From the NCBI GenBank assembly GCA_947384955.1, contig CANDJC010000011.1, positions 1-54,187 of the forward strand: a DNA stretch of 54,187 nt, read 5' to 3'. The notes under the pieces are model-generated. The model was given only the letters and a program-made list of their open reading frames with translations, was not told where the DNA came from and did not search any database. A program made the translations under genes and the position numbers. Position 1 is the first letter of the stretch, and each line of letters starts with the position of its first letter. The DNA is from an uncultured Eubacterium sp. (GTDB taxonomy: Bacteria > Bacillota > Clostridia > Lachnospirales > Lachnospiraceae). Positions 1-54,187 of the stretch are shown one piece after another.

Positions 1-76
1 ATAAATACATTCTGCGTAACCCATATTTTGCAGCAATTGGTGCGCTTTTATCTTTAATCCAATTAATATCCGCCAA
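1..76 (-). CDS. Nucleotidyltransferase-domain protein (N-terminal fragment, runs off the window)
   Basis: A TTG start at 76, reading leftwards, follows an AGGAGG ribosome binding site (complement of 85-90) by 8 bases. The 25 visible residues begin MADINWIKDK and end KYGLRRMYL. This resembles the lead-in to the GSxARG motif of minimal nucleotidyltransferases (MntA-like), where a helix ending in KYG is followed by a strand such as LYLFGS. The catalytic GS and DxD motifs lie outside the window, so the call rests on a short N-terminal match and the good start signal. Such genes often sit beside a HEPN partner, which would also lie outside. Confidence 0.6.
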   Translation of the reverse strand, partial: MADINWIKDKSAPIAAKYGLRRMYL

Positions 77-209
77 ACGTATAACCTCCTCTCCCTGCTT
101 TGTTCAGAAACAGGTATAATTTAATGTTAGAAATAGCTGTTCTATAAATCATATTGTCTTATGAAAAATAATATAAACCATTTGAAACCGATTTTCAACT
201 GTTTCTATC

Positions 210-257
210 TGGCTGCGCGGACGCCTGCCAGGCTCTGGATAAAGAAGGGCAGCCTGG
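210..257. repeat. Possible remnant of the GGACGCC-edged palindromic repeat family
   Basis: TGGCTGCGCGGACGCC at 210-225 matches 15 of 16 bases of the outer flank of the large palindrome at 53924-53939. It is followed by a 7-base inverted repeat, CCAGGCT at 228-234 and AGCCTGG at 251-257. The rest of the gene-free stretch 77-385 is AT-rich and holds only the promoter region of the hydrolase gene. The match is short, so this may be coincidence. Confidence 0.35.
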
Positions 258-272
258 ATTCGCCAGCCGGAC

Positions 273-301
273 TTGAATTTTTATGTAAAATGTTGTAAAA
301 T
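273..301 (+). promoter_or_regulatory. Candidate promoter for the SleB-like hydrolase gene
   Basis: TTGAAT at 273-278 and TAAAAT at 296-301 are separated by 17 bases, about 85 bases upstream of the start codon. This is a consensus-like sigma-A promoter by inspection only. Confidence 0.4.
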
Positions 302-385
302 TTTCTTAACAAATATAGTGAAAAGTAAAAGCTGGAACAGAGCAGGCAGTCAGGATAAAAGCCAGACAGGAGGAATCGCAGTGTT

Positions 386-1663
386 ATGAACCACCAGAAA
401 AAACTTGCCCGGATATCATTTGTTTTGGGCATCTGTTTCCTGTGCGGCCGTAAAGCATATGCGGGCACGATTCAGAATCAGATTCAAAATACTGGAGAAA
501 GAATCAATCAGCTGGAAGAATCGGTCAGTCAGACGGATAAAAATATCAGCACTTATGAAAAAGAGCAGCGGGAGCTGGAGCAGCAGATTTTTACGGCGCA
601 GGAAAAAATCAGCCGTTTATCAAATGAACTCGATAGAACAAAAGCGGCGGCGGAAGATATTGAAGAAGAGACTGTAAAAACAAAGCGCAGGCTCAGTCAG
701 TCTCAAAAGGAGCAGAAAGAACAGTACATACAAATGAAGAGGCGGATTCAGTTTATGTACGAAAACAGCAGGCAGGATATGCTGATTTATGTGCTGCAGG
801 CCGGGTCTATGCCGGAAGCGCTGCGCCGCGCCAATTATTTTCAGGCGGTGATTTCTTATGACCGCGAAAAAATGAAGGAATACAAGGCAGTTATCCGAAA
901 AATAAAACAGGCGGAAGCAGAGCTGGTTTCTGAAAAAGAAGAATTGGAAGAGCTTGAGAAGCAGCAGCTGGAGCAGCTGTCTGAGATTGACGGGGTGCTG
1001 AATGAAATGAAAGCCAGCCTGAGCAGCAAAATCTTTCAGATTCAGCAGTCCAGAGCGATGCGGTCAAAATATAAACAGGATTTGGAAAAACAGATAAAAT
1101 ATGAACAGGAATTAGAGCGCCAGAAAGCGCAGGAGGATTTGAAGCGTGCAGAAGAAATCAAAAGGCAGGAACAGGAGCTGGCCCGTCAGAAGCAGGAAGC
1201 ACAGGCCCGTCAGGAACAGGCCCGTCTCAGGCAGGAGGCTGCCAGACAGCAAAGCGGCGGGAATGGGAGCGACAGCGGCTCTGGCAGCGGGAGTGACAGC
1301 AGCTCTGACAGCGGCAGTCATATGGAAAGCGGGAGCAGTCTGGAGCTGCTGTCGGCAATTATCTACTGCGAAGCTGGCAATCAGCCATATGAAGGACAGC
1401 TGGCGGTAGGCAGTGTCATTATGAACCGTGTGGAGAGCAGCAGTTTTCCAAACAGCATCAGCGGGGTGATTTACCAGAGCGGTCAGTTTTCTCCGGTTTC
1501 AAGCGGACGTTTTGCGCGGGCTTTAGCGTCCGGTGCGGGAAGGCACTGCAAAGCAGCGGCCCGGGAGGTGCTGAACGGAACGAGGAATGTTTCCTGTCTG
1601 TATTTCTGTGCTGATAACGGGCTGATAGACGGGACTGTAATCGGGGATCATGTATTTTATTAA
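386..1663 (+). CDS. Secreted coiled-coil protein with C-terminal SleB-type cell wall hydrolase domain
   Basis: The 425-residue product has an N-terminal signal peptide (cleavage plausible after AYA near residue 26). A long coiled coil of about 230 residues, rich in Q, E and K, follows and resembles the PcsB/CwlO N-terminal domain. After it come a QEQARLRQEA-like charged stretch and a Ser/Gly linker (about residues 290-312). The last 105 residues match the SleB/CwlJ 'Hydrolase_2' fold: they begin LLSAIIYCEAGN, with the presumed catalytic Glu in YCEA, and continue with AVGSVIMNRV and GVIYQSGQFSPV. It probably cleaves peptidoglycan outside the membrane. The ATG at 386 follows CAGGAGG at 367-373. 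Vegetative division or remodelling is as likely as spore germination, given the PcsB-like coiled coil. Confidence 0.85.
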   Translation: MNHQKKLARISFVLGICFLCGRKAYAGTIQNQIQNTGERINQLEESVSQTDKNISTYEKEQRELEQQIFTAQEKISRLSNELDRTKAAAEDIEEETVKTKRRLSQSQKEQKEQYIQMKRRIQFMYENSRQDMLIYVLQAGSMPEALRRANYFQAVISYDREKMKEYKAVIRKIKQAEAELVSEKEELEELEKQQLEQLSEIDGVLNEMKASLSSKIFQIQQSRAMRSKYKQDLEKQIKYEQELERQKAQEDLKRAEEIKRQEQELARQKQEAQARQEQARLRQEAARQQSGGNGSDSGSGSGSDSSSDSGSHMESGSSLELLSAIIYCEAGNQPYEGQLAVGSVIMNRVESSSFPNSISGVIYQSGQFSPVSSGRFARALASGAGRHCKAAAREVLNGTRNVSCLYFCADNGLIDGTVIGDHVFY

Positions 1664-1690
1664 AAGCCCTTTATTTATTTAAAATTTTGG

Positions 1691-1719
1691 TTGCAAAATC
1701 CCTCAGTTTGTGCTATCCT
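1691..1719 (+). promoter_or_regulatory. Candidate promoter of the butyrate operon
   Basis: TTGCAA at 1691-1696, 17 bases, then TATCCT at 1714-1719. It lies about 105 bases upstream of thl. The -10 box is imperfect, and the AT-rich leader that follows could hold another start. Confidence 0.4.
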
Positions 1720-1824
1720 GGATATAACAGCTGAGTCTTACAATATTAAGACGTTTTATTTTTTTTGAAAAGATTGTTAAAAAATTAACAGCTTTTCTGA
1801 CAAGTTTGTAAAGGAGACGAGAAA

Positions 1825-3009
1825 ATGGCAAACAAAGTAGTTTTAGCAGGCGCATGCCGTACCGCAATTGGTAAAATGGGCGGAGGATTAAGCAATACTC
1901 CGGTAGCAGATTTAGGAGCAATTGTAATCAAGGAAGCGTTAAACAGAGCAGGCGTAAAACCGGAGCAGGTTGATGAAGTATTAATGGGATGCGTAATCCA
2001 GGCAGCTCAGGGACAGAACGTTGCACGTCAGTCAGCTATCAAAGCAGGTCTTCCGAATGAAGTTCCGGCAGTTACATTAAACGTAGTATGCGGTTCAGGC
2101 TTAAAGTGTGTTAACGAAGCAGCAGCACAGATTCTTTCCGGACAGGCTGACATTGTTGTTGCAGGCGGCATGGAGAATATGTCAATGGCGCCATATGCTA
2201 TGACGAAAGCTCGTTTTGGTTACCGCATGAACAATGCGACAATTATCGATACGATGGTAAACGATGCTCTTACAGATGCGTTTAACCATTATCACATGAT
2301 GATTACAGCAGAAAACATCTGCGAGGAATACGGCCTTACAAGAGAAGAGCTTGATGCATTTGCAGCAAACAGCCAGCAGAAATGTGAAAAAGCGATTGCA
2401 GAAGGTAAATTTGATGACGAAATCGTTCCGGTACCGGTTAAGGTTAAGAAAGAAATCGTTGAATTCAAGAAGGATGAAGGCCCGCGTGCAGGCACAACAG
2501 CTGAGAGCCTTGCAAACTTAAAATGCTGCTCAGGCAAACAGGGCGGCATGATTACAGCAGGCAATGCTTCCGGTATCAATGACGGTGCAGCTGCAATCGT
2601 TGTTATGAGCGAAGAAAAAGCAAAAGAACTGGGCGTTACACCGATGGCTACATGGGTAGCAGGCGCACTCGGCGGTGTAAGACCGGAAGTTATGGGTATC
2701 GGTCCGGTAGCTTCTACAAAGAAAGTATTAGCTAAGACAGGCCTTACTATCGATGATATGGATTTAATCGAAGCAAACGAAGCATTTGCAGCACAGTCTG
2801 TTGCAGTTGCAAAGGATCTTGGATTTAATATGGACAAGGTAAACGTAAACGGCGGTGCAATCGCACTCGGACATCCGGTAGGAGCATCCGGCTGCCGTAT
2901 CCTTGTTACGCTGTTATACGAAATGCAGAAGAGAAATGCAAAGAGAGGTCTTGCTACATTATGTATCGGCGGCGGCATGGGCTGCTCTACAATTGTTGAA
3001 AGAGACTAA
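1825..3009 (+). CDS. thlA: Acetyl-CoA acetyltransferase (thiolase)
   Basis: This 394-residue protein has the normal length for biosynthetic thiolase II, which condenses two acetyl-CoA to acetoacetyl-CoA. The nucleophilic Cys lies in NVVCGSGLKC near residue 89. The C-terminal GGAIALGHPVGASGCR and CIGGGMG blocks carry the His and second Cys of the active site. The start follows AAGGAG at 1811-1816. It is the first gene of the butyrate cluster and shares its strongly biased codon use (GCA, ACA, AAA, GGC), typical of a highly expressed operon. The product is cytoplasmic and feeds the 3-hydroxybutyryl-CoA dehydrogenase encoded next. Confidence 0.95.
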   Translation: MANKVVLAGACRTAIGKMGGGLSNTPVADLGAIVIKEALNRAGVKPEQVDEVLMGCVIQAAQGQNVARQSAIKAGLPNEVPAVTLNVVCGSGLKCVNEAAAQILSGQADIVVAGGMENMSMAPYAMTKARFGYRMNNATIIDTMVNDALTDAFNHYHMMITAENICEEYGLTREELDAFAANSQQKCEKAIAEGKFDDEIVPVPVKVKKEIVEFKKDEGPRAGTTAESLANLKCCSGKQGGMITAGNASGINDGAAAIVVMSEEKAKELGVTPMATWVAGALGGVRPEVMGIGPVASTKKVLAKTGLTIDDMDLIEANEAFAAQSVAVAKDLGFNMDKVNVNGGAIALGHPVGASGCRILVTLLYEMQKRNAKRGLATLCIGGGMGCSTIVERD

Positions 3010-3063
3010 TCTCAGCAGCCAGTGTCTGTTTTAAAATGACACATGGAGTGTTTTGGAATGTAC

Positions 3064-3099
3064 ATATACCCGGGCAGCCGTCTGTGCTCTCGGGTATAT
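3064..3099 (+). repeat. Perfect 9-bp hairpin in the thl-hbd gap
   Basis: ATATACCCG at 3064-3072 and CGGGTATAT at 3091-3099 are exact complements around an 18-base loop. A smaller GCGGA/TCCGC hairpin follows at 3151-3170. No T-tract follows either, so neither looks like an intrinsic terminator. They may mark an mRNA processing or partial read-through site inside the operon. Confidence 0.6.
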
Positions 3100-3210
3100 C
3101 CAGTACGGGAAACATTGCAGATATAAAGGATAGTCAGAATGAAATATGCAGCGGACTTAGATGAATCCGCGATACTTAATATAAGCGAAAATATTTAAGG
3201 AGGAACTACA

Positions 3211-4050
3211 ATGAAAGTAGGAGTTATCGGCGCAGGAACTATGGGTTCCGGAATCGCACAGGCATTTGCACAGACAGAAGGATATGAAGTGTGCTTATGC
3301 GACATCAATGAAGAATTTGCTGCAAACGGCAAAAACAAAATTGCAAAAGGCTTTGAAAAAAGAGTTGCAAAGGGCAAAATGGCTCAGGAAGATGCTGACA
3401 AGATTTTGGCTAAAATCACAACAGGCGTAAAAGACATCTGCACAGACTGCGATTTGATTGTAGAAGCAGCTCTGGAAGTTATGGATGTTAAGAAACAGAC
3501 ATTCAAAGAACTGCAGGATATTGTAAAAGCTGACTGCATGTTCGCTACAAACACATCTTCTTTATCTGTTACAGAAATTGCAGCAGGACTTGACAGACCG
3601 GTTATCGGTATGCATTTCTTCAATCCGGCACCTGTTATGAAATTAATCGAGGTTATCCAGGGCGAGAATACTCCGGATGAAATGAGAGATAAAATCGTAG
3701 AAATTTCCAAAGCAATCGGCAAGACTCCGGTAGAAGTAAAAGAAGCTCCGGGCTTTGTTGTAAACAGAATCTTAATCCCGATGATTAACGAAGCAATCGG
3801 TATTTATGCAGACGGCGTTGCATCTGTAGAAGGTATCGATACCGCTATGAAGCTTGGTGCAAATCATCCAATGGGACCTCTTGCATTAGGCGATTTAGTA
3901 GGTCTGGATATCTGCCTTGCCATCATGAATGTATTATATGACGAAACAGGCGATCCAAAATACCGTCCGCATCCATTATTAAAGAAAATGGTACGCGCAG
4001 GCAAGCTTGGCATGAAGACAGGCAAAGGTTTCTACGATTACAGCAAATAA
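3211..4050 (+). CDS. hbd: 3-hydroxybutyryl-CoA dehydrogenase
   Basis: The 279-residue protein reduces acetoacetyl-CoA to 3-hydroxybutyryl-CoA with NAD(P)H. An N-terminal Rossmann fold shows [11 protein letters not shown] from residue 7. The family signature is present: [11 protein letters not shown], then [17 protein letters not shown] with the catalytic His. The helical C-terminal domain ends in GKGFYDYSK, as usual. The start follows AAGGAGG at about 3198-3204. It lies 201 bases after thl with no crotonase gene between them, although crotonase performs the next step. Length and motifs leave little doubt. Confidence 0.95.
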
Positions 4051-4166
4051 TATAGAAAAAATGGCAGCAGCGGGTTTTCCGGGCTGTTACAGGAAATGAA
4101 AACAGAACAGGCACAGGCTGCGGATTTATGCAGTCTGTGCAATCAGTAAATGGAGGAGTAAGTATC

Positions 4167-5321
4167 ATGGATTTTTCTTTAGATAAGAAACATGAAATGG
4201 CGAGAACTTTATTTAAAGATTTCGCTGAAACAGAAGTAAAACCTCTTGCTCAGGAGGTAGATGAAACAGAACATTTTCCGGCTGACACAGTGAAAAAGAT
4301 GGCAAAAGCCGGCTTTATGGGGATTCCGGTTCCGAAGGAATACGGCGGACAGGGCTGCGATCCTCTTACATATACAATGTGTGTAGAAGAATTATCAAAA
4401 GTGTGCGGCACAACAGGCGTTATTGTATCTGCACATACCTCTTTATGCATTGACCCGATTATGACATATGGTACAGAAGAACAGAAGAAGAAATATGTCG
4501 TACCGCTTGCAAAAGGCGAGAAGCTTGGCGCATTCGGTCTGACAGAGCCGGGCGCTGGTACAGATGCTCAGGGCTGCCAGACAAAGGCTGTTTTAGACGG
4601 CGACGAATGGGTGCTGAACGGCTCGAAATGCTTTATCACAAACGGTGAAGTAGGCGACGTTTATATTATTATTGCGATTACAAGCATTACAGAAGACAAG
4701 AGAGGCAGGAAGAAGAAAAACTTCTCTGCATTTATCGTGGAAAAAGGCACACCGGGATTTTCTTTCGGTACAAAAGAAAAGAAGATGGGTATCCGCGGTT
4801 CTTCCACTTACGAGCTGATTTTTGAAGACTGCAGAATTCCGAAGGATGCGCTTCTCGGACCGGAAGGCAAAGGCTTCCCGATTGCAATGCATACATTAGA
4901 CGGCGGACGTATCGGTATCGCTGCACAGGCTCTCGGCATCGCAGAAGGCGCTTTAGAACGCGCGATTGAATATACAAAAGAAAGAAAACAGTTCGGCCGT
5001 TCCATTGCACAGCAGCAGAATACACAGTTCAAGCTGGCTGATATGGCTGCAAGAATCGATGCAGCAAAATTCTTAGTATACCGTGCAGCAATGGCAAAAG
5101 CAACACAGAGAGTTTACTCTGTAGAAGCAGCAAAAGCAAAACTGTTTGCAGCAGAGACAGCAATGGCAGTTACAACAGAAGTGGTTCAGCTGTTCGGCGG
5201 ATACGGATACATCAGGGAGTATGATGTAGAACGTATGATGCGTGACGCTAAGATTACAGAGATTTACGAAGGAACATCAGAAGTTCAGCGTATGGTAATC
5301 TCTGGTGCGTTATTAAAATAA
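4167..5321 (+). CDS. bcd: Butyryl-CoA dehydrogenase (acyl-CoA dehydrogenase)
   Basis: This FAD enzyme of 384 residues reduces crotonyl-CoA to butyryl-CoA, coupled to EtfAB, which in clostridia also bifurcates electrons to ferredoxin. [15 protein letters not shown] and the C-terminal [13 protein letters not shown], which holds the catalytic Glu, are the standard acyl-CoA dehydrogenase blocks. The ATG at 4167 is preferred over the in-frame ATG at 4128 because GGAGGA at 4152-4157 sits at proper distance and [11 protein letters not shown] matches the usual N-terminus. The etfB and etfA genes follow directly, as expected for the Bcd/Etf complex. Confidence 0.95.
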
Positions 5322-5359
5322 CAGGTAAATATAAATAGAATATAAGGAGTGAAACTACC

Positions 5360-6145
5360 GTGAAAATCGTTGTATGTATTAAACAGGTACCAGATACCAA
5401 AGGCGGCGTTAAATTTAACCCAGACGGTACGCTGGATAGAGCAGCCATGCTTGCTATCATGAATCCGGATGATAAAGCAGGACTGGAAGCAGCACTTAGG
5501 ATTAAGGATGAAATCGGCGCAGAAGTTACTGTTCTTACAATGGGACTTCCAAAGGCTGATGATGTACTCCGTGAAGCAATGGCAATGGGCGCTGACAAAG
5601 CAATTCTTGTTACAGACAGGGTATTAGGCGGCGCAGATACATGGGCTACTTCCTCTACAATTGCCGGAGCATTAAGAAATATTGACTATGATCTCATTAT
5701 TACAGGACGTCAGGCTATTGACGGCGATACAGCTCAGGTTGGTCCTCAGATTGCAGAGCATCTGGACCTTCCGGTAATTTCCTATGCAGAAGAGCTGAAA
5801 ATCGACGGCGATTCTGTTATTGTGAAAAGACAGTACGAAGACAGATATCATGAACTGAAAGTTAAGATGCCTTGTCTTGTTACAGCACTTTCTGAATTAA
5901 ATGTTCCTCGTTATATGACACCGGGCGGAATCTTTGACGCATATGATGAAAAAGAAGTAACCGTATGGGCAAGGAAAGACCTCAAAGACTTAGATGATGC
6001 GAACATCGGCCTGAACGGTTCTCCGACAAAGATTGCAAAAGCATCTGACAAAGTACGCAAGGGTGCCGGCGAGAAGGTTACACTGGATGCAGCTGAATCC
6101 GTGACATATATCATGGGTAAGTTAAAAGAAAAACATGTAATCTAA
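5360..6145 (+). CDS. etfB: Electron transfer flavoprotein, beta subunit
   Basis: The 261-residue protein begins MKIVVCIKQVPDT, the standard EtfB start, and carries TGRQAIDGDTAQVGPQIAE, the nucleotide-binding signature. It forms a heterodimer with the EtfA encoded next and passes electrons from NADH to butyryl-CoA dehydrogenase. The start is GTG at 5360, after AAGGAGTG at 5343-5350. It sits 38 bases after bcd in the same operon. Confidence 0.94.
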   Translation: MKIVVCIKQVPDTKGGVKFNPDGTLDRAAMLAIMNPDDKAGLEAALRIKDEIGAEVTVLTMGLPKADDVLREAMAMGADKAILVTDRVLGGADTWATSSTIAGALRNIDYDLIITGRQAIDGDTAQVGPQIAEHLDLPVISYAEELKIDGDSVIVKRQYEDRYHELKVKMPCLVTALSELNVPRYMTPGGIFDAYDEKEVTVWARKDLKDLDDANIGLNGSPTKIAKASDKVRKGAGEKVTLDAAESVTYIMGKLKEKHVI

Positions 6146-6171
6146 TAAGATGAAGGAAAGTGGTGAAAAAA

Positions 6172-7212
6172 ATGGGTTTAGAAGAATATAAGGGCGTATA
6201 TATCTACGCACAGCAGGTAGATAATGAATTAAGCAGTATTGCCTTTGAGTTAATCGGAAAAGCGAAAGACTTAGCAAAAGATTTAAATACAGATGTAACA
6301 GCCGTTCTTCTTGGCTACAATGTAAAAGGCCTGGCAGATAAGCTGGCTGAATACGGTGCAGATAAGGTTATCGTAGTAGATGACCCGGCTCTTGAGGTAT
6401 ACAAAACAGAACCGTATGCACATGCATTATCATCCGTAATTAACGAATATAAACCGGAAATCATGTTAGTCGGCGCTACAGCAATCGGAAGGGACTTAGG
6501 CCCTACGGTATCTGCAAGAGTGGCTACAGGTCTGACAGCAGACTGTACACAGCTTGAAATCGGCGATTTCCCTCTGAAAGCAGTAGAAGGAAAAGAGCAG
6601 AAGCATAATCAGCTGTTAATGACACGTCCGGCATTCGGCGGCAACACCATTGCTACGATTGCATGCCCGGATAACCGTCCGCAGATGGCTACAGTCCGTC
6701 CTGGTGTTATGCAGAAATTAGAGCCGGTTGCAGGCGCGAAAGCAAATGTGATTGAATACAATCCTGGTTTTGAAGTAAACCATAAATATGTAGAAATCCT
6801 GAATGTGATTAAGCAGGCTAAGAGCGCTGAAAATATTATGGACGCTAAGATTCTTGTATCTGGCGGACGCGGCGTCGGCTCAGCAGAAAACTTCAAGATT
6901 TTACAGGACCTGGCTGATGTAATCGGCGGAATGGTCAGCTGCTCCCGTGCTGTTGTAGAAAACGGCTGGAAACCGGTTGACTGCCAGGTAGGACAGACTG
7001 GCAAGACCGTTCGTCCGAATGTTTATTTTGCAATCGGTATTTCCGGCGCAATCCAGCACGTAGCAGGTATGGAAGAGGCTGATATTATCATTGCAATTAA
7101 TAAGGATGAAGATGCTCCTATTTTTGATGTAGCTGATTATGGTATTGTGGGCGATTTGAATAAGATTGTTCCGGCACTGACAGCTGCTTTAAAGGAAGAG
7201 CTTGGTAAATAA
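6172..7212 (+). CDS. etfA: Electron transfer flavoprotein, alpha subunit
   Basis: This protein of 346 residues from ATG 6172 is the EtfA partner of EtfB. The C-terminal FAD-binding part shows SGGRGVGSAENF, QVGQTGKTVRPNVYFAIGISGAIQH (split signature) and IIAINKDEDAPIF. Upstream in-frame GTG codons at 6160 and 6163 are possible, but AAGGAAAG at about 6153-6160 is best spaced for the ATG, and MGLEEYKGVYIYAQQ is a typical start. It is the last gene of the operon and is followed within 20 bases by a strong terminator. Confidence 0.94.
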   Translation: MGLEEYKGVYIYAQQVDNELSSIAFELIGKAKDLAKDLNTDVTAVLLGYNVKGLADKLAEYGADKVIVVDDPALEVYKTEPYAHALSSVINEYKPEIMLVGATAIGRDLGPTVSARVATGLTADCTQLEIGDFPLKAVEGKEQKHNQLLMTRPAFGGNTIATIACPDNRPQMATVRPGVMQKLEPVAGAKANVIEYNPGFEVNHKYVEILNVIKQAKSAENIMDAKILVSGGRGVGSAENFKILQDLADVIGGMVSCSRAVVENGWKPVDCQVGQTGKTVRPNVYFAIGISGAIQHVAGMEEADIIIAINKDEDAPIFDVADYGIVGDLNKIVPALTAALKEELGK

Positions 7213-7227
7213 GATAGCGGTACATAT

Positions 7228-7269
7228 GGCATCAGGCATAGCGGAAGGGTTATGCCTGGTGCCTTTTTT
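7228..7269 (+). terminator. Rho-independent terminator of the butyrate operon
   Basis: GGCATCAGGCATA at 7228-7240 pairs with TATGCCTGGTGCC at 7251-7263 (12 of 13 Watson-Crick pairs plus one G-T), and six T residues follow. It lies directly after etfA and just before the ribosome binding site of the next gene. Confidence 0.93.
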
Positions 7270-7280
7270 GGAGGCTGCAG

Positions 7281-7634
7281 GTGACTACAAGAAAAGAAGT
7301 GACAGATTACTGTCTGACATTTGATGAAGTATTTGAAGATTATCCGTTTCATGACCCGAACTGGTGCGTGGTTCGTCACAAGGCCAGCAAAAGGGTATTT
7401 GCGTGGATTTTTGATAAGGACGGGAATGTCTGGGTTAATGTTAAGTGTGACCCGCAGTGGCGTGATTTTTGGAGACAGGCATTTTCGTCGGTGATTCCGG
7501 CTTATCATTTGAACAAAGAGCACTGGAACTCGATTATTCTGGATGGAAGTGTGCCGAAAGAAGATATTAAGTGCATGATTTCTGAGAGCTATGATCTGAC
7601 TGGCATAAAGAAATCAAGAATTTGCAAAAAATAG
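7281..7634 (+). CDS. MmcQ/YjbR-family protein
   Basis: A GTG start at 7281 follows GGAGG at 7270-7274, directly at the end of the preceding terminator. The 117-residue product shows the CyaY-like fold pattern of the MmcQ/YjbR (DUF419) family. The N-terminal helix is followed by FDEVFEDYPF, then WCVVRHKASKRVFAW and VNVKCDPQWRDFWR, and finally a VIPAYHLNKEHWNSIIL block that is the family hallmark. Members are called DNA-binding on limited evidence, and the physiological role is unknown. No promoter of its own is obvious, so it may depend on terminator read-through. Confidence 0.8.
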   Translation: MTTRKEVTDYCLTFDEVFEDYPFHDPNWCVVRHKASKRVFAWIFDKDGNVWVNVKCDPQWRDFWRQAFSSVIPAYHLNKEHWNSIILDGSVPKEDIKCMISESYDLTGIKKSRICKK

Positions 7635-7768
7635 AAAAAAATACTGGACAAATGCTTCCAAAGCGTGTAAAATTTAAGAAACTTAAGAATAGAATAGAAA
7701 ACATTAAAAAACGAAGGCGTTTTGCGATTTATGCAAGGCGTCTTTTTGCTTTTTAGGAGGAAAATATT

Positions 7769-8236
7769 ATGAAACGTAAATTAGATTTTATCGACCAGCA
7801 GATTATCACTCTGCTGCAGGAAAATGCCCGCATGTCTTTAAAGGATATTGCATCCAGAGTATACTTATCATCTCCGGCGGCTTCCGCGCGGTTAGACAAA
7901 CTGGAACGGGAAGGTTATATTACCGGTTTTCATGCCAGTATCAATCATGAGATGATGGGTTACAATATCAAAGCATTTATTACGCTGGCAGTGAATGCAT
8001 TATTAAAGGATGAATTTCTGGATTATATGAATGAGTGCAGAAATGTAATTGAATGCAACTGTATTACCGGAGATTACGCAATGCTGTTAGAGGTAATTTA
8101 TCCAAGTACGGAAGCACTCGAAGAATTTGTTGCTAAACTGCAGAAATATGGAAAAACGCAGACGCAGATTGTATATTCTACAGCGGTGGAGCATAGAGGA
8201 GTTATGCCGGAGCTGGAGATTGAAAAAGCCGGCTGA
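7769..8236 (+). CDS. Lrp/AsnC-family transcriptional regulator
   Basis: The 155-residue protein has an N-terminal winged helix-turn-helix (LDFIDQQIITLLQENARMSL, then SSPAASARLDKLEREGYI). A C-terminal RAM ligand-binding domain follows, with CITGDYAMLLEV as the core strand. Length and layout match Lrp/AsnC regulators, which sense amino acids as octamers. The ATG follows TAGGAGG at 7754-7760. AAAACG/CGTTTT hairpin sequence and T-runs at 7707-7755 precede it and may terminate the upstream transcript. The target genes cannot be told from the context. Confidence 0.9.
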   Translation: MKRKLDFIDQQIITLLQENARMSLKDIASRVYLSSPAASARLDKLEREGYITGFHASINHEMMGYNIKAFITLAVNALLKDEFLDYMNECRNVIECNCITGDYAMLLEVIYPSTEALEEFVAKLQKYGKTQTQIVYSTAVEHRGVMPELEIEKAG

Positions 8237-8414
8237 AGGGAGGATAGGCCTGATGGAAAGATACTGCAGTTTCCTGGCAGTCTGGAAATATAGTAAATTT
8301 TGCTGCCGCACAGACAGCTGCATTTCTCTGTCTCGCGGCGGGGCATGAAATACCAGTGCATTTGCTAAAAAGCCTGTACAGACCTGTCTGAACGGTTATT
8401 ATCATTTATTGTAA

Positions 8415-8448
8415 ATTGTTAACCTTTTAAAAAATTCTATTGACACTT
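8415..8448 (+). promoter_or_regulatory. Candidate BirA operator overlapping the bioY promoter
   Basis: ATTGTTAACC at 8415-8424 matches the left half of the Gram-positive BirA box. TATTGACACT at 8439-8448 is an imperfect inverted half (about 7 of 10 matches) 14 bases away, which is within the known BirA spacing. The right half covers the -35 hexamer, so biotin-loaded BirA would block the promoter. Confidence 0.65.
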
Positions 8449-8467
8449 AGAAAAATACAGTTATAAT
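8440..8467 (+). promoter_or_regulatory. Promoter of bioY
   Basis: TTGACA at 8440-8445, 16 bases, TATAAT at 8462-8467: both hexamers match the consensus. Transcription would begin near 8475, leaving a leader of about 120 bases before bioY. The upstream part of the gene gap (8237-8410) shows nothing convincing. Confidence 0.85.
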
Positions 8468-8484
8468 AGTGATTAGGTATACTT

Positions 8485-8596
8485 ACGAGCGATAAAATCT
8501 TCGATAAAGTTTTGCGCATCGGCGCCCCTGAACCGGCGCTACTGGCAAGTTTTACTGCCCGTCAGTATCAATCATTAGAAAGGGAGGTTAACATCT
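8485..8596 (+). promoter_or_regulatory. Structured 5' leader of bioY
   Basis: Two hairpins follow each other: GCGCC (8522-8526) with GGCGC (8535-8539), then TACTGGCA (8540-8547) with TGCC (8556-8559) and AGTA (8564-8567), with a short bulge. The GGGAGG ribosome binding site at 8582-8587 lies just after. No T-tract is present, so any effect would more likely be on translation or RNA stability. I do not recognise a known riboswitch. Confidence 0.4.
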
Positions 8597-9154
8597 GTGG
8601 AAGAAAAGACAATATCAGGAGTACACCAGCTCTGCCTGATTGCTCTGATGTCAGCAGTTATGTGTCTGATTGGGCCGCTGTCGATTCCGATTGGGGAAGT
8701 GCCCGTCTCTGCTGCGACGCTGATTATTTATCTGACAGTTTATCTGCTCGGAACAAAAATGGGGACCATAAGCTGTATTATTTATTTACTGCTCGGATTC
8801 GCGGGACTGCCTGTGTTTTCCGGTTATACGGCAGGGGCAGCAAAGCTGCTGGGACCGACGGGCGGATATCTTATCGGATATATCTTTATGGCTCTTATCT
8901 GCGGGCTGTTTATGGAAAAATCGGGCTATAAAATGCTCTGGTGTATTACAGGAATGATTATTGGCACAGCGGTTTTGTACCTGTTCGGAACAGTCTGGTT
9001 TATAGCACTGACGAAGTGTGAACTGGGATATGCGGTAACGGTATGTGTGGCACCGTTTATCATAGGCGATCTGGCAAAAATCATACTGTCTGAGCTGGCC
9101 GGCCGGGAAGTGCGAAAACGGCTGAAGGCTGCCGGACTGCTGGGGTGGCGGTAA
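8597..9154 (+). CDS. bioY: Biotin ECF transporter substrate-binding subunit BioY
   Basis: The 185-residue membrane protein has about six hydrophobic segments. It carries the BioY hallmarks: IPIGEVPVSAATLIIYL near residue 31, and GFAGLPVFSG followed by LLGPTGGYLIGYI. It binds biotin and works with a shared ECF energising module (EcfA1A2T) encoded elsewhere. The start is GTG at 8597, after GGGAGG. The BirA-like operator over the promoter supports the biotin assignment independently. It is a single-gene unit closed by a terminator. Confidence 0.93.
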   Translation: MEEKTISGVHQLCLIALMSAVMCLIGPLSIPIGEVPVSAATLIIYLTVYLLGTKMGTISCIIYLLLGFAGLPVFSGYTAGAAKLLGPTGGYLIGYIFMALICGLFMEKSGYKMLWCITGMIIGTAVLYLFGTVWFIALTKCELGYAVTVCVAPFIIGDLAKIILSELAGREVRKRLKAAGLLGWR

Positions 9155-9221
9155 TTTTTATATGAGATTTATTTAAAAAAGCTGCTGTTTTGATAGCAGT
9201 AAGCTGTTCTTAGTGAAAAAC

Positions 9222-9253
9222 GCTCTTCATGGGAAACCATGGGGGCTTTTTTT
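9222..9253 (+). terminator. Rho-independent terminator after bioY
   Basis: A hairpin with GCTC-TT-CATGG on the left and CCATG-GGGGC on the right closes a GAAA loop (9222-9246, including G-T pairs). Seven T residues follow at 9247-9253. Confidence 0.85.
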
Positions 9254-9254
9254 A

Positions 9255-9283
9255 TTGAAATGCAGCTGTTTTCATAGTATACT
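9255..9283 (+). promoter_or_regulatory. Promoter of the Rpn-family gene
   Basis: TTGAAA at 9255-9260, 17 bases, TATACT at 9278-9283. The leader before the start codon is very short (about 17 bases) but includes AAAGGAGAAG. Confidence 0.7.
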
Positions 9284-9306
9284 GTAAGAAAAGGAGAAGC
9301 GGACAT

Positions 9307-10296
9307 ATGGCAAAAAAGCAGAAACTGAAGGCGGACACGGTGCTGAAAAACTACTGGCGGGACAGCAGGAGATTTGCGGACCTGTTTAACGCGGTCCTGT
9401 TTGAAGGCGAGGAAATTATAAAGGCGGAAGAACTGGAAGATGCGGACACGGAGGAGTCAGCGGTACTGGAGCATGGGGAGCGGGCAGAAAGCATAGAGGC
9501 GGCAAGAGACAGCATCAAAATCAGGAAGGCATCGTCAGCATGCGGCATAGAGTATGTGCTGCTGGCAAATGAGTCGCAGGGGCATATCCATTATGCGATG
9601 CCGATGCGCATCATGGGATATGAGTATGCGGACTACAGGAAGCAGTACGAGGCGAATGCCGGAAAGTACCGGAAAGCGGAGGGGCTGAGCCGGGACGAGT
9701 ATCTGTCAAAAATGAAAGCTGCGGATAAGTTTGCCGGGGTGATAACAGTCGTGGTGTATTACGGAGCGGAACCATGGAACGCAGCGACAACGCTGCACGG
9801 AATGCTGGACATACCGGAAAGAATGAAGCCGTACATCAACGACTACAGGATGCTGCTGGTGGAGGCAAGAGAGAACAGCCTGAAATTCCATAATGCGGAT
9901 AATGCGGACCTGTTCAGCCTGCTGAAAATCATACTGGACCGCAGCCTCAGCAGGGAAGAAGCAGAAAGCAGAGCGCTTGAGTACAGCACGCGCCACCGTC
10001 CGCAGAAGGCAGTGCTGATGACGCTGGCGGGAGCAGCAGGAAGCCGGATAGACTATAATCAGTTTGAGAAAGGGGACGCTGACATGGGTACACTGTTTGA
10101 TGAAATAGCAAAAGAGGGCGAAGTGAGAGGCGAGGCAAGAGGCGAGGTTATAGGCGGCGCAAAACAGATTATAGCAATGGGAAGCGAGCTTGGACTGAAT
10201 GAAACCGATATTCTGTCACATTTAATGGCGAAGCTCAGCATAACGAAGCAGACGGCGGCAGAATACCTGAGCATGTTTGGAAAACAGACGATTTAA
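9307..10296 (+). CDS. Rpn-family recombination-promoting nuclease (YhgA-like, PD-(D/E)XK)
   Basis: This 329-residue protein matches the Rpn/'PD-(D/E)XK nuclease family transposase' group common in Lachnospiraceae. It shows the RFADLFNAVLFEGE start, the ExQ nuclease element as ESQ at residues 89-91 followed by HYAMPMRIMGYEYADY, and the strand FAGVITVVVYYGAEPW. Known Rpn proteins are DNA endonucleases with a small antitoxin made from an internal start. Here an AAAGGGG at 10069-10075 sits 8 bases before an in-frame ATG at 10084. The C-terminal segment is helical with a GEVRGEARGEVIGG repeat, as in relatives. It has its own promoter. Confidence 0.85.
   Translation: MAKKQKLKADTVLKNYWRDSRRFADLFNAVLFEGEEIIKAEELEDADTEESAVLEHGERAESIEAARDSIKIRKASSACGIEYVLLANESQGHIHYAMPMRIMGYEYADYRKQYEANAGKYRKAEGLSRDEYLSKMKAADKFAGVITVVVYYGAEPWNAATTLHGMLDIPERMKPYINDYRMLLVEARENSLKFHNADNADLFSLLKIILDRSLSREEAESRALEYSTRHRPQKAVLMTLAGAAGSRIDYNQFEKGDADMGTLFDEIAKEGEVRGEARGEVIGGAKQIIAMGSELGLNETDILSHLMAKLSITKQTAAEYLSMFGKQTI
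10084..10296 (+). CDS. Possible internal RpnS-like small product
   Basis: An in-frame ATG at 10084, with AAAGGGG ending 8 bases upstream, would give a 70-residue protein equal to the C-terminus of the Rpn gene. In characterised Rpn loci such a short form inhibits the full-length nuclease. Only the start signals are seen here, so expression is inferred. Confidence 0.4.
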   Translation: MGTLFDEIAKEGEVRGEARGEVIGGAKQIIAMGSELGLNETDILSHLMAKLSITKQTAAEYLSMFGKQTI

Positions 10297-10338
10297 ATTC
10301 AGGACTGTCAGCCGGGACATTACCGGGAAAGGATATAA

Positions 10339-10914
10339 ATGATGCTGGAATTAATCAATAGCATAGACAGCAGCATTCTGCTGTTCATACAGGAAAATAT
10401 CAGAACACCGTTTCTGACTCCGGCGGTAACATTGATTACCAGCCTGGGAAATGCCGGGATTATCTGGATTCTGATTTCTTTGTTTTTGCTGATTCCAAAG
10501 AGAACAAGGAAAATTGGATGTATGAGTATTTTAGCACTGCTGTTTTCACTGCTTGTGAATAATCTGTTTTTGAAAAACCTGGTGAAAAGAATAAGGCCGT
10601 ATGACTATATCAGCGCCCTGGTACCGCTCGTGCAAAAGCCTTTGGATTATTCATTTCCGTCCGGGCATACAGGCAGTTCCTTTGCCTCCGCCTGGGTGCT
10701 GTACCGCAGTCTTCCGAAAAAGGAAGGTATTCCGTTTCTGCTGCTGGCGGCACTGATTGGATTATCCAGACTGTATGTCGGTGTCCATTATCCAAGCGAT
10801 GTTCTGGCGGGAATTGTTACAGGTGTGGGAGCAGGATACCTGGCAGAACGGGTTTTTTGTTATATTAGCAGACCCGGAATGCCTTTTTCACGGTTTTTCA
10901 ATTTTAAGAAGTAA
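10339..10914 (+). CDS. PAP2-family membrane phosphatase
   Basis: The 191-residue protein has several hydrophobic segments and all three acid-phosphatase motifs: KNLVKRIRP at residues 79-87, PSGH at 107-110, and SRLYVGVHYPSD near 143-154. Such enzymes dephosphorylate membrane lipids such as undecaprenyl pyrophosphate or phosphatidic acid at the outer face, and the exact substrate cannot be told. The ATG at 10339 follows AAAGGAT, and an adjacent ATG at 10342 is possible. A hairpin lies just downstream. Confidence 0.9.
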   Translation: MMLELINSIDSSILLFIQENIRTPFLTPAVTLITSLGNAGIIWILISLFLLIPKRTRKIGCMSILALLFSLLVNNLFLKNLVKRIRPYDYISALVPLVQKPLDYSFPSGHTGSSFASAWVLYRSLPKKEGIPFLLLAALIGLSRLYVGVHYPSDVLAGIVTGVGAGYLAERVFCYISRPGMPFSRFFNFKK

Positions 10915-10941
10915 TTTGTATATGAAAATATTTACAGGGAC

Positions 10942-10977
10942 TTTGCAGAGTATATGCCGGGAGGCAGACTCTGCAAA
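10942..10977. terminator. Hairpin after the PAP2 gene
   Basis: TTTGCAGAGT at 10942-10951 and ACTCTGCAAA at 10968-10977 are exact complements around 16 bases, between two convergent genes. Only a weak A/T tail (AATTTCTGT) follows. A 15-base tandem duplication, ATCTGGGAAACTGTC, lies at 10995-11024. Confidence 0.55.
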
Positions 10978-11047
10978 ATTTCTGTATCTGATGTATCTGG
11001 GAAACTGTCATCTGGGAAACTGTCATATGACACCGGATGGTCTGCTG

Positions 11048-11653
11048 TTACAGCCGGATTTCCCTGTCTTTGTAATAATATTTTTTATCCCTTTCTCCAA
11101 TTTCACGCATAACTCTGCAAGGATTTCCGACAGCGACAGTATTTGCCGGAATATCTCTGGTTACGACGCTTCCGGCTCCGATTACAGTATTATCGCCGAT
11201 AGAAACACCTGGCATGATAATGGCGCCGGCTCCTATCCAGCAGTTCCTTCCGATGTGTACAGGCATATTGTACTGATAAATCTGCTCACGGAGCTTAGGA
11301 AGAATCGGATGCCCGGCAGTAGCAATGGTGACATTCGGGCCTATCATGGTATAATCGCCGATATAAATGTGGGTATCGTCTACACAGGTCAGATGATAAT
11401 TGGCATATACCATATTTCCGAAATGGCAGTGGTGTCCACCGAAATTCGCGTAAAACGGGGCTTCAATATAGACGCCTTCGCCGCAGTCTGCGAGCATTTC
11501 CTTTAGCATGGAGGCCCTTTTTTCGGTTTCTGACGGTTTTGTCTGATTATAGCTGTACAGCATGTCCTGATAAACGGCCTGTTCTTTCATGATTTCTTCA
11601 TCTCCTGGAAGATAAAGCTCTCCGGTGTGCAGTTTCTCTTTCATTTCACTCAT
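11048..11653 (-). CDS. Maltose/galactoside-type sugar O-acetyltransferase
   Basis: This 201-residue left-handed beta-helix enzyme of the LacA/Maa family begins MSEMKEKLHTGELYLPGDEE, the usual N-terminal Mac domain. Hexapeptide repeats follow: FGNMVYANYHLTCVDD, IGDYTMIGPNVTIATAGHP with the catalytic His, and WIGAGAIIMPGVSIG. It transfers acetyl from acetyl-CoA to a sugar hydroxyl in the cytoplasm. The start at 11653 is chosen because AGGAGG (complement of 11661-11666) is 7 bases upstream. An in-frame ATG at 11686 has no ribosome binding site. It stands alone, opposite to its neighbours. Confidence 0.9.
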   Translation of the reverse strand: MSEMKEKLHTGELYLPGDEEIMKEQAVYQDMLYSYNQTKPSETEKRASMLKEMLADCGEGVYIEAPFYANFGGHHCHFGNMVYANYHLTCVDDTHIYIGDYTMIGPNVTIATAGHPILPKLREQIYQYNMPVHIGRNCWIGAGAIIMPGVSIGDNTVIGAGSVVTRDIPANTVAVGNPCRVMREIGERDKKYYYKDREIRL

Positions 11654-11954
11654 GAGATGTCCTCCTGTTATTGGTTTGCAATTCATATTGGTGCAGAATT
11701 TATCATAGCATAACTTTTGATAAAAGTCTTATAAAGCTGTATATTAATTTTGCAGAATCAAGCCTGTTCGCAGCAGTTCAGATAAGGGGGAGCTTGCAGA
11801 TACCCGCCTGATTTTTGGAAAGCTTTACCAGCACAGTCTCCTCCGTTTTTATATCAAGTTTATCATAGAGTTTTTATATTATAAAACATATTATATTTCT
11901 AATATATAAACCATTCATTTTTTGTATTACAATAGGTAACAGGAGATGAAAAAC

Positions 11955-12122
11955 ATGTTTAAGCTGAAAAAAGATTATACAGAATATGAAAATAAATCAT
12001 TACGTTTACCAAAGGACCTGATAGAACAGGTTCAGCAGCTTGCTATAGATAACAGCATGTCATTTAATAAAGTTGTAATACAATGTATAGAATATGCATT
12101 AAATCATGCTGAGTTTAAATAA
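11955..12122 (+). CDS. Small ribbon-helix-helix DNA-binding protein
   Basis: A 55-residue ORF with a start at 11955 after AGGAGATG at 11941-11948. The pattern NKSLRLPKDLIEQVQQLA, then SFNKVVIQCIEYAL, is that of an Arc/CopG-type ribbon-helix-helix domain: a strand with alternating basic residues, then two helices. Such proteins are dimeric repressors, often antitoxins. A 95-residue ORF follows 25 bases later and may form a pair with it. The surrounding DNA (11820-12470) is much more AT-rich than the flanks, suggesting acquired DNA. Confidence 0.75.
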   Translation: MFKLKKDYTEYENKSLRLPKDLIEQVQQLAIDNSMSFNKVVIQCIEYALNHAEFK

Positions 12123-12147
12123 AACGGTTTAAGGCGGGAACATATCC

Positions 12148-12435
12148 ATGACGAAGGATAAATTAAAAGACTATATTTTTGAAATATTAAATGAAAACGA
12201 CAGTAATTTTAAGGACATATCTTTGGATGATATAGCAGATACAATAAGATTAAAAGTGCAATCGGATGAAGAGTATTTGCTAAAACTGGAAAGCAGGGAA
12301 GAAAGTGAGATGAAGCACAGGAAGAAAAGTTACATATCTCTTGTACTTGGGATAGCAGTTCTGGGTTTATTCGATTTTGATATCATCGAATGGGAAGATG
12401 CCGAAATATTTCTGAAGAAAATACAGAAACTGTGA
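12148..12435 (+). CDS. Small protein of unknown function with one hydrophobic segment
   Basis: I do not recognise this 95-residue product. The N-terminal 60 residues are charged and helical (TKDKLKDYIFEILNEND, then ISLDDIADTIRLK). One hydrophobic stretch, SYISLVLGIAVLGLF, may span or touch the membrane. A short acidic tail ends in FLKKIQKL. The ribosome binding site (AAGGCGGGA) is weak and spaced far. It lies 25 bases after the ribbon-helix-helix gene, so the two may be co-transcribed, perhaps as a regulator and effector. A terminator follows at once. Confidence 0.5.
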   Translation: MTKDKLKDYIFEILNENDSNFKDISLDDIADTIRLKVQSDEEYLLKLESREESEMKHRKKSYISLVLGIAVLGLFDFDIIEWEDAEIFLKKIQKL

Positions 12436-12437
12436 TG

Positions 12438-12468
12438 TATCAAAGCCGAGCCTGCATTTGATATTTTT
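12438..12468 (+). terminator. Terminator after the small two-gene unit
   Basis: TATCAAA at 12438-12444 pairs with TTTGATA at 12457-12463, followed by five T residues. The stem is short and AT-rich. The following stretch (12469-12760) is AT-rich and holds no convincing gene. Confidence 0.6.
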
Positions 12469-12769
12469 ATGTCGCATATCTGCTGGTATAAAGTGTACTC
12501 CCGACACATATTCTTTATTTGATACTAAAAATATTTCTTAAATCCCTTTCTCTGTAGTATGTAAATACATCTTTGAAATAAATTTTCACCCGCTAGTTTC
12601 TAAATTAAAATGTCGGAGCCTTTCATTTGATAAATTCGCAGCTTCCTAATACATTCTTATAATTTTTTAAAGTAACAGTTCAGACAGCTTCCCAGCCTCT
12701 TTCAGTCTTCCTGCCATATAAGAATGCAGCAGCGAATTCCCTAATTTCAAGTAAAACCTGTGAAAACCA

Positions 12770-13010
12770 GCCGGGTGACGGGAAGATGCACCGGATTCCT
12801 GTGACATCGGAGGAATGTTTAGAATCCCTTAGCTTTCTGCCGCGATAACCAGGCGGCGAAGCCGAAGCGGCACCGGTAGCTGCTGGCAGAAGGCCAGGGC
12901 GAATAGGTGCCGCGTCCCGTCCGGTGCCACAGCATAAATGCAGAATGCTTAGGGATTCTTAACATTCCAGACCCGTCACAGGAATCCGGTGCATCTTCCC
13001 GTCACCCGGC
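12770..13010 (+). repeat. Large palindromic element, copy 1
   Basis: The outer arms 12770-12805 and 12975-13010 form a perfect 36-bp palindrome. Inside, 12812-12840 and 12940-12968 pair at 26 of 29 positions, with T-T mismatches 10 bases apart. The core between them holds a nested hairpin: GCGGCACC (12867-12874) with GGTGCCGC (12906-12913), enclosing CTGGC (12883-12887) with GCCAG (12893-12897). GGCACCGG (12869-12876) could instead pair with CCGGTGCC (12921-12928). The core from ATCGGA (12806) is nearly identical to copy 2 in inverted orientation at 53937-54174. The flanks read AAAACCAGCCGGG on the left and CCCGGCGTCCGAGGGG on the right. There is no coding sequence inside. Confidence 0.92.
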
Positions 13011-13083
13011 GTCCGAGGGGCCATAATATCCCCCTTCTCCTGTCCGAACTATTACTAAAAATGTAAAAAAAGTATTATATTTA

Positions 13084-13112
13084 TTGCAAAAAACGCACAT
13101 CCATGCTATAAT
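13084..13112 (+). promoter_or_regulatory. Promoter of the second Rpn-like gene
   Basis: TTGCAA at 13084-13089, 17 bases, TATAAT at 13107-13112. The leader is long (about 195 bases) and includes a GCAGGG/CCCTGC hairpin near 13270-13300 just before the ribosome binding site. Confidence 0.75.
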
Positions 13113-13314
13113 CCGCTTAAAGCATATTTTCTCCATGCAGGAGTCACAAAACTGCATGCCAGAGGGATAAATCCCGTCATAAAAGACAATTCTATCCAGC
13201 AGCCTGACAGGCATGCTGCAGTCGGAAACAAAGAAAATCCATGCTTTGAAATCACAGTAAAATACGGCAGGGGTTTTCGAAACGGAAATCCCTGCGGCAG
13301 ACAGGAGGAAACAG

Positions 13315-14472
13315 ATGAAAGAAGATGCTGCAAAAAAGAATGCCCTGGAAAGAAGCCGGGCAGAAAAGGCAGTAAATGCCGTATCGCATGCGGCTTCAAT
13401 AAGCAGCGCGGAAGAATACGGCAGGATAACCAGGAGCCGGAGGGCATCCGAGGCAGTCATCAAGGAGCTGGTTAAAAACGCCAGGTTTACAGGAGCTCTT
13501 CTGACAGCCGTGCTGAAAGAATTAGAGGGGGAATCCCTGGACGATTTCTGCCGGCATACAGGAGCCGATGTAACAACGGGAAACTCGCTCAGGGGCCAGG
13601 CCACGGAAGTAGGAAGCACCTACACAAAAGACATCCGGCTGGACCTTGTGTTTGAGCATGCCGCAGATAACGGGCTGATGCTGCGTATCAATGAAGAAGC
13701 GCAGACGAAGCAGAAAGCATATCATGAAAAGAATCAAAAATCTTATTCACTGACTGCGCGGGCGGTTTATTATGCATCGCTTACAATGGCAACACAGCTG
13801 AATGCAGAGCAGGACTATCATAAAATCAGAAAGGTGTACAGCGTATGGATCTGTTATGAGCATCCGGTCCCGGAAATGAGGGAGCCTGTTATCAGGTACA
13901 GCCTGCGTCCGGATAAGGAATATGCCTATAAAGACGGCACGCCGCTGTCAGCCTGCAAGAGGAAATTTGACAGCGGGGACCTGATGGGGATTGTCATGAT
14001 ATCCGTGCCGGATGTAGAACGGATATATCATGATACTAAGCTGCTGCACAGCGGAAAATATGATGCAGAAATAATTACGGTGCTGTATTTTCTGCTTTCG
14101 GAAAAAACAGACAGCAGCCAGAGGAAACAGTTTTATTATGACCGCGGAATTATCGTACGCGGAAGCGAGGAGGGAAACACAGTGTCGGGAATGGAAGAAA
14201 TGCGGATAATCATAGAAGAAGAACGGAGATGCTCGCAAGAGGAACGAAAAAGGGCAAAAAAGGAAGCAGAAGAACTAAAAAGAGAGGCACAAGAACTAAA
14301 AAAGGAGGCAGAAGGACTAAAAAAGAAGGCGGAAGAAGAGGCCACAGTGCATGCGACTGTTCATATCGGAAACAGCAGCGGCCTGGATTTGGAAAAGCAG
14401 ATTTCTATCATTGCGGAATTACTCAAAATCGGACAGGAAGAAGCCAGAGAGCTTTACAAAGTGTATTCCTGA
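13315..14472 (+). CDS. PD-(D/E)XK nuclease-family (Rpn-like) protein with C-terminal coiled coil
   Basis: The 385-residue protein has a nuclease-like core: Asp in IRLDLVFE (D110), then INEEAQTKQ with EAQ at residues 128-130, followed by TARAVYYASLTMATQL and YHKIRKVYSVWI. This is the order seen in PDDEXK_2/Rpn-type proteins. Residues about 300-342 form a coiled coil of KKEAEEL-like heptads, encoded by near-identical DNA repeats at 14245-14340. The ATG follows AGGAGGAAA. It lies just downstream of the large palindrome. The function is presumably DNA cleavage linked to recombination or defence, but this is inferred from the family only. Confidence 0.7.
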   Translation: MKEDAAKKNALERSRAEKAVNAVSHAASISSAEEYGRITRSRRASEAVIKELVKNARFTGALLTAVLKELEGESLDDFCRHTGADVTTGNSLRGQATEVGSTYTKDIRLDLVFEHAADNGLMLRINEEAQTKQKAYHEKNQKSYSLTARAVYYASLTMATQLNAEQDYHKIRKVYSVWICYEHPVPEMREPVIRYSLRPDKEYAYKDGTPLSACKRKFDSGDLMGIVMISVPDVERIYHDTKLLHSGKYDAEIITVLYFLLSEKTDSSQRKQFYYDRGIIVRGSEEGNTVSGMEEMRIIIEEERRCSQEERKRAKKEAEELKREAQELKKEAEGLKKKAEEEATVHATVHIGNSSGLDLEKQISIIAELLKIGQEEARELYKVYS

Positions 14473-14704
14473 TGTCTGTTATTTTTGTGAAAAGCCGGCT
14501 GCCGCTATGGAACAGCTCTTTTTGGTTCGGCTGGCAGAAAGACTTTTCATGATATCTTCTATTTATTTCAAACGGCTGGTCTGATTCCGGTCATTGATAC
14601 TGTCACATACATATTTATTTTTCTATTCGAAAAGAATATCCCGTCATATTGACGAATTCAGGCTTCTTTCATCCGAATTTCTCGTACAAAAAACAAAAAT
14701 GGGA

Positions 14705-14733
14705 TTGCAACAAATCCCAAGTCGTTGTAAAAT
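14705..14733 (+). promoter_or_regulatory. Candidate promoter upstream of ptsI
   Basis: TTGCAA at 14705-14710, 17 bases, TAAAAT at 14728-14733. The -35 box lies inside an inverted repeat, GGGATT (14701-14706) and AATCCC (14713-14718), that could be an operator. Confidence 0.5.
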
Positions 14734-14779
14734 ATAGATACAATGCAATGATTCAGTATATATTATAGGAGGAAACGAA

Positions 14780-14948
14780 ATGAAAAGTTTGAAGTATCCC
14801 CGCGGGGTATCCTGAAAAAAGTCTGATAAATGCTTTACAGGGATTAGGGAATCAGAAAGCTGTATCAGAATTTTGGCTGATTCGGTACGGCAGCATTATG
14901 TATGAAAAGATTGTAAAACAATGGAAGGGAAAAGAAGAAAATGACTGA
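14780..14948 (+). pseudogene. Small ORF upstream of ptsI interrupted by a +1 frame change
   Basis: An ATG at 14780 with a strong AGGAGGAAA starts MKSLKYP and then hits a stop at 14813-14815. At the CCCC run (14798-14801) the next reading frame is open from there to a TGA at 14946-14948, which overlaps the ptsI start at 14941. Read through with a +1 step it gives a 55-residue protein containing EFWLIRYGSIMYEKIVKQW. The second frame has no start of its own before codon 40. I do not recognise the product. It could be a broken gene, a sequence error, or a programmed frameshift. Confidence 0.5.
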
Positions 14949-16575
14949 ATATTTAGGAAAATCGGTATACAAGGGCATTACAATCGGAAAGGTACTGGTA
15001 TTAAAGAAAAGAGATACACAGATTAAAAGAACAAAAATAGAAGATGCCCAGGCTGAAATTAAAAAAGTCGAAGAAGCATGCGAACAGGCGAAAAAGCAGC
15101 TTCAGGCTTTGTATGACAAGGCGGTAAAGGAAGTAGGGGAAGCCAGTGCAGCGATTTTTGAAGTGCATCAGATGATGTTAGAGGATGACGATTATCTGGA
15201 TTCCATTCAGAATATGATTAACACAGAAATGGTAAATGCCGAATATGCCGTGGCAGTAACCGGAGATAATTTTGCTGAAATGTTTGCAAATATGGATGAC
15301 GACTATATGAAGGCAAGGTCTGCCGATGTAAAGGACATTTCGGAGCGGCTTGTGCGTAATCTTTCAGGAGAGGGCGATGCAGATTTAAGCACGATGGAGC
15401 CTTCGATTATAGTAGCGGATGATTTAAGCCCGAGTGAAACTGTGCAGATGGATAAAGAGAAAATCCTTGGTTTTGTGACCGTGCACGGCTCAACCAATTC
15501 TCATACAGCGATTTTAGCACGCATGATGAACATTCCGGCCCTGATTGGTGTTCCAATGAACCTGGACGAGATACATAATGGCATGGAGGCAGTTGTAGAC
15601 GGATTTGAGAGCAGGGTGATTTTTGAGCCGTCTGACGAAGTGCGCAGTGAAACAGAGAAAAAGATTCAGGAAGAGCAGGAAAAGGCTCATATGCTGCAGA
15701 CGCTCAAGGGCAAGGAAAATGTTACGCTAGACGGACAGAAGGTTAATATTTATGCGAATATCGGCAGCGTAGGCGATGTGGGATATGTTCTGGAAAATGA
15801 TGCGGGCGGAATCGGACTGTTCCGGAGTGAATTTTTGTATCTTGGCAAATCAGATTTTCCGACAGAAGAAGAGCAGTTCCAGGCATACCGCCAGGTACTT
15901 CAGACAATGGCTGGTAAAAAAGTAATTATCCGTACACTGGATATCGGTGCAGATAAACAGGTGGATTATTTTAATCTCGGCAAGGAAGACAATCCGGCTA
16001 TGGGATACCGTGCGATTCGTATCTGCTTAAAGCAGCCGGACATTTTTAAGACTCAGGTCCGTGCTCTGCTTCGTGCCGCTGTATTTGGAAATCTTTCGAT
16101 TATGTATCCGATGATTATTTCTACAGACGAAGTAAAGAAGATATATGAAATTGTAGAAGAAGTGCGCCAGGAGCTTGAGGCAAAAGGAATTCCTTATAAA
16201 ATGCCGGAACAGGGTATTATGATAGAAACGCCTGCAGCAGTTATGGTCAGTGATGAACTGGCAGAGCTTGTTGACTTCTTCAGTATCGGCACAAACGACC
16301 TGACACAGTATACACTGGCAATTGACAGGCAGAATGAGAAGCTGGATGATTTTTATAATCCGCATCACAAGGCAATTCTGCGCATGATTAAAATGGTTGT
16401 AGATAACGCACATAAACATGGCAAATGGGCCGGCATCTGCGGGGAGCTTGGCGCTGACCTGGAACTGACGGAAGAATTTATGAAGATGGGCCTGGATGAA
16501 CTTTCCGTAGCGCCTTCTATGGTATTGAAAGTGCGCAAGGCAGTACGTGAAATGCGGGTTTCACCGGAAGCATAA
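14941..16575 (+). CDS. ptsI: Phosphoenolpyruvate-protein phosphotransferase (enzyme I of the PTS)
   Basis: The 544-residue enzyme takes phosphate from phosphoenolpyruvate and passes it to HPr. The active-site His188 lies in GSTNSHTAILAR. The PEP-binding barrel shows GIGLFRSEFLY, GIMIETPAAV, SIGTNDLTQYTLAIDR and GICGELGAD with the catalytic Cys near 500. The length is slightly below the usual 570. The AGGGAAAAG ribosome binding site lies inside the end of the small upstream ORF, so translation may be coupled. The HPr gene, often upstream, is absent here. A hairpin follows the stop. Confidence 0.95.
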   Translation: MTEYLGKSVYKGITIGKVLVLKKRDTQIKRTKIEDAQAEIKKVEEACEQAKKQLQALYDKAVKEVGEASAAIFEVHQMMLEDDDYLDSIQNMINTEMVNAEYAVAVTGDNFAEMFANMDDDYMKARSADVKDISERLVRNLSGEGDADLSTMEPSIIVADDLSPSETVQMDKEKILGFVTVHGSTNSHTAILARMMNIPALIGVPMNLDEIHNGMEAVVDGFESRVIFEPSDEVRSETEKKIQEEQEKAHMLQTLKGKENVTLDGQKVNIYANIGSVGDVGYVLENDAGGIGLFRSEFLYLGKSDFPTEEEQFQAYRQVLQTMAGKKVIIRTLDIGADKQVDYFNLGKEDNPAMGYRAIRICLKQPDIFKTQVRALLRAAVFGNLSIMYPMIISTDEVKKIYEIVEEVRQELEAKGIPYKMPEQGIMIETPAAVMVSDELAELVDFFSIGTNDLTQYTLAIDRQNEKLDDFYNPHHKAILRMIKMVVDNAHKHGKWAGICGELGADLELTEEFMKMGLDELSVAPSMVLKVRKAVREMRVSPEA

Positions 16576-16613
16576 AGCAGGAAGAAACAGCCTGTTTTCA
16601 AGCAAAGCTTTAA

Positions 16614-16673
16614 GAAAACAGCCGGGCAGCGGGAAGCCGGGACATTTTCCCGCTGCCCGGTGTTTGAGAGGAC
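16614..16673 (+). repeat. Short hairpin repeat with the same edges as the large palindromes
   Basis: CCGGGCAGCGGGAA at 16622-16635 and TTCCCGCTGCCCGG at 16647-16660 are exact complements around an 11-base loop. The left flank AAAACAGCCGGG and right flank CCCGGTGTTTGAGAGG match the flanks of the large element at 12764-13020. The 165-base core is missing. No T-tract follows, so a terminator role for ptsI is uncertain. Confidence 0.75.
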
Positions 16674-16703
16674 GCAGTCATATCAGTTTACAGGAGGACA
16701 TCG

Positions 16704-17450
16704 ATGTTATTAGAAAATAAGACAGCAGTCGTAACCGGCGGCAGCCGGGGCATTGGTTATGCAATTGTCGAAGGATTTTTAGCGGAAGGCGCGTCAGTGA
16801 TACTGTGTGCCAGCCGTCAGGAAACAGCGGATAAGGCAGTAGCGAAATTAAAAGAAGCGCACCCGGATGCCCGTGTAGAAGGCATCTGGCCGGATTTGTC
16901 TGATTATGCCAAAGTAAAGGAAGCATTTGACCAGATTGCTGAAAAATACGGACGGATTGATATTCTGGTAAACAATGCGGGAGTTTCGGAAAGCACGCCG
17001 TTTTTAAAATATACGGAAGAATTAATGGATAAGGTGCTGGATTTAAATATAAAAGGTGTTTACAACTGCAGCCGGGCAGCCGCAGAGCATATGGCAGACT
17101 GCAGCAGCGGCGTTATTATCAATACATCGTCCATGGTCAGCATTTACGGGCAGCCGGCGGGAGTGGCTTATCCGACATCAAAATTTGCAGTAAACGGATT
17201 CACGCTTTCGCTTGCAAGAGAGCTCGGACCGAAGGGAATCCGTGTGAATGCCGTAGCTCCCGGCATTACAAATACGGATATGATGCAGGCGGTTCCAAAA
17301 GAAGTGATTGAGCCGATGATTGCCCAGATTCCGCTTCGGCGTATGGGAGAGCCGGAAGATATCGCAAATGCGGTTGTATTTCTGGCTTCAGAGAAGGCTT
17401 CTTATATTACGGGCGTAGTGCTCAGCGTGGACGGACTGGCAAGAAGCTGA
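16704..17450 (+). CDS. Short-chain dehydrogenase/reductase (FabG-like)
   Basis: The 248-residue classical SDR has the cofactor loop TGGSRGIGYAIVEGF from residue 11, the NNAGVSE motif, and the catalytic Ser and YPTSK (Tyr and Lys) in INTSSMVS and VAYPTSKFAVNG. It ends ITGVVLSVDGLARS in place of the common DGG. The length and motifs fit 3-oxoacyl-ACP reductase, but the gene lies outside any fatty acid cluster, so another alcohol or sugar may be the substrate. The ATG follows AGGAGG at 16692-16697. Confidence 0.88.
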   Translation: MLLENKTAVVTGGSRGIGYAIVEGFLAEGASVILCASRQETADKAVAKLKEAHPDARVEGIWPDLSDYAKVKEAFDQIAEKYGRIDILVNNAGVSESTPFLKYTEELMDKVLDLNIKGVYNCSRAAAEHMADCSSGVIINTSSMVSIYGQPAGVAYPTSKFAVNGFTLSLARELGPKGIRVNAVAPGITNTDMMQAVPKEVIEPMIAQIPLRRMGEPEDIANAVVFLASEKASYITGVVLSVDGLARS

Positions 17451-17474
17451 GACAAAGGTTTTTCTGATAAACAG

Positions 17475-17500
17475 GCCGGTGCTTAGTATAGAGCACCGGC
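17475..17500. terminator. Hairpin between convergent genes
   Basis: GCCGGTGCT at 17475-17483 and AGCACCGGC at 17492-17500 form a perfect 9-bp stem with an 8-base loop between the dehydrogenase and the convergent phosphodiesterase gene. Neither side has a clear T-tract. Confidence 0.55.
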
Positions 17501-17520
17501 AGAAAAGAATTGAAAACAGA

Positions 17521-18210
17521 TTAAAGTCCCATTTTACCAAGAATTCCGTCCGGCGTGACGCCGGGATGCGTTAAATACAGGCGGCATATCTGGGAGGAAA
17601 GCTCTTCGCTTATCCGGCAGATTTTTGCAATCTCCTGTACCGATTTTCCTTTATCCGTTTCTTTCATAACACGTATGACAGTCTTCTTCATATCCAGGAC
17701 GGGCATCTGAGAAATATCTGCGCCGCTGCTTTCCATACTGCCGTCAGCAGAAAACAGAATCTGCTGAATCTGAAACGGTGCGCTGGCACAGTCCGATTCC
17801 GGTATGACCGCAACGGCCATTGTGACCGGGAGAGAAAATCGCCGCCGTCCGCAGCTGCCTGGGTTCAGCCAGGTCTGGCCGTCTTTGATAATCTGCTCAT
17901 ATTTATGGGAATGGCCATAGATAATGAGGTTTCTGTCGGAAATATCTTCTGTAATCATTTTTTTATTGTGAATCATAAATATTTTGATGCCGTAAAGCTC
18001 GATGGACAGTGACAGCGGAAGGCTGGCAGCCCATTCTTTGTCGGTGTTGCCGCGTACTGCGTATAGCGGGGCGATGGAATTTAACTGGCTGTAAATCGCT
18101 GGGGAGCTGAAGTCTCCGGCGTGCAGGATAACATCGCAGGTGCTTAAGATGTCTGCGGCTGGTTTTCGGAGCAGATTATGGGTGTCTGACAGAATGCCGA
18201 TTTTGTGCAT
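17521..18210 (-). CDS. YfcE/MJ0936-family metallophosphoesterase with C-terminal extension
   Basis: This 229-residue protein has an N-terminal calcineurin-like domain of about 155 residues: GILSDTHN, LHAGDF, AVRGNTD, then GHSHKYE and WLNPGSCGRRRF. These are the metal ligands of YfcE-type phosphodiesterases. Residues about 155-229 are additional; they include VQEIAKICRISEELSSQICR, which resembles a helix-turn-helix, and end in PDGILGKMGL. Family members hydrolyse phosphodiesters in vitro, but natural substrates are unsettled. It is transcribed divergently from the next gene. Confidence 0.85.
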   Translation of the reverse strand: MHKIGILSDTHNLLRKPAADILSTCDVILHAGDFSSPAIYSQLNSIAPLYAVRGNTDKEWAASLPLSLSIELYGIKIFMIHNKKMITEDISDRNLIIYGHSHKYEQIIKDGQTWLNPGSCGRRRFSLPVTMAVAVIPESDCASAPFQIQQILFSADGSMESSGADISQMPVLDMKKTVIRVMKETDKGKSVQEIAKICRISEELSSQICRLYLTHPGVTPDGILGKMGL

Positions 18211-18308
18211 GGTGTTACGGGTCCTCCTGATAAAAAAGTCTGTATGGATAACAGTATATATTTATTATATTTCCATAAGAAAGAATTTGCAAGTCTGATA
18301 CTTTTTTA

Positions 18309-18337
18309 TTGAATTTTAAGATATATCAGATTATAAT
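18309..18337 (+). promoter_or_regulatory. Promoter of the first AAA/PD-(D/E)XK gene
   Basis: TTGAAT at 18309-18314, 17 bases, TATAAT at 18332-18337, some 65 bases before the GTG start. Confidence 0.7.
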
Positions 18338-18403
18338 AGCTGAAAAACAGGGATTGTACCGCCAGGCCTGAACGGTAACAATGTCTGGAAAGGATGGTAT
18401 GCG

Positions 18404-20125
18404 GTGAACAGTAAGGTAAAACTGCCGGTAGGGCGTTCCGGTTTTGCCGGTATTCGGAACAATGGGTATTATTATGCTGATAAAAGCGGACTGATTGAAG
18501 AACTCTTGAAAACGGATGGCACACAGGTAACGCTGATTACCCGTCCGCGCCGGTTTGGAAAGACTCTGGGCATGAGCATGCTGTCTGAGTTTTTTGATAT
18601 TCGCAAGGATAGCGGGGCGTTATTTAACGGATTGTATATTGCGAAAAATGAACAGCTGTGCCGCGGCTGGATGAATCAGTATCCGGTAGTGTTTTTGAGT
18701 TTTAAAAGTGTGGACGGCCTGAATTTTGAAGGAGCTGCGCAGCAGCTGAAAATCGCAGTGTCAGATTTATGTGTAGAGCATTATGAACTGCAGTTCAGTC
18801 CGAAAGTAAATGAAATACACAAAGAACGCTTCCAGCGCCTTGCGAAAAAATCAGCTTCTTTGGATGAAGTGAAAAATGGACTGCTCCTGCTTACAAAAAT
18901 GCTTATGGCACATTATGACAGGCCGGTCATTCTGCTGCTGGATGAGTATGATGTGCCTCTTTCAAAAGCAAGTGAAAAGGGATATTATGAGGAAATGCTG
19001 GATGTGGTCAAAGGGATGATGCAGGCGGTGAAGGATAACGATGCCTTGAAATTTGCAGTTCTGACAGGCTGTCTTCGGATTTCAAAGGAGAGCATCTTTA
19101 CAGGGCTGAATAATCTGAAGGTCTGTTCTGTTACGGATATCCGATTTGCAAGGTATTTTGGATTTACGGATACAGAAGTGCAGGCGCTTTTAACGTATTA
19201 TGGATATCCGGAGCGTTATGATACCGCAAAGAAATGGTATGATGGATACTGCTTTGGCGGCACAGAGGTGTACTGCCCATGGGATGTCCTGAATTACTGT
19301 GATTCACTGTTAGATGACAGGGAGGCACAGCCACAGAATTACTGGATTAACACCAGCAGCAATGATGCGGTGAAACGGTTTATTCAGGAATCCAAAAACA
19401 GAATGACGAAGCGGGAGATTGAACAGCTGGTGGCGGGAGGGGTTATTACAAAGGAAATCCGCCAGGAGCTTACGTATCCGGAGATTTACCAGACGACTGA
19501 CAATATTTTCAGCCTGCTCTTTATGACCGGCTATCTGACACAGCGCGGAAAAGCAGAAGGCAGACAGATGAAACTGGCCATTCCCAATCTGGAAGTCCGG
19601 GATATTTTTGTGACACAGATTATGGAATTTTTCCGGGAGAATGTCCAGGCAGACGGAGATACACTGAACCGTTTCTGCGATGCCCTGCAAAATAAGGATG
19701 CAGAAAATGCAGAGAAAATTTTTACACAATATCTGAGAAAAACAATCAGTATCCGTGATACAGCCATTCATAAAGAAATGAAGGAAAACTTTTATCATGG
19801 TGTTTTAATTGGAATTTTGGGAGTCAAAGACCGCTGGGGTGTTTCTTCAAACAAGGAAATGGGCGAAGGCTATGCGGATATTCTTGTGGAGCCGGATACC
19901 GGGGATACAGGTATTGCCACGGGCATTATCATAGAGGTGAAATATGCGCATGACGGGAATCTCGATGGGGCATGTAAAGAGGCATTAAAACAGATTGAGC
20001 ATACCAGATATGAAGATGACCTGGAAGACGACGGGGTGGAAAATATTTTGAAATACGGGATTGCATGCTATAAAAAGCGCTGCAGGGTTATGCTGGCGGA
20101 AAATAGACAGCAGTATTCAAAATAA
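18404..20125 (+). CDS. AAA-ATPase-like/PD-(D/E)XK nuclease fusion protein (DUF1703 group)
   Basis: The 573-residue protein begins with the family block YYYADKSGLIEELL, then RPRRFGKTLGMSML as the P-loop, and VILLLDEYDVPLSKA as Walker B. The C-terminal 110 residues hold a PD-(D/E)XK-like element, GYADILVEP then GIIIEVKYA, as in DUF1703. This group is abundant in anaerobic gut bacteria and of unknown function; links to mobile DNA or defence are suspected. The start is GTG at 18404 with AAAGGAT upstream. A paralogue lies at 38492-40165, and a fragment of a related C-terminal domain is at 48644-48919. It has its own promoter and stands alone. Confidence 0.88.
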   Translation: MNSKVKLPVGRSGFAGIRNNGYYYADKSGLIEELLKTDGTQVTLITRPRRFGKTLGMSMLSEFFDIRKDSGALFNGLYIAKNEQLCRGWMNQYPVVFLSFKSVDGLNFEGAAQQLKIAVSDLCVEHYELQFSPKVNEIHKERFQRLAKKSASLDEVKNGLLLLTKMLMAHYDRPVILLLDEYDVPLSKASEKGYYEEMLDVVKGMMQAVKDNDALKFAVLTGCLRISKESIFTGLNNLKVCSVTDIRFARYFGFTDTEVQALLTYYGYPERYDTAKKWYDGYCFGGTEVYCPWDVLNYCDSLLDDREAQPQNYWINTSSNDAVKRFIQESKNRMTKREIEQLVAGGVITKEIRQELTYPEIYQTTDNIFSLLFMTGYLTQRGKAEGRQMKLAIPNLEVRDIFVTQIMEFFRENVQADGDTLNRFCDALQNKDAENAEKIFTQYLRKTISIRDTAIHKEMKENFYHGVLIGILGVKDRWGVSSNKEMGEGYADILVEPDTGDTGIATGIIIEVKYAHDGNLDGACKEALKQIEHTRYEDDLEDDGVENILKYGIACYKKRCRVMLAENRQQYSK

Positions 20126-20141
20126 TTCAGTCTGAATAAAA

Positions 20142-20173
20142 ACAAAAATCAGCCAGAGAAAACTCTGGCTGAT
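20142..20173 (-). terminator. Terminator of the FliD-like gene
   Basis: ATCAGCCAGAG at 20148-20158 and CTCTGGCTGAT at 20163-20173 form a perfect 11-bp stem with a 4-base loop. On the minus strand it is followed by a T-rich tail (complement of 20142-20147), placing it at the 3' end of the minus-strand gene. It may also slow convergent transcription. Confidence 0.9.
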
Positions 20174-20177
20174 AAGA

Positions 20178-21362
20178 TTATATAGCATCTGTATAACGCA
20201 GCCCGCCCTGCACATTATATTTTCCGGCAGCTGTGTAACTATTCGAAGTGTTCGCCTGTGTAGTCAGATAAAAGTCTACAAGCGATGCACTCGTAGAAAT
20301 AGAGGAGCCATAATCCTTAAACGCTTTCTGTACTTTAGACATATCTGCGTTTTTGAACGTATCCTCATCGATTTTCAGTTTGCCTTTGATATCAACGCTG
20401 ATGCCGATTTCTTTGAGCGCGCCTGCATTCTGTGCCGTTTTTTCCCTCATACGGGTTAAATTGGATACGACACCGGAATTTAAGCTGAACCCGGCTTTGT
20501 CAAGCATAAGGTTATAACTGCTTACAAAACTCTTTGCGGTAGAGAAAATCTTGTCAATATCGTATACTTCTTTGCCGTCTTTATCCTCAATTTTTTCAAA
20601 TAACTCAGCAGATGCAAGCGCTTTGCTGATATCTTTGAGGGAGGATGTGCTGGTGTCCGGCTTCGTATCTGTTACGGTATCGTTTGTAGTACCGTCAGTC
20701 TTATTGGAAGAACCTGTGCTGGATGTGGTACCTGTAAACAGAATACGTGATTTAATTTTAGAACCATAACTCATGCTGTCGCTGGATGAAAACAGTTCCT
20801 GTACTTTTGACAGGTCAGCATTTTTCAGTGCGGATTCACTCAGCTGAAGGGTTCCGTTTGAATTGACGGTAACACCCATTTGTTTCAGCTTATCTGCATT
20901 TGCAGACGTATTGCGCATGATTTCTGCTACATGCGATGTCTGGCTTGACAGAGTTGAACGCTTTGCAGAAGTTACAACATCATTATAATCGGATACAAAA
21001 GCTTTCATAGCAGAAACTACCTTGTCTGCTGCACTTTTGCCGTCTTCTGAGCTTTCATAGGTCTCGTCTTTTTGTAACGCTGTGACAGATTTATTCAGAC
21101 TGGAAAGCGATGATGTCAGCTTTGAATTTGCTTCCTGTACTTCTTTGGAAACGGTCGGATTTTTCTTTTCTTCTAAAAGTTTATCCAGTATATTTTTTGA
21201 ATTGTTTTTTGTTCCGGCCGATGATGAAGATGAACTCTGCCCTTTGCCGTAATAAGCTCTCAGAAGTCTGCCGTAACTGCCGTTTCTGATACTGGCGTAA
21301 TCTGCATAGAAATTCTGATTTGCCATTCCGATGCTGGATGAAAATAAACTATTACTCATCAT
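20178..21362 (-). CDS. FliD C-terminal-like repeat protein of unknown role
   Basis: The 394-residue product carries two copies of a module like the C-terminal part of the flagellar cap protein FliD. The first has AFVSDYNDVV, then MGVTVNSNGTLQL and ADLSKVQELF. The second has SFVSSYNLML, then IGISVDIKGKLKI and ADMSKVQKAF. A Ser/Thr/Asp-rich linker of about 35 residues separates them. No signal peptide or membrane segment is visible, and no flagellar gene is nearby. The start at 21362 is chosen for the AAAGGAG 8 bases upstream; the next codon is also ATG. Export by another route, or a cytoplasmic role, cannot be decided. Confidence 0.7.
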   Translation of the reverse strand: MMSNSLFSSSIGMANQNFYADYASIRNGSYGRLLRAYYGKGQSSSSSSAGTKNNSKNILDKLLEEKKNPTVSKEVQEANSKLTSSLSSLNKSVTALQKDETYESSEDGKSAADKVVSAMKAFVSDYNDVVTSAKRSTLSSQTSHVAEIMRNTSANADKLKQMGVTVNSNGTLQLSESALKNADLSKVQELFSSSDSMSYGSKIKSRILFTGTTSSTGSSNKTDGTTNDTVTDTKPDTSTSSLKDISKALASAELFEKIEDKDGKEVYDIDKIFSTAKSFVSSYNLMLDKAGFSLNSGVVSNLTRMREKTAQNAGALKEIGISVDIKGKLKIDEDTFKNADMSKVQKAFKDYGSSISTSASLVDFYLTTQANTSNSYTAAGKYNVQGGLRYTDAI

Positions 21363-21452
21363 AATCCTCACTCCTTTTAATAAAAATATGGACTTCCTTG
21401 TCTCTTTGCCCGACTGTTAGCATGTATCAGGCAGAATCTTATAGCTGTTATT

Positions 21453-21481
21453 AATATAGCACACAGATTTGAAAATTTCAA
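21453..21481 (-). promoter_or_regulatory. Promoter of the FliD-like gene
   Basis: Reading leftwards, TTGAAA (complement of 21476-21481), 17 bases, then TATATT (complement of 21453-21458). The leader would be about 85 bases. Confidence 0.65.
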
Positions 21482-21663
21482 GGCTGATGGAAGAAAAATC
21501 CAGTGCTGGCAGTATCCGTTCGTTACATTTTGGGGAGAGGCATGAAAGCTCAGCAGCTGAAGAATTCAATTTCACATGTATGCTTTTTGTTCTTTTTATC
21601 ATAACTTGTAATGAAAAATACAGTAAGCAAAATCCGTTTCCCCAAAGCAGGAAATTCTCAGGC

Positions 21664-21692
21664 TTGTTATTTGCCTGTATCTATGGTTAAAT
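21664..21692 (+). promoter_or_regulatory. Candidate promoter of the AmmeMemoRadiSam genes
   Basis: TTGTTA at 21664-21669, 17 bases, TTAAAT at 21687-21692. This is the best match in the gene-free stretch 21482-21791, which otherwise shows no clear feature. Confidence 0.4.
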
Positions 21693-21791
21693 TAGACTAA
21701 AAGAAGGCTGTATTCCCCGGCAGACCGGAAAGCAGTGCGTGTGCCGGGAACAGAAGAGGCTTTTCGTTTTAAGAAACAGGAGGGATACCGT

Positions 21792-22601
21792 ATGGGGATT
21801 TCAGGAGCTTATATGCTTCCGCACCCGCCTCTGATTATACCGGAGATTGGAAAAGGTGAGGAAAGAAAGATTCAAAAGACCATTGCTGCATATCAGAAAG
21901 CAGCCGCAAAAGCAGGGGAGCACAAACCGGAGACGATTGTGCTGATTTCCCCGCACCAGACGATGTACGCGGATTATTTTCATATTTCGCCTGGAAACGG
22001 GGCAAGGGGTGATTTCCGCCAGTTTGGAGCCGGGAATGTGGCAATGGAAGTTTCCTATGATACAGAATTTGTAAAAGAACTGTGTCTTCGGGCGGACAGG
22101 CACGGCCTTGCGGCAGGCATGGACGGGGAACGGGAGAAGCGGTTAGACCACGGGACGATGGTGCCGCTGTATTTTGTGAATCAGCACTGGACAGATTACA
22201 GGCTTGTAAGAATCGGGCTGTCCGGGCTGTCTCTGCGCAGCCATTATGAGCTTGGACAGTGCATCGGACAGACAGTAAACGCGCTTGGCAGGAAAACGGT
22301 TATCATTGCCAGCGGAGATTTATCGCACAGGCTGAAAGCGGACGGGCCTTACGGATATCAGAAAGAGGGCCCGGAATATGACAGGCGGGTAATGGAGGTT
22401 ATGGGACAGGCGGATTTTAAGCAGCTGCTCGGATTTTCGGAAGATTTCTGCCAGAAAGCCGGGGAATGCGGGCACCGCTCGTTTACCATAATGGCCGGAG
22501 CGCTGGAGCATGAGAATGTGCATCCGCAGAAGCTTTCGTATGAAGGCCCGTTTGGCGTCGGGTACGGCATCTGTATGTATGAAATGGGAGATAAAGAGTA
22601 A
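21792..22601 (+). CDS. amrB: AmmeMemoRadiSam system protein B (MEMO1 family)
   Basis: This 269-residue MEMO1-like protein is related to extradiol dioxygenases. It has MLPHPPLIIPEIG at the start, IVLISPHQTMYADYF, the LDHGTMVPLYF block with a metal-ligand His, and VIIASGDLSHRL. The ATG at 21792 is taken because CAGGAGGGA lies at 21777-21784; an upstream in-frame GTG at 21735 has no such signal. It is the first of three consecutive genes that together form the conserved but functionally undefined AmmeMemoRadiSam set. Confidence 0.9.
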   Translation: MGISGAYMLPHPPLIIPEIGKGEERKIQKTIAAYQKAAAKAGEHKPETIVLISPHQTMYADYFHISPGNGARGDFRQFGAGNVAMEVSYDTEFVKELCLRADRHGLAAGMDGEREKRLDHGTMVPLYFVNQHWTDYRLVRIGLSGLSLRSHYELGQCIGQTVNALGRKTVIIASGDLSHRLKADGPYGYQKEGPEYDRRVMEVMGQADFKQLLGFSEDFCQKAGECGHRSFTIMAGALEHENVHPQKLSYEGPFGVGYGICMYEMGDKE

Positions 22602-22645
22602 GATTTTAATTAGGGGAAATTGCTGAGAGAAAGGAAGAGGCAGTT

Positions 22646-23179
22646 ATGAGAAAGAATCATCAGGCACAGGAAGATGCCTATGTACAGCTTGCAAGAAAGA
22701 CCATAGAAGAGCATGTCCGCACAGGAAAGCAAATCAAAGTACCGGACGGTCTGCCGGAGGAAATGTACCGTGAAAGGGCGGGCGTGTTTGTTTCGATAAA
22801 AGAAGAGGGCATGCTGCGGGGATGTATCGGTACGATTCAGGCGGTGCGTGCGTCCATTGCAGAAGAAATCATTTATAATGCAGTCAGCGCTTCGTCTAAA
22901 GACCCCAGATTTGTTCCGGTAGAGCCGCAGGAGCTGGACAAGCTTACAATCAGTGTGGATGTGCTCGGCGGCATGGAAAAAATTGATTCGCCGGATATGC
23001 TGGATGTGAAGCGCTACGGGGTTGTAGTGACAAAAGGATACCGGCGGGGGCTGCTGCTCCCGAACTTAGAGGGCGTGGATACCGTAGAAGACCAGATTGC
23101 AATTGCAAAGCAGAAAGCCGGAATCGGATATGCGGAAAAAGCGGAACTGGAAAGATTTGAGGTTGTCAGGCATTATTAA
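22646..23179 (+). CDS. amrA: AmmeMemoRadiSam system protein A (AMMECR1 domain)
   Basis: The 177-residue AMMECR1-domain protein shows GVFVSIKEEGMLRGCIGTI, the motif containing the LRGCIG hexapeptide that defines the family, then SASSKDPRFVPV and GLLLPNLEGVDTVEDQ. The role is unknown; the strict pairing with MEMO1 and radical SAM proteins suggests a shared modification or radical chemistry. It starts 44 bases after the MEMO gene and is followed after 87 bases by the radical SAM gene. Confidence 0.92.
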   Translation: MRKNHQAQEDAYVQLARKTIEEHVRTGKQIKVPDGLPEEMYRERAGVFVSIKEEGMLRGCIGTIQAVRASIAEEIIYNAVSASSKDPRFVPVEPQELDKLTISVDVLGGMEKIDSPDMLDVKRYGVVVTKGYRRGLLLPNLEGVDTVEDQIAIAKQKAGIGYAEKAELERFEVVRHY

Positions 23180-23266
23180 ATCCGCAAGCATATGGAAATC
23201 AAAAGCTGACGGCGTCTGGCAAAAATCAGTATCCGGGCAGCTGCGAAAAGGAGGCAGAAAACAGGT

Positions 23267-24142
23267 ATGAAAATAATCTGTGAAACCTGCATGCATCACT
23301 GCACTCTGGACGACGGGCAGTGGGGAGTCTGCGGGGCGCGTAAAAATGAAAACGGGCTGGTGAAATGTAAAAATTATGGAATGGTGACGGCACTGGCGCT
23401 GGACCCGATTGAGAAAAAACCGCTGAAAATGTTTTATCCTGGCAGCAAGATTTTGTCTGCCGGAAGCTTTGGATGTAATCTGAAATGCCCGTTTTGTCAG
23501 AACCATGAGATTTCCATGGTCAGACAGCATATGCCGGGAGCCGTATATCTTTCACCGGAGAAGCTGGCAGACAAAGCGCTGGAATACAAAAGGTCTGGAA
23601 ATATCGGAGCAGCATTTACGTATAACGAACCGCTTGTCGGATGGGAATATGTACGGGATGCCGCCAGGCTCATAAAAAAAGCCGGAATGAAAAATGTACT
23701 GGTTACAAACGGCTCAGCTTCGCTGGAAGTGCTGGAAGAACTGCTTCCTTATATAGATGCAATGAATATTGACCTGAAAGGTTTCCGAAAAGAGTATTAC
23801 CGGAAGCTGGGCGGAGACCTGGAAACGGTAAAAGCATTTATCGTACGGGCGGCGCAGCGGTGTCATGTGGAACTGACGACTCTGATTGTGCCCGGGGAAA
23901 ATGACAGCGCAGCGGAAATGAAGGCGGAGGCGGAATGGATTGCAGGTATTCCGGTATGTTCTGATATCGATGCAAAAAATTCAGGTGCAGAGAAAAACAG
24001 AAAACAGATTCCGCTGCACATAACACGCTTTTTTCCGCGCTATCATATGACAGACCGCAGTGCAGCAGATGTTCAGGATATATACAGGCTGGCAGATATC
24101 GCGGGGAGATATCTGGACAATGTATTTGTGGGAAACTGCTGA
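23267..24142 (+). CDS. amrS: AmmeMemoRadiSam system radical SAM enzyme
   Basis: The 291-residue protein has the radical SAM cluster motif GCNLKCPFCQN with Cys70, Cys74 and Cys77. Extra N-terminal cysteines (ICETCMHHC and GVCGARKN) resemble those of pyruvate formate-lyase activase-like relatives. AFTYNEPLVGWEY and MNIDLKGF are typical of the family, and the C-terminal FPRYHMTDRSA completes it. It should cleave S-adenosylmethionine to start a radical reaction on an unknown substrate, presumably with the two proteins encoded upstream. The ATG follows AAAGGAGG. Confidence 0.92.
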   Translation: MKIICETCMHHCTLDDGQWGVCGARKNENGLVKCKNYGMVTALALDPIEKKPLKMFYPGSKILSAGSFGCNLKCPFCQNHEISMVRQHMPGAVYLSPEKLADKALEYKRSGNIGAAFTYNEPLVGWEYVRDAARLIKKAGMKNVLVTNGSASLEVLEELLPYIDAMNIDLKGFRKEYYRKLGGDLETVKAFIVRAAQRCHVELTTLIVPGENDSAAEMKAEAEWIAGIPVCSDIDAKNSGAEKNRKQIPLHITRFFPRYHMTDRSAADVQDIYRLADIAGRYLDNVFVGNC

Positions 24143-24202
24143 GAAAGATACTCAAAAGTATTCCATGTTTCCAGTGCATCGTCCGGGGGCTTTCGGGATG
24201 CC

Positions 24203-24239
24203 AAAAATCCATTTAAAATCGCTTCGCGATGGGATTTTT
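24203..24239 (+). terminator. Terminator after the AmmeMemoRadiSam genes
   Basis: AAAAATCC at 24203-24210 pairs with GGATTTTT at 24232-24239, enclosing ATCGC-TTC-GCGAT at 24218-24230. The T-run is part of the outer stem. Confidence 0.6.
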
Positions 24240-24262
24240 GTACTCATGAATCACTTTCCTGC

Positions 24263-24287
24263 GTCCCGCACAGTAAATGTGCGGGAC
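24263..24287. repeat. Perfect 10-bp hairpin
   Basis: GTCCCGCACA at 24263-24272 and TGTGCGGGAC at 24278-24287 are exact complements with a 5-base loop. No T-tract follows. It lies in the gene-free stretch 24143-24525, between a terminator and a promoter. Confidence 0.65.
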
Positions 24288-24342
24288 TATCTGAACTGTT
24301 ACGCAATTACAACAAGGACGCACTGCACAAAAAAGAAAATTC

Positions 24343-24371
24343 TTGCAATCCACCTATTCAAATGGTATAAT
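24343..24371 (+). promoter_or_regulatory. Promoter upstream of the RmlD-like gene
   Basis: TTGCAA at 24343-24348, 17 bases, TATAAT at 24366-24371. The leader to the start codon is about 150 bases. Confidence 0.8.
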
Positions 24372-24398
24372 ACATTTGTCTTCGAGTGCATTTCTACT

Positions 24399-24417
24399 AA
24401 AAGAGATGCTCTTTTTT
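24399..24417 (+). terminator. Candidate early terminator (attenuator) in the RmlD-like gene leader
   Basis: AAAAGAG at 24399-24405 and CTCTTTT beginning at 24409 pair around ATG, with a T-run to 24417. It ends only about 40 bases after the predicted transcription start. The stem is AU-rich, so its strength is uncertain. Confidence 0.45.
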
Positions 24418-24525
24418 GTTAAAATACATTCAATTAGAACAAGCGAAGAAAGCAGCTGCAGCGAATAAGCAGCCCGGACAGTTTCTGCTGTCTGAGACGG
24501 AATACAGATAAAAGGGGAGGAGCAT

Positions 24526-25425
24526 ATGTTAAAGAATGCAGTCTGGATAACCGGAGCAGAAGGAAGGCTTGGCTCTGCGCTGGTGGATCTTTTAAAGAAG
24601 GATACCGATAATAAAGTAGTCGGCACAGATATGGATGTAGATATTACAGATATGGAAGCGGTGGAGCAGTGCATGAAAGTGTACCGCCCGAATATTGTGA
24701 TTAACTGTGCCAGCATTTCGGATGCGGAATACTGTGAGCAGAATATGGTAAAAGCGTTTAAAGTAAATGCGCTTGGGGCAAGAAACCTGGCGGCAGCATC
24801 CAGGAGCCTGAATGCAAAAATAATCCAGCTTTCTACGGATGATGTATTCAGCGGAAAAACCTCCGGGCACATTACAGAATTCGATATGCCGGACCCGCAG
24901 ACGGTATACGGCAAGTCTAAGTATGCGGGAGAAAACTATGTGAAGGAATTAAATCCCAAACATTTAATCGTGCGCAGCTCCTGGGTGTACGGGGCAGCGA
25001 AAGAAGGCGCAAAAGAAGATTATTTTACATATGTTATCAGTCATGCCAGGAGCGATACGCCGTTTCAGGCGCCTCTTGACCGGATTGGAAGTCCTACCAG
25101 CGCGGATGTGCTCGCAGGGTTTATCTGCTGTCTTTTAGATAAAACAGAGTACGGCATCTATCACGCATCCTGTGAAGGCATGTGTTCCAGGCATGAATTT
25201 GCCACAGCCATTCTGGCTCTGTCAGGGTATGACACAAAGCTTGCGCAGGGATATTTTTCCGTAGAAAACAGAGGCAGGATTTCTATCCTTTTGGAAAACC
25301 TTATGATGAAGATGACAGAAATTTATACAATGCCCCAGTGGTTTGATGAACTGAAATCTTATGTTGAAAAGCACACAGAACAGAATTCAGCCGGGAGCTT
25401 AGCCGGAAGGTTTCAGCGCCAGTGA
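24526..25425 (+). CDS. RmlD-like NAD(P)-dependent sugar-nucleotide reductase
   Basis: The 299-residue extended SDR has the Rossmann loop ITGAEGRLGSALVDLL, then DITDMEAVEQCM and NCASISDAEYCE. The LSTDDVFSG block and YGKSKYAGENYV with the catalytic Tyr and Lys follow. This is the pattern of dTDP-4-dehydrorhamnose reductase (RfbD/RmlD). No other rhamnose genes are near, and many stand-alone paralogues have no proven substrate. The ATG follows GGGGAGGAG. The next genes, a symporter and a lipoprotein, may be co-transcribed. Confidence 0.82.
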   Translation: MLKNAVWITGAEGRLGSALVDLLKKDTDNKVVGTDMDVDITDMEAVEQCMKVYRPNIVINCASISDAEYCEQNMVKAFKVNALGARNLAAASRSLNAKIIQLSTDDVFSGKTSGHITEFDMPDPQTVYGKSKYAGENYVKELNPKHLIVRSSWVYGAAKEGAKEDYFTYVISHARSDTPFQAPLDRIGSPTSADVLAGFICCLLDKTEYGIYHASCEGMCSRHEFATAILALSGYDTKLAQGYFSVENRGRISILLENLMMKMTEIYTMPQWFDELKSYVEKHTEQNSAGSLAGRFQRQ

Positions 25426-25471
25426 AAAAGGATGATTAAAAATGCAGAAATAAATGGATGGGAGAAGAAAC

Positions 25472-26767
25472 ATGCAGGAAGATGATAGCAGATTAGAGAA
25501 AAAGAAAATGGGGCTGACTACCCAGATTTTTATCGGTCTGATAGGAGGACTGATTTTAGGCGTAGTTTTGAATTTATGGATACCCCATTCTTATATCAGG
25601 GATGATATTGTCGTAGACGGCATCTTTTATGTGATAGGAAACGGCTTTATCCGGCTTATGAAAATGCTGGTAGTGCCGCTTGTATTTTGCTCTCTTGTAT
25701 GCGGGAGTTCCGCGATTGGAGATACAAAGTCGCTTGGAAAAGTAGGCGGCAAGACGATTATGTTTTATCTGATGACGACGGCTCTTGCCGTAACGGTGGC
25801 GATTACGGTTGCTACAATTATCAGGCCGGGCGTCGGGCTGGATATGTCTTCGATTGAAACAGGAGAAACGGCTGTTGCTGAGAAAGTAACGGTTACCGAT
25901 ACGATTCTTAATATCATACCGGAAAATCCAGTCGGGGCGTTAGCAGACGGTACGATGCTGCAGATTATTCTGTTTGCGCTTCTAATCGGCGTGCTGCTTG
26001 CAAAAATGGGCGAACGGGCGGAGCTGATTGCGAATATTTTTAACCAGTGCAATGAGCTGATGATGGAAATGACAAATATGGTGATGAATCTGGCTCCGAT
26101 AGGCGTATTCTGTATGATAGCGAAGACGTTTGCGAATCTTGGGTTTGACGCGTTTGTACCGCTTTTAAAATATATGGGCAGCGTTTTGCTAGGGCTGCTT
26201 TTGCAGTGTCTGGGTGTGTATATGATTCTGCTTATTATTTTCACAAGGCTTAACCCGGTGAAATTTATCCGGAAATTTTTCCCGGTTATGGCGTTTGCAT
26301 TTTCTACTTCGACATCGAATGCAACGATTCCTATGAATATTGATACGCTGGAAGAAAAAATCGGCGTATCCAGGAAAATTTCATCTTTTACCATTCCGTT
26401 AGGGGCTACGATTAATATGGACGGAACTTCCATTATGCAGGGCGTGGCGGTCGTATTTGCGGCACAGGCGTACGGCATGCAGCTTGGTCCGACAGGCTAT
26501 CTTACGGTAATAGCGACAGCAACGCTTGCGTCTATCGGTACGGCTGGGATTCCTTCTGTAGGCCTGGTTACGCTTTCTATGGTATTTACGGCAGTGGGAA
26601 TTCCGGTGGAAGCAATTATGCTGATTATGGGCGTTGACCGAATTCTGGATATGGTCCGTACGGCTGTAAATATTACTGGCGACGCGGTATGTACTACGAT
26701 TGTTGCGCATCAGAACGGGGATTTGGACCGGAATGTATTCAACAGAATGGAGGAAAGCAATGGCTAG
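25472..26767 (+). CDS. Dicarboxylate/amino acid:cation symporter (DAACS family)
   Basis: This 431-residue membrane protein of the GltP/DctA type has about eight hydrophobic segments. It carries the serine-rich re-entrant loop AFSTSTSNATIPMN, PLGATINMDGTSIMQG and the VDRILDMVRTAVNITGDA signature. It imports glutamate, aspartate, serine or dicarboxylates with sodium or protons. The ATG at 25472 is preferred over 25454 because GGGAGAAG lies just upstream. The gene overlaps the following solute-binding lipoprotein gene by 8 bases, which is unusual for a secondary transporter. Confidence 0.9.
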   Translation: MQEDDSRLEKKKMGLTTQIFIGLIGGLILGVVLNLWIPHSYIRDDIVVDGIFYVIGNGFIRLMKMLVVPLVFCSLVCGSSAIGDTKSLGKVGGKTIMFYLMTTALAVTVAITVATIIRPGVGLDMSSIETGETAVAEKVTVTDTILNIIPENPVGALADGTMLQIILFALLIGVLLAKMGERAELIANIFNQCNELMMEMTNMVMNLAPIGVFCMIAKTFANLGFDAFVPLLKYMGSVLLGLLLQCLGVYMILLIIFTRLNPVKFIRKFFPVMAFAFSTSTSNATIPMNIDTLEEKIGVSRKISSFTIPLGATINMDGTSIMQGVAVVFAAQAYGMQLGPTGYLTVIATATLASIGTAGIPSVGLVTLSMVFTAVGIPVEAIMLIMGVDRILDMVRTAVNITGDAVCTTIVAHQNGDLDRNVFNRMEESNG

Positions 26768-27605
26768 AAAAATTCTGTGTATCCTCCTGTGCTGCATGCT
26801 GTGCTGTTTATCCGGCTGCGGGACGGCGCAGAAGGAGCCGGATAAACAGGAGGACATGCCTGTAAAGGCGGAAGATGTGCCGGAAATGAATGAGGGATTT
26901 TTGGATGAAATCAGGGAACGCGGCTATTTAAACGCAGGATGCAAAACAGATGTCCCAGGTCTGAGCTTTTATGATGAAGAAACAGATGTCTGGTCGGGCC
27001 TTGAGGTGGAGCTGGCTTACCAGACTGCGGCAAATATATTTGATGTTACCATTGATGAGGCGAAGAAGCAGAATCTGGTAAAATTTATAGGCGTGACGGT
27101 GGCCGACCGCGAGGAAAAGCTCGAAAACCGGGAAGCGGACTGTCTGTTTGCCACCTATACGATTACGGAAGAAAGAAAGCAGAAATTTGCATTTTCGGAA
27201 AGCTACTATACGGATTATATCGGACTGATGGTAAAGACAGCCGGGGAAAATCCGAATTCGCTTGGCAGCAGCGAGATTCGCTCGATTGCGGATTTGGATG
27301 GGAAGAAAATCGGCGTGGCTAAAAATGCAACGACGCGAAAGGCATTTTTAAACTATATGGATACGATGAATTCGGTGAAAACGGCGCCGCTTTTCTTTGA
27401 ATATAAAAGTTATGAGGCGCTGTTTTCGGCATTGAAGAAAGGGGATATTGATGTAATGGCTGTGGATGTCAGTATTCTGAACGGATATGCGGACAGCTCT
27501 GCGAAAATATTAAGCGACCGCTTCGGCGGACAGCGTTACGGGGCAGCGGTGAGGAAGGAAAATGCGGCGCTGCTGGAATATGTGAATCAGGCGATAGGGC
27601 AGTAA
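26760..27605 (+). CDS. Amino-acid-type solute-binding lipoprotein
   Basis: The 281-residue protein starts MARKILCILLCCMLCCLSGC, a lipoprotein signal with the lipobox LSGC and Cys20 as the acylated residue. The body is a family 3 solute-binding domain: ERGYLNAGCKTDVPG, then ATYTITEERKQKFAFSESYY, and ADLDGKKIGVAKNATT. It should be anchored outside the membrane and bind a polar amino acid. No ABC permease or ATPase gene accompanies it. It begins inside the end of the symporter gene with GGAGGAAA as the ribosome binding site, so the two are likely translated together. Confidence 0.88.
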   Translation: MARKILCILLCCMLCCLSGCGTAQKEPDKQEDMPVKAEDVPEMNEGFLDEIRERGYLNAGCKTDVPGLSFYDEETDVWSGLEVELAYQTAANIFDVTIDEAKKQNLVKFIGVTVADREEKLENREADCLFATYTITEERKQKFAFSESYYTDYIGLMVKTAGENPNSLGSSEIRSIADLDGKKIGVAKNATTRKAFLNYMDTMNSVKTAPLFFEYKSYEALFSALKKGDIDVMAVDVSILNGYADSSAKILSDRFGGQRYGAAVRKENAALLEYVNQAIGQ

Positions 27606-27610
27606 ACAGC

Positions 27611-27632
27611 GGCGGAATATTTATATTCCGCC
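27611..27632 (+). terminator. Hairpin after the lipoprotein gene
   Basis: GGCGGAATAT at 27611-27620 and ATATTCCGCC at 27623-27632 are exact complements. The loop is very tight and there is no T-run, so it is a weak terminator candidate. Confidence 0.5.
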
Positions 27633-27702
27633 TGTAGTCTGCAATGGTTCGGATAAATCTTTTGAAGGGCTGTTTTTCAGCGGATTTAGCAGCAATTATC
27701 TA

Positions 27703-27731
27703 TTGCAATATTTTGTCAAATATAGTATAAT
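27703..27731 (+). promoter_or_regulatory. Promoter of the HEMAH metallopeptidase operon
   Basis: TTGCAA at 27703-27708, 17 bases, TATAAT at 27726-27731, giving a leader of about 50 bases before the GTG at 27787. Confidence 0.8.
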
Positions 27732-27786
27732 CTTTCACAGACACAAATAATTCATTCAATAAGTGCAGAGAGGCACAGGAGTTCAG

Positions 27787-28956
27787 GTGAGTACAGACAA
27801 AGAAGGATTATATAATAAATTGAAAAAAATAGCCGGCATACCATGCCACAGAGTTTTCAAAGTATGTCTGTTTCTGCTTGGTATATGTATGATATCAGAT
27901 TTTTGTCTGCACAACGATTCATTTTATGAAGAAAGCAGTCTGATAGCCATTATTGTACTGATATGGACATTTACAGTGTCATTCAGTGTTTACTGTATGG
28001 AACATTTTGGGGAAAGTTATTATGGAATACGCCGGGTGGATATATTACTGGCTGATTTAAAGCCGGAAGGGGCATATTATCTGACGGCATTAATCTTTAT
28101 GGAATTAATTGCACTTATTTCTTCAACTTTTTTACAGTTCAGTATAACCATCATAGCGATTGCATTTCAGCAGACTTTTATCACGATTTACATCCTTATT
28201 TTAGTCATTGTGAAAACATCTTATACAAATACGTTAGAGCAGATACAGAAAGAAATAGAATCAAAGGTGGAAAGTGACTTGGAAGGATTATATTTACTAA
28301 TGAAAGGGATTCCTGGAAGCATGGGAATAGAACGAAAAAACTGGCCTATGCTGTTTCGAATGGTAAAAGAACTGGATTATAATAATATCAGCAGCAGAGA
28401 ACGGCTTTTGGAAATATTAATAAAAGTTTCAGAATTGATGGAGGAGGTTTTGAAACGTCATAAATGTTTTGGGTGTAAAGAGAAAATACCGCAGATTCGA
28501 AAGGAAATAAATAGTGTCGGTTATCAAATTGTAATAGATATTCTCGGAACAAAGATAAAAAAAGAAGTGGTGTTAGATTTTCTGAAACAGCTGATGAGGC
28601 AAAAAGAAATATCGCTGGAATTCAGGAGAGGTGTCATGATGGCACTGCTGGAGGAACTTACTCTGGATAATATTGTGATATCACAGGAACTACTGCGAAC
28701 AGAAATGATATATCAGCGTGAATTGCAGATTTGGTGTGCAGTTTATAATGTTTATATGCAGGAATTTGATGGGGAGCAGTGGCGTCGGTCTGCATATACA
28801 GGACCTGCATTCTGTGAACTATATACAAATTGGGATGTTAATGATTCACAAAATGCAGTAGATGCATGGGAACAGATGCAGCAGGCTGGAGAGAAAATAA
28901 CGTATGAACCTCTGTTTCAATACATATTTCCGAATGATGGAAAGGAGATATTATGA
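27787..28956 (+). CDS. Membrane protein of unknown function, first gene of a candidate new system
   Basis: I do not recognise this 389-residue protein. Four hydrophobic segments are visible in the first 140 residues: VFKVCLFLLGICMIS, LIAIIVLIWTFTVSFSVY, YLTALIFMELIALISS and FITIYILILVIV. The remaining 240 residues are charged and helical, with a HKCFGCKEKIPQIRKEI stretch that could bind metal, and are likely cytoplasmic. The GTG at 27787 has AGGAG at 27777-27781; a GTG at 27763 is an alternative. It overlaps the next gene by 4 bases (ATGA). Base composition is more AT-rich than its neighbours. A membrane sensor or anchor for the downstream peptidase-like protein is an inference. Confidence 0.7.
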   Translation: MSTDKEGLYNKLKKIAGIPCHRVFKVCLFLLGICMISDFCLHNDSFYEESSLIAIIVLIWTFTVSFSVYCMEHFGESYYGIRRVDILLADLKPEGAYYLTALIFMELIALISSTFLQFSITIIAIAFQQTFITIYILILVIVKTSYTNTLEQIQKEIESKVESDLEGLYLLMKGIPGSMGIERKNWPMLFRMVKELDYNNISSRERLLEILIKVSELMEEVLKRHKCFGCKEKIPQIRKEINSVGYQIVIDILGTKIKKEVVLDFLKQLMRQKEISLEFRRGVMMALLEELTLDNIVISQELLRTEMIYQRELQIWCAVYNVYMQEFDGEQWRRSAYTGPAFCELYTNWDVNDSQNAVDAWEQMQQAGEKITYEPLFQYIFPNDGKEIL

Positions 28957-31547
28957 GTGATGTGCGGTTGCTGACATTATATAAACAGCATTATCTGGAT
29001 GATTATAGCATAAGCATGAAGTCAAAAATTACATGCATCGGTTATTATGACGGACTGGATTTAATAAAAGCTGATAAAGAGTCAGTATTTGGAAATAAAA
29101 GTTTTCATAAAGATGTGGCAGATCTGATGGAAATATGGTATAGTACAGGTAAGAATGCCGAACAGCTGCCAGGCGGATACAGTAACCAGAATATTGGACT
29201 GTTTCGGCATAGCCCGGATAAAGAACGGGAGAAATATACAGCAGAATATTGGAATGGGGAAGCAAATCTGCCATTTTTTGCAGTGGCTTTTTTGAAACTC
29301 CGTAACAGTGAAAAATATAATGAAGCCGGTTTAAATATAGAGCGGGAGGCTTATAAGGATGAAATTGATTATATAAAGAAAATATGCATTGTACTGACAT
29401 ATTGTACGATTGATAATTCAGATTTGGTTGTTTTGCTGAAAAGCAATAGTATGACAAAGATGCAGAATACATTAGACAGAATTGATGCGATGGACGAAGT
29501 AATATATGTGCATTCTGTTTTAGGCATAGAAGAGGAGTATTTAAAAGATTGCAATGAAAGCAAAATGATAATAGACATATGGAAAAATACAAAATGCTTT
29601 ATTGATGAACATGTAAATAGAATTGAACTGAATATGTCGGTGTGCGGAGGCACCAGCCAGTTGTCGGGCATTAAGAAAATACTGGATGGATGGCATGAAC
29701 AATGGAATATAACAGGATATCAGAATGCGGTATATTCTTATACCGGAGGACATGGAAATATTAATATAAAGCTGTCAGGTACTGATATCCGCAGTCTGCT
29801 GGTTCTGCTGCTGCCGGAAGGATTTTCTACACATCAGAATCCCGCATATACAGATATTATATATAATATAGAGACCTCTCTTTTTATAACGGAGATATCG
29901 TGGAAGAAAGCAGCGGGTGATTTAGATAGCAGAGGAAAACAAAATACAGCCGTTTCTGTTCAAAGCGACAGATGCCGAAAACTGATTGAAAAATGCAGAA
30001 AATTTTGTAATAATGAAGAACTGAAAATACAGGATGAAAGCCTTTATTCTTATTATCAGGCATTGATTCAGACTTTGAATGCGCTGGATCAGTACGAACG
30101 TTTTTCAATGTCGAGGGATATTTTTGATACGATATATCCTTCTTTTTATATATTTGACAGAAAAATGGATGCAGCACTGACGGAGATGCAGAATGAATGG
30201 AATCCTGACAAAGCAGAGCGGTTGAAAATTATGATGCGGGAGTATCTGGAGTGTGTGAATTCGGTTGTATACCATACAATTCATACGGAACAGGTTTTTT
30301 TGATGATTCCAGGGTACAGCGGAACATCTTTTTCTATTCCGGCTAAACTGCATTTATTTTATTTATGGTTTGTTTATGCGGTTATAGATTTGCTGAATGA
30401 CTGTGAAAAACTGCATAGCTGTATTGTGGTTCCGGTAATGGAATCCAGACCGAAAACAAGGTTTATTGGAATGGATTTTCATAACGAAGAAAAGCTGGTG
30501 CATATACGTCTGTCTCAGCGTTCTTTGTTTCAGACAGGCCCTCTGATGATAATACTTGCGCATGAAATGGCTCATTATATCGGGAGGAATATCCGTCTCC
30601 GTGAGCTGCGTCTGGATTGCCTGCTAAAAACAATGGCATATTATATTGCGGAGGCAGTCTGTCCTCAGGAGGATATAGGTGTTCCGGTTCAGGTGAAAAA
30701 TCTGGAGATTTTTCAGTATATGAAGGAGAAGCTGAAATATGAAATTCAGATGCAGACGGCAAAGCTGTTTTCGAAAAAGAAAAAGCGGGAACTTCAAAAC
30801 GGTTATTATGGAAAAGATATTCTGGGCCTGTTAATAAAGTGGTCAATTGATGTATTTAAAGAAGATGGAGAAGATGCGGCTGTATATCGGCTGATTCGTT
30901 CTGTATCAGAAGATATTCTCACTGAAATAAGGAAAAATGAAGCGGATTATGTACAAAACATGAAATTTGTTTATAGAATACAGCAGTATTTTGAATATAA
31001 CAGAAAAATATGGCAGAATTCAGGTGTCATGCAGCAGATTGTAAGTGAGCTGTTGAGCATTTATCAGGAAGTCTTTGCAGATATGTCCGCGATTGCAATT
31101 TTGGGATGCAGCAGGGAGGAGTTTCAGAATGCATTTTTTGTTTCAGAAGGAAATAACTATGATTTCCCAATTGAAACACAGCAGGGGATTCGAGAGCAGA
31201 TAGCAGATGAAGTCGTGTTTCAAAAAGGACAGAAAGACAGACATCAATGCGGGATAGGTGAGTCAATCTTTATGGATGATGATCATAAAATATCACAGGA
31301 AATGTTTTTAAAAGAAAATCTTCCAAGATATGTATGGGTAAATCAGCATATAAAAAAATATGCTAAGAAATGTTATAAAACTGTATTAAAGCGCTTGACA
31401 AAAAATCAGGCGTTATCAGAAGAGGTAAGACAGGTATACAGCCTTTTTAGAAGGCAGAATTCTGATTATGACCAAATCTTTGCATGTATTAGTAAGTGCA
31501 TTGCAGTTTATAAAGATCTGGTAACACAAATTTATGTACAAAATTAA
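28953..31547 (+). CDS. Large HExxH metallopeptidase-like protein of unknown family
   Basis: The 864-residue product shows a clear zinc-peptidase motif, IILAHEMAHYIG, with HEMAH at residues 537-541. A candidate third ligand is the Glu of QEVFADMSAIAIL at residue 706. There is no signal peptide, so it should act in the cytoplasm or on the membrane surface. The N-terminal 220 residues contain IGYYDGLDL (about 29-37) and NSDLVVLLKSNS (about 155-166), alternating strands and helices that could form a ferredoxin-like sensor fold. The middle, residues 340-480, is helical. It overlaps the membrane-protein gene by 4 bases and is followed by a 59-residue ORF. I cannot place it in a known family. Confidence 0.8.
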   Translation: MSDVRLLTLYKQHYLDDYSISMKSKITCIGYYDGLDLIKADKESVFGNKSFHKDVADLMEIWYSTGKNAEQLPGGYSNQNIGLFRHSPDKEREKYTAEYWNGEANLPFFAVAFLKLRNSEKYNEAGLNIEREAYKDEIDYIKKICIVLTYCTIDNSDLVVLLKSNSMTKMQNTLDRIDAMDEVIYVHSVLGIEEEYLKDCNESKMIIDIWKNTKCFIDEHVNRIELNMSVCGGTSQLSGIKKILDGWHEQWNITGYQNAVYSYTGGHGNINIKLSGTDIRSLLVLLLPEGFSTHQNPAYTDIIYNIETSLFITEISWKKAAGDLDSRGKQNTAVSVQSDRCRKLIEKCRKFCNNEELKIQDESLYSYYQALIQTLNALDQYERFSMSRDIFDTIYPSFYIFDRKMDAALTEMQNEWNPDKAERLKIMMREYLECVNSVVYHTIHTEQVFLMIPGYSGTSFSIPAKLHLFYLWFVYAVIDLLNDCEKLHSCIVVPVMESRPKTRFIGMDFHNEEKLVHIRLSQRSLFQTGPLMIILAHEMAHYIGRNIRLRELRLDCLLKTMAYYIAEAVCPQEDIGVPVQVKNLEIFQYMKEKLKYEIQMQTAKLFSKKKKRELQNGYYGKDILGLLIKWSIDVFKEDGEDAAVYRLIRSVSEDILTEIRKNEADYVQNMKFVYRIQQYFEYNRKIWQNSGVMQQIVSELLSIYQEVFADMSAIAILGCSREEFQNAFFVSEGNNYDFPIETQQGIREQIADEVVFQKGQKDRHQCGIGESIFMDDDHKISQEMFLKENLPRYVWVNQHIKKYAKKCYKTVLKRLTKNQALSEEVRQVYSLFRRQNSDYDQIFACISKCIAVYKDLVTQIYVQN

Positions 31548-31561
31548 GGAGGGAATAATGA

Positions 31562-31741
31562 ATGAAGCAGCTACTCAAAGAGAATACAAGGCATGTGAAT
31601 ACAGGAAATTCATCAAGCCGTGTTCCTAAAATGGAACGATGGAATTCCTTTTCAAGACACGCAAAACCAGGTGACGTATATAACCATAATCGAAATGTAA
31701 TTGGAAAACTGAATCCAGAATTAGAGAAGATGAAAATATAA
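31562..31741 (+). CDS. Small basic protein, third gene of the HEMAH operon
   Basis: This 59-residue ORF begins at 31562 with AAGGAGGG at 31546-31553, directly overlapping the stop of the peptidase-like gene. The sequence includes RVPKMERWNSFSRHAKPGD and ends NPELEKMKI. It is rich in Arg, Lys, Asn and Ser with no hydrophobic segment. An ATG at 31558 in another frame gives only 23 codons. The position and strong ribosome binding site suggest a real gene, perhaps a substrate or partner of the peptidase. Length alone gives little support. Confidence 0.55.
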   Translation: MKQLLKENTRHVNTGNSSSRVPKMERWNSFSRHAKPGDVYNHNRNVIGKLNPELEKMKI

Positions 31742-31921
31742 ATCAGATTATTTAGTATGGCTGATGTAATCGTTCGGATTAGCAAGTCAGCTTACGATAT
31801 GTTTAATTTGGCATATTTCATTTCCAGTACGTTTTTAACAGCTGAGGCAGATTATGTGGATCATAAAGTTTGGCATCCATTTAATCTGCTTCAGCTGTTT
31901 TTTAGCAGAGATAAAAAACAC

Positions 31922-31950
31922 TTGCAAAATACCCGGTCGGGGTATATAAT
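31922..31950 (+). promoter_or_regulatory. Promoter of the copper operon
   Basis: TTGCAA at 31922-31927, 17 bases, TATAAT at 31945-31950. The spacer holds the CsoR-type operator. Confidence 0.85.
31929..31945 (+). promoter_or_regulatory. CsoR operator
   Basis: ATACCC at 31929-31934 and GGGTAT at 31940-31945 form an inverted repeat around 5 bases between the -35 and -10 boxes. This fits the TACCC/GGGTA operators of CsoR repressors, and csoR is the first gene downstream, so autoregulation by copper is expected. Confidence 0.8.
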
Positions 31951-32018
31951 CTTCAAATAGAAAACGGTAATAGGAAGAAATTATGATGTAAATAATAAAC
32001 ATAAGGAGATAAAAGCAT

Positions 32019-32342
32019 ATGTCAGAAACCGAAAATACACCAGAAACATCCGGCTGCTGTTCACATAAAACGAAAGAGCGCACGCCGCAGGAATACAAAG
32101 ACCTGCTCAACCGTTTAAGCCGGATTGAGGGCCAGGTGCGCGGGATTAAAGGAATGGTGGAACGGGATGCTTACTGCACCGATATTTTAGTGCAGGCAGC
32201 TGCTGTCAATGCCGCCATGAACAGCTTTAACAAGGCGCTGCTGGCAAATCATATCAAAACATGCGTTACAAGGGACATCCGTGAAGGAAAAGAAGAGACA
32301 GTGGATGAACTGGTAACAGTTTTGCAAAAGCTGATGAAATGA
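32019..32342 (+). CDS. csoR: CsoR-family copper-sensing repressor
   Basis: The 107-residue all-helical repressor has the family core LLNRLSRIEGQVRGIKGM and the Cu(I) ligand set C-H-C: Cys53 in AYCTDIL, then His78 and Cys82 in ANHIKTC. Cu(I) binding releases it from DNA. An N-terminal CCSH pair (Cys13-Cys14) is an extra possible metal site. The ATG follows AAGGAG at 32003-32008. The copA gene follows after 60 bases, and the operator in the shared promoter completes the circuit. Confidence 0.93.
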   Translation: MSETENTPETSGCCSHKTKERTPQEYKDLLNRLSRIEGQVRGIKGMVERDAYCTDILVQAAAVNAAMNSFNKALLANHIKTCVTRDIREGKEETVDELVTVLQKLMK

Positions 32343-32402
32343 GGCGGATTATTGAAACAATTTGAAATAATTTGAAAAAAAGGTTAAAGGAGGCAGAGAG
32401 TT

Positions 32403-35144
32403 TTGGAACAGTATACAGTTACCGGAATGAGCTGCGCAGCCTGCAGTGCGCGGGTAGAAAAAGCAGTTTCAAAAGTGCCGGGTGTTACATCCTGTTCAGT
32501 CAGCCTTTTGACGAATTCCATGGGAATCGAAGGCACAGCTGATGCAGGAGCAGTGATAAAAGCAGTGGAAGAGGCCGGATATGGGGCATCGAAAAAAGGT
32601 ACGGCAGACTTATCACAGGCACAGGGCACGCCGCAGAGCGAAGATGCGCTGGCAGACCGCGATACGCCGGTGTTAAAGAAACGGCTTTTTGCGTCGCTTG
32701 GATTTCTGGCTGTTTTAATGTACCTTTCAATGGGCCATATGATGTGGGGATGGCCGCTGCCGGATGCATTAAGTAAAAATCATGCTGCAATGGGGTTGCT
32801 ACAGCTGCTTTTAACCGTTATAATAATGGTGGTGAATCAGAAGTTTTTTATCAGCGGATTTAAGAGCCTGTGGCACCGGGCGCCGAATATGGATACGCTT
32901 GTAGCGCTTGGCTCTTCAGCGGCGTTTGTGTACAGCACATATGCGCTGTTTGCTTTGACGGATGCGCAGATGCGCATGGACATGGACGGCGTGATGGCTT
33001 ATATGCATGAATTCTACTTTGAGTCTGCCGCCATGATTTTAACGCTGATTACGGTGGGAAAAATGCTGGAAGCGCGTTCGAAAGGAAAGACGACGGATGC
33101 ATTAAAAGGTCTGATGAAGCTGGCTCCAAAGACGGCGGTTCTGATTCGGGACGGACAGGAGGTAACGGTGCTGGCTGCTCAGGTAAAAAAAGGCGATATT
33201 TTTGTCGTGCGGCCCGGAGAGCATATTCCGGTCGACGGAATTGTATTAGAAGGCAGCAGTGCCGTGAATGAGGCGGCGCTGACAGGAGAAAGCATTCCGG
33301 CGGACAAAGCGGAGGGAGATACGGTGTCGGCGGCTACCGTAAACCAGTCCGGGTTTTTAAAATGCGAGGCATCGAGAGTGGGCGAGGATACCACATTATC
33401 CCAGATTATCCGCATGGTCAGCGATGCGGCGGCTACAAAAGCCCCGATTGCGAAGGCAGCGGACCGTGTGTCGGGCGTCTTTGTCCCGGCAGTCATGGGA
33501 ATTGCTGCGGTAACGATTCTGGTATGGCTTCTGGCGGGAGAGAGTATCGGATTTGCGCTTGCCAGGGGAATTTCCGTGCTGGTGATAAGCTGTCCCTGTG
33601 CGTTAGGGCTGGCGACGCCGGTTGCGATTATGGTAGGAAACGGGGTCGGAGCAAAGAACGGGATTATGTTTAAGACAGCCGTTTCGCTCGAAGAGACCGG
33701 CAAAATAGAAATCGCTGTGCTGGATAAAACGGGCACGATTACAAACGGCACGCCGAAGGTTACGGATGTGATACCGGCAGAGGGTATTACAGAAGAAGAG
33801 CTTTTGTATCTGGCTTATGCACTGGAACAAAAAAGCGAGCATCCTCTGGCGGGAGCCGTGCTGGAATATGCTTCGAATAAAGGAATTAAAGCAGCGCAGG
33901 TTCAGGATTTCCAAGCCTTGCCGGGAAATGGACTGACAGCTGTACTGAAAGGAGCGGCATTAGCCGGGGGAAATTACAGATTTATCAGCAGCCGGGCAGA
34001 GATTCCACAGCTGTTTATCCAAAAATCCGGGCAGCTGTCCGAAGAAGGCAAAACACCGCTGTTTTTTGCAAAAGACGGGCAGCTGACGGGGATTATCGCA
34101 GTGGCGGATATGATAAAAGAAGACAGCCCGGATGCGGTGAGGCAGCTGCAGAATATGGGAATCCGTGTCGTGATGCTTACCGGGGACAACGAACGGACGG
34201 CAAGAGCCATCGGCGCTCAGGCGGGAGTGGACGAGGTGATTGCAGGCGTGCTGCCGGACGGAAAGGAAAGCGTCATCCGCTCTTTTATGCAGCAGGGCAA
34301 AACAGCAATGGTCGGAGACGGCATCAACGATGCGCCGGCTCTTACAAGGGCGGATATCGGGATTGCTATCGGCGCTGGTACGGATATCGCGATTGACGCT
34401 GCCGATGTGGTATTGATGAAAAGCAGGCTGAGCGACGTGCCTGCGGCAATCCGTTTAAGCCGTGCCACGCTCCGCAATATCCATGAAAACCTGTTCTGGG
34501 CGTTTATTTACAATATTATCGGCATTCCGCTGGCAGCGGGTGTCTGGATTCCGCTGTTTCACTGGCAGCTGAATCCGATGTTTGGGGCGGCGGCAATGAG
34601 CCTTTCGAGTTTCTGTGTCGTGACGAATGCTCTGCGCCTGAACCTTGTGCCGGTTCATGATGCCGGTAAGGATAAAAAAATAAAAAGTAAAAGTGTTAAG
34701 AAAAAGGACGTGCGCAAGGAAGAGATACAGAAAGAAGAAATGCAAAAAGTAAAAATGCACAAAGAGAATAGGAAGGACGTGCAGAAGGAAGAAGCAGAAA
34801 GAGAAAGGGTTCACAGAGAAGAGATACAGAAAGAAGAAATACAGAAAGAAGAAATACAAAAAGTAAAAATGCAAAAAAAAGAAATGCAGAATGATGTAAT
34901 ACAGGAAGAAATCAGAAAAATGGAGGAAAAAAGAATGGAAAAGACAATGAATATTGAAGGAATGATGTGCGGTCACTGTGAAGCAAGGGTAAAAAAATGC
35001 CTGGAAGCACTCGCGCAGGTGGATGAAGCAGTCGTAAGCCATGAAGCGGGGACAGCGGTTGTGAAGCTGAATGGCGATATTTCAGATGATATCCTGAAAA
35101 AAACGGTGGAGGACCAGGATTACAAGGTGACAGGAATTCAATAA
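32403..35144 (+). CDS. copA: Copper-exporting P1B-type ATPase with C-terminal CopZ-like domain
   Basis: The 913-residue protein has an N-terminal heavy-metal domain (MSCAACSARV, Cys11 and Cys14), then membrane helices, the CPC motif at 397-399 and the phosphorylation site DKTGT at 441. GDGINDAPAL lies near the end of the ATPase part. Residues about 756-844 form a Lys/Glu/Gln-rich linker built from EEIQK-like repeats. A second metal-binding domain (MMCGHC, Cys856 and Cys859) closes the protein. Normal CopA ends near the start of the linker. The start is TTG at 32403 after AAAGGAGG. It exports Cu(I), and the fused domain may deliver it. Confidence 0.93.
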   Translation: MEQYTVTGMSCAACSARVEKAVSKVPGVTSCSVSLLTNSMGIEGTADAGAVIKAVEEAGYGASKKGTADLSQAQGTPQSEDALADRDTPVLKKRLFASLGFLAVLMYLSMGHMMWGWPLPDALSKNHAAMGLLQLLLTVIIMVVNQKFFISGFKSLWHRAPNMDTLVALGSSAAFVYSTYALFALTDAQMRMDMDGVMAYMHEFYFESAAMILTLITVGKMLEARSKGKTTDALKGLMKLAPKTAVLIRDGQEVTVLAAQVKKGDIFVVRPGEHIPVDGIVLEGSSAVNEAALTGESIPADKAEGDTVSAATVNQSGFLKCEASRVGEDTTLSQIIRMVSDAAATKAPIAKAADRVSGVFVPAVMGIAAVTILVWLLAGESIGFALARGISVLVISCPCALGLATPVAIMVGNGVGAKNGIMFKTAVSLEETGKIEIAVLDKTGTITNGTPKVTDVIPAEGITEEELLYLAYALEQKSEHPLAGAVLEYASNKGIKAAQVQDFQALPGNGLTAVLKGAALAGGNYRFISSRAEIPQLFIQKSGQLSEEGKTPLFFAKDGQLTGIIAVADMIKEDSPDAVRQLQNMGIRVVMLTGDNERTARAIGAQAGVDEVIAGVLPDGKESVIRSFMQQGKTAMVGDGINDAPALTRADIGIAIGAGTDIAIDAADVVLMKSRLSDVPAAIRLSRATLRNIHENLFWAFIYNIIGIPLAAGVWIPLFHWQLNPMFGAAAMSLSSFCVVTNALRLNLVPVHDAGKDKKIKSKSVKKKDVRKEEIQKEEMQKVKMHKENRKDVQKEEAERERVHREEIQKEEIQKEEIQKVKMQKKEMQNDVIQEEIRKMEEKRMEKTMNIEGMMCGHCEARVKKCLEALAQVDEAVVSHEAGTAVVKLNGDISDDILKKTVEDQDYKVTGIQ
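34935..35144 (+). CDS. copZ: Possible separately translated CopZ-like copper chaperone
   Basis: An in-frame ATG at 34935 lies 8 bases after GGAGG at 34922-34926, inside the copA reading frame. It would give a 69-residue protein, MEKTMNIEGMMCGHCEARV onward, the size and layout of the stand-alone chaperone CopZ. Whether the cell makes the fusion, the chaperone or both cannot be told from the sequence. Confidence 0.55.
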   Translation: MEKTMNIEGMMCGHCEARVKKCLEALAQVDEAVVSHEAGTAVVKLNGDISDDILKKTVEDQDYKVTGIQ

Positions 35145-35248
35145 GAAGCAGACGAAAAGTGATAGTCCGCTTTCCGGCTTTTCAGGAAGTATGCGGACAG
35201 TCAGTGAATGGAATTGTTAGGATTTGGGAAGCCGGTAACAGCTGAGAG

Positions 35249-35314
35249 AGCGTGTTTGAAAACGGCATTTTGTAAGGAAGCTTTTTAATTACAAAATGCA
35301 GTATCAGACACGCT
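35249..35314. repeat. Two-part inverted repeat after the copper operon
   Basis: AGCGTGTTTGA (35249-35259) pairs with TCAGACACGCT (35304-35314) at 10 of 11 positions. Inside it GCATTTTGTAA (35265-35275) pairs exactly with TTACAAAATGC (35289-35299). It may end the copper operon, but no T-tract follows, so a small palindromic repeat is also possible. Confidence 0.65.
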
Positions 35315-35377
35315 TAAGGTGTTTCAATATAAAAGCATCATGGCTTGCGGAATGGAAGATAAGGGAGGAGTAACGGC

Positions 35378-35881
35378 ATGCATGATAAAATGACCAGGAA
35401 AGACATTGCACGTATGGAGGAGGAAATAGAATACCGTAAGCTGGTGGTACGCAAAGAGGCACTGGAAGCGGTTAAAGAAGCGCGGGCACAGGGAGACCTG
35501 AGCGAGAATTTCGAATACCATGCGGCGAAAAAAGATAAAAATCAAAACGAAAGCAGAATCCGTTATCTGGAAAGAATGATTAAGACGGCGCAGATTATCG
35601 AAACCGATTCAAAAGCCGATGAAGCAGGGCTGGATAATACCGTAACGGTATACTTTGAAGAAGACGATGAAACAGAGACATTCAGACTGGTAACAACAGT
35701 CCGGGGGAATTCGTTAAAAGGGATGATCAGCATTGATTCCCCGATGGGAAAAGCGATACTCGGACATAAAATCGGAGACCGGGTAACGGTAAAGGTTAAT
35801 GAAAATTATAGTTATGATGTGATTATAAAAAATATCGAAAATACCGTAGATGACGGGACAGACAGTCTCAGGAAGTTCTAA
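35378..35881 (+). CDS. greA: GreA/GreB-family transcript cleavage factor
   Basis: This 167-residue protein has an N-terminal coiled coil with the tip motif GDLSENFEYHAAK, where the acidic Asp and Glu stimulate RNA cleavage by stalled RNA polymerase. The C-terminal FKBP-like domain shows SLKGMISIDSPMGKAILGHKIGD. The usual order and length (about 158 residues) fit. It has a GGGAGGAG ribosome binding site. It could be a second copy, since a main greA normally sits near lysS. The C-terminal end is slightly extended. Confidence 0.9.
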   Translation: MHDKMTRKDIARMEEEIEYRKLVVRKEALEAVKEARAQGDLSENFEYHAAKKDKNQNESRIRYLERMIKTAQIIETDSKADEAGLDNTVTVYFEEDDETETFRLVTTVRGNSLKGMISIDSPMGKAILGHKIGDRVTVKVNENYSYDVIIKNIENTVDDGTDSLRKF

Positions 35882-35911
35882 ATGCAGCTTATTCAGAAAG
35901 GAGTACCCCAA

Positions 35912-36961
35912 ATGAGTAAAATCAAACGTCTTTCGGCAGTATGTTTCTGTTTTCTGTTTTTATTAGCGGGATTTGGAATGTGTTCACCGACAGAAACCGC
36001 AGCAAAATCGCTGAATCTGAATCAGATTGAGCAGAAATTTGCGCAGGCAGTAAAAAACGGCGAGCACACGATTCGTTTTACGGCGCCTGCAAATCTGACG
36101 ACGGCACAGATACAGAATGCGCTTTCAGAAGCTGCCAAAAGCCAGAACCGGCTGTTAGCGGGCAGTGTGCAGTTCCGCAAGCAGACAAACAGCGCCAGCG
36201 CAGATGCAGAATACACGATTCAGCTTTCGGATGATGCGCTGATGAAAATAAAACGGCTAAAATCAGAATCAGCTGCAAAAAAAGCGGCGGCAAAGGCACT
36301 GAAAAACAGAAAATATTCTACAAACTATTACAGTGATACTTCTTATTATCATATATTTGTAAAAATGCTTCAGCAGCACCCGGAGTATAATTATAATACA
36401 GTGATTTGGAGAAATACAAACGGAGCATTCGGATACCACCGCGGAGACGGTATTACGAAAAAGCAGCAGGAGACAAAGGGGAAAGCGGCAGACAAGTCGG
36501 CAGATGAGGCGGTCAAAGCATGCATCAAATCCAATATGTCCGATAAACAGAAGGCAAAGGCGATTCATGATTATCTGATTAAAAACTGCAGCTATGACGA
36601 CAGCATATCGCTGGCCGAAAAGAAATACAACGATGCTTTTACCGCATACGGTGCGCTGGTAAACGGCTCTGCGGTCTGCCAGGGATATGCCGCGGCATTT
36701 AATCTGATGGCGCAAAAATGCGGGCTGCAGTCAATGACAGTCTGCGGGACATCCAGGGGTGTTGCGCATGCCTGGAATTATGTGAAAACCGGCAGCAAAT
36801 ACCGCTATACAGACTGTACCTGGGATGATACGGATGGGAAAAAGATTCGTTATGAATTTTTTAATGTGACAGAAGAAAAAATGCGCCAGAACCATGTATG
36901 GAACGCGGCGGATTTCCCGAAGGAGGATATCAAATATTCGAAATATCTGGCCGGGCTGTAA
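35912..36961 (+). CDS. Secreted transglutaminase-like cysteine protease
   Basis: This 349-residue protein starts MSKIKRLSAVCFCFLFLLAG, a signal peptide, with cleavage plausible near TAAKS. The C-terminal third is a transglutaminase-like domain: VNGSAVCQGYAAAFNLM with Cys256, GVAHAWNYV with His286, and YRYTDCTWDD with the Asp. An AKAIHDYLIKNCSYD block precedes it, as in surface peptidases of gut Firmicutes. The ATG at 35912 has AAAGGAG upstream, while an in-frame ATG at 35882 does not. It acts outside the cell on an unknown protein or peptide. Confidence 0.88.
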   Translation: MSKIKRLSAVCFCFLFLLAGFGMCSPTETAAKSLNLNQIEQKFAQAVKNGEHTIRFTAPANLTTAQIQNALSEAAKSQNRLLAGSVQFRKQTNSASADAEYTIQLSDDALMKIKRLKSESAAKKAAAKALKNRKYSTNYYSDTSYYHIFVKMLQQHPEYNYNTVIWRNTNGAFGYHRGDGITKKQQETKGKAADKSADEAVKACIKSNMSDKQKAKAIHDYLIKNCSYDDSISLAEKKYNDAFTAYGALVNGSAVCQGYAAAFNLMAQKCGLQSMTVCGTSRGVAHAWNYVKTGSKYRYTDCTWDDTDGKKIRYEFFNVTEEKMRQNHVWNAADFPKEDIKYSKYLAGL

Positions 36962-36985
36962 ATCGAAAATATGAAGGAGAAAAAT

Positions 36986-37663
36986 TTGAACAGGGTACTT
37001 TATCATGGTTCAGACCATGTTGTCGGACAGCCGGAATATGGTAAGGGAATGCGTACAAATGATTACGGAAGAGGATTTTACTGTACACAGAATCTGGAAC
37101 TTGCGAAAGAATGGGCATGTGCAAAACAAAAGGATGGCTATGCCTGTATTTATGAGATGGATTTTTCCGGCCTGGATATTTTGAACCTGAATGATTCGCG
37201 ATATCACATTTTAAACTGGCTGGCACTGCTTGCAGATAACAGGACGTACTGGCAGAACGGGAGTATTGCACAGGAGGCAAAGCTGTATCTGAAAGAACAT
37301 TTTCTGATTGATATTTCCAGATATGATATTATAACCGGATATCGTGCAAATGACTCTTATTTTTCATTTGCTCAGGATTTTGTAGCAGGGACGATTTCGC
37401 TTCAGAAGCTTTCGCAGGCAATGAGATTTGGAAACCTGGGAGAACAGATTGTTTTAAAAAGCAGAAAGGCATTTGACAGGATACGGTATCTTGGCAATGA
37501 GTCTGTCAGGGCAGACGAATATTATCCGAAAAAAATGCACAGAGAAAGGGAAGCCAGAAAAGATTACCGTAATGCAAAGAGGGAAACGTCTTATATGAAT
37601 GAACTGTTTATGCTTGATATTATGAGGGAAGGGATACAAAATGATGATGCGCGCTTACGATGA
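36986..37663 (+). CDS. DUF3990 protein, candidate ADP-ribosyltransferase-type toxin
   Basis: The 225-residue protein begins NRVLYHGSDHVV and has KGMRTNDYGRGFYCTQNLELAKEWA, the DUF3990 hallmark and reminiscent of the NAD-binding pocket of the ADP-ribosyltransferase superfamily (LYHGS, then GxGFY). YIITGYRANDSYF-like residues (DIITGYRANDSYF) and GNLGEQIVLKS follow. A TTG start at 36986 is preferred because AAGGAG lies 7 bases upstream; an in-frame ATG at 36971 lacks such a site. It overlaps the next, helix-turn-helix-containing gene by 23 bases, the layout of a toxin-antitoxin pair. Activity is inferred from the family. Confidence 0.75.
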   Translation: MNRVLYHGSDHVVGQPEYGKGMRTNDYGRGFYCTQNLELAKEWACAKQKDGYACIYEMDFSGLDILNLNDSRYHILNWLALLADNRTYWQNGSIAQEAKLYLKEHFLIDISRYDIITGYRANDSYFSFAQDFVAGTISLQKLSQAMRFGNLGEQIVLKSRKAFDRIRYLGNESVRADEYYPKKMHREREARKDYRNAKRETSYMNELFMLDIMREGIQNDDARLR

Positions 37664-38282
37664 AGATTATGTAACGTATGCGCAGCGTATTCTGGGTGAT
37701 ATGCTGGATTTTGCAGTAAATACGCTGGAATTTGATGCGGATGAATTTTTTACGATGTTTCAGATATCAGGCATGGCATATCAGTTTGAACGGGGGAATC
37801 CTTCTTATGTCGCAGGAAAAACGGGGTGTGAGCTGGCAAGAGAGGTTCTCAGGGAAAGCGGACTGGGCGAACCGGAAAAACCGGATGTCATGTATCTGGA
37901 CAAATCCCCGGAATACTGGGCTGGCTGGGCATTAGCGTTTTATCAGTGGTATACGGGAAGGACTTTTAAAAGAATTCACAGGGCAGTTTCCATAGACACA
38001 ATTCTGTGTATGTACGCCGCACTGCATGAAGCGGATATTATGAAATTTGTATCCGTGATGGATGAAAAGCTGCAGGAATATTATACCGAAACGAATCTGA
38101 GGCGCCTGCGCGGTTTTGCCGGAATGTCTCAGGAGGAACTCGCGGAACGCTCAGGCGTTTCGCTGGCTGAGATACAGCTTTGGGAGACTGGGGTGAAGGA
38201 TATTCAAAAAGCCCGGGCGGGCAGTGTCTGGAGGCTGGCAAGGGCCCTGAGCTGTACGTGTGAGGATTTGCTGGAATTATAG
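37641..38282 (+). CDS. XRE-family helix-turn-helix protein, candidate antitoxin
   Basis: The 213-residue protein has about 140 N-terminal residues (MMRAYDEDYVTYAQRILGDM, then SPEYWAGWALAFYQWYTG) that I do not recognise beyond resembling partners of DUF3990. The C-terminal XRE domain reads LRRLRGFAGMSQEELAERSG and SLAEIQLWE. The three successive ATG codons at 37641 overlap the end of the DUF3990 gene. Antitoxin and autorepressor roles are likely by position. A tandem repeat follows the stop. Confidence 0.75.
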   Translation: MMMRAYDEDYVTYAQRILGDMLDFAVNTLEFDADEFFTMFQISGMAYQFERGNPSYVAGKTGCELAREVLRESGLGEPEKPDVMYLDKSPEYWAGWALAFYQWYTGRTFKRIHRAVSIDTILCMYAALHEADIMKFVSVMDEKLQEYYTETNLRRLRGFAGMSQEELAERSGVSLAEIQLWETGVKDIQKARAGSVWRLARALSCTCEDLLEL

Positions 38283-38308
38283 AATGCGCAGACGGCTTGA
38301 GAATATTC

Positions 38309-38437
38309 GGTCAAAAGGAGAATCAGCGGAGCAGACAGACGGAACGGCTGGCTTTGGGAAGGTTTGGTCAAAAGGAGAATCAGCGGAGCAGACAGACTGT
38401 ATGGACGATTTGGGTCAGAAGACGAATCAGCGGGGCA
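38309..38437 (+). repeat. Tandem direct repeat, two exact 32-base copies and a decayed third
   Basis: The sequence beginning GGTCAAAAGGAGAATCAGCG is identical at 38309-38340 and 38366-38397 (32 bases, 57-base period). A partly matching unit starts at 38413. The units contain AAAGGAGAATC, which looks like a ribosome binding site, but no good start follows. It fills the gap between the XRE gene and the next nuclease gene. Confidence 0.85.
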
Positions 38438-38491
38438 TTCAGGCTGCATGGCTGGATTTGAGAATGCTTCAGATATAAGGAGGAATACTGC

Positions 38492-40165
38492 ATGGCTGGA
38501 TTTTATCTTGCTGTAGGTGAGGAATTTTTTGATAATCTGCGCAGGTCAGGATGCTATTATGTGGACAAAACAGAACTGATTTATGACATAGCAGCTCCGG
38601 GAGGCCCGAGGGTAACGCTGTTTACCAGGCCGCGGCGTTTTGGAAAAACACTGACTATGAGCATGCTGCAGAGTTTTTTTGATATTACAAAAGACAGCAG
38701 GGATGTATTTGAAGGGCTTGCGGTTACCAGACATGAGGCGTTTTGCAGAGAGTGGATGAATCAGTATCCGGTGCTGTTTCTTTCACTCAAAGATGTGGCG
38801 GGGCTGGATTTTGAAAATGCATATGCGATGCTGAAAGCAAGAATTGCGGATTTATGCAAAAAGCATTTTTATCTGGCAGACAGCGAAAAGGTCAATGCCC
38901 CGGATAAGCGGATTTTTCTAAGCCTCTGTGAGGGGCAGGCATCGAAAAGCCAGGTGAAAGATTCCCTCCTGCTTCTTACCCGCATGATGTATGCGCATTA
39001 TGGCAGGCCGGTGATTCTTCTAATGGATGAGTATGATGTGCCTCTGGCAAAGGCATATGATGCGCTAAAAGACGCGCCGGAATATTACACACAGATGCTG
39101 GATGTGATGCGGGCGATGATGAGCAGTGCTTTTAAGACAAATGAGTATCTGAAGTCTGCCGTTATCACAGGATGCCTGCGGATTGCGAAGGAGAGTATTT
39201 TTACAGGTGTAAATAATTTTAAGTCTTATTCTATTCTGGACAGCCGTTTTAGCAGCAGCTTTGGCTTTACAAGGGATGAAGCAGAAGCGCTTCTGAAGGC
39301 AGCCGGATTCGCAGATAAAATGGATCTGATAACAGACTGGTATGACGGATATGTGTTTGGGAACTGCGAAATATTCTGCCCCTGGGACGTTGTAAACTTT
39401 GTATGGGATTTGATGAAGGAGCCGGATAAGCAGCCGGATAATTACTGGAAGCATACAAGCGGAAACGATATCCTGTATTCCTTTGCCCGGAATACGGAAT
39501 TTGAGATATCAGAAAAATTAGAAACGCTTATGAACGGAGGCATCATTTTTCAGACGGTATCCGATGAACTGGTATATAACAGGCTGTCTGAGAAAGAGGA
39601 GCATTTATGGAGCGTGCTGTTTATGACAGGCTATCTGACGAAAGCGCAGAAACTGGAACATGGAAGAACGGTTCATTTAAAGATACCGAATGCAGAAATT
39701 GCCGAAATTTTTGAAGAGACTGTTGTAGAATGCTTCAGGGATACGGCAGACCGCGGGCTGCAGAAACAATTGCTGGATGCTCTCTGGAACAGGCAGGAAC
39801 AGGAGGCGTCGCGTATAATTTCCGAGCTGCTCTGGGATACAATCAGTTATCATAATTATCATGAAAATTATTACCATGCGTTTTTAACGGGACTGTTTGC
39901 AGGCCAGCCTTATGCAGTAAAATCCGACCAGGAAAACGGGCTCGGTAGAACGGATATTGTGATAAAAGACCGAAAAAACAGGCGTGCCGTTATCATAGAG
40001 GCAAAAAAGGCAGATTCAGAAGCCGCTATGGAAAAAGAATGTATGCGTGCAAAAAAGCAGATAGCAGAAAAACAGTACGCCAGAGGGTTAAGCGGATTTA
40101 AAAGCATTATCTGCTATGGAATTGCATTCTATCAAAAGACTGCGATGGTAAGGCTGCTGGAATGA
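38492..40165 (+). CDS. AAA-ATPase-like/PD-(D/E)XK nuclease fusion protein (DUF1703 group), second copy
   Basis: The 557-residue paralogue of the protein encoded at 18404-20125 has the same order: YYVDKTELIYDIA, P-loop RPRRFGKTLTMSML, Walker B VILLMDEYDVPLAKA, and ITGCLRIAKESIFTG. The C-terminal nuclease element is RTDIVIKDRKNRRAVIIEAKKA. The ATG follows AAGGAGG. The end of the gene has been duplicated downstream (40193-40266). The function is unknown; repeated copies in one window suggest spread by transfer or duplication. Confidence 0.88.
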   Translation: MAGFYLAVGEEFFDNLRRSGCYYVDKTELIYDIAAPGGPRVTLFTRPRRFGKTLTMSMLQSFFDITKDSRDVFEGLAVTRHEAFCREWMNQYPVLFLSLKDVAGLDFENAYAMLKARIADLCKKHFYLADSEKVNAPDKRIFLSLCEGQASKSQVKDSLLLLTRMMYAHYGRPVILLMDEYDVPLAKAYDALKDAPEYYTQMLDVMRAMMSSAFKTNEYLKSAVITGCLRIAKESIFTGVNNFKSYSILDSRFSSSFGFTRDEAEALLKAAGFADKMDLITDWYDGYVFGNCEIFCPWDVVNFVWDLMKEPDKQPDNYWKHTSGNDILYSFARNTEFEISEKLETLMNGGIIFQTVSDELVYNRLSEKEEHLWSVLFMTGYLTKAQKLEHGRTVHLKIPNAEIAEIFEETVVECFRDTADRGLQKQLLDALWNRQEQEASRIISELLWDTISYHNYHENYYHAFLTGLFAGQPYAVKSDQENGLGRTDIVIKDRKNRRAVIIEAKKADSEAAMEKECMRAKKQIAEKQYARGLSGFKSIICYGIAFYQKTAMVRLLE

Positions 40166-40266
40166 CAGTCTGGCATGCCATTCTCAGAGAAATGCATTGT
40201 ATGAAAAAACTGTGATGATTAAGGCTGCTGGAATAACGGTTTGGCGTGTCATTCTCAGAAAAATGC
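40123..40266 (+). repeat. Diverged tandem duplication of the nuclease gene 3' end
   Basis: The stretch 40123-40195, covering the last codons of the gene plus about 30 bases, is repeated with substitutions at 40193-40266. Both include AAGGCTGCTGGAAT and CATTCTCAGA. The second copy is no longer coding. Confidence 0.8.
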
Positions 40267-40290
40267 GGTTATTTATATTGGAGGTATCAT

Positions 40291-40749
40291 ATGCTTACAG
40301 TGATTTATGGAGATGCCAGCGGCAGTATTTACAACACAAGTGTCTATTTTAAAAATACGTATGAGCCGGAATGGCTGGAAACAGAACTGGCGAAAAAAAT
40401 TATCCGGGATATTGACAGCTCGGAGGTTTTAAGCGGCGAATGCATCAGCAGCCCGGTTCTTGGTCAGATTCCCCCGGAACGGCTGTCCGGCGGTACAAAA
40501 ACGCTGCTGCTGATGCTGAATGAGCCGGATAAAATATTCAATGCATCCACCTGCGGGGATAACTGTGCGAAATGGATACTGGAAATAGGGAAACGCCAGG
40601 ATGTTACCATTAATCTGCGTCATTTAATGGGATTTGGAAAAGATACAGAATTTGAAATACGGATAGAAAACAGCGGTGAAATTGTACATTCTATGAAAGA
40701 GCTGATACCTATAGCCAGCAGATATCTGCAGGAAATGAAACAGGAGTAA
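40291..40749 (+). CDS. DUF4869 domain protein
   Basis: The 152-residue protein begins MLTVIYGDASGSIYNTSVYF, followed by SSPVLGQIPPERLSGGTKTL and ASTCGDNCAKWILEIG. I associate this pattern with DUF4869, a family without known function. The ATG at 40291 follows GGAGG at 40280-40284. An ATP-binding protein gene starts 6 bases after its stop, with the ribosome binding site inside this gene, so the two are probably a unit. Confidence 0.72.
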   Translation: MLTVIYGDASGSIYNTSVYFKNTYEPEWLETELAKKIIRDIDSSEVLSGECISSPVLGQIPPERLSGGTKTLLLMLNEPDKIFNASTCGDNCAKWILEIGKRQDVTINLRHLMGFGKDTEFEIRIENSGEIVHSMKELIPIASRYLQEMKQE

Positions 40750-40755
40750 TGATGA

Positions 40756-41730
40756 ATGAAAGGTGCATACAGGGTTGTTGTAGAGACCAGAAAAATAAAA
40801 TATGATTTCTGCATAAAAAGAAATATTACGATTTTTACAGGAGACAGCGGTTCAGGAAAAACCGTGCTGATTGACCTGATTCGTGAATACAGAAGATATG
40901 GCTCTGACAGCGGTGTTTCCATTTCCTGTGCCTGCAGCTTAAGAACCCTGGATAACGAAGACTGGGAATATCAGCTGAAAGGAATTTCTCAAAGTATCAT
41001 ATTTATTGATGAAGGGAACCGTTTTCTCGTATCGAAAAAATTTTCAGACCTGGTCATAAAATCAGACAATTATTTTGTATTTGCCACACGTGAAAAGCTT
41101 TCGATGCTTCCATACAGTATTCATGAAATTTACGGTTTCCGCAAATCCGGCAGATTTCGGAATGCGAAGCAGACATACAATGAAATATATCATTTGTATG
41201 GGGAAATATCAGAAACAGAAGGAATAGAACCGGCATTCGTGATTACGGAAGATTCAAATTCCGGATATGAATTTTTTTTAAAATTAGCAAACCAGAAAAA
41301 TATAACATGTATTTCAGCAAAAGGTAAATCAAATGTGATAAAAAGCCTTATTGAAAACAGATATACAGAAGGAAAAAAACTGCTGATAGCCGATGGTGCT
41401 GCATTTGGTTCAGAAATAAAGGATGTCAGTGAATATATATCTGTAGATAGCGATACCATACTATATGCACCAGAATCTTTCGAATGGCTTCTTCTTTCGG
41501 CAAATGCATGTCCAAATGTGAATAGTTCGCAGATAATCAGATGTCCGGAAAATGTTATTGACAGTAAAGAATATGCGAGCTGGGAGCAGTATTTTACAAA
41601 ATTTCTAACAGAACAGACAAAAGAAGACCCGGTCTGGCGCTATTCGAAGAAAAAGCTGTCAAAAGCATATCTGTCTGAAAAAGTATTGGGTGCTGTCAAA
41701 AGATTTATGAAGTTAATAATCTGGGACTAA
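40756..41730 (+). CDS. P-loop ATPase-like partner of the DUF4869 protein
   Basis: The 324-residue protein has an N-terminal Walker A, IFTGDSGSGKTVLIDLI, and a possible Walker B, QSIIFIDEGNRFLVS, where Asp-Glu lies in the expected place. Residues 150-280 form alternating strands and helices with no motif I know. The C-terminus is basic. It follows the DUF4869 gene with coupled spacing. The DNA is AT-rich compared with neighbouring housekeeping genes. Such two-gene units could serve in regulation or defence, but nothing in the sequence proves either. Confidence 0.6.
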   Translation: MKGAYRVVVETRKIKYDFCIKRNITIFTGDSGSGKTVLIDLIREYRRYGSDSGVSISCACSLRTLDNEDWEYQLKGISQSIIFIDEGNRFLVSKKFSDLVIKSDNYFVFATREKLSMLPYSIHEIYGFRKSGRFRNAKQTYNEIYHLYGEISETEGIEPAFVITEDSNSGYEFFLKLANQKNITCISAKGKSNVIKSLIENRYTEGKKLLIADGAAFGSEIKDVSEYISVDSDTILYAPESFEWLLLSANACPNVNSSQIIRCPENVIDSKEYASWEQYFTKFLTEQTKEDPVWRYSKKKLSKAYLSEKVLGAVKRFMKLIIWD

Positions 41731-41817
41731 TCAAAGCTGCAATACCGACAAAAATCTGCCTTAGAGTTAGGTATTAAGGAAGAAAAAACCGTGCATACTG
41801 TCTGTGGAGGTATTTTT

Positions 41818-43188
41818 ATGAAACGGACACTCAGCACGGTTTTTATGATATGTATCATTACAGCGGCAGGATTTACACTGCATAAGGCTACACTCAACCG
41901 CACCAGCCAGGGCTGCATTCAGCTCAATGATTTTTATCATCTAAAAGACAATACCGTCGATTTGCTCTGCATCGGCAGCAGTCATGTATATTACAGCATA
42001 CATACCTGCAGGCTGTACGACCAGCATGGAATCGCAAGCTATCTTTTAGCATCTCCCGGGCAGCCGGTCTGGCTCAGCTACTATTTTCTGGAAGAGGCAT
42101 TAAAAACACAGTCGCCGCAGCTTGTCATCTTTGACGTCTGTACCCTGTACCGCAAAGACAGCGAAGCAGGCGCAGCATCCTGGCCCAGCCTGATAAGCAT
42201 GAAACCTTCCGCTTCAAAATGGAAAGCAATCCGCGCGGTAAACCAGGAGAAAAAACAGTTAGACACCATCGCGGCTTTCTTTTCGTTTCCTTATTACCAT
42301 ACACGCTATGCGCAGCTTGACAGGCAGGACTATGAGAATACAAAAAAAGTCAGATACAACGGCTATTTTCCGAGCTTTGAGCGGATATCCGGGCAGGAAC
42401 TGGCAGAATGGCAGCAGATTGACAGAAGCAGCTTCGATAAAGCGGAACCTGTCAGCGAACAGACAGAACTGTATTTCCGCAAACTGATAGAACTGTGCCA
42501 GGCCAGAAATCTCCCTCTCGTGCTTGTCAATGCTCCCTATTTAAATCAGACAGAGGAAAAGCAGCAGGCTTATAATTACATCCGCATGATTGCAGAAGAA
42601 TATGGCGTCCCGTTTCTCGACTGCAATTATATAGAAGAAATCCAGATTGATTATGAAAAAGATTTGCTCGAGCCTTCGCATCTGAATTATTATGGAAGCA
42701 TCAAATACACAGATTACCTTGCAAAATATCTGCAAAAATATTACACCCTCCCCGACAGGCGCGCAGATTTGCGGTATCAAAACTGGGAACAGACCAGCAG
42801 AAAATTCCGACATACAGAATTATACGGAAGGGCGTTAAAGCAGATTCAAACATTATCAGAATACAGGCAGGCGCTGAGCCGGCTGGATGACTGCGTGGCA
42901 GTGCTCTACAGAAACCCGGGCGGGAAAGCAGCTGTATATGAAAACGGAAAACAGATTTTTACAGGCAGGGAAGGAACGGATTATTTCTGGCATAGTGACC
43001 TCGGATATTCCGACCTGGCTCTTCAGTGTGTTTCTGGGAAGCTGACAGTCATGATTGACAAAGAGCCGTATGCGTTTGTGAATCAGGGAGTAAATATGAT
43101 TGTTTATGATAAAGTGGCAAAACGGGTAATAGATGCAGCCGGGTTTGATGCGTATACAGAGAAAGCTGTCAGAAAAAGGATATCATAG
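41818..43188 (+). CDS. Membrane-anchored SGNH-like (DltD/AlgX-type) protein
   Basis: The 456-residue protein has one N-terminal hydrophobic segment (STVFMICIITAAGF) and an SGNH-hydrolase block I, LLCIGSSHVYYSIH, with the candidate nucleophile Ser in GSSH. A later LEPSHLNYYGSIKYTDYLA resembles block V, with Asp replaced before His. Proteins of this type act on cell-wall or exopolysaccharide acyl groups. The ATG at 41818 follows GGAGG; an in-frame GTG at 41791 does not. The last 100 residues look like a separate beta-rich domain. Confidence 0.7.
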   Translation: MKRTLSTVFMICIITAAGFTLHKATLNRTSQGCIQLNDFYHLKDNTVDLLCIGSSHVYYSIHTCRLYDQHGIASYLLASPGQPVWLSYYFLEEALKTQSPQLVIFDVCTLYRKDSEAGAASWPSLISMKPSASKWKAIRAVNQEKKQLDTIAAFFSFPYYHTRYAQLDRQDYENTKKVRYNGYFPSFERISGQELAEWQQIDRSSFDKAEPVSEQTELYFRKLIELCQARNLPLVLVNAPYLNQTEEKQQAYNYIRMIAEEYGVPFLDCNYIEEIQIDYEKDLLEPSHLNYYGSIKYTDYLAKYLQKYYTLPDRRADLRYQNWEQTSRKFRHTELYGRALKQIQTLSEYRQALSRLDDCVAVLYRNPGGKAAVYENGKQIFTGREGTDYFWHSDLGYSDLALQCVSGKLTVMIDKEPYAFVNQGVNMIVYDKVAKRVIDAAGFDAYTEKAVRKRIS

Positions 43189-43201
43189 GTGGTTTTTTTA
43201 T

Positions 43202-43226
43202 GGCCTCTCCCGGCGTCCGAGAGGCC
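43202..43226. repeat. Short hairpin containing the palindrome-family edge motif
   Basis: GGCCTCTC at 43202-43209 and GAGAGGCC at 43219-43226 are exact complements around CCGGCGTCC. The stretch CCCGGCGTCCGAGAGG matches the right flank of the large palindrome at 13005-13020 (CCCGGCGTCCGAGGGG). Confidence 0.7.
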
Positions 43227-43296
43227 ACTACCCCCACTTCCCTCTAAAAAAAATCTTCCTTCCCCGCTTTCGATTCTTTGCAATTCTCAAAAAAGG

Positions 43297-43325
43297 TTGA
43301 AAAAATCCCCCTGATATGGTAAACT
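43297..43325 (+). promoter_or_regulatory. Candidate promoter of carAB
   Basis: TTGAAA at 43297-43302, 17 bases, TAAACT at 43320-43325. No clear pyrimidine-responsive attenuator was seen before carA. Confidence 0.55.
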
Positions 43326-43412
43326 CTTCACAATTTAAAATCCATACACCCACAAGAATGACAAAAAAAGACCTCCCTCTTTTTTTTGCCACCAAGAAAG
43401 GACGAAGATGAT

Positions 43413-44486
43413 ATGAAAGCTTTTCTAATACTTGAAGACGGACGCGTATTTGAAGGAACAAGCATCGGTTCACAGCGGGAAGTCATCAGCGAGATTGTAT
43501 TCAATACATCCATGACCGGATATCTGGAAGTGCTCACAGATCCGTCCTATGCCGGACAGGCAGTTGTCATGACCTACCCGCTGATAGGAAATTACGGAAT
43601 CTGCTTCCACGACATGGAATCTGCAAAACCGTGGCCGGACGGATTTATCGTCAGGGAATTATCCAGAATGGCCAGCAATTTCCGCTGTGAAGGCACCATA
43701 CAGAACTTTCTGGAAAAACACGATATACCGGGCATTGCAGGAATCGATACCCGCGCTCTGACAAAGCTTTTGCGGGAAAAAGGCACAATGAACGGCATGA
43801 TTACGACAAAAGAGCCTGGCAGCATAGAAGAGATTACCGCAAGGCTGAAAGAATATACGGTCGGAAACGTGGTGGATAAAGTAACCTGCAGGCAGAAAAA
43901 GGTATTCGAAGGCAAAGGATTTCACGTGGCCCTGATGGATTTCGGAGCAAAAGACAATATAGCAAAATCCCTGAATGAACGCGGCTGCTCCGTAACGGTC
44001 TATCCGGCCGGAACGAAGGCGGAAGAGATACTTGCAGACGCACCGGATGGCATTATGCTTTCAAACGGTCCCGGCGACCCGAAGAGCTGCACAGGCATCA
44101 TTGAGGAAATTAAAAAACTGTATAAGACGGATATCCCGATTTTTGCAATCTGCCTGGGACACCAGCTGATGGCTCTGGCAAACGGAGCCGATACGCATAA
44201 ATTAAAATACGGGCACCGCGGCGGCAATCATCCGGTGAAGGATTTAGAAACCGGAAGAGTTTATATTTCTTCCCAGAATCACGGCTATGTCGTGGATACG
44301 GAGAAACTGGATAAATCAGTCGCGGTACCGGCATTTATCAATGTCAATGACGGCACGAATGAGGGGCTGAGGTATACAGGAAAAAAGATACTGACTGTGC
44401 AGTTTCATCCGGAAGCATGCCCGGGACCGGGGGACAGCGCATTTTTATTTGACAGATTCATTCAGATGATGGGAGGGGACAGATAA
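43413..44486 (+). CDS. carA: Carbamoyl-phosphate synthase, small (glutaminase) subunit
   Basis: The 357-residue subunit hydrolyses glutamine to supply ammonia. It has the class I amidotransferase triad: Cys in FAICLGHQL, His and Glu in [10 protein letters not shown]. The N-terminal domain shows the family blocks [18 protein letters not shown] and [12 protein letters not shown]. The ATG at 43413 is preferred over the upstream in-frame start because [15 protein letters not shown] is the usual N-terminus, and AAAGGA precedes it. Its stop overlaps the start of carB by one base. Confidence 0.95.
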
Positions 44487-47400
44487 TGCCAAAAAGAGCG
44501 GATATTAAAAAAGTATTAGTTATCGGGTCCGGGCCGATAGTTATCGGACAGGCAGCAGAATTTGATTATGCCGGAACGCAGGCATGCCGTTCCCTGAAGG
44601 AAGAAGGTCTGGAAGTATGCCTGGTCAATTCCAATCCGGCGACGATTATGACGGATAAAAATATTGCGGACCAGGTGTATATTGAGCCGCTGACAGCAGA
44701 GGTCTTAAAACGCATTATTAAAATCGAAAAACCGGACAGTGTGCTGCCGACTCTTGGCGGACAGGCCGGGCTGAATCTGGGTATCGAGCTGGCGGAGTCC
44801 GGGTTTTTGGAGGAAAACGGCGTAAAACTTATCGGAACGACAGCGGAAACAATCAAAAAAGCAGAGGACAGGCTCTTATTTAAAGAAACAATGGAAAAAA
44901 TCGGGGAACCGGTTGCGCCGTCCCTGGTTGTAGAGGACGTGCAGAGCGGTATCGATTTTACAAATACAATCGGCTATCCGGTAGTGCTGCGTCCGGCCTA
45001 TACGCTTGGCGGCAGCGGAGGCGGGATTGCGCATAACGAACAGGAGCTGACAGATATTTTAAAGAACGGACTGCGGCTTTCACGGGCGGGCCAGGTGCTG
45101 GTAGAGCGCTGCATCGCGGGCTGGAAAGAAATCGAATACGAAGTGATGCGGGATGCGAACGGCAACTGCATTACCGTATGTAATATGGAAAATATTGACC
45201 CGGTAGGCGTGCACACCGGAGATTCGATTGTTGTCGCGCCGTCCCAGACGCTGGGGGATAAAGAATACCAGATGCTGCGCTCTTCCGCTTTGAACATTAT
45301 TTCGGAGCTGAATATTACAGGCGGATGCAATGTACAGTATGCATTAAAACCGGATTCCTTTGAATACTGTGTTATTGAGGTCAATCCAAGGGTGAGCCGC
45401 TCGTCCGCGCTGGCGTCCAAAGCGACCGGATATCCGATTGCCAAAGTGGCGGCTAAAATAGCGGCAGGCTATACGCTCGATGAAATCAAAAATGCCATTA
45501 CGCATAAAACATATGCCAGCTTTGAACCGATGCTTGATTACTGTGTGGTCAAGCTGCCAAGACTGCCTTTTGATAAATTTATCACCGCAAAACGCACACT
45601 GACAACGCAGATGAAAGCAACCGGAGAAGTGATGAGCATCTGCAATAATTTTGAGGGTGCACTGATGAAAGCGCTGCGCTCTTTAGAGCAGCATACAGAC
45701 AGCCTGATGTCGTATGATTTTTCAGATTTATCAGAAAAGGAGCTGTTAGAGCGTTTAAAGACGGTCGATGACCAGCGGATTTTTGTCATTGCACAAGCGC
45801 TGCGCAGGGGTATTAACTATAAAGCCATTCACGAAATCACAATGATTGACGAATGGTTTATTGATAAAATTGCAATTCTTGTGGAAATGGAACAGCGTCT
45901 GCAAAAGGAACCTCTGACTGCAGAGCTGCTAAAAGAGGCGAAGCGTATCGAGTTCCCGGATAACGTGATTGCATCGCTGACTGGAAAGACGGAGCGGGAA
46001 ATCCGGGACATGCGCTATGAAAACGGCATTACGGCGGCATTTAAAATGGTGGATACCTGTGCGGCTGAATTTGAGGCTGCTACGCCGTATTATTATTCTG
46101 TATTCGGCAGCGAGGACGAAGCGGTGAAAACACAGGGCCGCAAAAAAGTGCTTGTACTCGGTTCCGGCCCAATCCGTATCGGGCAGGGTGTGGAATTTGA
46201 TTACTGCAGCGTGCATGCGGCGTGGGCGTTTTCAAAAGCCGGGTATGAAACGATTATCATTAACAATAACCCGGAAACAGTCAGTACAGATTTTGACATT
46301 GCGGACAAGCTGTATTTTGAACCGCTGACACCGGAAGATGTAGAAAACATTGTCAATATCGAAAAACCGGACGGCGCTGTGGTGCAGTTTGGCGGACAGA
46401 CCGCGATTAAACTGACCCAGAGCCTGATGGAAATGGGAGTGCCGATTCTGGGTACGGCCGCGGAAGACGTGGATGCCGCAGAAGACCGGGAGCTGTTTGA
46501 CCAGATTTTACAGGAAACGCAGATTCCGCGTGCGGCAGGCAGAACGGTATTTACGGCAGAAGAAGCAAAAGAAGCGGCAAATCATCTGGGCTATCCGGTC
46601 CTGGTACGCCCTTCGTATGTGCTGGGCGGACAGGGAATGCAGATTGCTTATTCGGATGAGGAAATCGAAGAATTTATGGCGATTATCAACCGCTATTCCC
46701 AGGAACATCCGATTCTGGTCGACAAATACCTGATGGGCAAGGAACTGGAGGTGGATGCGGTCTGCGACGGGACAGACATTCTGATTCCGGGCATTATGGA
46801 ACATATCGAGCGCACTGGCGTCCATTCCGGGGACTCCATATCCGTATATCCGGCCCCGACAATCAGCGATACTGTCCGGAACAAAATTGCGGAGTATTCC
46901 AGAAGGCTTGCGAAAGCGCTGCATGTAAAAGGGCTGATTAATATCCAGTTTATCGCCGTCGGAGAAGAGGTATATGTGATTGAAGTCAATCCGCGTTCTT
47001 CCAGGACGGTTCCTTACATCAGCAAAGTAACCGGAATCCCTATTGTGGACCTGGCGACAGAAGTGATTATCGGAAAGAAAATTACGCAGCTTGGATACCA
47101 GCCGGGGCTGCAGCCGAAAGCGGATTATTTTGCCATTAAAATGCCGGTATTTTCTTTTGAAAAAATCCGCGGGGCAGAAATCAGCCTCGGACCGGAAATG
47201 AAATCTACAGGAGAATGCCTGGGTATTGCAAAAACCTTTGATGAAGCCTTATACAAAGCATTCCTCGGAGCCGGAGTCGTGCTTCCGAAGCATAAACAGG
47301 TGATTATTACCGTGAAAGATGCGGACAAGCCGGAAGCAGCAGAAATCGGAAAACGGTTTGAGTCGCTTGGCTATAAAATTTACGCAACGCGCAGCACGGC

Positions 47401-47680
47401 AAAATTTCTGGAACAGCACGGCGTGCATGCGCTGCGGGTGAAAAATATTCATCAGGAATCTCCGACGATTATGGATTTGCTGCTCGGGCATAAGATAGAC
47501 CTTGTGATTGACACGCCGACCCAGGGCCGGGACAAGGGCCGGGACGGATTTTTGATACGGCGCGTGGCGATTGAAACGGGGGTAAACTGCATTACGGCCA
47601 TGGATACGGCAAGGGCGCTGGTGCAGAGCCTGGAGACGGCGCATGAAGAGATGACAATGGTGGATATTGCGAAAATCTGA
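44486..47680 (+). CDS. carB: Carbamoyl-phosphate synthase, large subunit
   Basis: The 1064-residue protein has two homologous ATP-grasp halves, one making carboxyphosphate and one phosphorylating carbamate. Both open with the same block: [20 protein letters not shown] near residue 10 and [19 protein letters not shown] near residue 554. The C-terminal MGS-like allosteric domain begins near 930. The length is normal. The start overlaps the carA stop (TAATG), with GGGAGGGG just upstream. It makes carbamoyl phosphate for pyrimidines and arginine; no other pyrimidine or arginine gene is adjacent. Confidence 0.96.
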
Positions 47681-47754
47681 GGCTGTTTTAGGATATTGCT
47701 GCGGGCAGGGCGGCAGGGAAAGATGGGTAACTGATAGCAGGAAGCTGTTTTTTC

Positions 47755-47772
47755 GGGACGCCGGAGGGAGGA
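47755..47772 (+). repeat. Possible decayed copy of the palindrome-family edge
   Basis: CGGGACGCCGGAGGGAGG resembles the ACGGACGCCGGGAGAGGG edge at 53931-53948. Imperfect inverted repeats surround it (GGAAGC near 47740 and GCTTCC near 47795). The remaining bases of the gap 47681-47840 show nothing else. Confidence 0.3.
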
Positions 47773-47843
47773 ACTGTTTCCTTTCGGATGTTCCGCTTCC
47801 AAAAAGCAGATTCTGCACCTTGGGATGGAAAGGAAAACTTTGA

Positions 47844-47873
47844 TTGACCTGATCAGGTTTTTTATGTTAGGAT
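47844..47873 (+). promoter_or_regulatory. Promoter with internal palindrome, upstream of the VapBC-like pair
   Basis: TTGACC at 47844-47849, 18 bases, TAGGAT at 47868-47873. The 12-base palindrome ACCTGATCAGGT at 47847-47858 touches the -35 box and lies in the spacer, as expected for an autorepressed toxin-antitoxin operon. Confidence 0.5.
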
Positions 47874-47937
47874 AAATGGAAGCTGGATGAAGCAGGCTGA
47901 ATGAGAGTTTAATTTTGGGGAATCAGGGGGTGCTGGT

Positions 47938-48204
47938 ATGTCAGTACAGGAACAGGCTGTGCAGATGATTCATCATCTGTCGGACGATAATGTGAGGTAT
48001 CTGATTGATTTTATGAAAAGGTTTATGCTGCCGGATAAAGAGGAGCAGATGAATCGTTCAGAAGCCGGCCAGATATGCGATGCGAATTTTATGCAGGAAT
48101 TGGAGACGATGAGAATAAGGGCAGAACGATATTTTCCAAAAGAATTTGATGCTGGCAGAATCTGGGAGGAGGCAATGGATGGTAAATACAGCGGTACTGA
48201 TTGA
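47938..48204 (+). CDS. Candidate antitoxin paired with a PIN-domain toxin
   Basis: The 88-residue protein is helical and charged (SVQEQAVQMIHHLSDDNVRY, then LIDFMKRFM). It ends AGRIWEEAMDGKYSGTD; a C-terminal amphipathic tail of this kind often blocks a PIN toxin. It has no obvious DNA-binding motif, so repression may need the complex. The ATG follows AGGGGGTG. It overlaps the PIN gene by 26 bases. Confidence 0.7.
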   Translation: MSVQEQAVQMIHHLSDDNVRYLIDFMKRFMLPDKEEQMNRSEAGQICDANFMQELETMRIRAERYFPKEFDAGRIWEEAMDGKYSGTD

Positions 48205-48607
48205 TGCAAACGTTATATTAGATTACGTGGCTTCCAGAGAACCTTATTACCGTGAGGCTTATGAGATTATGGAGCTATGTTATAGAAAAAAAGTCCAGGG
48301 TTATCCTGCGTTTCATTCTGTTTCAATCATCTGGTATACGCTTCGAAGATTTCTTCCAGAGCATCATGAAAGAAGGCTGTGGCTAAGAAAAATCCTTCAG
48401 GTTGTAAGAGTGACCGGTGCCAGCCATGAAGAGATTGTGAAGGCAGTTGAAATGGAAGATTTTAAAGATCTTGAAGACTGCCTGCAGTATAAATGTGCAG
48501 AAACAGTCCATGCACAGTATATTATAACAAATAATGTGAAAGATTTTAAAGAATCTGCAATTATGGCAGTCACTCCGGCAGAGTTTTGTAAACTGATAAA
48601 AAAATAA
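48179..48607 (+). CDS. PIN-domain ribonuclease toxin (VapC-like)
   Basis: This 142-residue protein starts VNTAVLIDANVILDYV, with the first acidic metal ligand Asp9. The later acidic residues lie in FKDLEDCLQY and ITNNVKDFKESAI, the PIN-domain pattern (Asp, Glu, Asp, then NxxDF). It should cleave RNA, often a tRNA, when freed from the upstream antitoxin. The ATG at 48179 follows GGGAGGAGG at 48164-48172 and overlaps the antitoxin end. Confidence 0.85.
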   Translation: MVNTAVLIDANVILDYVASREPYYREAYEIMELCYRKKVQGYPAFHSVSIIWYTLRRFLPEHHERRLWLRKILQVVRVTGASHEEIVKAVEMEDFKDLEDCLQYKCAETVHAQYIITNNVKDFKESAIMAVTPAEFCKLIKK

Positions 48608-48643
48608 GGTAATAGATTTAGAACGCAAGGGCATAACCGGAAG

Positions 48644-48919
48644 CTATTTCACAAACTCTTCTACAATACATTCATGCTCTTTCGTTTTTTTATCATAATT
48701 CACTCCCGCCAGAATCAGATTCCCATGATATTCCTCCAGACTCCTGCAATATTCTTTTCTTTTTATCTGTTTCAGATCACCCCATGCGCTTTGATTCCAT
48801 TTTAGTTCCACAACAAAAGCCGGTTTATCTGGAAAAGGCTTTCTCGGAAGAAACACCAAATCTGTAAACCCCTTTCTGCCGGCAGACGCGCAGGAGCAAA
48901 ACTTTTCGAAAAACTGCAA
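48644..48919 (-). pseudogene. C-terminal PD-(D/E)XK fragment of an AAA/DUF1703-type protein
   Basis: Only 91 codons remain open. They encode GRKGFTDLVFLPRK, PAFVVELKWNQSAWGDLKQI, then YHGNLILAGVNYDKK and HECIVEEF. These are the nuclease-domain motifs found at the very end of AAA-ATPase-like/PD-(D/E)XK proteins, with Asp, Glu and Lys in place. The upstream ATPase part is missing, and the region runs straight into the promoter of the next, opposite gene. No convincing ribosome binding site is present. A degraded remnant is most likely. Confidence 0.75.
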
Positions 48920-48926
48920 TTACATG

Positions 48927-48955
48927 TGGCAAACGTCTCTCAAAAGTGCTATGAT
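48927..48955 (+). promoter_or_regulatory. Promoter of the MIF-like gene
   Basis: TGGCAA at 48927-48932, 17 bases, TATGAT at 48950-48955. Confidence 0.5.
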
Positions 48956-49002
48956 AAATTTGTCTGAGAAATCCAGGCAAATAGAAAAAAGGAGAAAAAA
49001 CT

Positions 49003-49344
49003 ATGCCATTTATTGATTCCAAAATCACAATGAAGGTATCCGGGGAAAAGAAAGAGGCGATTAAATCGGAACTCGGACAGGCCGTTTCTATTTTAAGCAA
49101 GCCGGAGAGTTTTCTTATGATAGGATTTGACGACGAATACTGTCTGTATATGGGAGGCTCCCAGTTAGAAAAAGGCGCGTTTGTTTCTGTCAGCCTGTTT
49201 GGAAACGCATCCAGTGCAGCTTATGAGAGAATGACTGCTGAAATCTGCCGCATTTATGAAAAACATCTCGGCATACCGCAGGATAAAGTATATGTAGCCT
49301 ATTCCGGCATCAGTGACTGGGGCTGGAATGGAAAGAATTTATAA
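49003..49344 (+). CDS. Macrophage migration inhibitory factor (tautomerase) homologue
   Basis: The 113-residue protein begins MPFIDSKITM, with Pro2 as the catalytic base of the tautomerase superfamily. It has the MIF pattern of two beta-alpha-beta units, ending KVYVAYSGISDWGWNG. The eukaryotic MIF redox CxxC is absent. Bacterial members likely act as keto-enol tautomerases or moonlight on host cells; neither can be read from the sequence. The ATG follows AAAGGAG. It precedes the purine salvage genes. Confidence 0.88.
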   Translation: MPFIDSKITMKVSGEKKEAIKSELGQAVSILSKPESFLMIGFDDEYCLYMGGSQLEKGAFVSVSLFGNASSAAYERMTAEICRIYEKHLGIPQDKVYVAYSGISDWGWNGKNL

Positions 49345-49369
49345 CATGTGAAAAGGAGAGGAATCACAG

Positions 49370-49894
49370 ATGAAAAAGATGGAAGATTATGTAAGAGCAA
49401 TACCGGATTTTCCAGAACCGGGCATTATATTTCGGGATGTCACAAGCGTGCTTCAGGATCCGGAAGGGCTGAAACTGGCGATTGATTCTATGACAGGGCT
49501 TTTGGACGGCACGGAATTTGATGTCATTGCAGGCACGGAGTCAAGAGGCTTTATGTTCGGAGTTCCGATTGCGTATCAGCTCGGAAAAGGATTTGTGCCG
49601 GTACGTAAAAAAGGCAAGCTTCCCTGTGAAACGGTTTCCGCGAAATATGACCTGGAATACGGCTCTGCTGAAATTGAAATGCACAAGGATGCGATAAAGC
49701 CGGGACAGAAAGTAGTTCTGGTAGATGATCTGATTGCTACCGGAGGAACGCTTGCAGCCAGCATTCAGCTGATAGAGCAGCTTGGAGGAGAGGTTGTAAA
49801 GGTGATTCTTCTTATGGAACTGGCCGGTCTGAAAGGCAGGGAAAAGCTGGCAGGATACGAGGTGGCATCTGTAATTACATATGAAGGTAATTAA
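49370..49894 (+). CDS. apt: Adenine phosphoribosyltransferase
   Basis: This 174-residue enzyme makes AMP from adenine and PRPP. It starts DYVRAIPDFPEPGIIFRDVT, carries AGTESRGFMFGVPIAYQL, and has the PRPP loop VVLVDDLIATGGTLAA near residues 117-132. The length is normal. The ATG follows AAAGGAGAGG. A purine permease gene follows, supporting a salvage unit. A 16-base tandem duplication spans the stop codon. Confidence 0.95.
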   Translation: MKKMEDYVRAIPDFPEPGIIFRDVTSVLQDPEGLKLAIDSMTGLLDGTEFDVIAGTESRGFMFGVPIAYQLGKGFVPVRKKGKLPCETVSAKYDLEYGSAEIEMHKDAIKPGQKVVLVDDLIATGGTLAASIQLIEQLGGEVVKVILLMELAGLKGREKLAGYEVASVITYEGN

Positions 49895-49914
49895 ATACGA
49901 AGGTAATTAAATAC
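49883..49914 (+). repeat. 16-base tandem duplication at the apt stop codon
   Basis: GAAGGTAATTAAATAC occurs twice in direct succession, at 49883-49898 and 49899-49914. The first copy contains the apt stop codon. Confidence 0.9.
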
Positions 49915-49945
49915 CTGAAAAACTGCAGTATAAAGGAAAAATAAA

Positions 49946-51304
49946 ATGATTGAAAAAATGTTTCACTTACAGGAGAATCAGACAACCGTACGGACAGAAG
50001 TGATTGCCGGTATTACAACTTTTATGACGATGGCCTATATACTGGCTGTCAATCCAAACATGCTCGCAGTGGCCGGCATGGATGCGACGGCAGTGCTGAT
50101 TGCAACGTGTCTGGCATCTTTTGTAGGAACGATATGCATGGCTCTTATGGCTAATTATCCGTTTGCATTAGCGCCGGGCATGGGACTGAATGCTTATTTT
50201 GCATATACTGTCTGCGGCAATATGGGATATGACTGGCGGGTAGCGCTGGCGGCGGTCGCAGTAGAAGGTATTATTTTTATTATTCTGTCACTGACCAATG
50301 TGCGGGAAGCGATATTTAATGCAATTCCAGGCACGCTGAAAAAAGGGGTCAGCGCCGGAATCGGCCTGTTTATTGCTTTTATCGGTCTGCAGAATGCGCA
50401 TTTGGTTGTTAACAATGACTCTACGCTGCTTAGTTATGTAGATTTTGCGGGAGCCTTCCATACACAGGGAATCTGCGCGATTCTGGCTCTTATCGGCACA
50501 TTTATCATAGCGGTTCTTTATTTTAAAGGAGTAAAAGGCTCGATTTTAATCGGAATTGCTGCAACATGGGTGCTTGGCATGCTGGCACAGGCTCTAGGGC
50601 TGTATGTCATCGATGCGGAAAACGGATTTTATTCGCTGTATCCTTCGTTCCAGCTGACTGATTTTTCGAAAATAGGAGAAACGTTCGGCCAGGTATTCCG
50701 GGCGGATTTTTCGAATGTAAGCATTGCCAATTTTATTGTCGTATTATTCGCATTTCTGTTTGTGGATATGTTTGATACGATTGGCACGCTGGTCGGCGTA
50801 GCAACAAAGGCCGATATGCTGGATAAAAACGAAAAGCTGCCTAGAATTAAACAGGCGCTTCTGGCAGACGCAATAGCGACGACAGCAGGCGCGGTTTTTG
50901 GAACATCTACGACAACAACGTTTGTGGAAAGCTCTGCGGGAGTCGGCGCCGGGGCAAGAACCGGATTAGCCTCTGCGGTTACGGGATTTTTATTCCTGGC
51001 AGCGATTTTCTTTGCACCGGTCTTTACAGCGATTCCGGGCTTTGCAACAGCTCCGGCTTTGATTTTTGTCGGATTTTTAATGCTGGGCGCAGTGGTACAG
51101 ATAGATTTTAATGACCTGACAGAAGCTGTTCCGGCATATCTGTGCCTTCTGACAATGCCACTGATGTACAGCATTTCAGAAGGGATTGCAATGGGCGTTA
51201 TTTCTTATGTGGTGATTAATGTATGCTGTGCAAAGACGAAGAAAATAACGCCGTTAATGTATGTACTGGCGGTGCTGTTTGTGTGTAAATATATTTTCCT
51301 ATAA
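49946..51304 (+). CDS. NCS2-family purine permease (guanine/hypoxanthine/adenine type)
   Basis: The 452-residue membrane protein of the AzgA/PbuG subgroup has about 12 hydrophobic segments. It shows TTFMTMAYILAVNPNML, LAPGMGLNAYFAYTVC and the signature GTSTTTTFVESSAGVGAG. It imports a purine base by proton symport. The preceding apt gene suggests joint adenine salvage, though hypoxanthine or guanine is equally possible by family. The ATG follows AAAGGAAAAA. Confidence 0.92.
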   Translation: MIEKMFHLQENQTTVRTEVIAGITTFMTMAYILAVNPNMLAVAGMDATAVLIATCLASFVGTICMALMANYPFALAPGMGLNAYFAYTVCGNMGYDWRVALAAVAVEGIIFIILSLTNVREAIFNAIPGTLKKGVSAGIGLFIAFIGLQNAHLVVNNDSTLLSYVDFAGAFHTQGICAILALIGTFIIAVLYFKGVKGSILIGIAATWVLGMLAQALGLYVIDAENGFYSLYPSFQLTDFSKIGETFGQVFRADFSNVSIANFIVVLFAFLFVDMFDTIGTLVGVATKADMLDKNEKLPRIKQALLADAIATTAGAVFGTSTTTTFVESSAGVGAGARTGLASAVTGFLFLAAIFFAPVFTAIPGFATAPALIFVGFLMLGAVVQIDFNDLTEAVPAYLCLLTMPLMYSISEGIAMGVISYVVINVCCAKTKKITPLMYVLAVLFVCKYIFL

Positions 51305-51374
51305 ATCGGAAAGCGAAATTTTCGGTACCTGGCTGAACGACAGGAGTTAATTTGAAAAAAGGAGCGGGGAGACA

Positions 51375-51686
51375 ATGGTTATTGTAAATACAGATTATAT
51401 TTCTGGAAAAGATCTGGAAATGCTCGGCATGGTAAAGGGAAGTACCATTCAGAGCAAAAATATCGGACACGATATCGGCCAGGGATTTAAGACACTGGTA
51501 GGAGGAGAGCTCAAATCCTATACCGAAATGATGAATGAGGCCAGAGCGCTTGCTACGAGGCGCATGGTGGAAGAGGCTGAATCGCTTGGAGCGGACGCGA
51601 TTGTCAATGTGCGGTTTGCATCAGCTTCCGTGATGGCGGGAGCGGCCGAAGTAATGGCGTATGGAACAGCGGTAAAATTTAAATAG
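51375..51686 (+). CDS. YbjQ/UPF0145-family protein
   Basis: The 103-residue protein has VNTDYISGKDLEMLGMVKGS, then SKNIGHDIGQGFKTLVGGEL, and ESLGADAIVNVRFASASV, matching the YbjQ ('heavy-metal-binding') family. Members form pentamers. The function is not established and metal binding is not proven. The start follows GGAGCGGGGAG. It stands between the permease and a tandem repeat. Confidence 0.9.
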   Translation: MVIVNTDYISGKDLEMLGMVKGSTIQSKNIGHDIGQGFKTLVGGELKSYTEMMNEARALATRRMVEEAESLGADAIVNVRFASASVMAGAAEVMAYGTAVKFK

Positions 51687-51759
51687 ACCTGACAGGCTGT
51701 CTGGACTGTTTGCGGGCGTATGTCTGAAACAGAACAGATAAGCCTGTTTTTTGTCAGGG

Positions 51760-51957
51760 GTAAAAACAGAGCAGAAACATGTCAGACAGTGAAATGCATT
51801 TTTGCAAGGTAAAGCAGAGCAGAAATATGTCAGACAGAGAAATACATTATTGCCGGGAGTAAAGCAGAGCAGAAACATATCAGACAGTGAGACATGTTTT
51901 GTCAGGGGGTAAAGCAGCATGGAAACATATCAGACAGTGAAACATACTTTCGATCCG
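51760..51957 (+). repeat. Four tandem repeats of 49-50 bases, the last covering the start of the glycosylase gene
   Basis: Units start at 51760, 51809, 51859 and 51909. Each contains GTAAAGCAGAGCAGAAACAT or a close variant, then TCAGACAGTGAAA. The fourth unit holds the ATG at 51919 and the first codons of the deoxyinosine glycosylase gene; the three upstream units are non-coding relatives of that 5' end. Units differ at several positions. Confidence 0.88.
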
Positions 51958-52452
51958 GTATGGGACAGAGATTCCGAGATTTTAATACTTGGAACGTTTC
52001 CCTCGGTAAAATCGCGGGAACAGAATTTTTATTATGGTCATCCGCAGAACCGTTTCTGGAAACTGATAGCGGCAGTTTATGAAGAGTCTGTGCCGGAAAC
52101 AATAGAAGAAAAAAAGAAACTGATTCTCAGGCATCATCTGGCTGTCTGGGATGTGATAGGACAGTGTGATATTATCGGTTCTTCGGACAGCAGCATCCGC
52201 AGTGTGATTCCCTGTGACCTTGCCGGACTGCTGAAGGAAACGCAGATTCATACCGTGATTGCAAACGGGGCAAAAGCATATGAACTGTACGGAAAATACC
52301 AGCTGCCTCAGACAGGCATTCCGGCACAGAAGCTCCCGTCAACCAGTCCGGCAAATGCGGCATGGTCTCTGGAGCGGCTGAAAGAAGCATGGGGCAGGGT
52401 ACTGCTTAGAGAAGGCCGTATTTTAGACCAGGAAGCGGAGGAATATGCATGA
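51919..52452 (+). CDS. DNA-deoxyinosine glycosylase (uracil-DNA glycosylase superfamily)
   Basis: The 177-residue protein has ILILGTFPSVKSREQNFYYG and HPQNRFWKLIAAVY, the motif 1 region of the HDG/family 6 group of the uracil-DNA glycosylase superfamily. The C-terminal LPSTSPANAAWSLERL holds the second motif. It should remove deaminated adenine from DNA. The ATG at 51919 follows AGGGGG at 51904-51909. Its 5' end lies in a tandem repeat. It overlaps the glycerate kinase gene by 4 bases. Confidence 0.88.
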   Translation: METYQTVKHTFDPVWDRDSEILILGTFPSVKSREQNFYYGHPQNRFWKLIAAVYEESVPETIEEKKKLILRHHLAVWDVIGQCDIIGSSDSSIRSVIPCDLAGLLKETQIHTVIANGAKAYELYGKYQLPQTGIPAQKLPSTSPANAAWSLERLKEAWGRVLLREGRILDQEAEEYA

Positions 52453-53600
52453 AAATTGTGATTGCAATGGATTCTTTTAAAGGAAGCATGAGCTCGATGG
52501 AAGCAGGAAACGCAGCAAAAGAAGGGATCAGGCGGTGCTGTCATGCGGATATTATTGTAAAACCTCTGGCTGACGGCGGTGAAGGGACTACGGATGCGCT
52601 GGTGGAAGGGCTGGGCGGCAGGCTTATATTCAAAGAAGTGACAGGCCCGCTGGGCATCAAAACAACAGCAAAATACGGAATTTTATCAGACCAGAAGACA
52701 GCGGTAATGGAAATGGCCCAGGCCGCCGGCATTACGCTTTTAAAACGGGAAGAGCTGCAGCCGTTAAGGGCGACGACAAAGGGTGTGGGAGAAATGATTC
52801 TGGATGCCGCAGACCGCGGATGCAGGGAATTTATCATCGGCATTGGCGGAAGCGCGTCCACAGACGGCGGCACCGGCATGCTTCAGGCGCTGGGTTATGA
52901 GATTCTGGATGAAACAGGCCGTCCGATACGTCCGGGTATCCAGGATTTAGGGCGCATTACGCACATTTCAGACCGCAATGTCCCAAAAGCACTGCAGGAA
53001 TGCCATTTTAGCATAGCCTGTGATGTGAAAAATCCTCTCTGCGGAGAAAACGGAGCCGTCAGCATATTTGGCCCGCAAAAAGGTGTCCGTAAAGAGGACA
53101 TCCCGGCTTTTGACAGCTGGATGCGGCATTTTGCTCATAAAACAAAAGAGTTTACAGGAAAAGACTGTCAGCTGGCAGAAGGAGCGGGCGCTGCGGGCGG
53201 ACTGGGATTTGCATTTGTCAGCTATCTTGCAAATGCCGAACTAAAATCCGGTATTGATATTGTGCTGGAAGCAGTGCAGCTGGAACAGGAAATAAAGGAT
53301 GCAGATTTTGTGATTACCGGCGAAGGGTGCCTGGATGCTCAGACGGTTATGGGAAAAGTGCCGTCTGGAGCGGCCCGGCTGGCGAAAAAATACGGTGTAA
53401 AAGTAATTGCCTTTGCCGGATGCGTCACGAAGGATGCATCGGCATGCAACAGCGCGGGCATTGACGCGTTTTTTCCGATTGTACGGGGTGTTACAACACT
53501 GGATGAGGCAATGCATACAGAGAATGCAAAAGAAAATCTGGCTTTATCGGCAGAACAGGTCTTCCGTGCGCTGCAGACAGTGAAGGGGAACTTCTGTTAA
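52449..53600 (+). CDS. Glycerate kinase (GarK/GlxK family)
   Basis: The 383-residue enzyme phosphorylates glycerate, most likely to 2-phosphoglycerate. It opens MKIVIAMDSFKGSMSSMEA and shows PLADGGEGTTDAL, FIIGIGGSASTDGGTGMLQALG and the later DFVITGEGCLDAQTVMGK and PSGAARLAKKYG blocks of the class I family. The length is normal. It starts inside the end of the glycosylase gene with GGAGGAA upstream, so translation is coupled, although the two functions are unrelated. Confidence 0.93.
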   Translation: MKIVIAMDSFKGSMSSMEAGNAAKEGIRRCCHADIIVKPLADGGEGTTDALVEGLGGRLIFKEVTGPLGIKTTAKYGILSDQKTAVMEMAQAAGITLLKREELQPLRATTKGVGEMILDAADRGCREFIIGIGGSASTDGGTGMLQALGYEILDETGRPIRPGIQDLGRITHISDRNVPKALQECHFSIACDVKNPLCGENGAVSIFGPQKGVRKEDIPAFDSWMRHFAHKTKEFTGKDCQLAEGAGAAGGLGFAFVSYLANAELKSGIDIVLEAVQLEQEIKDADFVITGEGCLDAQTVMGKVPSGAARLAKKYGVKVIAFAGCVTKDASACNSAGIDAFFPIVRGVTTLDEAMHTENAKENLALSAEQVFRALQTVKGNFC

Positions 53601-53638
53601 GAGGATATTATGAGGCGTGCGGACGTATAGGAGGGGAA

Positions 53639-53896
53639 ATGGCAGAGTTAGTATCTATGATGAATATTGGCAGAGAGATGGCAAAAAAGCTGGATTCTGT
53701 GGGAATTTGTTCGGCGGAGGAATTGATTCGTATGGGTGCGCAGCAGGCTTTTTTGAAATTGAAGGACAGGTATCCGAATGTCTGTCTGGTGCATTTGTAT
53801 GCGCTGGAGGGGGCAGTCTGCGGCGTGGAATTTAATACGCTTTCGGAGGGGAGGAAAAGGGAGCTGAAAGAGTTTAGTGATTTTTTAAAGAGGTAA
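53639..53896 (+). CDS. TfoX C-terminal domain protein
   Basis: The 85-residue protein consists only of the TfoX C-terminal domain: LVSMMNIGREMAKKLDSVGICSAEEL-type helix-hairpin-helix sequence (split here), then GAQQAFLKLKDRYPN and LYALEGAV. TfoX regulates competence in Gammaproteobacteria, but this short form has no proven role in Firmicutes. The ATG follows TAGGAGGGG. It lies 38 bases after glycerate kinase and just before the large palindrome. Confidence 0.88.
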   Translation: MAELVSMMNIGREMAKKLDSVGICSAEELIRMGAQQAFLKLKDRYPNVCLVHLYALEGAVCGVEFNTLSEGRKRELKEFSDFLKR

Positions 53897-53936
53897 GCGC
53901 AGCAGTTCGGGCATGGGGTGTGCTGGCTGCACGGAC

Positions 53937-54174
53937 GCCGGGAGAGGGGATTTGCACGGTCTTCCAGCGGCTGCTCCAGAATGTTAAGAATCCCTAAGTA
54001 TTCTGCATTTACGCTGTGGCACCGGACGGGACGCGGCACCTATTCGCCCTGGCCTGCAGCCAGCAGCTACCGGTGCCGCTACGGCTTCGCCGCCTGGTTT
54101 TTTAGCAGAATACTAAGGGATTCTAAACATTTTTCCGATGCCGCTGGAAGACCGTGCAAATCCCCTCTCCCGGC
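53937..54174 (-). repeat. Large palindromic element, copy 2 (inverted relative to copy 1)
   Basis: The arms 53937-53971 and 54140-54174 are a perfect 35-bp palindrome that differs from copy 1 at many positions. Inside, 53979-54006 and the stretch from 54105 form the conserved imperfect stem with the same T-T mismatches as copy 1. On the minus strand the core reads ATCGGA, later GGCGGCGAAGCCG, then GAATAGGTGCCGCG, almost as in copy 1 with about ten changes. The minus-strand flanks are AAAACAGCCGGG and CCCGGCGTCCGTG, again matching copy 1. Confidence 0.92.
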
Positions 54175-54187
54175 TGTTTTCTGGCTG

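Follow-up and report, generated by a model that had tools for sequence, protein, structure and literature searches.

The window analysed here, a stretch of 54,187 nucleotides forming contig C11 of an uncultured Eubacterium sp. (Lachnospiraceae), carries two long hairpins on opposite strands, together with two probable fragments of the same kind of element (Table 1). A first-pass annotation had described perfect enclosing palindromes of 36 and 35 bp, and reverse-complement comparison confirmed that both are exact, the second being formed by 53937-53971 and 54140-54174. The predicted folds were far more stable than those of shuffled sequences (folding energy z of -15.66 for copy 1 and -15.27 for copy 2), with 0 of 200 shuffles as good for each copy. 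The nested 8-bp stem that had been noticed in the core appears in the predicted fold, and the two T·T mismatches, 10 bases apart, are present in the inner stems of both copies (12820·12960 and 12830·12950 in copy 1, as read from the sequence). The description of the cores as nearly identical holds for the middle but not for the outer parts: between the perfect arms, 151 of 169 aligned columns (89%) are identical, with the differences lying mostly in the outer portions of this region.

The gene preceding the outer flank of copy 2 encodes a glycerate kinase (52449-53600, by Pfam assignment). As shown below, elements of this kind have arms of either type A or type B. Copy 1 belongs to type A, and a profile search detected no upstream B partner for it within the window; copy 2 is a B element, any partner of which would fall past the contig end. 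The region of the probable remnant gave weak profile hits over 16590-16679 (best E 4.4e-4). Separately, a motif, TGTCTGAACTGTTAC, occurs with at most 2 changes at 8385-8399, 24288-24302 and, on the minus strand and just upstream of copy 1, at 12672-12686, as well as beyond the outer flank of copy 1 near 13041.

Table 1. Hairpin elements and related features in the window
Feature	Position	Strand	Basis or remark
Copy 1 (type A), inner flank (partner-facing side in paired copies)	12739..12769	+	profile match from 12739, common to copies
Copy 1, 5' outer arm, 36 nt	12770..12805	+	exact reverse complement of 12975-13010
Copy 1, 5' side of inner stem, AATGTTTAGAATCCCTTAG, with T·T positions 12820 and 12830	12814..12832	+	pattern match
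Copy 1, nested 8-bp stem (12867-12874 / 12906-12913) enclosing an inner hairpin with variable loop	12867..12913	+	predicted fold and consensus fold (26 copies)
Copy 1, 3' side of inner stem, T·T partners 12950 and 12960	12948..12966	+	sequence
Copy 1, 3' outer arm	12975..13010	+	reverse complement of the 5' arm
Copy 1, outer flank (GTCCGNNNNNCCA, then C-rich tract), gene-facing	13011..13067	+	profile match to 13067, alignments
Probable core-less remnant	16622..16660	+	perfect 14-bp palindrome (16622-16635 / 16647-16660), family-like flanks
Probable solo outer end without hairpin	43204..43253	+	profile hit, E 9.2e-5
Copy 2, outer flank, downstream of the glycerate kinase gene	53883..53936	-	profile match 54183-53883
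Copy 2 (type B), whole hairpin	53937..54174	-	contig end 13 bases beyond

The two copies belong to a large family. Allowing up to 3 mismatches, the inner-stem pattern matched 256 times on the forward and 244 times on the reverse strand of the 5.06 Mb genome from which the window derives (G000), compared with 1 and 0 matches for the reversed control. Each inner stem is matched a second time, in the opposite direction, through its 3' side, so these matches correspond to approximately 250 elements. The first-pass annotation had proposed a search of related genomes: of 98 genomes, 9 contained matches, all of them among the 13 of the same genus, and none of the 85 others did. No match was found in viral contigs searched with an exact pattern, nor in plasmid and phage records searched with blastn at E 1e-3. 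The hairpin pattern recurs across separate assemblies, including a locus (L038) from G004, a genome in 6 contigs, where a probable nearby partner lacks the core but has kept perfect 25-nt arms. Many of the searched genomes are metagenome assemblies in hundreds of contigs. Many G000 contigs begin or end in or beside an element (for example, C11:54187, C13:52228 and C57:1), so that the true numbers of copies and pairs are probably underestimated.

A unit consists of a quasi-palindrome about 240 bases long, bordered by short flanks, and contains no gene. Drawing on 40 fetched stretches of G000 in addition to the search hits, we found that neighbouring elements less than 3 kb apart were divergent in 41 of 43 cases in G000 and in 37 of 41 in other species (one pair is counted twice in each set, as loci L022/L072 and L033/L107 overlap), and that 40 of the 41 divergent G000 pairs combine one A and one B arm type. 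The arms of the two window copies do differ while staying complementary, as originally noticed, and the difference is that between the A and B types of a single family. Within 15 pairs, the cores differed by 7.0%, compared to 10.6% for shuffled A-B partners, with 0 of 2000 shuffles as low. The 3' flank (GTCC...CCA, followed by a C-rich tract) points outward, toward open reading frames (ORFs) of both orientations; within the stretches fetched, 87 of 89 elements have an outer-side ORF, the two orientations being represented 46 and 41 times. The 5' flank is turned toward a spacer, which measures between 2 and 2402 bases.

Most spacers lack a long frame, whereas some of the longer ones contain ordinary genes, such as acetyltransferases. 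Six long spacers were translated and the frames of five, leaving out a 319-codon frame of L022, were scanned against Pfam, yielding acetyltransferase, SocA_Panacea and HTH domains in 4 spacers, with no match at E 0.01 for two frames of L060. By eye, one frame in the L060 spacer (2606-5007) resembles a piece of an IS3-type transposase. In L005, L013, L009 and L023, the spacers between hairpins contain tandem repeats, some of them of arm and inner-flank sequence. Classification of the flanks of 212 copies gave 201 inner-outer, 7 outer-outer, 1 inner-inner and 3 undecided cases, where the G000 outer-outer copy and the inner-inner case both read as inner-outer by eye, and the remaining six copies with outer flanks on both sides, all from other species, are probably collapsed pairs. 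A flip-flop of the core relative to the flanks, which we considered as a possible behavior of these elements, was seen in none of the 212. An identical extra stretch is present in the cores of L093 (type B) and L094 (type A), suggesting exchange of core sequence between A and B elements.

The outer arms combine extensive sequence divergence with nearly perfect pairing. Among 81 G000 copies (one of 82, L007-1840, was left out of the arm counts), 36 of 2553 outer pairs were mismatched, even though arm sequences of the same type differ by 14.5-15%. Counted over the best stretch, with 6 of 211 copies left unparsed, mismatches amounted to 25 of 2743 arm pairs in G000 and 134 of 3982 in other species, the arms of which are less perfect. 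The T·T mismatches are kept at each position in 206 of the 208 copies, out of 211, that entered this count, while adjacent pairs change, and the arm-side internal loop is asymmetric in 80 of the 81 G000 copies (all but L028). In a consensus fold built from 26 copies picked by hand (12 from G000 and 14 from other genomes of the genus, out of about 205 parsed), 44 of 71 pairs had both-sided changes. Summing the consensus-fold output over 30 outer pairs (columns 15 to 45) in the 26 copies gave 200 both-sided and 6 one-sided changes and 14 broken or gapped pairs among 780 cells; given the common ancestry of the copies, these counts do not represent independent events.

To ask how the pairing is kept, we compared the decay of arms and core. 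One-arm mismatches occurred at a rate of 0.70% per site (0.44% once a single hypervariable position is left out), compared with 0.49% for conserved core columns; both arm figures are given because omitting the position biases the arm rate low, and the core rate is itself biased low by the restriction to columns with at most 5% non-consensus letters (114 of 155). Leaving out the hypervariable position, 22 arm mismatches were observed against 24.3 expected at the core rate. The spectra were alike as well, with transitions accounting for 31 of 36 one-arm mismatches and 37 of 45 core substitutions. In contrast, paired differences between nearest-neighbour copies, which numbered 54 transitions and 47 transversions alongside 21 one-arm differences, departed significantly from the 31 to 5 ratio of one-arm mismatches (Fisher p 0.00055). 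Arm mismatches per copy did not correlate with private core substitutions (Spearman -0.08), although with so few events this comparison is weak either way. Because one-arm mismatches match private core substitutions in both rate and spectrum, there appears to be no ongoing arm-to-arm repair in resident copies. The one-arm mismatches look like ordinary decay after insertion, and the paired differences look inherited from differing source copies; judging by these rates and spectra, pairing is probably either restored in the making of a new copy or a requirement that source copies have to satisfy. The earlier suggestion that one arm is repaired from the other is thus not supported for resident copies and could apply at the copying step.

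One form such renewal might take, tentatively, is self-templating, whereby, in each round of copying, one outer arm would serve as the template for snap-back synthesis of the other, as far as the conserved internal loop, so that the arms would drift in matched double changes, new copies would be reset to a perfect palindrome, and the T·T mismatches and the loop would mark the point where re-templating stops. If true, this would amount to rolling-hairpin-like copying of a chromosomal repeat. Unlikely, in our estimate, is replication template switching (quasi-palindrome correction), in which arm is copied onto arm in place, keeping resident copies perfect. Template switching is a known mechanism for keeping stems paired, with loop inversion an expected by-product (PMC8794818), and it would accommodate the probable core-less palindromes with perfect arms, both in the window (16622-16660) and in L038 (the 25-nt pair), as well as L028, where the internal loop has been homogenised too. 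However, arm mismatches are not depleted relative to the core at either arm rate, the paired and one-arm changes differ in spectrum as given above, the T·T mismatches and the internal loop persist beside changing pairs, and a core inverted relative to its flanks was found in none of the 212 classified copies despite the expectation of loop inversion.

Evidence of mobility comes mainly from a sister species (G005), where homology ends at tips, AGCGAACAA...TTGTTCGCT, that are inverted at both ends; terminal inverted repeats are thus present in G005, whereas the ends in G000 lack definition, and the tips differ between species. After removal of TAC repeats, YTAR preceded 53 of the 73 outer tips and 27 of the 59 inner ones, against a background of 0.9%; it directly preceded 38 outer and 6 inner tips. 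In one locus (L213), the core of a hairpin is interrupted at a CTAG by a second, 335-base hairpin unit, which has CTAG on either side. The arms of the two host halves are still complementary, so the halves were once a single hairpin, and the uninterrupted copies act as the empty site for this insertion, which is the sole clean nested case seen. A further 26 G005 tip pairs have equal 4-mers, in a tabulation of matching pairs only in which some pairs have a tip in common; such matching flanks are partly expected from the CTAG preference, and a 4-bp duplication of CTAG and a 2-bp duplication of TA look the same. In G000, no target duplication is defined.

Comparison of sites across the genus found the asd site occupied in 3 of 12 genomes, and likewise the leuS site in 3 of 13. 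The distance from the end of the upstream ORF to asd is 83-201 bases in 7 genomes (L174, where the contig cuts the asd locus, was left out of the empty-site reading). The gene beyond the asd pair in G000 differs from the usual neighbour, so this is not a clean empty site, and a rearrangement there is possible. In two loci (L063:2848-3005 and L020:987-1144), a different palindromic element (TACACCGTAAAATAAATAACTGG...) lies in a hairpin core just after the same CTAG, apparently a hotspot for insertion. At G005 loci such as L207, L216 and L145, many hairpin tips have beside them a second family of repeats, with ends CTAGAGCGTGTTTGAAAAAT. Among the guesses of the first-pass annotation, a hairpin-moving element without its own transposase fits best, given the approximately 250 copies, the terminal repeats and YTAR targets in the sister species, and the nested insertion with CTAG on both sides.

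We searched for a partner enzyme among four transposase families, and none of the hits to them belonged to an autonomous element with the same ends. PF13546 (DDE_5), which we take to be IS701-type, occurs in 5 of the 13 genus genomes and is absent from G000; the tips never bracket the gene in 20 fetched loci, and the tip-like matches there come mostly from one identical context. PF13586 (DDE_Tnp_1_2), presumably linked to IS5, and PF13358 (DDE_3), presumably IS630-type, were each found in neither of two genomes, G000 and G005. The fourth family, Y1_Tnp (PF01797), did not qualify either: the fetched loci are not bracketed, and one genome with many elements (G002) has no Y1 match. Of the three longest fetched tip-to-tip spans of G005 (1574, 1156 and 1028 bases), one contained a prephenate dehydrogenase gene, one encoded an Rrf2-type regulator and one had no frame longer than 123 codons; none held a transposase.

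These results bear on an alternative that we regard as improbable, namely, an element resembling REPs whose folded single strand is moved by an HUH (Y1) transposase, with the A/B pairs as the equivalent of a REP heterodimer. REP dimers are often inverted heterodimers, without an obvious explanation (PMC3733652), imperfect bulged palindromes matter for one TnpA-REP group (PMC8266576), and Y1 matches are present in 11 of the 13 genus genomes, but the hairpins exceed REPs 6- to 12-fold in length, G002 combines many elements with no Y1 match, and only 1 of 30 fetched Y1 loci (L251) has an element, on one side of the gene only. Inverted tips with YTAR flanks are also not the pattern known for Y1 transposases.

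Also improbable is the reading as a functional structured RNA that spread as a regulatory or small RNA, with the covariation arising from selection on RNA folding. The both-sided changes at 44 of 71 consensus pairs would fit it, as would the pooled mismatches, where G·T/T·G outnumber A·C/C·A about 2:1 (78 against 41, p 0.0009), and the frequent wobble at two inner-stem pairs in other species. However, G·T is the mildest mismatch in single-stranded DNA too, and the G·T excess and inner-stem wobble are also in the direction expected of folded single-stranded DNA. Wobble makes up about 1% of outer arm pairs, nearly half of the paired changes are transversions, which are impassable via G·U, and the hairpins showed no orientation preference with respect to flanking ORFs (46 against 41). 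The window had 0 Rfam matches at the gathering threshold, and the sole hit at E up to 10 was to a microRNA model, where its 19.4 bits fall short of the gathering score of 54. An RNA role for the hairpin, one of the possibilities raised initially, is thus weakly supported.

We consider it reasonably likely that all these hairpins form one family of non-autonomous, MITE-like mobile elements, mobilised in trans by a putative enzyme that recognises the folded strand, with complementarity renewed or selected in source copies. In G000, the copies sit between genes, mostly as divergent A and B pairs around a variable spacer. For the units and pairs with defined ends at YTAR in G005, a DNA transposase acting in trans would be the simplest cause. 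The folded strand is probably what this putative enzyme recognises, in which case the T·T mismatches, the asymmetric internal loop and the fixed core would hold shape and orientation, leaving the arm letters free to change. Equal decay of arm and core in resident copies implies that complementarity is most likely renewed or selected in the sources, rather than continuously repaired in place.

Covariation is usually read as strong evidence of a functional RNA. Here, strong covariation occurs alongside signs of DNA mobility, and wobble intermediates are very scarce in the outer arms, making this family a cautionary case. It is also a natural system for studying how paired changes arise, where hundreds of copies per genome let the age of mismatches be compared with the age of copies.

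The first-pass annotation knew of no named element with such a layout, which is fair for this family within our limited literature search, but bacterial MITEs and REP heterodimers come close. That search found no literature on miniature inverted repeats in Lachnospiraceae or Clostridia/Firmicutes, and among the matches listed for plexicaudatum repeats none concerned this hairpin family by title. Like the present family, integron attC sites are conserved in structure and variable in sequence. Bacterial MITEs (Correia/NEMIS, RUP, ERIC and others) are likewise small, multi-copy, non-autonomous and strongly folded, and in several of their families there are terminal repeats, a duplicated target and a TA at either end (PMC2229807). 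Many dispersed copies without a transposase gene, as in MITEs, are found here (about 250), but MITEs measure about 100-200 bases compared with the 335 between CTAGs in L213, and in our family a unit pairs with itself over its length as a single long hairpin whose inner stem is marked by mismatches, the arms vary in pairs, and the units mostly form A/B divergent pairs.

Palindromic intergenic repeats targeted by a YTAR-choosing element are known from Brucella, where the Bru-RS palindromes are targets of IS711, which chooses YTAR and duplicates TA (PMC2266754, PMC3163539). In the present family, the hairpin's CTAG has received insertions both of another family member (L213) and of a different palindromic element (L020, L063). 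Bru-RS1 is 103 bp long, paired arm variation is not mentioned in the available portions of those reports (PMC2266754, PMC3163539), and DDE_3 is absent from G000 and G005. The YTAR target is also shared with IS5, an insertion of which carries a YTAR duplication (PMC10359306), whereas PF13586 was not found in G000 or G005.

REP elements and dimers and TIRYT-associated repeats resemble the present family in being palindromic, intergenic and often arranged as inverted dimers, many of them heterodimers, with variable spacers (PMC3733652). They differ in their size of 20-40 bp, in their GTAG or CGTC tags and, for GTAG, in a linked RAYT gene, compared with hairpins of about 240 bases for which we found no linked Y1 gene. 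The size and linked Y1 gene of REPs are both lacking; in G005, the features of MITEs are present except for a known partner, a candidate duplication having been seen cleanly once. In its workings the hairpin family resembles a bacterial MITE, and in its arrangement a REP heterodimer.
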